Of a stretch of DNA of 29,421 bases, positions 1 to 29,421 are shown one piece after another; positions within the stretch are counted from its first letter, which is position 1, and each line of letters opens with the position of its first letter. The DNA is from a virus, in the IMG/VR virus record IMGVR_UViG_3300004369_000097, positions 1-29,421 of that record; one strand, written 5' to 3'. A program made the translations under genes and the position numbers. The notes under the pieces are model-generated. The model did no database searches. It was not told the DNA's origin and saw only the letters and a program-made list of their open reading frames with translations.

Positions 1-90
1 TCAGCTTCAGCAGTTGGTTCTTCAACAGGCTCAGCTTCAGCAGTTGGTTCTTCAACAGGCTCAGCTTCAGCAGTTGGTTCTTCAACAGGT
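1..90. repeat. Three tandem 30-bp repeats inside the large Pro/Ala-rich gene
   Basis: Units at 1-30, 31-60 and 61-90 are identical except for the last base of the third. Each encodes ten residues (EPVEEPTAEA on the minus strand). The array starts at the window edge, so more copies may lie to the left. Confidence 0.95.
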
Positions 91-2315
91 GGTTCTGTTG
101 TTCCACCGCTCAAATCTTCAGCAGGCTTAGGCTCTGCATCGGCTGCTGGGGCTTCTGGAGCGGCTGCTGGGGCTGTACCGGCTCTCTGGAGAGGATTCTC
201 CTCATCGGCTGCTGGGGCTTCTGGAGCGACTTCACCGGCTCTCTGGAGAGGATCGGGTGACTTGATTCCAAGTTTTTGCTTCAGATCGTTGTCAGCCCAG
301 TCAGCTTCCACTGACTTTCCACTTGTTCCAAGCAGTTCATCAAGATGTGGAATCACATTTCTGTAGAATGTCCCGTATGAACTATTGTTCTTCATGAGTT
401 CTTGTAGTTCTTCATCATGTTTCAGATTTGGAATGCGATCAATAGCTCTCATGAGAATAGTTCTTAACTTACCACTGAATCCCAACGGGTTTCCAGAGCT
501 TCTAGTGTTTCCACTTACAGGCGCACCTCTCTTGAGACTTGATGCGAATTTGTATGTGTCGCTTTCTGCATCATACTCTGGCGTAATGTCAAAGTATTTC
601 AAGACACGGGCTAAGCTTGCTACATTGTTCAACGCTTTGCTTCGGTATTTGGTTGGCATTTCTTCTACAGCAGCAGCAGCTTCAGGAGGAATGGCAGATG
701 ACATTGGCTCTCCATATTCAGACTGGTAATACGCATTGGCGACAACATCAGCACCATGTTGTCTTAGGCCGTTAAGAGTGTAATCCTTAACTGATTCATC
801 GCCACCTTCAACAGTTGCGTTTCTTCTGATCTCATTCTCAATGGAATCGGCTAATTTGGCTCCCTTTTCGCCCGCACCCCTCAGTGATGAAAACATTGAA
901 CTTAACAATTTTTCATCATCTTCTGTTGTGTCTACAGATGGTTCAGATGAAGCGGCTGCTGGGGCTGTACCGGCTCTCTGGAGAGGATTCTCCTCACGGT
1001 CTGCTTCTTCACCGGGAACTTCTGTTGGCTTGTATTGCCAATCACTCTTGCCTCCATCTTCTGGAGAAGGGGCAACTTCAGGTTGCGTATCCATAGAAGG
1101 TGCGCCCGGAACAGGTTTGGCAGCTTGTGGAGCAGCGGCAGTTGCGGTTGCGGCGGCAGCTTGTGGAGCCATGCCTTTTAGAACAGCACGCAGATATGTC
1201 TTCAGCTTTAGTTTGAACGTATCCAAAATCGACATCAAAGCATCTGCATTTTCCAAGAATGTATTTTGTACATTTTCGTAAAGAGGGTTGCCTTCAAGTT
1301 CGTGATGGTCACGGCCAAGACCAAGCTTCTCTCTCTGAGATTGTCTTGCGGCCTTGTATTCTGGATTCCAGCGAGTTCCAACACCTTTGTATGCTCTTTG
1401 TGGTCCTCTCCAAAAATAGTCCTTTAGTCTTTTCCAGACAGGTGATGTGAAATGCTTGGCCAGTCTTCCTAGACCATTCAGGAAACCGCCTTTTGGCTTG
1501 TTTCTATCTTCGCCTTCAATATCACGATCTTCCCACGGGTCTGAGTATGGGTCTACCTCGTAATCATGATAGGTGTCCCCGTCTTCTTGTCGGGAGCCTT
1601 TGTATTTTGGACTGTGCTGTGGGAGAGATGTTGATGTTCGTGATGGTGAAGGACCGCCACTGCTTCGACCAGCAGGTGAAGGACCGCCACTGCTTCGACC
1701 AGCAGGTGAAGGACTGGATGGTCCACGGCCACTAGAACTTTTACCACCAGTGGGAGCAAGCGTAGAGCCGCCATCATCGTCGCCCCAACCATCATCAGCA
1801 GATTGCAAATGCTGAGGAGTAAAGCCAGCTTTCTTATCGGGAACACCAGTGGCTCCAGATGTAGTAGCTCCACCATCGTTGCTTCGAGAGGGAGAAGCAG
1901 AAGTAGCAGCAGCAGCAGGTGATGATGGTGAAACATTGCGATTCTGAGCAATGGTCTTCATGATCTCTTGTGCAAGAGCATCAACCATTTTGTCAACTTC
2001 AATCTCAATGGCAGCCAAGTCAATGCCAGCTTCAGCTTCCATCAAAACTGCTGGTAGCAATGCGTGTTTGGCGTAGACAACATAAGCTTCGATGACATCT
2101 TTGTGATACTCGAAATCTTTTCTGGCGAGAAGGTTGTACTTCTCATTGAACGCAAAAGTCTCGCTCTCGAATAAATTTTCTGGTAGTTTAATCTTTTCTA
2201 CCAGTTCAATTTTCATCCATTCAAGCAAAGTATCAATTGCTTCTGTGTGAGTCTCGACTTGTCGAAGAGACTCAACCAACTTTGTCTTCTTGTATTCAGA
2301 ATATCTTCTTAGCAT
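1..2315 (-). CDS. Large Pro/Ala/Ser-rich phage protein, C-terminus cut by the window edge
   Basis: Reading the minus strand from an ATG at 2315 gives at least 771 residues with no stop before the left edge. I chose this start because a GAGGGAG ribosome site lies about 6 bases upstream; an in-frame ATG at 2333 has a poorer site. Residues 1-120 look helical and charged. About 125-215 is low complexity, with a repeated GGPSPAGRSS unit. A basic stretch, a second helical region and an Ala-rich stretch follow. The C-terminal part carries copies of an NPLQRAG-type motif and ends in three copies of the ten-residue unit EPVEEPTAEA. I recognise no family. It is the last gene seen in the late transcription block, so a virion or assembly role is a guess. 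The gene continues outside the window. Confidence 0.85.
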   Translation of the reverse strand, partial: MLRRYSEYKKTKLVESLRQVETHTEAIDTLLEWMKIELVEKIKLPENLFESETFAFNEKYNLLARKDFEYHKDVIEAYVVYAKHALLPAVLMEAEAGIDLAAIEIEVDKMVDALAQEIMKTIAQNRNVSPSSPAAAATSASPSRSNDGGATTSGATGVPDKKAGFTPQHLQSADDGWGDDDGGSTLAPTGGKSSSGRGPSSPSPAGRSSGGPSPAGRSSGGPSPSRTSTSLPQHSPKYKGSRQEDGDTYHDYEVDPYSDPWEDRDIEGEDRNKPKGGFLNGLGRLAKHFTSPVWKRLKDYFWRGPQRAYKGVGTRWNPEYKAARQSQREKLGLGRDHHELEGNPLYENVQNTFLENADALMSILDTFKLKLKTYLRAVLKGMAPQAAAATATAAAPQAAKPVPGAPSMDTQPEVAPSPEDGGKSDWQYKPTEVPGEEADREENPLQRAGTAPAAASSEPSVDTTEDDEKLLSSMFSSLRGAGEKGAKLADSIENEIRRNATVEGGDESVKDYTLNGLRQHGADVVANAYYQSEYGEPMSSAIPPEAAAAVEEMPTKYRSKALNNVASLARVLKYFDITPEYDAESDTYKFASSLKRGAPVSGNTRSSGNPLGFSGKLRTILMRAIDRIPNLKHDEELQELMKNNSSYGTFYRNVIPHLDELLGTSGKSVEADWADNDLKQKLGIKSPDPLQRAGEVAPEAPAADEENPLQRAGTAPAAAPEAPAADAEPKPAEDLSGGTTEPPVEEPTAEAEPVEEPTAEAEPVEEPTAEA
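159..204. repeat. 46-bp dispersed direct repeat, copy 1
   Basis: This 46-base stretch is identical to 951-996 in the same orientation and reading frame. It encodes the NPLQRAGTAPAAA-type segment of the large protein. A third, shorter copy (the CACCGGCTCTCTGGAGAGGA core) lies near 233-252. Confidence 0.9.
951..996. repeat. 46-bp dispersed direct repeat, copy 2
   Basis: Identical to 159-204. The two copies are separated by about 750 bases within one gene, so recombination between them would delete an in-frame segment of 264 codons (792 bases). Confidence 0.9.
1645..1704. repeat. Two tandem 30-bp repeats plus a partial third
   Basis: Units at 1645-1674 and 1675-1704 are identical, followed by a partial copy to about 1713. 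On the minus strand they encode GGPSPAGRSS units in the low-complexity part of the large protein. Confidence 0.93.
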
Positions 2316-2374
2316 TACGGGTCTCCCTCTCATTCCCTGTTGAGATATATACGGCACTCGGGGGGAAAATCCCT

Positions 2375-2866
2375 TTACTTCGACGGCATGTACTCGCCAA
2401 TCTTCTTCAATGCCATCAAGTTCGAATCATACGATTGAAAAGGACTTGGCAGATATTGATAGGACAACGAGTCGAAGTCTCTGGACTTGCCCTCTGGATG
2501 AGAGAAGTAAACGTACTTCCCACGCTTTCCGATCACTCTGACTCCAAGTGAATTCGGCTTGTACTCGTGCATTAACAAATATGCTGCAACACCGAGGTCC
2601 GATACAATTTTTGTAGTGGACTCGTCGATTTCCTCTGGAATGTACTCATTGATTTTCTTCAGGAACATCAAACATGAGTCAAATGTATAGAACTCATTTG
2701 GTGGCTGATACTCGAAAATCAAGTTCTCGAACTCTTGGGCATCTGCGTCATTCTGACACTCGAAGTAGATAGCTCTAGCTCTCTTGCCAATAACGGCATA
2801 GCCGTGCATCAAGATGTAGGCCGCTACACCGAGATCGTTAACAAACTTATGAATCTTTTCTGGCAT
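2375..2866 (-). CDS. Protein with two DUF5659-like repeats
   Basis: 163 residues from the ATG at 2866, which has AAGGG about 8 bases upstream. A TTG at 2884 would add six residues but lies inside the upstream ORF, so I prefer the ATG. The protein is an internal duplication. Each half begins with a DLGVAAY[IL]LMH motif, passes through VIGKR and an aromatic strand (IYFE or VYFS), and ends in a FYTFDSCLMFLKKINEY or FQSYDSNLMALKKIGEY segment. This pattern (DLxxAAYLL, then a short F/Y-rich strand) resembles DUF5659, a family of unknown function found in phages and bacteria. That assignment is from memory of the motif. The gene is flanked by a small overlapping ORF and the large Pro/Ala-rich gene, probably in one transcript. 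Confidence 0.85.
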   Translation of the reverse strand: MPEKIHKFVNDLGVAAYILMHGYAVIGKRARAIYFECQNDADAQEFENLIFEYQPPNEFYTFDSCLMFLKKINEYIPEEIDESTTKIVSDLGVAAYLLMHEYKPNSLGVRVIGKRGKYVYFSHPEGKSRDFDSLSYQYLPSPFQSYDSNLMALKKIGEYMPSK

Positions 2867-2867
2867 T

Positions 2868-3047
2868 TCATTTACCCTTTCCAAATCCGAACAATGTGTC
2901 CAGTTTCTCTTTCAGTATTACTGACACGAACAATACCGCTCTGTCGTGATCCAACAGGGCTGTGAGGCCCATGTATGTGTTCTTAACAGAGTTAGTGGTT
3001 ATGAGAGTCGGAACCCCATTTACTTCTAGGTAGTCGCCGAATCTCAA
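2868..3047 (-). CDS. Possible 59-aa protein (TTG start)
   Basis: An open frame fills the 190-base gap between the actin-like gene and the DUF5659-like gene. It would start at a TTG at 3047 and stop with TGA at 2868, one base before the downstream ATG at 2866. The translation contains YLEVNGVPTLITTNSV, a hydrophobic stretch (ALLDHDRAVLFVSVILKEKL) and a GFGKGK tail, which looks protein-like rather than random. No good ribosome site precedes the TTG; an ATG lies only at about residue 29. The fit to the gap and the tight junction favour a real gene. I do not recognise the family. Confidence 0.5.
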   Translation of the reverse strand: MRFGDYLEVNGVPTLITTNSVKNTYMGLTALLDHDRAVLFVSVILKEKLDTLFGFGKGK

Positions 3048-3059
3048 ATTAACTTATTT

Positions 3060-4076
3060 CTAACTTGCGTTTTCTGCTGCTATGAGGCACCCTCTCGCCA
3101 CAGATTTCACTGGGTCTTTTGGACGAACCACTTCGCCGATCTCAATTGGGAGACCAGCACTTAGGATCATTTTCTTAAAGAACACATCAAAGCCGGGAGG
3201 ACTAGCAGTGCCACCAGCAACTACAATGTCGATTGGGTCTTCAAGACGAGCCTTCTTGTCTGAATTTTCCATCAGACCTTTCTTCAAGCCGCCGATGGTC
3301 TTTTCGATCATCAACTCATATTGAGTTTTGATGGCACGCTCTACGAGATTGATTGGCTCTCGACCTAGATCGATCTTGGTTTTTTCTCTGTTGATAAAGG
3401 CAATAGTCTCACCAGTGGCCTTGGCTGCTTGCTTGTCGATCCAGTCGCCTGAGTTCACGATTGAGAAGGTAAAGACTTCTGCGCCGAACATTGAAAAAGC
3501 TACGTTGACCATGCCTGCACCACAAGAGATGCCAATGCCTGTGTACATCTTGTCAGCCAGTTCCGCATACACGAGAGCCATGCCTTCGTTGATTGGGCGA
3601 GCATCGACTGTGAAGCCATCTTCGCTTCTGTATGCCTTGAAGATTGCTTCCAGAATCTTTCTGTGATAGTCTGCGTCTGTCTCTGCGTTCACAGCGTTCG
3701 CAGGAACACTATAGAGTAGAATCTCTTTGTCTTGCTTTACGTTCTCAAGCAAGCTGTGCATCATGATGTTCATGATCTGGAAGGCGTCACGTTCTTTTGG
3801 ATTGACACAGCCGTCCTTCATGGGACGCTTGAGGTCAATCTTAGGCATTGTGTAGGCCATCTTCACTGCGGCCTCGCCCAATGCGTATGCAACATTTGCA
3901 TCTTCTCTGTGGATGAGAGGCACACCTGCCTTTTTCATCATGTTGAATACGAAGTCGTTATCCATTGGGAATTCCAAGAATGCGTTGACTTCGCTCTTGT
4001 ATTCAAAATCTTGATCTTCGTCACGTTTGCAGCAGATCAAGTTGTAAGTTCCACAGTCAAATCCAATTCCAGCCAT
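3060..4076 (-). CDS. Actin/MreB/Hsp70-fold ATPase
   Basis: 338 residues, ATG at 4076 with GGAG seven bases upstream. The nucleotide-binding signatures of the actin/sugar kinase/Hsp70 fold appear in order: phosphate 1 (GIGFDCGTYN, residues 3-12), a connect-1-like helix (NEGMALVYAEL, about 163-173), phosphate 2 (GIGISCGAGMVNVAF, 180-194), the adenosine loop (DIVVAGGTASPPGF, 283-296) and a connect-2-like helix (PVKSVARGCLIAA, 322-334). The length is close to MreB and ParM. Phage relatives of this fold segregate DNA or form filaments, but this sequence is not close enough to ParM or PhuZ (a tubulin) to borrow a role. It lies directly after a homing endonuclease gene, whose last codons carry its ribosome site. 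Whether it polymerises or acts as a chaperone-like ATPase is open. Confidence 0.88.
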   Translation of the reverse strand: MAGIGFDCGTYNLICCKRDEDQDFEYKSEVNAFLEFPMDNDFVFNMMKKAGVPLIHREDANVAYALGEAAVKMAYTMPKIDLKRPMKDGCVNPKERDAFQIMNIMMHSLLENVKQDKEILLYSVPANAVNAETDADYHRKILEAIFKAYRSEDGFTVDARPINEGMALVYAELADKMYTGIGISCGAGMVNVAFSMFGAEVFTFSIVNSGDWIDKQAAKATGETIAFINREKTKIDLGREPINLVERAIKTQYELMIEKTIGGLKKGLMENSDKKARLEDPIDIVVAGGTASPPGFDVFFKKMILSAGLPIEIGEVVRPKDPVKSVARGCLIAAENAS

Positions 4077-4077
4077 A

Positions 4078-4449
4078 TTATTTCTCCAAATTTATATGGC
4101 CCCATCTGGTGCCATTGTTGATCCTAGTTATTACAGTGCGACTGACTTTGAAGTCCTCTGCTATGTATTGATGCTTCTCACCCTTAAGAAGCCTTAACTT
4201 GATTTCTCTCACATCCTCTTCTGATAGTTTAGCATTACAGTTCTTGCTACCACGCATTAGCTTTTGCAAAACTGCTCTGTTCTTCCCACCGAAGTTAGGA
4301 TTGTCGCCACCTGTGTATTTGCCTTTCTTGGCTTTGCTCATCATGAGCTTCGTCTTGGTCGAGTGCGATTTTCCAAAGAAAGAGTTAAGTTCTCCCCTTT
4401 TGGACGTGAAACTCTTGTCTATGTTGTACAACATAGATAGGAACTTCAT
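4078..4449 (-). CDS. C-terminal half of a GIY-YIG homing endonuclease (NUMOD3 and HTH part), separate frame
   Basis: An open frame of 123 residues that looks like the DNA-binding half of a GIY-YIG endonuclease. It has GELNSFFGKSHSTKTK, matching the NUMOD3 pattern (N-x-F-G-K-x-H-S-x-x-T), a second Gly/Asn-rich zinc-free finger-like region, and a C-terminal helix-turn-helix (EDVREIKLRLLKGE, HQYIAEDFKVSRTVITRIN). It lies in the +1 frame relative to the upstream GIY-YIG ORF and overlaps it by 65 bases. The first ATG (4449) has no clear ribosome site, so this is more likely the displaced end of one gene than a gene of its own. It ends one base before the actin-like gene. Confidence 0.7.
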   Translation of the reverse strand: MKFLSMLYNIDKSFTSKRGELNSFFGKSHSTKTKLMMSKAKKGKYTGGDNPNFGGKNRAVLQKLMRGSKNCNAKLSEEDVREIKLRLLKGEKHQYIAEDFKVSRTVITRINNGTRWGHINLEK

Positions 4450-4681
4450 TCGCTTGTTGTTCTTCTATGACATCAAGCTCGTTAGCCTCGCATTCAGCCA
4501 GAACCTTGAACTCAAAGGCGTCTAATCCATACTTGTCCCAAGCTCTCTGAAGGTGAACATTTATGTGGACACCTTTGTTTAGGTGGTATCTGTGTCGTAT
4601 GAACCGGCTATTGATGTTTACTGATTGACCGACATACATCTTGCCATTGATTTTGTTTAAGATACCGTATATGCCAATCAT
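4385..4681 (-). CDS. GIY-YIG nuclease domain of a homing endonuclease (frame-disrupted)
   Basis: 98 residues, ATG at 4681 with AAGGATG upstream. The N-terminus carries GIYGILNKINGKMYVGQS, the GIY and YVG strands of the nuclease fold. A conserved-type Arg lies in SRFIRHRYHL, and an acidic cluster (ELDVIEEQ, about 68-75) holds the expected metal-binding Glu. After about residue 76 the frame becomes unrelated and ends, while the NUMOD3/HTH half continues in the +1 frame from about 4460 to 4078. The gene is therefore either inactivated by a one-base indel, split into two proteins, or read by a ribosomal frameshift. It is a freestanding element between the 79-aa gene and the actin-like gene. Confidence 0.85.
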   Translation of the reverse strand: MIGIYGILNKINGKMYVGQSVNINSRFIRHRYHLNKGVHINVHLQRAWDKYGLDAFEFKVLAECEANELDVIEEQQANEVPIYVVQHRQEFHVQKGRT

Positions 4682-4684
4682 TTC

Positions 4685-4924
4685 TCATCCTTTTGATTTC
4701 TTGCCGAACATCCCGAAAATACCCGAAGAGGTGAAGTCTGGTACAAGTGGATCGACATGATCCTCTTCCTCTTTGGTTACTTGCTGAACCGAAATAACGT
4801 CTGCGTTATTGGCTGAAGTAACCACTTGACCATCAACAGATATGTTGATGTTCAGGGTGATTTCAAGTTCCCCGTCTCTTGGGACAACTCTTATTTTCGT
4901 AGATGGTGTAATCCTTTGGGCCAT
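4685..4924 (-). CDS. Small unrecognised protein, 79 aa
   Basis: ATG at 4924, stop TGA overlapping the ribosome site of the homing endonuclease. The protein has a beta-rich N-terminal part (STKIRVVPRDGELEITLNIN) with alternating hydrophobic residues, an acidic middle (KEEEDHVDPL) and a Gly/Lys tail (FGMFGKKSKG). No ribosome site is obvious in front of the ATG. It follows the GT9 gene by seven bases and probably shares its transcript. I do not recognise the family. Confidence 0.72.
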   Translation of the reverse strand: MAQRITPSTKIRVVPRDGELEITLNINISVDGQVVTSANNADVISVQQVTKEEEDHVDPLVPDFTSSGIFGMFGKKSKG

Positions 4925-4931
4925 GTAGTAT

Positions 4932-5930
4932 CTATGAGATTGGCCACTTTTTGAACATCTGATCTGCCTTATTTAATATCATGTCAGATGTTATCTCTGT
5001 AAGACAAGGCTTCGGATTATTTTGTGTTTTAGTACACGCACCCCAGTTATAACATGGACCACATGTCCAACAGGGGTCTTCATCTCTGTGTCTTTGAACC
5101 AAGAAGAAGTCGAAGTATTTGCCATACATTTTTCCGTCTGCAAAGGTGAAAATACCCACCAAGGGCTTGCCCATACCTCCTGCACAATGGAACGCCGCTG
5201 TGTCCACGGTGATGTTGTAATCCGTCTGATTCAGAATACCCATCCATTCTCGTATTGAAGTACCACTGATACAGGGAATGTCATTTCTTATGAGAGTGTA
5301 AATGGGGTGATTGTGTAGTCCGAAAACGTAATATCCTCGTTCTCTAAGACCGGCCACTGTTTCTAAAAGTTGATGCTTCAGAAGGTTTTTGTTTTCCATG
5401 GCGGAAATAGGAGCAATACAAACGGCTGGCCCTTGACGATCACGATGTTGCTCAATAATGTCTTTGCCTCGTTGCTTCTCCTCATCCGTGAGATGAATGT
5501 GCATTTTGTGGTTGGATAGAATTACGCCGCACTGGTCCGACCAGATATCTGATCTGTGTTTTCCAGAATAGGGAGCCATTCCCATCTCATAGCGACCACA
5601 AGCTGTCGTGGTATTGTAGTGGACGATGTAATCCCTACGTTGAACATCGAAGGAGTTTACAACCTTTGCAATGTATGGGTGATCTGCTACAGCGGGGTGA
5701 TATTGGGGAGGACAGGCAAAATGGACTTCAACATCAGGCATTATCCTGTGGAAGTCCTCAAACATCATGCGGTGCATGAAGATATCACCCAATCCGCCTG
5801 TGTTACGAAACACAAGAATCTTGTTTCGTTTTTCGTAGAAGTCCTTCAGACTGAGAACTCTTTGGATTTTCTCTGGTCTTTCTCGACGAACCAATCCGGT
5901 GACACGTTTTCTTTGTTGAACTACTGGCAT
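4932..5930 (-). CDS. GT9-family (heptosyltransferase-like) glycosyltransferase
   Basis: 332 residues, a typical length for glycosyltransferase family 9. Residues 38-49 (ILVFRNTGGLGD) match the N-terminal GGxGD loop of heptosyltransferases. Residues 242-261 carry the C-terminal donor-site signature VDTAAFHCAGGMGKPLVGIF, equivalent to the DTGxxHxAAALGxP motif of this family. A cluster of Cys (about 287, 290, 293, 299, 309: CWTCGPC and later) near the C-terminus resembles a structural zinc or disulfide site. GT9 enzymes of bacteria add heptose or other sugars to lipopolysaccharide; here a virion or host glycan substrate is an inference. The gene starts 20 bases past a strong terminator and its ATG has no Shine-Dalgarno, so its expression is unclear. 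Confidence 0.88.
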   Translation of the reverse strand: MPVVQQRKRVTGLVRRERPEKIQRVLSLKDFYEKRNKILVFRNTGGLGDIFMHRMMFEDFHRIMPDVEVHFACPPQYHPAVADHPYIAKVVNSFDVQRRDYIVHYNTTTACGRYEMGMAPYSGKHRSDIWSDQCGVILSNHKMHIHLTDEEKQRGKDIIEQHRDRQGPAVCIAPISAMENKNLLKHQLLETVAGLRERGYYVFGLHNHPIYTLIRNDIPCISGTSIREWMGILNQTDYNITVDTAAFHCAGGMGKPLVGIFTFADGKMYGKYFDFFLVQRHRDEDPCWTCGPCYNWGACTKTQNNPKPCLTEITSDMILNKADQMFKKWPIS

Positions 5931-5950
5931 GAACTAAAAGAGTAGGCGCA

Positions 5951-5983
5951 ATAAAAAAGGATGGCTGCCGAAGCAGCCATCCC
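5951..5983 (-). terminator. Rho-independent terminator with UUCG loop
   Basis: Read on the minus strand, a perfect 10-bp stem (GGATGGCTGC / GCAGCCATCC at 5959-5968 and 5973-5982) closes a TTCG tetraloop and is followed by six T and then AT (5951-5958). It lies 28 bases after the stop of the 205-aa gene, so it ends transcription of that gene and insulates the GT9 gene. Confidence 0.95.
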
Positions 5984-6010
5984 CTGTAGTTTCACAAATC
6001 GGTTATCCGA

Positions 6011-6628
6011 TTAGCTGTTGCAGACAGAGCGGACAGAACCCAAGACCAAGGCCGAAGGAGTTCCTGTAGCATCTGTGTTCTTCAGACGGAGCATAGTGAT
6101 CGCAAGATCGCCCGTGTTGAAGATTTGGCTTTCGCCAGCAGCCAACTGGAATGTGAGGTTGGTGTCACCGTTGAGTTCACCTGTGATGGATTCAGTACCA
6201 TCGAGGTTCTGAACCTGCAAGAAGTGAGCAGGACCACCGTGATCGACAACGAAATCGATTGTGTTCGTAGCATCATAGGTTGGTGACAATGTGTATGTTC
6301 CGCCAACACCGAAGGTGTTCTCAGAAGGTACATCAGAGTAAACCGAGCCGTCATCAGTTGTGACTTCAATGAAAGCAAACTGGTGATCCATCTGTGGATA
6401 AGCGAATCTCTTCCAGTAGTTGCAATCTGTGAATGTTTCACCGTCTTTCAAAAGACGATATGTTCCATTAGGACCAGCAACCCAAATCTGTCGTTGCAGA
6501 GAAGTTGCCATCTGTGAACCCAAGTTACCATAGGTTGCGGCTGCACCGGCTGCCAATGGGTGGGTTGATGGGTCAAGGTCCAACCGACCCTGATTGATGT
6601 TGTTGAGTTTTACCGTAAATACAGACAT
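6011..6628 (-). CDS. Putative abundant virion protein, 205 aa
   Basis: I place the start at the ATG at 6628, preceded by TGGAGAC, rather than at the TTG at 6682. The protein is beta-rich with many Thr, Gly, Asn and Asp residues and few charges. It has a segment AGGAAATYGNLGSQMATSLQRQIWV-like near residues 27-50 and a C-terminal part (about 150-205) rich in short strands. It has no signal peptide or membrane segment. It appears to be a stand-alone unit: a roughly 100-base leader with an extended -10-like element in front and a strong terminator behind. That arrangement is typical of highly expressed virion proteins such as decoration or head-fiber proteins, but I do not recognise the family, so the role is inferred from context. 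Confidence 0.82.
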   Translation of the reverse strand: MSVFTVKLNNINQGRLDLDPSTHPLAAGAAATYGNLGSQMATSLQRQIWVAGPNGTYRLLKDGETFTDCNYWKRFAYPQMDHQFAFIEVTTDDGSVYSDVPSENTFGVGGTYTLSPTYDATNTIDFVVDHGGPAHFLQVQNLDGTESITGELNGDTNLTFQLAAGESQIFNTGDLAITMLRLKNTDATGTPSALVLGSVRSVCNS

Positions 6629-6711
6629 GTTAAGTCTCCATTGATTTGGTTTGTGTTTCCGTCCAATGTAGATATGCACCAAACTCTTGTTTAAGAATTT
6701 GGTTTTAGCCC

Positions 6712-6722
6712 ATTGTATACCA
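6712..6722 (-). promoter_or_regulatory. Possible extended -10 promoter for the 205-aa gene
   Basis: On the minus strand this reads TGGTATACAAT, a TGn extended -10 context with TATACA, or alternatively TACAAT (5 of 6 to the consensus). No good -35 is seen. A start near 6705 would give a leader of about 77 bases. The downstream gene has its own terminator, so a dedicated promoter is expected here. Confidence 0.35.
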
Positions 6723-6724
6723 CA

Positions 6725-7108
6725 TCAATCACCATCCTCATCGTGACGATGACGACGAGGTTCTGCTTCGGGTTTAGCTTCGGTTTCGCCAATAGGATGT
6801 TCGGTAGGAAGAACTTTTTCTATGCCCATGCAATTGAGATTTCTGTTAGTGACAATGAGTCTTCTGTTGCCTTCGTAGATGTAAAATACAGTCTTTGTGA
6901 AGGTCTGTCTTACAATGCGAGCTTTCTTTCTTCCGTTAATGTAAACCTCATCATCTACCTTGTAGTCACCGCCAAAATAGAAGGCGAGGCCAGAGACAAA
7001 ATTCTCTATTGCGCCTTTGAAAAACAAGGCCGCTGCTGCCGTGATAAACCAACCTGTGTATTCGCCCATGATTCCGTCTATCAGAGCTTTTATTGCTTCT
7101 TGATCCAT
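6725..7108 (-). CDS. Short MscS-like membrane protein
   Basis: 127 residues, ATG at 7108 with AGGAG six bases upstream. Residues about 15-46 form one hydrophobic helix (YTGWFITAAAALFFKGAIENFVSG). It leads into LAFYFGGDYKVDDEVYINGRKKARIVRQTFTKT and then LIVTNRNL. This matches the pore helix and the beta domain of MscS-type small-conductance mechanosensitive channels (pattern N-xx-aGL-x-i-f-x-x-p-F-k-V-G-D-x-V-x-i-x-G, then vvIPN). Normal MscS proteins have three or more membrane helices and a C-terminal alpha/beta domain; here only one helix and the beta domain remain, followed by a charged tail (EAKPEAEPRRHRHDEDGD). It may insert in the host membrane. It is preceded closely by the GT-B-like gene. 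Confidence 0.8.
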   Translation of the reverse strand: MDQEAIKALIDGIMGEYTGWFITAAAALFFKGAIENFVSGLAFYFGGDYKVDDEVYINGRKKARIVRQTFTKTVFYIYEGNRRLIVTNRNLNCMGIEKVLPTEHPIGETEAKPEAEPRRHRHDEDGD

Positions 7109-7117
7109 GGCATTCTC

Positions 7118-7729
7118 CTATGGATTGATGATTTCGCCATTCGGGAACATTCTCTGATACAGTCTTTTTCCAACACCTGTAGGTATGAGTGATGTTTTTG
7201 TGCCAGCAGCAGCGGCCTCAAACAAAGCAACGCTTTCCACGCCAGCAACCCAACCTGCATCCTGCCAATTTGTATCCACTTCGACAAAGTATCCCGCCTT
7301 CATTCCCATCTTTTTCAACATCTCGATATTGTGCTGTTTGAGCGGAACGGTCGGATAACTGCCAATTGTAGTTATCATCATCTTTTGCGAATGTTCTTTA
7401 ATCAGAGGCATTGGGATTGCAAAATTTGTAATCCCAGACTCGACCAATAAGTCTTCAATTGGATGGGTTTCATTGTTGTATTCAAGATGTTTGATTTGAG
7501 CGAATTGTCGTCTCTTCAATTTAATCTCAGAAACCTTGATGATATCTGACTGTTCGCCTAGTAAATGAACCTTTTCGTCTTTGCACCCAAAGGAAAGATT
7601 CATTCCTTCGAACCGTTTCTGAATGACATCTTTCAGAGTTCTAAGTATCACAAGGTACTCATCCGAACTGCCAAAATAACAGATACAGTAATTGTCCTTG
7701 ACCTTCGCATATTGCGGCAATTCAAACAT
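7118..7729 (-). CDS. Unrecognised protein with a GT-B-like C-terminal segment
   Basis: 203 residues from the ATG at 7729, with AGGG at about seven bases; a TTG at 7735 would add two. The N-terminal part has strands and helices (NYCICYFGSSDEYLVILRTL) with no motif I know. Residues about 115-200 contain TTIGSYPT and then WVAGVESVALFEAAAAGTKTSLIPTG. The latter resembles the donor-binding half of GT-B glycosyltransferases and capsule-synthesis proteins, where S-x-A-L-x-E-A-x-x-x-G-x-P/K-x-x-x-I is common. At 203 residues it would be only about half of a normal GT-B enzyme. It sits in front of the MscS-like gene with a stop 10 bases before that ATG. Confidence 0.75.
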   Translation of the reverse strand: MFELPQYAKVKDNYCICYFGSSDEYLVILRTLKDVIQKRFEGMNLSFGCKDEKVHLLGEQSDIIKVSEIKLKRRQFAQIKHLEYNNETHPIEDLLVESGITNFAIPMPLIKEHSQKMMITTIGSYPTVPLKQHNIEMLKKMGMKAGYFVEVDTNWQDAGWVAGVESVALFEAAAAGTKTSLIPTGVGKRLYQRMFPNGEIINP

Positions 7730-7760
7730 TTCCAACCCTTTCTGATCTAACTACCTTACT

Positions 7761-8051
7761 ATGGATAAGATAGAAATTGAGAAAGCAAAGCTGGGATTCA
7801 AAACTGTCGAAGATTTCTTTCTTCAATTTGGCAGCGATGTCTACACACAAATTTTACTTGAAGAAATTTTAGAAGGGGTAATGAATGCAGAATCTTTATT
7901 TGTATTTGGCGAGCAGGAGCAAGAAGGGGATCAAGCTGGTAACGGTCCTACCGACAGAAAACAAAATGACGGTCAGCACCAGAATAACCGATCTAACAAT
8001 ACTCAATCTGCCCATCGTATACCAGAAAAAGATCGAGAGGATTATGTATGA
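7761..8051 (+). CDS. Small ORF A of the plus-strand island, 96 aa
   Basis: ATG at 7761 and no Shine-Dalgarno. The first 55 residues (for example EKAKLGFKTVEDFFLQFGSDVY and ILLEEILEGVMNAES) look like an amphipathic helical protein. The last 40 residues are Gln/Asn/Asp-rich and look like the out-of-frame shadow of ORF B. ORF A may be a short protein with a hydrophilic tail, or the N-terminal part of one gene whose continuation is in the +1 frame. It starts the plus-strand island, divergent from the GT-B-like gene 31 bases away. No family recognised. Confidence 0.55.
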   Translation: MDKIEIEKAKLGFKTVEDFFLQFGSDVYTQILLEEILEGVMNAESLFVFGEQEQEGDQAGNGPTDRKQNDGQHQNNRSNNTQSAHRIPEKDREDYV

Positions 8052-8268
8052 CAATCGCATGTCATACGAATTATTCGGAGAAACATGTTCTTCTTATGAA
8101 ATTTTGCGACAAAGGCTAAAAGCCCGAGGATTTGTAGATATTGCCATGGGTGCTGGTATAATGCTTAAGATGGATGCTTACACCGCTGGTCCAACTGTAA
8201 CTACCAAATCCTTAAAAGCCAAATCAATCATGATTCAAAAAGGACAACCAAAACGAAAGTTTGCTTGA
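7966..8268 (+). CDS. Small ORF B of the plus-strand island, about 100 aa
   Basis: The protein-like part of this frame begins near LTILNLPIVYQKKIERIMYDN and continues through MSYELFGETCSSYEILRQRLKARGFVDIAMG, then a basic tail (KAKSIMIQKGQPKRKFA). The start is uncertain: the frame is open from ATG 7885; ATG 7966 has no ribosome site; ATG 8044 has AGAGG only three bases away and overlaps the stop of ORF A as ATGTATGA. Residues before 8044 look real, which suggests that translation enters from ORF A by a +1 shift or that a one-base indel split one gene. No family recognised. Confidence 0.6.
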   Translation: MTVSTRITDLTILNLPIVYQKKIERIMYDNRMSYELFGETCSSYEILRQRLKARGFVDIAMGAGIMLKMDAYTAGPTVTTKSLKAKSIMIQKGQPKRKFA

Positions 8269-8292
8269 CCTTTCTCTTATATGATGTAACTT
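8265..8292 (+). promoter_or_regulatory. Possible sigma-70-type promoter for the aldehyde dehydrogenase gene
   Basis: TTGACC at 8265-8270 (5 of 6 to TTGACA), a 16-base spacer and TAACTT at 8287-8292. Transcription from about 8299 would give a 20-base leader with the AAAGGA ribosome site in front of ATG 8319. The -10 is weak. Confidence 0.4.
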
Positions 8293-8318
8293 TGGCGTTC
8301 CAGAAAGGAATCTATAAC

Positions 8319-9818
8319 ATGTACGAAGGCAAGAATTTTAGGAACGGAGTTTGGCATTGTTTCGGTGAGACGTTTGATGCTATTAACCCGTCCTCAGAAG
8401 AAGTTTATGGTCGTTTCCCTCAAACCAACAAGTTGGAGGTCGATAACACTGTAAAAGCAGCACGAGCCGCTTCACACGAATGGAAGAAGCTCAGCCGAGT
8501 CAAACGAGGAGAACTCTTTGATACATTGGCTCAACTCATCAAACGAGACCACGAGTGTCTCAAACATGCCATCTCAGTCGAGACTGGCAAAAACCTTAAT
8601 GAATCACACGCTGAGGTGATAGAGGCACTACACATGTGCCAAGTCGCAGCAGCCGCAGGGAGACAGCCCTATGGTGAGTGCATTGCGTCAGAGCTTAGCA
8701 CAAAAGATGCTTATGTTGTTCGCAAGCCTCGTGGTGTTGTTGCTGTTATCTCTCCTTGGAATTTTCCTCTTGCTATTGGTAGTTTTTGGAGTTCCGCTCC
8801 TGCTCTCGTTGAGGGTAACACTGTTGTACACAAACCTTCTGAACTTACCCCCATGGTCAACCAAATGATCGCCACCCTCTACGAAGAGGCGGGCTTTCCG
8901 GCTGGTGTTTACAATCTGATTCACGGCGATGGTACGACAGGAGATCATCTGGTTAAGTCTGATGTGGATGTGATCTTGTTCACTGGCTCTGCCGAAGTTG
9001 GACAACTCATTCGCCAACATTGTGCCAGCACCCATTCCAAAACTTGTAGTATTGAATGTGGTTCTAAGTCAGCCACTATTGTATTCGAAGATGGCAATAT
9101 GAATCTGGGTGTAACTGCTGCTGCTGCCTCTTCATTCAAATTGAGTGGGCAGAGATGCGTGTCATCTGGTCGTATTTTGGTTCAAAGAAGCATCTTCGAT
9201 GAGTTCGCTGCTGCGTATGTGAAATACATTGAAGACGAAGTGTACATTGGAAATCCCTTGGATACAGATGGAAAATGTGGTCTTAATTACGGCCCACTGA
9301 TTAGTGCAGAACACATGGCAAAGGTTGCCAGCTTTAACCAACTGGTCCGTGAAGACAAAGACGCCCAAGTTCTTTATGATCCAGACAATGCCGAGGGCAC
9401 AATCAAAGAATCTTATGGGTGGAAGGGTTACTTCCTGCGACCATTTGTTTACAAATGCGAATGGATGGATAAACCATTCTTGAAGCAAGAGGTCTTTGGA
9501 CCGCATGTCGCATTGATTCCTTTCGATGATCTGGATGATGCAATTCGCATTTACAATGATACAGATTATGGACTGGCTCTAGGTATCATCACAGATGACT
9601 ACCGCAAACATCGCAGGATCGCTCAGGAATGCACGACAGGCATGTTGTATATCAATGGTGGCAGCATTGCTGCGGAGAGTCACATCCCATTCTCTTCGTG
9701 GAAGAAGAGTGGCTATGGAGCTAGTGCTTCAGCTACTTGGAAGGCAGTTACACATACAATGTCTGTGACAGTCAACTACGAAGAAGGTAATTTGTCTTGG
9801 GCGCAGGGTATGAAATGA
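8319..9818 (+). CDS. NAD(P)-dependent aldehyde dehydrogenase
   Basis: 499 residues, the full length of this superfamily. I start at ATG 8319, which has AAAGGA upstream; the frame is open a little further. Conserved elements are in place: SPWNFPLAIG (about 145-154, with the Asn of the oxyanion hole), the cofactor Lys in VVHKPSE (about 172), FTGSAEVG (221-228), the general-base Glu in SIECGSKS (about 246), the catalytic Cys in GQRCVSSGR (about 280) and EVFGP (391-395). The usual ELGGK is ECGSK here, but the Glu is kept. It should oxidise an aldehyde to an acid; the substrate cannot be told from sequence (succinate-semialdehyde or ketoglutarate-semialdehyde type are both possible). It overlaps the 76-aa gene by ATGA and sits in one unit with a UDP-sugar dehydrogenase, so a sugar-derived aldehyde is a reasonable guess. 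Confidence 0.96.
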   Translation: MYEGKNFRNGVWHCFGETFDAINPSSEEVYGRFPQTNKLEVDNTVKAARAASHEWKKLSRVKRGELFDTLAQLIKRDHECLKHAISVETGKNLNESHAEVIEALHMCQVAAAAGRQPYGECIASELSTKDAYVVRKPRGVVAVISPWNFPLAIGSFWSSAPALVEGNTVVHKPSELTPMVNQMIATLYEEAGFPAGVYNLIHGDGTTGDHLVKSDVDVILFTGSAEVGQLIRQHCASTHSKTCSIECGSKSATIVFEDGNMNLGVTAAAASSFKLSGQRCVSSGRILVQRSIFDEFAAAYVKYIEDEVYIGNPLDTDGKCGLNYGPLISAEHMAKVASFNQLVREDKDAQVLYDPDNAEGTIKESYGWKGYFLRPFVYKCEWMDKPFLKQEVFGPHVALIPFDDLDDAIRIYNDTDYGLALGIITDDYRKHRRIAQECTTGMLYINGGSIAAESHIPFSSWKKSGYGASASATWKAVTHTMSVTVNYEEGNLSWAQGMK

Positions 9819-10045
9819 CAGAAGTTTTTCGACGCCAAGTGGGTAATGAAGTTACCTACTTGGCTCATCTTGACAATCCTCCACGCAAACTCAAAGCAGT
9901 TTGGACAGTGGAGGCCGAGCAGGATTTGCGAGCTTGGACCAATACCTCTACCTCGTTCATGCAAGAGTTGGCAAACAACTTGCGCAGAGAAATGGGTTTT
10001 GATTCAACTCAAGAAACACACAATTGGAAAGAAGAGGGTTTTTGA
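9815..10045 (+). CDS. 76-aa protein with a capsid-like motif
   Basis: ATG at 9815 overlaps the dehydrogenase stop as ATGA and has AGGG seven bases upstream; the stop is one base before the next ATG. Translational coupling on both sides supports a real gene. The middle (RKLKAVWTVEAEQDLRAW, then MQELANNLRREM) resembles a segment that I recall from T4-gp23-type major capsid proteins (RxLKAxWTxEAxQDLxA, then a helix with EL...EI.REI). If so, this would be a detached fragment of a capsid protein or a small protein that shares that element. The match is from memory and unchecked. It lies between two metabolic enzyme genes, which does not explain its function. Confidence 0.8.
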   Translation: MTEVFRRQVGNEVTYLAHLDNPPRKLKAVWTVEAEQDLRAWTNTSTSFMQELANNLRREMGFDSTQETHNWKEEGF

Positions 10046-10046
10046 A

Positions 10047-10913
10047 ATGAACAGTATTGGTATTATCGGGCAAGGTTTTGTTGGGGGTGCTGTCTTTGAT
10101 GGAATGTGTCACGCATTTGACATTACTGCATACGACATTAAAACAGGCATAACAGGAACAAAGAGATGTTGCACAAATGTTAAATTGGAAGATGGGTACA
10201 AACAGGTTTTGAATGAAACGGATGGGCCGATTTTTGTGTGCATTCCTACACCCATGAACCCTGATGGTTCTTGCAATACAGAAATTGTAAAGGGCGTGTT
10301 GGCCAAGTTAAATGAACTGACAGATAAGCCTCGGGTGGTTTGTATCAAGTCTACTATGACACCCGGAACGACCGCTCGTTTCGATGAGATGTTTGAGAAC
10401 CTCCATGTTTGTTACAATCCAGAGTTCTTGCGTGAAGCTACAGCTTTGGAGGATTTCAAGAATCAAGACCGAATCATTATCGGTGGCCCACGAGAAGGTA
10501 CAAATGTCTTGAAGCAAATGTATGAAACGGCCTATCCAGATGTGCCTGTCACAAAGACATCTTCAACCATAGCTGAGTTGGTTAAATACACAACGAACTG
10601 CTTTTTGGCAGTTAAGGTGGCTTTTGCAAACGAACTCGCTGAATTGTGTGGTGCGTTGGGTGAGGACTATGACAAGGTTGTCGAGTACGCCACAAAAGAC
10701 AAGAGGTTGGGAAGTTCACACTGGTCTGTTCCCGGCCCTGATGGGAAGAAGGGTTTTGGGGGAAGTTGCTTCCCAAAAGACCTGAATGCTCTTATGAAAC
10801 TATCCGAAGAAAATGGTTTGGATTGCAACACCATGAAAGGTGCTTGGGAAACTAACCTTCGAGTCCGTCCAGAAAAAGACTGGACGGAACTCAAAGGACG
10901 TGCTGTCATTTAG
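10047..10913 (+). CDS. UDP-glucose/GDP-mannose 6-dehydrogenase, short form
   Basis: 288 residues from ATG 10047, spaced one base from the preceding stop. The N-terminal Rossmann loop is GIIGQGFVG (5-13). Then come FVCIPTPMNPDG (63-74), CIKSTMTPGTT (99-109), YNPEFLREATALEDF (123-137), the Lys/Asn active-site helix ELVKYTTNCF (177-186) and the catalytic loop GFGGSCFPKDL with Cys at about 241. These are the active-site elements of the family that oxidises C6 of a nucleotide sugar to a uronic acid with two NAD. The usual C-terminal UDP-binding Rossmann domain (about 100-150 residues) is absent; only about 40 residues follow the catalytic Cys. The enzyme may bind its substrate differently or work with a partner. 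It ends tail to tail with the 109-aa minus-strand gene, overlapping by 8 bases. Confidence 0.95.
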   Translation: MNSIGIIGQGFVGGAVFDGMCHAFDITAYDIKTGITGTKRCCTNVKLEDGYKQVLNETDGPIFVCIPTPMNPDGSCNTEIVKGVLAKLNELTDKPRVVCIKSTMTPGTTARFDEMFENLHVCYNPEFLREATALEDFKNQDRIIIGGPREGTNVLKQMYETAYPDVPVTKTSSTIAELVKYTTNCFLAVKVAFANELAELCGALGEDYDKVVEYATKDKRLGSSHWSVPGPDGKKGFGGSCFPKDLNALMKLSEENGLDCNTMKGAWETNLRVRPEKDWTELKGRAVI

Positions 10914-11235
10914 ACTTTCGAATCTTCACGCAAAAGCGTGGAAGTGTGATCTGTCCTAATTCAGTTTCAACTGTCAGCATTTTGCCGTCAGTCTCTACGA
11001 TGGTCCCACCGTTCTGAAGAAACTCATAAATGATTTCGTCCGTGTTGCCATCAGCCTCTACCTTTTCTTGAAGCTTGCTTTCACTTACTTTCGATTTGAC
11101 TTCACATCCGATGAAACGTGTATATGGATTTTCAGCATCGATTGGTTCGATGTTAAAAAATTCCTTCATACCACCATCACCGTCATGGCCAGACAGCCAG
11201 TTTTTGAAGTCGTGTAGAGACAGGTGTTTTTTCAT
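10906..11235 (-). CDS. Unrecognised 109-aa protein
   Basis: ATG at 11235 with a strong GAGGAGG seven bases upstream, inside the end of the previous gene. The N-terminus (KKHLSLHDFKNWLSGHDG) is helical. The rest alternates charged helix and strands, ending TLPRFCVKIRKSK. It has no signal peptide and no membrane segment. It is the last gene of the minus-strand PKD block before the plus-strand island. I do not recognise the family. Confidence 0.8.
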   Translation of the reverse strand: MKKHLSLHDFKNWLSGHDGDGGMKEFFNIEPIDAENPYTRFIGCEVKSKVSESKLQEKVEADGNTDEIIYEFLQNGGTIVETDGKMLTVETELGQITLPRFCVKIRKSK

Positions 11236-12104
11236 TGGGTTTCCTCCTCGTCCTTAAAGAACCTGATAGCCTCCTCATCAGAATTTATGTATACAGCATT
11301 AACATACTTTGCGCCATCTGAGTAGCTCGCAATTTCAACATCTTCGCTAGATCGCTTGAGCCAAAACAGGTTGGCATCAATGATGTTCTCTGCTATTTTC
11401 TGCTGAGGATACATCCAAAGGTTGTTTTCCAGTTGCATGGCTCCCTCTCTTTGATCCTCGAACGCATCGTCGCAAGACATCAGCATGATCTTTTTCGCTC
11501 CAAATTGGTAGGCGAGTCCGATGGCTGAGCAGATGGGATTTCTGTAATCATCGATGTGATATTTGGACTTTCTGTTGAAACCAAACTCTGGTTCTGGAGA
11601 AGGGTTGTATAGGTAAATCGCACCTTCATACTGCTTCAAGAAATTTGGATAAGTTCTGGCAGATGCCACGCACGCCGGATAGTATTGAGAGCTTTTCTTA
11701 GGCATGTATTTCATGCACTCTGCATAAGGATTGTTAACCAAATAAACATTGATGGTTCGAAAGTTGTCTGAATTAGATTTGTCAATCAATTCCCATTTTT
11801 TCAACGTTCCATTGACTGCAATCACAGACACGTCATTCGGGAACTCTGATACGATTTTATGTCGTTCTTCAAAGTTGTAACCATCAGAGATAATTACAAC
11901 TTTTGGAAAGACGATGGATTCATCTGAGATATTGGCCGCTCCAATTCTTTGATTTGCTTGTTCATTTTGGGCCAGTAAAGCTCTATCATCTTGTGATATA
12001 ATCCTATTGTCATTTATGGCAATGGAGTTTTTCTTGGCGAAATTGCGAATCCAGAGTCCGCTGGCGTAAATGTACTCATTCCGTTTTGTTTTCTTTATTC
12101 TCAT
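11232..12104 (-). CDS. Rossmann-type protein, DUF115/GT42-like
   Basis: 290 residues, ATG at 12104, a weak ribosome site, 11 bases after the stop of the PKD gene. An alpha/beta core starts at about residue 65 (SIVFPKVVIISDGYNFEERHKIV). A second half has NPICSAIGLAYQFGAKKIMLMSCDDAF near 190-215. That segment resembles the pattern in DUF115 (MAF-type flagellin glycosylation) and GT42 sialyltransferase families, where S-G-x-x-A-i-x-l-A-x-x-l-G-a-k-x-I-x-L-x-G-x-D recurs. A sugar-transfer or sugar-related role is therefore possible. It overlaps the 109-aa gene by 4 bases. Confidence 0.82.
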   Translation of the reverse strand: MRIKKTKRNEYIYASGLWIRNFAKKNSIAINDNRIISQDDRALLAQNEQANQRIGAANISDESIVFPKVVIISDGYNFEERHKIVSEFPNDVSVIAVNGTLKKWELIDKSNSDNFRTINVYLVNNPYAECMKYMPKKSSQYYPACVASARTYPNFLKQYEGAIYLYNPSPEPEFGFNRKSKYHIDDYRNPICSAIGLAYQFGAKKIMLMSCDDAFEDQREGAMQLENNLWMYPQQKIAENIIDANLFWLKRSSEDVEIASYSDGAKYVNAVYINSDEEAIRFFKDEEETQ

Positions 12105-12115
12105 TTGTGTTCATT

Positions 12116-13981
12116 TCATGACTTGGGAATTGGGCAGGGCGTAATCATAACGCAGTTCCTACCGTCAGCCTCTTTGGGCATGATATTATCCATCGTGATC
12201 TTCAATTCAATTGGTGCGCCTTGGTATGGAGCAATCTCCAACTTCGGCATCTCTTCTGGGAAGAGAACTGGAATGCCAATGTCTTCAGGAATTATCAGAG
12301 CGATTCCTTCTGGGAACCCTGTCACCCTCAATTCTGTTGGCATACCCTTGGCGTTCACAAAGATTTCATGAGGAATGGGTTCCACCATTCTCACCAAAAT
12401 TTCTTCTGGGATGTCTTCGACACCATCCAATCGAATACTTGCACCCTCTGTGTCCAAAGAGACGCTAACGCCTTCTGCAACCAATCCAATTGTGCTTGGC
12501 AAATCGGTAACATCGAACTTAATAGAGTTCGGAATTGGACTTTCTGGTCCATGGATAAAGACATCCGTTGGAATGTTTACGCCTTCTGCATCCACCTTAA
12601 TTCTGTCAGGTAGACCTCGTGCATCAATTTCCAACTTCGGCAATTCAGGAGCAATGATATGAATTTCCGAAGGGAAATCTACAGCTTCATATTCAATCTT
12701 GTATTCTCCTGCTGCTTCGAACAAGTCAGCGAACTCTGTGCCAAATCCATCAACAATGTTTTCATCAACTGCAAATCTCTGAGGGGTTCTTACCTCTCTA
12801 ACCATTTGCATTTTTACATCCATTGAAGGTTGGTTTCCCCAGTCTACTTGCAGCATGGGTAATTCAGTCGCATCCAATTGTAGAGTAATGTTCGACTCTG
12901 GGGGTACGATTACAATTGTCGGCGGAATCGGTGGATCAATAATGATCGTCGGCGGAATTGGTGGATCAATAATGATAACATCTGGGATGTCATCTGTTAC
13001 AGTGATCGTTACCACGCTTTGTGTAATGTTGATCGGATTCGGGTTGATGATCGTAATTTGGCTCGGGAAGTCAGGGCCTTCGATCACAGATGGAATTGGA
13101 CCAATTTGTCCTTCGATGGAAATACACGGAAACACCAAAGGAGGCAGATTTATGTCTGGCTCTGGAACATCACACGGTACAAATGTGAAATCTGGGATGT
13201 TCGGAATTTCAGGAATCGGAATCTCAAACGTATCTTCAATAGCAGGTGGCGGTTCTTGTGGATTCGAACGCTCAACAGGCGTAATGATGATCTGGCATTT
13301 GTCGTTTGTGACGGTCAATACTGGATCGATTGTTGCATTTAGAGCATATCGGTGTTCCCCCTCAAGAACGGTCGTTGTAAATTCGCCATCTCCAAAGTCC
13401 AAACGGAAAGCATTCAATGTGCCCGGTGGTGTAAGTTGAATTAAGTAAGAGGCAAATATGCCGGTCTCTGGGTTGTTTTCTGTGATGTTGAAGATGAAAT
13501 TCACATCAGGACAAGCAAAGTCATCAAAAATGACTTCAAGTTCTTGAAGATTTCTGATTCTCCAATCAAGTGTCTTTTGTCTGGGGTCAAAATTATACCC
13601 AATGAAATCCTGTGTTTTAAGAATAGCATCAACAAATTGGTTGTGATGTTCTGCAATGACATAACTTCTGATCCAAGTTCCCTTCGGATTGAATTGAGTT
13701 TTGTCTCCTCCAAGTTGACGTGCGCAACCTTTCAATTTGATAACTTTGTCATTTACATTCTTATCTACAGAGTCATAGTACAACAACTCGCCAGAGATGT
13801 TTGCAAACCCATTATCGGCCCAGATGTCGTTCTTATCTGCCGCAACTGGAATGATTGATATTTCCTGCGCCCATGGGGAATTGTCCGCAGACAGCTTTGT
13901 TTCGGTCGTGTTGTAGACCAAAAACAAAGTGTAGTCTGAGTCAATTTCGTTTGGGTATACAGGAATAGGAGGAAAAGCCAT
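12116..13981 (-). CDS. PKD-family virion protein 3 with Pro-rich and beta-repeat regions
   Basis: 621 residues. The N-terminal 130 residues share the layout of the two upstream paralogs, including VIAEHHNQFVDAILKTQDFIG and GCARQLGGDKT. A PKD-like piece (LDFGDGEF, then GEHRYA) lies near 190-215. A Pro/Ile-rich stretch around 340-370 includes PPIPPTIIIDPPIPPTIVIV. From about 400 to 600 come imperfect repeats of the type LPxxIxVDAEGVxIPxxVFIxGPE, which suggest a beta-helix or beta-sandwich shaft. A fiber or baseplate-attached role fits. It starts one base after the preceding stop. Few charged patches and no Cys-rich region apart from near CVMITPCPIP at the end. Confidence 0.9.
   Translation of the reverse strand: MAFPPIPVYPNEIDSDYTLFLVYNTTETKLSADNSPWAQEISIIPVAADKNDIWADNGFANISGELLYYDSVDKNVNDKVIKLKGCARQLGGDKTQFNPKGTWIRSYVIAEHHNQFVDAILKTQDFIGYNFDPRQKTLDWRIRNLQELEVIFDDFACPDVNFIFNITENNPETGIFASYLIQLTPPGTLNAFRLDFGDGEFTTTVLEGEHRYALNATIDPVLTVTNDKCQIIITPVERSNPQEPPPAIEDTFEIPIPEIPNIPDFTFVPCDVPEPDINLPPLVFPCISIEGQIGPIPSVIEGPDFPSQITIINPNPINITQSVVTITVTDDIPDVIIIDPPIPPTIIIDPPIPPTIVIVPPESNITLQLDATELPMLQVDWGNQPSMDVKMQMVREVRTPQRFAVDENIVDGFGTEFADLFEAAGEYKIEYEAVDFPSEIHIIAPELPKLEIDARGLPDRIKVDAEGVNIPTDVFIHGPESPIPNSIKFDVTDLPSTIGLVAEGVSVSLDTEGASIRLDGVEDIPEEILVRMVEPIPHEIFVNAKGMPTELRVTGFPEGIALIIPEDIGIPVLFPEEMPKLEIAPYQGAPIELKITMDNIMPKEADGRNCVMITPCPIPKS
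12918..12977. repeat. Two tandem 30-bp repeats in the Pro/Ile-rich region
   Basis: Units 12918-12947 and 12948-12977 differ at two positions. On the minus strand each encodes an (I/V)IIDPPIPPT-type unit. Confidence 0.9.
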
Positions 13982-13982
13982 T

Positions 13983-16274
13983 TCAGTACACTCCTACGAT
14001 GAATTGCTCACCTTCTGGTCTTGCAGTGAGCTTTACAAAAGTTGTATCGATCTCATTGAATTTCACAAACGTATTCTCACTATAGTCAAAGCTTATGTAG
14101 GCTCTTTTGTCTTTATCAGACGCCACCTTCAGTGTGTTTTTTTGATCGTCAAAACCCAAAACGCTTGTATCTTGAATAGAACGGAACAATGAAGAGTTGA
14201 TTCCCGGCCCACCAGTTCTCCATGTACTTTCGGTTGGCAGGAATTGAGAGATCGATCCTGAGTTGTTAAACAAATAAACACCTTCACTCAAGTCGGCGAA
14301 TTCTCCTTCTAGTCTTGTTGGTCCTAGAATGTCTTGTAATTTTCGCACATTTTGGAATGGTACACCAACAGTTCCTTCGGTTCTGTAAAAGCTTCTGATG
14401 CGGAAGAATGGTCCAACGCCATCATTTCTGGCAAAGTAACCTGCGTTTCCTTTCCATACACTGCGATAAACGCTGTAGTGTCCATAGGTGGGCGAGCCAT
14501 CTCCCTCATAGACGGCAGGATTTTCAGACAACTCCTGTGCGCCATTCAGATAGTTGTCTTGTATCAATCCGACACTTGTGTTTGACAAATCCACCAAACT
14601 CAATGTCAATAGATTTTCGTTGGTGGGAGATGTGTTTGGAAGAATGGTTCCAGTTGTTGCACCAAACACAAAGTACGATTGGGAATTGTTTGAATTAAGA
14701 TTTACCCAGTTCCAAGGTCTTGTCATTGAGTCTCTTGTGAAGTAGGTGTCGCTGAATCCGTTATATTCACGAACCTCAATTGTTTCACTGGCCACTGGAT
14801 CGGCTGCACCACGGCCACTGGCCCAATACAACATGTTGACACCATTACGACCAGATGATGTTGTGCCTCTATTGGCAAAGCCAACATTCTTGCGAAATTC
14901 TCTTTTCTGCTCTTCTTCATTTGGCACACCGTCTAAAAATTCATCATTTCTGAGAACTGTCAAAGAAGCCGTAGTTGTCAATTTGAATGTTTCACTAATC
15001 AATCCGTATTCATAGGCACGCACTGTTGTATCATCATTGAAAATCCACATCCAAAGATTTTGATTTTCAATGATATCGATAGAATCTTCATAGGTTGTAA
15101 TGCGATATGATCCAAACTCCGTGTCTACACGCAGTTTCATATCATACAATCCTCCAACACTAAATGACGCTGTTGTGACTGATGAGTTTGGATGCTGAAG
15201 ATCGTCTCCCAAGGCCCAAGTGTATTGAACAATTGGATCAACTGGATTATCCACTTCGTTTAGAGGTTCACCACCATAGCTGTATCCGGGCGTGGCTGGG
15301 TTTTCTCCAGAATATACTTCCATGCGAATTAAGGAGTTGATCGGTGATCGAATTCTTGGCACAGAATCAAACGGACCATTTGGTGGAATACCGGGAGTAA
15401 CATCCTGAATACCAGACTGTTCAATGTACTGAATGATAGCTGGTTCGGGTGCCTTCACACGAGCGTTGATCCAATTCTCAAAGATACACACATCGGAACC
15501 AAAATCGTTTTCAACGGTCAATTTGACCGTGTAGATTCCCGGCTTGTGATAAATCTTTTTGATCTTGCCGCTATCTTCGTCACGCACAATAACATCAATG
15601 TCACCATCAGAAACTTGACTTGTGGCACTGACAAGAGAGAACAAAGAGATAATAGATGTGGTCTGATCTCCAAAATCCCATGTGACTTTAATGTCACCTG
15701 TATTGCCGTCAGTTCCAAGTCTGAAGCTAAGATTATTGAATTCAACTTCAAGAGGTACAATGCCCGTGCGAATGTCAGATGCAAACCACGCACGAGGAAC
15801 AAGCACGATTTTTCTCAAGAAGTTGATGCGACCTTCCAGAGTTTCTCCAAAAGGTTCTGAATCGATTGTACCTTCAACTCCACAAAACTCTTGGATTGCA
15901 ATAAGCGCATTCTTCAAGTTGTTGTGATGGCGTGCCATCACATTCACGGTAACATTTGTAATCCTTTTGGGCTTGATGTTGTCTTCAAATCCTTCAAGTA
16001 TTTCTAAACCACTAATTGAATATGCGTCTGCATCAAATGCAGTATAGTGGAAAGAAATCGCTCGTTTGTCTATGTCGCTGCATTGTTCAGTGAGCGTAAT
16101 CAATCCAGTCTCAGGCATTAACAATGCGATCTGAGGATCAGGTTCCAGATATATTGTGGTATCGCCCGGATTGTAGTCTTCAGCCAACACAAATCGAATG
16201 GCATCATGGGCCGCAAACAAATTATCGTCGCCGTCAAATTCTTCTGGGTATCGAGATGATACGGGTATTGCCAT
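13983..16274 (-). CDS. PKD-family virion protein 2, 763 aa
   Basis: ATG at 16274 with GGAG five bases upstream. The N-terminal domain (about 1-140) matches its paralogs by position and by the motif MARHHNNLKNALIAIQEFCG. PKD-type domain 1 spans about 160-280 (VTWDFGDQTT, later YHKPGIYTVKLTVENDFG). A second is at about 330-410 (YTWALGDD, later FSVGGLYDMKLRVDTEFG). The C-terminal 340 residues are a large, Ser/Asn/Thr-rich beta region (for example YFVFGATTGTILPNTS) that I do not recognise; it may be a receptor-binding or beta-propeller-like domain. PKD domains in phage virions usually act as spacers or bind surface glycans. Confidence 0.92.
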   Translation of the reverse strand: MAIPVSSRYPEEFDGDDNLFAAHDAIRFVLAEDYNPGDTTIYLEPDPQIALLMPETGLITLTEQCSDIDKRAISFHYTAFDADAYSISGLEILEGFEDNIKPKRITNVTVNVMARHHNNLKNALIAIQEFCGVEGTIDSEPFGETLEGRINFLRKIVLVPRAWFASDIRTGIVPLEVEFNNLSFRLGTDGNTGDIKVTWDFGDQTTSIISLFSLVSATSQVSDGDIDVIVRDEDSGKIKKIYHKPGIYTVKLTVENDFGSDVCIFENWINARVKAPEPAIIQYIEQSGIQDVTPGIPPNGPFDSVPRIRSPINSLIRMEVYSGENPATPGYSYGGEPLNEVDNPVDPIVQYTWALGDDLQHPNSSVTTASFSVGGLYDMKLRVDTEFGSYRITTYEDSIDIIENQNLWMWIFNDDTTVRAYEYGLISETFKLTTTASLTVLRNDEFLDGVPNEEEQKREFRKNVGFANRGTTSSGRNGVNMLYWASGRGAADPVASETIEVREYNGFSDTYFTRDSMTRPWNWVNLNSNNSQSYFVFGATTGTILPNTSPTNENLLTLSLVDLSNTSVGLIQDNYLNGAQELSENPAVYEGDGSPTYGHYSVYRSVWKGNAGYFARNDGVGPFFRIRSFYRTEGTVGVPFQNVRKLQDILGPTRLEGEFADLSEGVYLFNNSGSISQFLPTESTWRTGGPGINSSLFRSIQDTSVLGFDDQKNTLKVASDKDKRAYISFDYSENTFVKFNEIDTTFVKLTARPEGEQFIVGVY

Positions 16275-16281
16275 GATTCTC

Positions 16282-17310
16282 CTATAGAACGATCAAAGGT
16301 GTTGGCAACTCAACCTTTTTGAGTCTGCCGTTCGAAAAAATATCCAAGAGTGTAACTGTGTACTCACCGGGCTGTTGATAAATGTGTGAAATCTCATGTG
16401 CATCTGGGTCTTCTTGTGTATAATTTTCGCCATCTCCAAACAACCAGTTTCTTTGCACAATATCCCCGTCTGTCTGGTCCACAAAACGAAATTCCTTTGG
16501 AGTTTCAATAAGTTCCATTGCAGTTTTCACAGAATAAGGATCAGTCGTGTCCTCGACATAGAAAAATGGAATCGCCTCATTGGAATCGACGGTTATGTAA
16601 TCTTTTTTGGTTGCAATCCCTTGTGCGCCCGTAGAAGTGATAACATTCAATTTCACTGTGTATGTGCCTTCTGTCAGGTATGTATGTCGTGGACTCTTAT
16701 CCAAAGATGTTCCACCATCTCCAAAATCCCACAAATACCGAGCAATGTGTCCGGTAGTGAAATTCTGGAATGTTACCCTGTGGGGAGGAGGCCCTTTAAT
16801 CAAAGAAGCTCGAAAGAGTGGCTTAGGAGCAAGAAATCTTACCTCTTGGAATTTCAGAATTCCGTTAAGAGATTCTTCTGTTGGAAACTCCCGAACTCCC
16901 AAATCCACCTCCATGTTAATCAAGGCGTCTTTAACTGCATTGTGGTGATCCGCAACAACAGCGTTCGTTACAAAAGTTGTTTTGGCAGGCCAGTGATTCC
17001 TTCTTGACCCAGCGAATCCACGTTTCAAACTCTGAAATGTATTGCTGGTTTTCTTTTCGTAATAGATCAATTCTGCCGAACCGGGAGAACCCGGTGGTGG
17101 CCCAACTCTCAATTGACCTTTGCTTGGAAATCCAGTGGCGTCTTCGACAACAATGATATTGCTATTGTATGTGAGAGTTTGCTTCAACAGCGTCTCTGAA
17201 TTGTTCGTGGCTTCGTACAGAGTATCCTTATCATCAAGGGCCTCTGGGAAGATCGATAAATCACCTGTTTGGTATCCTTCATCTAATGAAGAAATCTTGT
17301 CTACTGCCAT
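16282..17310 (-). CDS. PKD-family virion protein 1, 342 aa
   Basis: ATG at 17310 with AGG about eight bases upstream. Layout: N-terminal domain (about 1-150) containing DTLYEATNNSETLL, RVGPPPGSPGSAELIYY and VADHHNAVKDALINMEVDLG; PKD domain 1 at about 175-240 (YLWDFGDGG, then HTYLTEGTYTVKLNV); PKD domain 2 at about 270-335 (RNWLFGDGEN, then HIYQQPGEYTVTLLDI). The WDFGDG and Y-x-x-x-G-x-Y-T-V-x-L signatures are diagnostic of PKD repeats. It is the shortest member of the adjacent trio and could be the adaptor form. Confidence 0.93.
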   Translation of the reverse strand: MAVDKISSLDEGYQTGDLSIFPEALDDKDTLYEATNNSETLLKQTLTYNSNIIVVEDATGFPSKGQLRVGPPPGSPGSAELIYYEKKTSNTFQSLKRGFAGSRRNHWPAKTTFVTNAVVADHHNAVKDALINMEVDLGVREFPTEESLNGILKFQEVRFLAPKPLFRASLIKGPPPHRVTFQNFTTGHIARYLWDFGDGGTSLDKSPRHTYLTEGTYTVKLNVITSTGAQGIATKKDYITVDSNEAIPFFYVEDTTDPYSVKTAMELIETPKEFRFVDQTDGDIVQRNWLFGDGENYTQEDPDAHEISHIYQQPGEYTVTLLDIFSNGRLKKVELPTPLIVL

Positions 17311-17313
17311 TTC

Positions 17314-18036
17314 TTAACCTCGTGCTTTTGCTTTCGCTTCCACTTTGGGTGTCTCTGTCTTTGACTCCTTCCCGTGTTCTAACATTTTGGTTTGGATTTG
17401 GTTGACAAGACCAATCACATGAGATTTTACAGGCGAACCGTTGTCTAACGACAACACAGTCTTGATGAATTCTGGATCAAGAGGCTTATTAAACATTACT
17501 CTCAGATTAAACTCTTCGAGTAGCTTCTCGTTCCAGTATTCTCTCTGTGCCTGTTCATCATCCAGCGGTTTCATTTCACCAACGACTGCAATAATGCGGT
17601 CGTAGCCATGCGCCAGAAACGACATCTCTTCCATTACGTTTTTCAGCTTTTGCTGAACTTTTTGTGCAGCTTTGGTGAGTTGTTCCTTTTCTCTCTGCAA
17701 CTTTCTTATATTTATCTCACACTCCCTGATTCTCAGATCGAGATATTCGCCTTTATCTGATTCGTCCATTGTGGCCAAATCTCTGATGGTTCGATCCATT
17801 CTCTCAATTCTGATGTCGAAGAGTTCGAGTTCGTCTTCACAGTCCACCAGTTGTTTGCTATAAGATTCAACTGTTTCACGTCGAGCATTGAGTTCCCTGA
17901 CAATTTGCCAAAGTTGTGATTGTCCGGTTGGCTCCTTGCCGATTATGAATTTTTCGATCTGAAAGAAGGTATGACGGTCAGGAAGTGTGTTTTTCTTCAA
18001 GATACCTTCCACCTTCTCTGTAAGTTCTGTTGACAC
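17314..18036 (-). CDS. Coiled-coil protein, 240 aa (GTG start)
   Basis: I choose the GTG at 18036, preceded by AGGAGG and a seven-base spacer; the frame is open upstream to a TTG at 18060 that has no such site. Residues about 45-145 are heptad-like and highly charged (for example LVDCEDELELFDIRIERMDRTI and IRKLQREKEQLTKAAQKVQQKLK), which indicates a long coiled coil. The C-terminus is a Lys/Glu/Ala-rich tail (TPKVEAKAKARG). It directly precedes the PKD trio, three bases before it, so it may be a rod, chaperone or assembly partner. Family not recognised. Confidence 0.88.
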   Translation of the reverse strand: MSTELTEKVEGILKKNTLPDRHTFFQIEKFIIGKEPTGQSQLWQIVRELNARRETVESYSKQLVDCEDELELFDIRIERMDRTIRDLATMDESDKGEYLDLRIRECEINIRKLQREKEQLTKAAQKVQQKLKNVMEEMSFLAHGYDRIIAVVGEMKPLDDEQAQREYWNEKLLEEFNLRVMFNKPLDPEFIKTVLSLDNGSPVKSHVIGLVNQIQTKMLEHGKESKTETPKVEAKAKARG

Positions 18037-18075
18037 TGAATGTCCTCCTATTTTCTTCAATTAGAAGAGTGTCAT

Positions 18076-18104
18076 TTGCATTTTTCTTGATTGTCCACTA
18101 TGAT
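18076..18104 (+). promoter_or_regulatory. Sigma-70-like promoter of the LAGLIDADG gene
   Basis: TTGCAT at 18076-18081, a 17-base spacer and TATGAT at 18099-18104 (5 of 6 to TATAAT). The predicted start, six to seven bases after the -10, coincides with ATG 18111, so the mRNA would be leaderless. Confidence 0.65.
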
Positions 18105-18110
18105 AACAAC

Positions 18111-18875
18111 ATGAGAAGAAATATCATTCCTAAAGACCAACTTGTTCATCTCTATCATGAGAAAAAGAAAACAGATTTGGAGATCGCCAAAATCTTCCAT
18201 TGCACTAAAGGAACGGTGTACAACACAAGGAAAAGGTTTGGCATTAAGAGGTTGAAAAGATGGGAAAGGAACATCTGTCATCCAACAGAAGAGCAATTAC
18301 AAATTTTGTACGGCACTCTTCTTGGAGATGCTTCTCTTACTAATGGCACAAAAAGTTCTTACAGATGTGAGTCCATATTGGAGGTGAAACATTCTTTCAA
18401 ACAAAAACAATATCTCTTTTGGAAACATAAGATGCTGGCATCGCTTTGTGCCTCAAAACCCAAACAGCTTAAGAACAAGCAATGGAGAATTAGAACCTTT
18501 CACCATCCCTATTTCAGCCAACTGAGACAGGAATGGTATCCTCATGGTGTGAAATGCTTAAAAAGTATTGATTGGTCGAAATTAACTCTGTTGAGTGTTG
18601 CTGTTTGGTATATGGACGATGGTTCTTTGAGCAAAAGTTCTAACTTCATAAGATTGCACACTTGCTCATTTACCAAGTCAGACCATATAATTCTTTCAGA
18701 GTGGCTGTTGAAGCAATACGGCATTTCTTCTTACATGAGAGAATACGACGGATATCGCAACTTGGTTATTGATATTGACTCAAGGCTTGAGTTCGTTAAT
18801 ATGATTAAGCCATTTGTCATTTCGTCAATGTCTTACAAAACAACGTTTCGGGAGTATGACCGATGGGTAAATTAG
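18111..18875 (+). CDS. LAGLIDADG homing endonuclease with N-terminal HTH
   Basis: 254 residues. The start at ATG 18111 has no Shine-Dalgarno; see the promoter at 18076-18104. The N-terminus has a helix-turn-helix-like segment (KKKTDLEIAKIFHCTKGTVYNTRKRFGIK, about 18-46). The nuclease domain has two catalytic motifs: LYGTLLGDASL (about 66-76) and LLSVAVWYMDDGSL (about 160-173), with the acidic residues in GDAS and MDDGS. This resembles the LAGLIDADG_2 family (group I intron-type endonucleases, often freestanding in phages). It would cut a target in related phages to spread itself. Its last 13 bases overlap the start of the next gene, a common place for such elements to settle. It is an intact, apparently functional gene. 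Confidence 0.92.
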   Translation: MRRNIIPKDQLVHLYHEKKKTDLEIAKIFHCTKGTVYNTRKRFGIKRLKRWERNICHPTEEQLQILYGTLLGDASLTNGTKSSYRCESILEVKHSFKQKQYLFWKHKMLASLCASKPKQLKNKQWRIRTFHHPYFSQLRQEWYPHGVKCLKSIDWSKLTLLSVAVWYMDDGSLSKSSNFIRLHTCSFTKSDHIILSEWLLKQYGISSYMREYDGYRNLVIDIDSRLEFVNMIKPFVISSMSYKTTFREYDRWVN

Positions 18876-19447
18876 AACGTGCCGTGGCGTATTTGTCAGG
18901 CCCCATGGAATTTGTTGCAGATCACGGAGTTGAATGGCGTCGAAAGTTCATTGAACTTCTGAAGAAAAAAAACTTGAAGATCGATTGCATCGATCCAACT
19001 AACAAACCGGGTGGCCAAGACATCAAAATTGGCGAGAATAAAGAAGAACAGGTGCGTCTGCAACAAGAAGGAAAATGGCTACAACTCAGAGATTACGTCC
19101 GTTCTTACAGGCGATACGATCTGAGGTTCGTGGACATCTCTGATTTTCTTGTGGTCGTAGTCGATCCTCGTGTACCTCAATGGGGCACCAGCAACGAGGT
19201 TTACTTCGCTGAGATGCAGCATAAGCCAATGTTCTTCATCTGCGACGGTGGATTGTACAATCTACCACGTTGGTTGTTTGATGTGGTGGATATTCAAGAT
19301 CACAATGGAACACGCTGTAATGTGTTTCAGAGCGTTGAGGAAGTGGTCCAAGAGCTTGTTGGCATCGACATGGGCGATATCCCCATGACAGACGAGTGGG
19401 TTTTGGTTCGAAAGTTCATCGAACATCAACGACAAGAGATCGGCTAG
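18863..19447 (+). CDS. Nucleoside 2-deoxyribosyltransferase-like protein
   Basis: 194 residues, ATG at 18863 with GGGAG about nine bases upstream. The N-terminus AYLSGPMEF (9-17) matches the first strand and phosphate-loop-like turn of the nucleoside deoxyribosyltransferase fold. RYDLRFVDISDFLVVVVD (84-101) has the I-x-x-S/A-D-x-x-v-v pattern, and WGTSNEVYFAE (107-117) has the GTxxE helix with the likely catalytic Glu at about 112. Family members exchange or hydrolyse the base of deoxynucleosides or deoxynucleotides, so salvage or nucleotide-pool control is likely. Whether it transfers or hydrolyses is not visible. The upstream overlap with the endonuclease suggests that the endonuclease inserted next to this gene. 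It converges with the minus-strand 204-aa gene, overlapping by four bases. Confidence 0.85.
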   Translation: MGKLERAVAYLSGPMEFVADHGVEWRRKFIELLKKKNLKIDCIDPTNKPGGQDIKIGENKEEQVRLQQEGKWLQLRDYVRSYRRYDLRFVDISDFLVVVVDPRVPQWGTSNEVYFAEMQHKPMFFICDGGLYNLPRWLFDVVDIQDHNGTRCNVFQSVEEVVQELVGIDMGDIPMTDEWVLVRKFIEHQRQEIG

Positions 19448-19454
19448 AAGCCGA
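19440..19454. other. Palindromic hairpin over two converging stop codons
   Basis: TCGGCT (19440-19445) and AGCCGA (19449-19454) form a perfect 6-bp stem with an AGA loop. The plus stop (19445-19447) and the minus stop (19444-19446) lie inside it. There is no T-tract, so it is at most a weak two-way terminator. Confidence 0.4.
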
Positions 19455-20058
19455 ATTCTCGCCAATCCAACTTTTGTTCTGTTTGTGGCATGTTGGCCCA
19501 TCCGTGAAGACGAGATTCCATAGTGATTAGTTCCGTGAAGTCGGTATCTAATGGGAATATGCCACCTTGCGGAACAATCACTGGTTGGTGCATGAGGTGC
19601 ATGATGTCTCCTGCTACCAAAGGAGACTCGCCTGCGATCATCTCACCGTTGACAACCACAGAACTATTTGAGAACACCCACTGAGTTTCAACCCATCCTT
19701 GGCCTTCATCTGCGCCAAGGTAATTCATTGATCTCAGTCTTAATCCAGAGAACACATTGATGCTTTCAGTTCTGAGGTTTGGCCAGAGTTCCATGATGTA
19801 AGGAGGCGGATTCTCCTCGAACATAAATTCTGAATACTCCAGATATCTGTCCTCGGCTGGATGACAAAGATGAATTTCCCCAAATCGGGGGCCGGGAACA
19901 ATGTAGGCGGATTCTCCGTGATACAATGTGGAGGTGTTTTGTTCATATTGAACATGCAATTCAATAATTGGAACACGATCAACGATGACTGTACCAGATG
20001 TTCTGATGCAGAATCGCCAATGAAATGGACCGGGTTCGCTTATGTTCCAATGATACAT
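19444..20058 (-). CDS. Unrecognised 204-aa protein in the tail block
   Basis: ATG at 20058 with TAGGAG seven to eight bases upstream; the preceding gene stops at 20066. The sequence is rich in aromatic residues, Pro and Glu with alternating hydrophobic strands (for example GTVIVDRVPIIELHVQY and SSVVVNGEMI), which suggests a beta-sandwich. It has no signal peptide, membrane helix or known catalytic motif. Its place between a glycosyltransferase-like gene and the coiled-coil/PKD genes makes a virion or glycan-related role possible, but I cannot assign one. Confidence 0.82.
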   Translation of the reverse strand: MYHWNISEPGPFHWRFCIRTSGTVIVDRVPIIELHVQYEQNTSTLYHGESAYIVPGPRFGEIHLCHPAEDRYLEYSEFMFEENPPPYIMELWPNLRTESINVFSGLRLRSMNYLGADEGQGWVETQWVFSNSSVVVNGEMIAGESPLVAGDIMHLMHQPVIVPQGGIFPLDTDFTELITMESRLHGWANMPQTEQKLDWREFGF

Positions 20059-20065
20059 CTCGCTC

Positions 20066-20602
20066 CTAAATGACTCTTAAACCAACAATGGCTTTGAATT
20101 TACAGCCATATTCTTTTGCACCGGCTGCCCAGACTAATTTAGAATGTTCAAAGTCATTTTCGCCTTTGAACTCTGGCCAGTCACCGATTGTTTCGAACGT
20201 TTTTTTGTTGATAAGAACGCCATCTAAGGGAGTGTCTAAGAAGTCACACTTCCGGTCTATAACAGGAAAGAGAATATCTTTCTCATCCTGAGCGAAATAG
20301 AACTTCCGCTCAACGAATTGAGTAAAGCGTCCGCCTGCGAAAACCAACAATCCCCACTCATGTTCAAGCCGTTTGAATCCGGTGTTGATTAAGGAAGCAA
20401 GAGTGTCACGACCCTTATAGGTCGGACAATACTCCTTAAACTTCTTGAAATCATGAGGTGAAGCATCATTCCCCACAACAGAGATAACATCTCTATTGTA
20501 ACAATGATGCTTCACTGAGGAAACAGTGATTTTCAAGGCGTCCTCTTTCCTATCAGGGCATAATATGACTATGCCCAAATCAAGAGAATCCTTGTTTATC
20601 AT
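20066..20602 (-). CDS. GT-A-like (GT2-type) glycosyltransferase
   Basis: 178 residues. The N-terminus LGIVILCPDRKEDALKITVSSVKHH (8-32) is like the first strand and helix of GT-A enzymes, followed by VISVVGNDAS, the next strand with an Asp. LINTGFKRLEHEWGLLVFAGGRF (about 71-93) matches the N-x-G-x-x-x-a-x-x-x-W-x-x-x-l-D/G-x-G-D segment, although the usual DxD is not evident. DGVLINKKTFETIGDWPE (127-144) and a late ENDFE resemble the acceptor loop of GT2 proteins. It is short for the family (usually 220 or more), so it may be minimal or inactive. ATG 20602 lacks a good ribosome site and is close behind the preceding stop, so coupling is likely. Confidence 0.78.
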   Translation of the reverse strand: MINKDSLDLGIVILCPDRKEDALKITVSSVKHHCYNRDVISVVGNDASPHDFKKFKEYCPTYKGRDTLASLINTGFKRLEHEWGLLVFAGGRFTQFVERKFYFAQDEKDILFPVIDRKCDFLDTPLDGVLINKKTFETIGDWPEFKGENDFEHSKLVWAAGAKEYGCKFKAIVGLRVI

Positions 20603-20610
20603 GATATCGT

Positions 20611-21387
20611 TTATACAAGTGCGATATCGAAGTCGATGCGAATTATGTCCTCATCAGAGAGGGCTGTTGAAAGAGAGAATGTGCCTGCACCGAAATCTGG
20701 TGTGAAACTTAGAAGTGTCCAAGCATCTTCAACCATTACTCCGGGGACATAGACCTCTACATCGCTAAAGATTCGCACTCCGTTAACATACACCCGTAGT
20801 GTCCCTTCGACATAAGGTGTTGCCATAGAGGTCACTTTATAGTTGATGTAATCTGGTTCAATGATGTCATCATGAACCGGATCAAGACCATAAAAATGTT
20901 GGTGAGCAGCACTGGCAGGAAATGCCAAGTTGAACTTTAAGATGTTCGGTGTTGTTACACTCATCGACACAGTGTCAGATGGCTGGAACAACACCGAACC
21001 AGCATCAAACACAACTGTAGCCGATCCATCTGTAACTTGCAAGGTGAGATCAGTAGCTTCATCTGCAATAAGATCAAGTTTGGCAGACTGGGCTGCTGTC
21101 ATCCTTACAAAATTTGTACTATCTGTATGATCGTCCATGCTATGCAGGGCGTCATCAATAGCTTGTTTTTTCAAAGAACCATCTGCTGCGATGGATTGAT
21201 TAAGGCGATTTGCCACGGTGTTTTGCGTACCGATAGCATCTCTCATCTGTTGGATAACGTCATCCAGAGCTAAGTTAATGAGGTTCTGGCGAGTCATCAG
21301 ACTCTTGAGAGGAATGTTGTCTGTATTCCAATGGACCGGATCACTTGGCCCAAATAGAGGTACGTCAATTAGTTCAATGCGTGGCAT
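20611..21387 (-). CDS. Baseplate-attached or tail-fiber protein, 258 aa
   Basis: ATG at 21387 with GGAG upstream. The N-terminal 45 residues (PLFGPSDPVHWNTDNIPLKSLMTRQNLIN) have the D-N/T-x-P-L-x-x-L-x-x-R-Q-x-x-I-N pattern that I associate with baseplate-anchoring regions of phage tail proteins. A helical stretch with DALHSMDDHTD follows. Residues 110-258 are beta-rich and Thr/Ser-rich, ending in a compact domain (ALSDEDIIRIDFDIALV). Its position right after the wedge genes agrees with a fiber or fiber-connector role. The exact function is inferred from place and composition. Confidence 0.85.
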   Translation of the reverse strand: MPRIELIDVPLFGPSDPVHWNTDNIPLKSLMTRQNLINLALDDVIQQMRDAIGTQNTVANRLNQSIAADGSLKKQAIDDALHSMDDHTDSTNFVRMTAAQSAKLDLIADEATDLTLQVTDGSATVVFDAGSVLFQPSDTVSMSVTTPNILKFNLAFPASAAHQHFYGLDPVHDDIIEPDYINYKVTSMATPYVEGTLRVYVNGVRIFSDVEVYVPGVMVEDAWTLLSFTPDFGAGTFSLSTALSDEDIIRIDFDIALV

Positions 21388-21401
21388 TCAGACTCCGCTT
21401 C

Positions 21402-21878
21402 TTAGATGAAGTTTAATCGCCAATTCCATGTAATCTGCATGTCTTCCGTCTTATTCAGATCAGCGAAAGTGGTCAAACTATATAGAGTCCCATCAGCCAT
21501 TTGCAGGGCCATCTCGTTCAAAGTGACACTCACTGCTTCGTCAAAAGAAATAACAGACGTGAAAATCACCTGCGTTGCAATAGTTGGATCGATCATGGCA
21601 ATAACTGGCTTGGACAATCTCGTTGTTCCAAACAGACCGTTTCGGCCTGCATCTACATATTTCTTGACACCACCCTGTGTGCCTCCGTCGCCAAACAACA
21701 TGTGTGTGACGTAGAATTTGAATCCGTCACCAAGTTGGTTGGCAAGGGCCTTGGCAAGAGCTTTTCGTCCATTCTTTAGGACAGTGTTCTTGAAGGAGAT
21801 CGTTTCCTGCCTTCCATCTTTCCAGTCGATAATGGCGTCTACGTCTCCCACAAGTCGGAGTTGTTCTGTTACATTCAT
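21402..21878 (-). CDS. Conserved-looking tail structural protein, 158 aa
   Basis: ATG at 21878 overlaps the upstream stop as ATGA and has AAGGTG about five bases upstream. The sequence contains FKNTVLKNGRKALAKALANQLG (29-50), HMLFGDGGTQGG (59-70), GLFGTTRLSKPVIAMIDPTIATQVIFTSV (81-110) and a C-terminal TWNWRLNFI. This is a beta-rich phage structural type that I have the impression of seeing in large myoviruses, without a precise family name. It is coupled to the 1049-aa wedge-like protein and is probably a baseplate or tail-tip component. Confidence 0.85.
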   Translation of the reverse strand: MNVTEQLRLVGDVDAIIDWKDGRQETISFKNTVLKNGRKALAKALANQLGDGFKFYVTHMLFGDGGTQGGVKKYVDAGRNGLFGTTRLSKPVIAMIDPTIATQVIFTSVISFDEAVSVTLNEMALQMADGTLYSLTTFADLNKTEDMQITWNWRLNFI

Positions 21879-24800
21879 ACTTCACCTTCTTCGGTATTAC
21901 CGTTTGCCCATTCAATCTGGAAAGAAACTGCCTCTTCCTGTTGAACGTTCTCTTGTATTCCGCTGGCACTATTGGTTGAAAGCGCTACAATTGTTGTATT
22001 CTGATCTACTTGATCGAATATCTCTCGGATCACTACATCCTGCCCGTCTTTATCCAAATGGTCAAACACCGTGAACCCCACGTTAACAGTTAGTTTTTCA
22101 ATGTGAGCTATCGAATAGCTGACAGCCGTTCCGCCCGATGCCAGAGTCCCCCAGCTATTCTGAGGGCCTGCCAAAGTGATATTCACGCCATCGATATCAG
22201 CGATCCTGTACCAATCGTCACTTCCGATCTTAAACAAGTAATTCTGAATGAAGTTACTGTCATCTGTGATTAAATCTGGGTCTGTTTCGCCGTTTTGACC
22301 ACCTTGCATACTGAATTCTGCTTCATGATCGAATAGAGTAGTTAGTTTAAGACCACGATATCCAAACAAACCAGCCGCTCCCTCTACCAGTCTACGGTAG
22401 ATTTTCACGCCATTGGCACTGCCAACATCTCCATCTGAATATCCTTCAATCCAGAAATCTACGCCATCAAACTCAATGATTTCGTACTCCACATCTTCAT
22501 AAACAAACAAATCTCTGTGATCCATGTATTCATGAATGTTAGTCGGAGTGAATTCGGTATCGTTCAACTCAATAAAAGCTCTGTAAGTGACTTCTAGTTC
22601 GCCAGTGGTGCTTGTGTCAATCTCATTGTCGTTGTCATCTAGCAATCTGTAAGACACACCGCTAACGTTCGTCGTTGGAAGTGATACATCATATTTAATA
22701 TGCAGCTTTCCATCTATGATTTTATCGATCTCAAAAGCCGTGGCTGAATATGCAAGAATCTCAACCTTCCAAGAGCCACCACTGTAGTCTGGAGTATTCT
22801 CAACATCCCACAGCGTCTTGACTCCCAAAACTGTGTAGTCAACTTCGTCATCTGACAGTTTGATTAGATTGTCTTGAGTAATGTCGGTTTTGTCGTTTCC
22901 ATAAAGAACATTTGTGATATTGAATGTGAACATCGATTCATCGAGAGGTTCTGGAACAGCAGACGTGACTCTTGCTGTTTTGTCTTGAATATCTCCCAAG
23001 AAGTATGTCCCAGCATTCAGTGATGGTGACAACACCTCCATGAAGTGTTTATTCAGTGGGAAGATGCCAAGGTCATCCAAGCCAACATCTGGAGAGATGA
23101 AGGAGATGCTGTCGTTATATGCTGTGCCAAATTTTCCAGAAACAACTGTTGTCTGTTCTGAAATCTGACCACGATCTGGAATCAGTTCGGGCGGCGTAGT
23201 GAACGACATTGTTCTGGTGAAGATCGTATTTGCATTTCCAGAAATTACATATTCTGAATGATCCACTGTGATGATCGCTTGGATTTCCTCAACTGGAGAT
23301 TGAATAAATTCTTCGACTCCTCCAAGATAATTGACAGAGAATATCTGTGCATGGAATGGCAGGTATTCTCCTAGAATGTCAGCAGCTTCAGAGATTCTGT
23401 CATTGGATAGTTCTTCGACTTCAATGTCGAATGACATCATGCTACTAATACAGGCACCACAAGGATCGACAAAATCTTTATCGATCATACAGGCATCATA
23501 GGAATCACGGGTACTACCGTTGTATTCTTCCATGTTGTAAATGTTCTCAGAGTACGGGAACTCTGTCCTGATCTTTCCAAAGACAAGGAACTTGTGCCAT
23601 GGATGCTTCACAGGGATCAGAATGTCAAAGAGAGGATCGGACTCCTCGATCAATCTGACATTCCAATTCTTCGGAGGGTATTGCTGGTCGGCTTCATCAC
23701 GCTGATCCATAAGAGGAAGTAAACGAATGTACTCTTCAATGTTTTGTTGTGTGGGATTCTCTGGCTGGTTGTACTCATAAAGCACACGAACAATATCTCC
23801 TTCGTAGAGAGGGGTGTTGCTGGCCGAGAGTTGATCTCCAATCCAAGTCATTCGAACTATGCAGTCATCTCCTACGTCGAATGCGACGTAATCTGAGGAG
23901 TATTCTGTGTACTCATCCTCGCCTTCCCTTCTGACCCACAATCCAAAATTTGTATCGTTGATCGGGAGAACGATGCTCTCTTTGGTCAAGGTGAATGTTG
24001 GACTGTCAGAAACAAGGAAAGATTCCTGATAGGTGTATGGAGACACCAATTGCCAGTATTGGACTGTTGACAACAAACTCATTCCAGCTTGGGAAAAAGC
24101 TTGTTCTAACCCTTCCTTTGTTCCTTTTTTCTTGAACAAAGACACGGCTTCTTTGATTTGCCGTCTCCAAAGTGTGGGGTCTCCAGATTTCAACTTATGA
24201 TGAAATAGATTTGAGAGATAGACCAACATTGTTTCATGTAATGCGTTGGCATCAAACAAGTCGATGATCTGGTTGGCTTGATCTTCTAGGAATCTAAAGC
24301 CTTCAGCAATTGATTCATTCAAGTTGTGAAGTTGACGAGGCGTCAGGTCGTTGTCGCAAATTACAGCCTTGAACATCTCTGGAAGATATCGCTCCAACAA
24401 AGTTGGGTATTTGTATTCCGATGTCACATGTGTTGGAATTGTTTGTACAGACTGTCCATCTCCTAAGATTTTGAATGGGATATGAGATGACAAAGATTCG
24501 CCATTAGTATTTGGCGTCCAAGTCCAACAAATGAAATAATCACCTGCACGAACAGAGCCTTCTGGGTTCCATTCGAATTGGAATTGTCCAATGATCGGAT
24601 TGTCGTCTTCATCTACAGATTGTGTAAGACGTGACTCTTCAGGCGTCGTAGAAAGCCAAGCTGGGTTGCTGGTTGTGCCCAGAACAAAAACAGCAACTCT
24701 GTCTTTGTAATAGAACATTGATCTGTTTGCCGTCGATGAAATTTGATCTTTGATCCTGTTAACAATGAGTTGATTTTCTTCTGTGGGATCATCGCACAAA

Positions 24801-25024
24801 GTTTTCTGGGCAACTTTGAGTTCTTCTACTAACGTGGCGTCATCATTGATAAGTTCATATTCTCCAAAGTTGTTGCCTAGAAAATCACGCTCAGTAAAGT
24901 ACACAGTGATCCTGTCGATCTTGTATGGGTTGGAATCAAAGCACCCCTCTGCATCAGGCGTGGTGATTTCAAACAAGATCGTATCTGTGATCTTCGGTTT
25001 CTCTGTGATTTTTTTAAGTGCCAT
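21875..25024 (-). CDS. Baseplate wedge protein, P2 gpI / T4 gp7-like
   Basis: 1049 residues. The N-terminal 200 residues form a beta-rich domain with an NPYKIDRITVYFTERDFLG start. Residues about 205-330 carry the tail-protein-I signature: YPTLLERYLPEMFKAV, NLNESIAEGFRFLEDQANQI, MLVYLSNLFHHKL and an RRQIKEAVSLFKKKGTKEGLEQAF stretch. That segment matches the gpI/Mu gp48-type helical region that links wedge subunits. The remaining 700 residues are Asp/Glu/Thr-rich beta domains, probably forming the outer wedge arm. T4 gp7 is of similar size, 1032 residues. The stop of the upstream gp6-like gene overlaps the start (TAATG), and the gene is coupled to the next by ATGA. Confidence 0.92.
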   Translation of the reverse strand: MALKKITEKPKITDTILFEITTPDAEGCFDSNPYKIDRITVYFTERDFLGNNFGEYELINDDATLVEELKVAQKTLCDDPTEENQLIVNRIKDQISSTANRSMFYYKDRVAVFVLGTTSNPAWLSTTPEESRLTQSVDEDDNPIIGQFQFEWNPEGSVRAGDYFICWTWTPNTNGESLSSHIPFKILGDGQSVQTIPTHVTSEYKYPTLLERYLPEMFKAVICDNDLTPRQLHNLNESIAEGFRFLEDQANQIIDLFDANALHETMLVYLSNLFHHKLKSGDPTLWRRQIKEAVSLFKKKGTKEGLEQAFSQAGMSLLSTVQYWQLVSPYTYQESFLVSDSPTFTLTKESIVLPINDTNFGLWVRREGEDEYTEYSSDYVAFDVGDDCIVRMTWIGDQLSASNTPLYEGDIVRVLYEYNQPENPTQQNIEEYIRLLPLMDQRDEADQQYPPKNWNVRLIEESDPLFDILIPVKHPWHKFLVFGKIRTEFPYSENIYNMEEYNGSTRDSYDACMIDKDFVDPCGACISSMMSFDIEVEELSNDRISEAADILGEYLPFHAQIFSVNYLGGVEEFIQSPVEEIQAIITVDHSEYVISGNANTIFTRTMSFTTPPELIPDRGQISEQTTVVSGKFGTAYNDSISFISPDVGLDDLGIFPLNKHFMEVLSPSLNAGTYFLGDIQDKTARVTSAVPEPLDESMFTFNITNVLYGNDKTDITQDNLIKLSDDEVDYTVLGVKTLWDVENTPDYSGGSWKVEILAYSATAFEIDKIIDGKLHIKYDVSLPTTNVSGVSYRLLDDNDNEIDTSTTGELEVTYRAFIELNDTEFTPTNIHEYMDHRDLFVYEDVEYEIIEFDGVDFWIEGYSDGDVGSANGVKIYRRLVEGAAGLFGYRGLKLTTLFDHEAEFSMQGGQNGETDPDLITDDSNFIQNYLFKIGSDDWYRIADIDGVNITLAGPQNSWGTLASGGTAVSYSIAHIEKLTVNVGFTVFDHLDKDGQDVVIREIFDQVDQNTTIVALSTNSASGIQENVQQEEAVSFQIEWANGNTEEGEV

Positions 25025-26580
25025 TATTCGTAAATGAAGTTGATTTCCAAAGTCTTTGGCCTGATGATCTCAAAGAACTTGGCAACAACCAATTCTCCTG
25101 AATTTTCTTCATCTTCTGTCAAGAAGTTCAATATCACACTTTTAACTTCTTTGACATCTGATATTTCTTTAATCAAGTCTCCAGCCTTCAAATCCTTGTT
25201 GTATTCCCAGTTGTTTAAGGAAAAGAATGTGTCCAGCCTGCGTGTGACTCGATCTCTGTATTCCTCTTCGAACTTCTTGTAGAACTTATTCATGAGCAAA
25301 TCTACGCTGACATCTACTTCAAGAATCACACCATCTCTGATACAGACGTAATCTGTTATCATTTTTTTGCTATCAACTTCTTCTTGAAGCAGAACTTTAA
25401 GTTCGTTACTTGCTAGGGCTAAATCGTCATTGCCATCTTTTGCAAGCACATACAAATCAATCACATTTGCCGCACAACCATGGTTTCTAAGGACCGCTGT
25501 AGATTTTCCGATTTGTCCGGTGTAAGGTGTAACGAATTGATCTGCCAGAGTCTTATAGTCATCACCTGTTACAGCACGATGTTGAAGCCTCATCCAGCGA
25601 GGAAGCTTGAATTTGATGTCTTCGATGGTGTCGCCTTCATATCCATGTTCTCCACGGGTGTAGTTGATGAATGTAACAGGGATTCTGAAATCAAAACCGG
25701 GAACAATGAATGTCCTTTGAAATTCCAATGATCCTGTAGTGATGTTTCCGGCAATTCCACCACCAATTCTATAAGTAACACTGATTTCGGCACCACGAGC
25801 CGGAATTTGTCCTGCTCTAGCGCTTCCAAACATAATGAACGCCTTCCAATCAGGGCTGAATTCAACTCTGAATTCTTTCCTCTTTTTCGAGTCGGTGAAC
25901 CATTGAACTTGTTCCCATTCCTCGCCATCAACATACACTCTCACGGAATTATAAATTACAGATGGAGACCCAAGTGCATTGGCTTGATTTGGTTCACCTG
26001 TTGCTGTGAAAGCATCAGTTCTTGTCTTTCCTTCTATTCCAACAATTGTGGTATTGAGAGAAAGTCCAGCAGGGATAATGATATCTTCATCAAAAATTGG
26101 TTGATTATTCGCATTGGCAGGATATAGCTCCATGCTTCTGCTGCCTAACTCCGTACCAAAATCGATTCTTTGTCCACCCGGAATCAGTAAATCTGTTTCC
26201 AAAGTTGAGTTGATACTGGCTGACCAGAGAGACCTTGCTGCAATTGGAGGAAGTGGCTTGAACCCTACAAGTTGAGCCAATCGAAATGCGTTATCGAGTT
26301 CTGATACAGTGTCAATAAAAATTTCATTGGCAATCTGGTCCATCTTAAACGACAATGTATCGGCAATAAATGCCCAATTCTCGATCAGCATGATGGCTAG
26401 ATCAGATTCAACAAAGTCAGTAAATGTTTCACCAAACTTTTCTTTGATGAATTCAACCAGTCTTGTCTTTAGCGACCAGAAGTCTTGGTTGGTGTAGTTT
26501 AAGTTTACCAACTCTGGCGTTTTGATTATGTTCGACTCATCATAAGGAGTCACTTCAAAGGGACAATTCTGAAATGCCAT
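25024..26580 (-). CDS. Baseplate J-like wedge protein (T4 gp6-like)
   Basis: 518 residues. ATG at 26580 overlaps the upstream stop (TAATG) and has GGAGG upstream. The N-terminal helices carry NYTNQDFWSLKTRLVEFIKEKFG (28-50), then DFVESDLAIMLIENWAFIADTLSFKMDQIANEIFIDT (about 54-90), a strong match to the baseplate J signature (Y-x-x-x-D-f-x-x-l-r-x-r-l..., D-x-g-x-x-l-i-e-x-x-A-x-x-x-D-x-l-x-Y-x-x-d). A beta-rich middle and a C-terminal helical region (EEEYRDRVTRRLDTFFSL, LKAGDLIKEISDVKEVKSV) complete the pattern. These proteins form the wedge ring around the hub. It lies between gp25-like and gpI/gp7-like genes, the conserved order of contractile baseplates. Confidence 0.95.
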   Translation of the reverse strand: MAFQNCPFEVTPYDESNIIKTPELVNLNYTNQDFWSLKTRLVEFIKEKFGETFTDFVESDLAIMLIENWAFIADTLSFKMDQIANEIFIDTVSELDNAFRLAQLVGFKPLPPIAARSLWSASINSTLETDLLIPGGQRIDFGTELGSRSMELYPANANNQPIFDEDIIIPAGLSLNTTIVGIEGKTRTDAFTATGEPNQANALGSPSVIYNSVRVYVDGEEWEQVQWFTDSKKRKEFRVEFSPDWKAFIMFGSARAGQIPARGAEISVTYRIGGGIAGNITTGSLEFQRTFIVPGFDFRIPVTFINYTRGEHGYEGDTIEDIKFKLPRWMRLQHRAVTGDDYKTLADQFVTPYTGQIGKSTAVLRNHGCAANVIDLYVLAKDGNDDLALASNELKVLLQEEVDSKKMITDYVCIRDGVILEVDVSVDLLMNKFYKKFEEEYRDRVTRRLDTFFSLNNWEYNKDLKAGDLIKEISDVKEVKSVILNFLTEDEENSGELVVAKFFEIIRPKTLEINFIYE

Positions 26581-27008
26581 TATGCTCCTCCTAGCGGTAT
26601 TTGTAATTCCAATGCTTGAATGTCACTAATGTCTTGAGGATCAACAAACTCAATCTTGATAAACAATATGTGTTCTTTGTCTTCTCTAGGATCATCTGGG
26701 TTAAGAAATTGATCTGGGATACTGGATGTGACCATAATGTTTGTTATTTCAACCCTAGGTTCCCATTTGTTTAATGAATCTCCAATCATTCTTCTAGCAT
26801 TATCTTCTAACATAGCGTCATTTGGTTCAAAGAATAATTGTCTAAGGGGAGTCCCGAATTTTGGAAGCATGACTCGTTCACCCGGATTGGTCAAAAGAAG
26901 CTGAAGCATATCAGCTTTAATTTGATCTACATTGGTCTTTTGCGCAAAAGTTCCTCTTGGTGTTTTCACCAAAGGGTATTGCAATCCAATAAATTTTGCT
27001 CTTGCCAT
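26580..27008 (-). CDS. gp25-like baseplate wedge protein
   Basis: 142 residues; ATG at 27008 with AGAGG upstream. The family motif NVDQIKADMLQLLLTNPGERVMLPKFGTPLRQLFFEPND (about 26-64) contains the L-L-T-x-P-G-E-R-x-m-x-P-x-F-G core of GPW/gp25 proteins. A beta-rich end (VEITNIMVTSSIP, KEHILFIKIEFVDPQD) follows. The length agrees with T4 gp25 (132) and P2 gpW (115). The protein joins the wedge to the tail sheath start. Its ATG follows the spike stop by nine bases. Confidence 0.96.
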   Translation of the reverse strand: MARAKFIGLQYPLVKTPRGTFAQKTNVDQIKADMLQLLLTNPGERVMLPKFGTPLRQLFFEPNDAMLEDNARRMIGDSLNKWEPRVEITNIMVTSSIPDQFLNPDDPREDKEHILFIKIEFVDPQDISDIQALELQIPLGGA

Positions 27009-27017
27009 TCTTGCCTC

Positions 27018-29354
27018 TTATCCTGCTGGAACTTGTACAATTTGTTCACTACCGCTACCGCCACTGCCCGTGTTAATGTCCTGAAGTTCCTCGTCTTCAA
27101 CACATCCCTTCTTGCCACAATTTGCCATAGCAGATTCATATTCCTCACAACCACTTCCACAATCTGGAGGTGTTTGACACGGGTGATGACCAGATGCAAA
27201 TACACGCTCACTCATGGCTTTTTCAGTCCAGTGAGTAATACCAGTGAGTGGGCAGATAATAGGGCATCTTGAAATGATGACACTGTATAAACATGGCCCA
27301 CAACATTTCTTTCCTTCTTCTGGTGGACAATCACGACCAGCCATAAGTAAGATTTTCTTCTCAGCAAAGAAGATGTGAAGTTCTCCACTGTATCTGAAGT
27401 GAACATCTTCGGCAGCAGTAATGAACTTCTTGGTAACATAGGTAAACTTGTCAGATGGATTGCACTCCTTGTCTCCGACCAAAACAATGTCCATGTCATA
27501 AGTCTGTCTAATAGAATGCCCTCCAGCACGAAGGTAGATCACACCCGGTTCTCCCTTTGGTCTCCCTTGGAATCGCATGATGTGCGGCCCTCGACATTCA
27601 CATTCATCACATGCGTTGCAATACTTGTCATCATCTCCAGCACAATGTGGATGGAAAATTTGAATCCATTGCTGCTGTGTCTCACGCTGTGAGAAGTCGT
27701 CGTTGTATCTCATCTCCAAACCGTATCCAGACTTGATCTGGATATAAGCTTTGGTAGCGTTATTGATTGGAGTTCCACCTTCCGAACGACATGGGCCACA
27801 CTGCTTATTCAGATGATCGACCATGTTGATGACGTGCTTGGATGTGCTTTCCAAATGAATTCCACGCTGTTCTCCAGCATAGTTTGGAGGACATCCGGGG
27901 CAGTCCTTTGCAGGCTCGGTATGATCGTTCAATTCGATCTTGTTGCCTGTGGCCGTCAAGAGTTTGATGAAGTTTTGCTCCCCACGCAATTTGGAAAGTT
28001 TCTCTACATCACTCATGGCAAACAAATGGCCTGTGGCTGATTTCATCCACATCACACCGAGGTATTTGTCATTGCAACCAAAATCAAATGGTTGCAATGA
28101 TCGTTCCCACTCGGGTTTGCCTTTGGGTTCTTCTACAGAATCATCCATGACCCAAGTGTGTCCACTGATTGACAACATCTGAATTCCCGATTGAGGAAGA
28201 TGGCATCTGTTATTTTGCGGAGTGCCCGGACCTTTGTATGGGCGACATTCATTCTGGTGCTTAAAAAATGGATTAGCTCCAGTGTTGGTTCTGTCATATT
28301 TTGTTTGAACTGGAGCGGGACTATTTGGAGTGCTTGGATGTCCTTGAATGATGTTTTCGCACGACATGCCTTTTGGATTAGAACAACCGGGAAGACACAG
28401 AGACTCTTTCTCAATTGGCTTCCCTTTAATGTCAGTCCTATAAGGCAGCAGTGAATGCAGTGTCGCAGATAAAGTTTTGTGAACGGCGCAGTTCTGAATT
28501 CCTACACCGGATGTCGGCCTCAACAAATCGCCGGTCCCCGGATCAGGAGGACATGATGGATGCGCCCACTGGCCTCCATAGTGTAAGTGGTCGTCCTTGA
28601 ACATCATCCAGTTTCCACAACCAGACATGAGTTCAATTCTTTTCCAACGACGATTGCACTTGGGGTCTCCATCCACCATCTTAAGCATGTGCTTTTCTGG
28701 CGTCTTGAAACCATAGATGTTTGGAAACGTTGATCTCTGTTGTTCCAGAGTATCTTCCAAGAATGCGTTTAGAGTCTTGCCGTCTTGACCATTGTAACTC
28801 TCTGTATTCCAAGGAGGATAAACCTGAGATTCATCATTTGGGCCAACCAGATAACCTTTTCTGTGACCTCTCCAGATAGCCTCCCATTCTCTAATGGGAT
28901 ATCCGAACTTAGAGCCACCCGGACCTCTATCTCTATGCCAAGTTGTTCCGAGATAGAATGCTTGGCATCTGTCTCCATTATCAAACACTATGCAAAGAGT
29001 AGAACCTGCTGGTGGAACCCAGTTTAGACCACAATCGTCAAATCCACCCATTGGAGAAATTGGACGAGCAAACGGTAAGGCTAGTACATCTGTTTTTGGT
29101 TCATGTAGTCTTGGATGGAAATATCGAACTCGATTCTCTTTGTATGGATCAATTGTCTCGACACAAAGCGCACGAGTCATCGCACTCTCTTTATTAGTTT
29201 GCTGTTTCTGTGGAAATTTTCTTTTCCGTGTTTCTTGAGATTGCTCCCCAACAACGCTTAAAACATTTTCCAATAACGCAACACGACCATAAAGATTCTT
29301 TACGATATCATCTAATGAACTCTGATCCGTTTCCCCGATATCTGATATTTGCAT
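27018..29354 (-). CDS. Cysteine-rich baseplate spike/hub protein, gp5-OB-like
   Basis: 778 residues from ATG 29354, with TAGGAG about five bases upstream; a TTG-type start further up lacks support. Residues about 15-40 form a helix (SLDDIVKNLYGRVALLENVLS). Residues 70-150 match the gp5 OB-fold of contractile spikes: NRVRYFHPRLHEPKTDVLALPFARPI, then LNWVPPAGSTLCIVFDNGD and AFYLGTTWHRDRG. The rest is a long region with short strand repeats, consistent with an elongated shaft. I count about 35 Cys, clustered as CPGCPP, CGPC, CNACDECEC, CCGPC and others, which is unusual in a spike. No lysozyme domain like that of T4 gp5 is seen. The end is a Gly/Ser linker. The order with gp25 and gp6 genes supports the role. 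Confidence 0.9.
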   Translation of the reverse strand: MQISDIGETDQSSLDDIVKNLYGRVALLENVLSVVGEQSQETRKRKFPQKQQTNKESAMTRALCVETIDPYKENRVRYFHPRLHEPKTDVLALPFARPISPMGGFDDCGLNWVPPAGSTLCIVFDNGDRCQAFYLGTTWHRDRGPGGSKFGYPIREWEAIWRGHRKGYLVGPNDESQVYPPWNTESYNGQDGKTLNAFLEDTLEQQRSTFPNIYGFKTPEKHMLKMVDGDPKCNRRWKRIELMSGCGNWMMFKDDHLHYGGQWAHPSCPPDPGTGDLLRPTSGVGIQNCAVHKTLSATLHSLLPYRTDIKGKPIEKESLCLPGCSNPKGMSCENIIQGHPSTPNSPAPVQTKYDRTNTGANPFFKHQNECRPYKGPGTPQNNRCHLPQSGIQMLSISGHTWVMDDSVEEPKGKPEWERSLQPFDFGCNDKYLGVMWMKSATGHLFAMSDVEKLSKLRGEQNFIKLLTATGNKIELNDHTEPAKDCPGCPPNYAGEQRGIHLESTSKHVINMVDHLNKQCGPCRSEGGTPINNATKAYIQIKSGYGLEMRYNDDFSQRETQQQWIQIFHPHCAGDDDKYCNACDECECRGPHIMRFQGRPKGEPGVIYLRAGGHSIRQTYDMDIVLVGDKECNPSDKFTYVTKKFITAAEDVHFRYSGELHIFFAEKKILLMAGRDCPPEEGKKCCGPCLYSVIISRCPIICPLTGITHWTEKAMSERVFASGHHPCQTPPDCGSGCEEYESAMANCGKKGCVEDEELQDINTGSGGSGSEQIVQVPAG

Positions 29355-29361
29355 AATTCTC

Positions 29362-29421
29362 CTACTTACAACACTTTGGTTGCCATCCTGCTGAACCCAC
29401 GCCACCAATCGGGTCAAAACA
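29362..29421 (-). CDS. C-terminal end of the upstream gene, partial
   Basis: The frame that ends with TAG at 29362 translates as CFDPIGGVGSAGWQPKCCK, a plausible C-terminus with several Cys like the spike that follows. Its stop is seven bases before the spike ATG. In contractile tails the gene before the spike is often a hub or tail-chaperone gene, but 19 residues do not identify it. Confidence 0.6.
   Translation of the reverse strand, partial: CFDPIGGVGSAGWQPKCCK

Follow-up and report, generated by a model that had tools for sequence, protein, structure and literature searches.

In human ALDH7A1, an aldehyde dehydrogenase (ALDH) of the ALDH7/antiquitin type, aminoadipate is bound by Glu121, Arg301, Ala462, Phe168, Trp175, Phe468, Gly461, and Thr303 (PMC11362210). 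Pelagimyophages carry a UDP-sugar dehydrogenase (UGD) along with glycosyltransferases, partly in host-recognition clusters and partly among tail genes, and the passages of that report considered here make no mention of an ALDH module (PMC7029224). The kinship of lysine-6-dehydrogenase-like, homospermidine-synthase-like, and saccharopine-dehydrogenase-like enzymes has also been noted (PMC9992855). A limited search of the open-access literature returned no description of a phage ALDH amino-acid breakdown module with a VOC (glyoxalase-fold) partner.

The window, i.e., the whole stretch of DNA analyzed here, is one entire virus record of 29,421 bases. The genes for an ALDH, a 76-aa ORF (p76), and a UGD form a plus-strand run amid minus-strand tail genes, and the flanking minus-strand genes code for a baseplate wedge protein, an OB-domain baseplate protein, and PKD proteins. 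The initial annotation had described an ATGA overlap between ALDH and the 76-aa ORF followed by a one-base gap before UGD, and both were read in the sequence, the p76 stop ending at 10045 and UGD starting at 10047 (Table 1). The glycosyltransferase-9-like protein also matched NCBIfam heptosyltransferase I (E 9e-7), below the cut-off. Promoter and terminator scans gave matches no more numerous than in shuffles, and an Rfam search gave no match. Elsewhere in the window, an actin-like gene (3060-4076, minus strand; Pfam Volactin, 229 bits) was found, whose homolog in L012, L015, and L017 is split near residue 184 by ∼1 kb, perhaps by an intron or intein-like insertion. A GIY-YIG-type homing endonuclease-like ORF followed by a second endonuclease-like ORF, both putative, lies at 4078-4681 (minus strand). 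A second plus-strand island contains a LAGLIDADG endonuclease (18030-18875, 109 bits) overlapped by a weakly nucleoside 2-deoxyribosyltransferase-like gene (18863-19447).

Table 1. Coordinates of the island and of related features in the window.
Feature	Position	Strand	Remarks
Glycosyltransferase-9-like protein	4932..5930	-	Pfam PF01075 E 6e-4, below cut-off; conserved near island
Island small ORF, 96 aa	7761..8051	+	No known family; overlaps next ORF; kept in syntenic relatives
Island small ORF, 127 aa	7885..8268	+	No known family; ~45-52% identity in syntenic relatives
Shine-Dalgarno-like purine-rich stretch AGAAAGGA	8301..8318	+	Directly 5' of ALDH ATG; sequence reading
ALDH, 499 aa, ALDH7-like	8319..9818	+	Catalytic Cys280, Glu246; NAD-type Glu175
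ALDH substrate-site residues	8319..9818	+	Glu102, Phe149, Trp157, Arg279, Ala452, Phe458
ATGA stop/start overlap, ALDH/p76	9815..9818	+	ATG 9815-9817, TGA 9816-9818
p76, 76-aa ORF	9815..10045	+	Residues 24-60 resemble gp23-type major capsid protein segment; tail NWKEEGF
NWKEEGF-stop coding region	10022..10045	+	Contained AAAGAAGAGGG also Shine-Dalgarno-like, for UGD
Short UDP-sugar dehydrogenase (UGD), 288 aa	10047..10913	+	NAD-binding and central domains, catalytic Cys241
204-aa protein	19444-20058	-	No known family; tail DWREFGF as in ALDH-UGD gap; sequence

The reading favored here, with a probability of about 0.52, is that of a small metabolic cassette set among the tail genes of a large phage, which combines a semialdehyde-oxidizing ALDH, a separable nucleotide-sugar UGD, and a non-enzymatic p76; the substrates, cofactor, pathway direction, and glycan role are predictions. 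The ALDH would most likely oxidize an amino-acid omega-semialdehyde using NAD+, with glutamate-gamma-semialdehyde and/or alpha-aminoadipate-semialdehyde yielding glutamate or aminoadipate, and may serve as the final step of host arginine, ornithine, proline, or lysine breakdown during infection. The short UGD would be a linked but separable enzyme, probably converting UDP-glucose to UDP-glucuronate, and its product may feed nearby glycosyltransferases for surface-glycan change. The p76 protein would be one of a variable family of small gap proteins and an enzyme of neither step.

A complete ALDH with its catalytic Cys and Glu intact had been proposed, and this was borne out: the protein matched the full-length Pfam Aldedh domain (PF00171) with 410 bits (cut-off 23), and it has Cys280, Glu246, Asn148, and Lys172, none of which varies in an 11-sequence phage alignment. 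Equivalents of the ALDH7A1 residues Glu121, Arg301, Ala462, Phe168, Trp175, and Phe468 were found in 83/83 phage ALDHs, the human numbering having been transferred via the LR756504 ALDH and the known motif order, so single positions could be off. The Glu121-Arg301 ion pair was present in none of the eight non-ALDH7 ALDH references and was found only in the ALDH7-type reference. Thr303 is replaced by Val in the phage ALDH and Gly461 by Ala in the window clade (6/8 aminoadipate-binding residues kept); the product-anchoring trio Gly461/Ala462/Thr303 was not found as a set, Ala462 alone being retained. The C-terminus of the phage ALDH is T.NY....AQG-like as in ALDH7/antiquitin, and the match to the L-piperidine-6-carboxylate (P6C) dehydrogenase model extends to it. 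Unlike ALDH7/antiquitin, the window ALDH carries the two replacements, falls in a separate clade, and scored 251 bits against the curated cut-off of 730 for the NCBIfam P6C dehydrogenase NF050084. The scores were 246 bits for the P5C dehydrogenase TIGR01237 (curated cut-off 660) and 307 of 638 bits for HpaE, the best among the curated NCBIfam ALDH functions. As all the curated scores are well below cut-off, the ALDH was not filed as a member of a curated family. We would say that it works like an ALDH7/P5C-type enzyme without formal family membership.

Alignment-based searching detected the ALDH family in at least 107 environmental viral contigs (80 kept), and single-sequence scans for ALDH and for UGD found 16 viral loci in each case. 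In the set of 50,697 named phage records, the 40 listed of 80 matching records included two clearly phage ALDHs, from the huge uncultured phages LR756511 (51% identity) and LR756504 (29%), and most of the other matches among these 40 resemble bacterial contigs that were deposited under a phage label. Hence, the view in the initial annotation that ALDH is uncommon in phage agrees with the two clear cases seen among these named-phage matches but has to be restricted in view of the environmental viral contigs. Records labeled as Acinetobacter, Listeria, or Staphylococcus phage, e.g., CAKLQH/CAKLQF and OR84, are apparently bacterial contigs rich in ordinary ALDH genes.

The nearest cellular ALDHs found, in a search covering plasmids only (closer chromosomal ALDHs may exist), were haloarchaeal and plasmid-borne with about 39–43.5% identity. 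These presumed P5C dehydrogenases align at ∼40–43% identity over nearly the full length and share with the phage ALDH the motifs GQRCVS and EE.FGPHVALI as well as the C-terminal region. In the tree with cellular sequences, the phage ALDHs formed their own clade (99), which was joined with its haloarchaeal sister clade (SH-aLRT 93), with long branches elsewhere. Proline dehydrogenase (PRODH) was located within ∼4 kb of the haloarchaeal ALDH in 7/7 loci read. The haloarchaeal ALDHs differ from those of phages in being plasmid genes with PRODH, often with proline transport, and in having no VOC partner or UGD within the stretches read. A host-gene origin of the ALDH was considered and rejected: in a scan of genome contigs with two peptide patterns, which more distant host genes could escape, the sole match was a SAR202 bin contig (L068). 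This is probably a phage contig binned with a bacterium, as its gene order matches that of the viral loci L071, L076, and L091.

Genes of amino-acid metabolism, i.e., lysine-6-dehydrogenase (LysDH)-like, lysine-6-transaminase-like, or arginine-dihydrolase-like (ArgZ), adjoin the ALDH in 50/82 phage loci. LysDH-like genes were counted in 42 of the 82 loci, UGD in 30, and the transaminase and ArgZ in 12 each, neighbors having been clustered by single linkage with rough cluster limits. ArgZ and the transaminase always co-occur (12/12 loci). The transaminase scored 468 bits against the L-lysine 6-transaminase model (cut-off 521), its best solved relative being the L-lysine epsilon aminotransferase 2cin, and ArgZ scored 234 bits against the arginine dihydrolase model (cut-off 450). 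With the ALDH, they apparently form a route from arginine via ornithine and glutamate-semialdehyde to glutamate, provided that the transaminase accepts ornithine. The LysDH-like gene exceeds the cut-off of the saccharopine dehydrogenase C domain; we read it as a lysine-6-dehydrogenase, homospermidine-synthase-like or saccharopine-dehydrogenase-like roles being possible. PRODH was present in 4/17 large records and, in G004, lies directly after the LysDH-like gene. An ATP-type PEP carboxykinase (L051:18313-19614, minus strand; 304 bits) adjoins the PRODH of G004. None of the amino-acid genes (LysDH-like, transaminase, ArgZ, PRODH) lies within the 29,421-base window; they were not found in the fragment records G002 and G008 and are mostly absent near the ALDH group with GroES/IscA context. 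The records are mostly fragments. The ALDH is read as an amino-acid semialdehyde dehydrogenase because of the haloarchaeal PRODH neighbors, the ALDH7A1 residues, and the amino-acid genes adjoining phage ALDHs. A sugar-aldehyde role was rejected, as no curated family fits and the neighboring genes indicate otherwise.

The VOC protein is a more constant partner of the ALDH than UGD. Its gene is located immediately upstream of ALDH in 39/82 loci, and the protein occurs in 14/17 ALDH records, in about half of which the two genes are distant, as against 0/16 UGD records without ALDH (Fisher p ∼1e-6, the independence being overstated as the records are related and were picked by different queries). 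In the 50,697 named phage records, it was found only in LR756511 and LR756504, the same two with ALDH7-like genes. His5, Glu82, His108, His109, and Glu161 are invariant in 45/45 sequences. We take the pattern of His5, Glu82, His109, and Glu161 to be compatible with glyoxalase-type metal binding, as in glyoxalase I. In G002, a close relative of the window, a Rieske ring-hydroxylating oxygenase (L049:5345-6478) lies ∼4 kb from the VOC gene. The invariant residues and the close association of the two genes would fit a detoxification of carbonyls, in which ALDH and VOC shield the infected cell from reactive aldehydes and UGD is an unrelated neighbor. This is quite improbable, as the top family matches of VOC, methylmalonyl-CoA epimerase and hydroxyphenylpyruvate dioxygenase, are each far below cut-off, and the LysDH-like, transaminase, ArgZ, and PRODH neighbors as well as the carboxylate-anchor residues of the ALDH would be left unaccounted for.

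Analysis of UGD showed the NAD-binding N-terminal domain (74 bits, cut-off 27) and the central domain (88 bits, cut-off 25), with 190.7 bits against 189.8 for TIGR03026. These domains, the GGSCFPKD catalytic motif, and the folds (1mfz, 3vtf) are shared with UDP-glucose 6-dehydrogenase and GDP-mannose dehydrogenase. Unlike these enzymes, the phage protein lacks the C-terminal UDP-binding domain, which was absent from the window UGD and from its aligned relatives; they end in a conserved DWExLKGRAV, and the window UGD stops at LKGRAV, approximately where that domain would start. This short form is conserved. Aligned phage short UGDs showed 43–73% identity to the window UGD, and Cys241 is invariant across 15 aligned sequences; the L016 UGD in the alignment, being short and internally gapped, may be a damaged copy in that record. 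The structure model is confident (pLDDT 90); over the domains that are retained, it agrees with the folds of UGD and GDP-mannose dehydrogenase. The family was confirmed in at least 585 viral stretches (alignment-based search; 80 kept), and in other phages, related UGDs have sugar epimerases and glycosyltransferases as neighbors. By analogy with these phages and the pelagimyophages, UGD may have a role in surface glycans.

A chance arrangement of ALDH and UGD was ruled out, since ALDH followed by UGD is conserved in independent contigs at ∼48–74% identity. UGD is on the strand of ALDH in 30/30 loci with both genes and lies ≤2.6 kb downstream in 28/30; in the remaining two, it is ∼6–7 kb upstream. 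The pairing spans at least three unrelated gene settings. The tail synteny of the window around ALDH recurs in ∼12 loci, some of them near-duplicates, and another setting (L010, L014, L016, L069, L070) has Fe-S-carrier-like and GroES-like genes around ALDH-UGD, with IF-3 in L010. In the huge-phage ALDH setting (L010, L016, L062), the Fe-S carrier and GroES-like genes occur with IF-3 in L010 and L062 and with a DnaJ-like gene in L016. Pairwise protein distances of ALDH and UGD were correlated (Mantel r 0.73; 0/10,000 permutations as high, maximum 0.38), which could result from a common descent of the phages instead of a joint function. ALDH was also found without UGD in 52/82 loci, including the syntenic G005 and G008, and 16/16 tested UGD-bearing records were without ALDH. 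Of the three-gene order proposed initially, ALDH followed by UGD is thus kept in the relatives (28/30 loci with both), but the 76-aa gene is not constant. The shared process suggested from the tight packing is in agreement with the intact look of the enzymes, the conserved pair, and the correlated distances; a necessary common process was not supported, given the separate occurrences, and the ALDH residues and neighbors indicate amino-acid semialdehydes rather than sugars.

One shared pathway, in which ALDH, VOC, and UGD build an unusual sugar or an amino-acid-decorated uronic acid for the host surface, the virion, or DNA, is unlikely, although UGD lies after ALDH in several settings and the divergence of the two is correlated. 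Also in its favor, ALDH forms a single run with ArgZ, the transaminase, and UGD in most of the 12 loci. The island of the relatives is flanked by glycosyltransferases, and other ALDH loci contain genes resembling epimerases and cytidylyltransferases. Apart from the separate occurrences, the ALDH residues and haloarchaeal neighbors speak for amino-acid semialdehydes, and no dedicated condensing enzyme was seen. Independent cargo in a variable spot, perhaps brought by homing endonucleases and packed tightly by phage compactness, would agree with ALDH and UGD each being found alone, with the variable small ORFs of the gap, and with the HNH-like ORFs (judged by sequence motifs) that L007, L009, and L012 carry as insertions in this gap. 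The same order and strand in 28/30 loci over several contexts and the correlated distances make such an origin rather improbable.

In the favored reading, that of a metabolic cassette, p76 has no enzymatic part. The initial annotation had the 76-aa gene link the two enzymes; it turned out to be one of several variable small gap ORFs, some related to capsid fragments. Against the gp23 major capsid family (PF07068), p76 scored 18 of 24.4 bits over 37 residues only and does not span a full-length capsid fold. Matches to phrog_138 (major head protein) were obtained for p76 (E 9e-4), L009 (5.6e-9), L011 (5e-8), L004 (2.5e-7), and L013 (6e-4), and the gap ORF of L002 matched a different phrog_138 segment (E 1.5e-12). 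The capsid protein of the relative G008 aligned with the small gap ORFs at 38–69% over 30–45 residues. Hence, p76-family ORFs contain short segments of the T4-type gp23, but unlike gp23 they hold only pieces of ∼30–80 residues, embedded in small proteins that end in [ND]WxxEGF. The structure model of p76 was of low confidence (pLDDT 69, pTM 0.29).

The p76-family proteins all end in [ND]WxxxGF, and several carry the major-capsid fragments. A count over 3.18 Mb of retrieved loci gave 15 different C-termini with the motif [ND]W..xGF as against 0 for three permuted motifs, some loci overlapping and the L001 row being the window itself. All these C-termini fall in the ALDH-UGD island or in the gene family at 19444. 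The E-G codons of the tail at the same time form a Shine-Dalgarno-like site in front of the next gene. That this overlap alone accounts for the tail was rejected, as the 19444-20058 gene and its G002 homolog keep W..xGF without such context and lose the E. It is a very doubtful idea that the small gap ORFs are dedicated proteins serving as capsid mimics, e.g., decoys for capsid-sensing host defense or assembly factors, which display major-capsid fragments of the phage's own type beside the conserved tail and share a cassette with an amino-acid pathway of ALDH and VOC.

Against the metabolic cassette stand the VOC partner, which is without an obvious place in an amino-acid pathway, a UGD without the domain that normally binds UDP, the curated ALDH scores together with the Thr303 and Gly461 changes, and the amino-acid genes, which are absent from the window and were not found in the fragments G002 and G008. 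If the reading is true, many large phages would bear their own amino-acid breakdown steps, with an apparent arginine-to-glutamate set in twelve loci. The VOC protein traveling with ALDH would be a defined partner to assay, and the unannotated PHROG phrog_15577 would gain a clear substrate prediction. With the short UGD, it could be seen whether such an enzyme works when its UDP-binding domain is missing.
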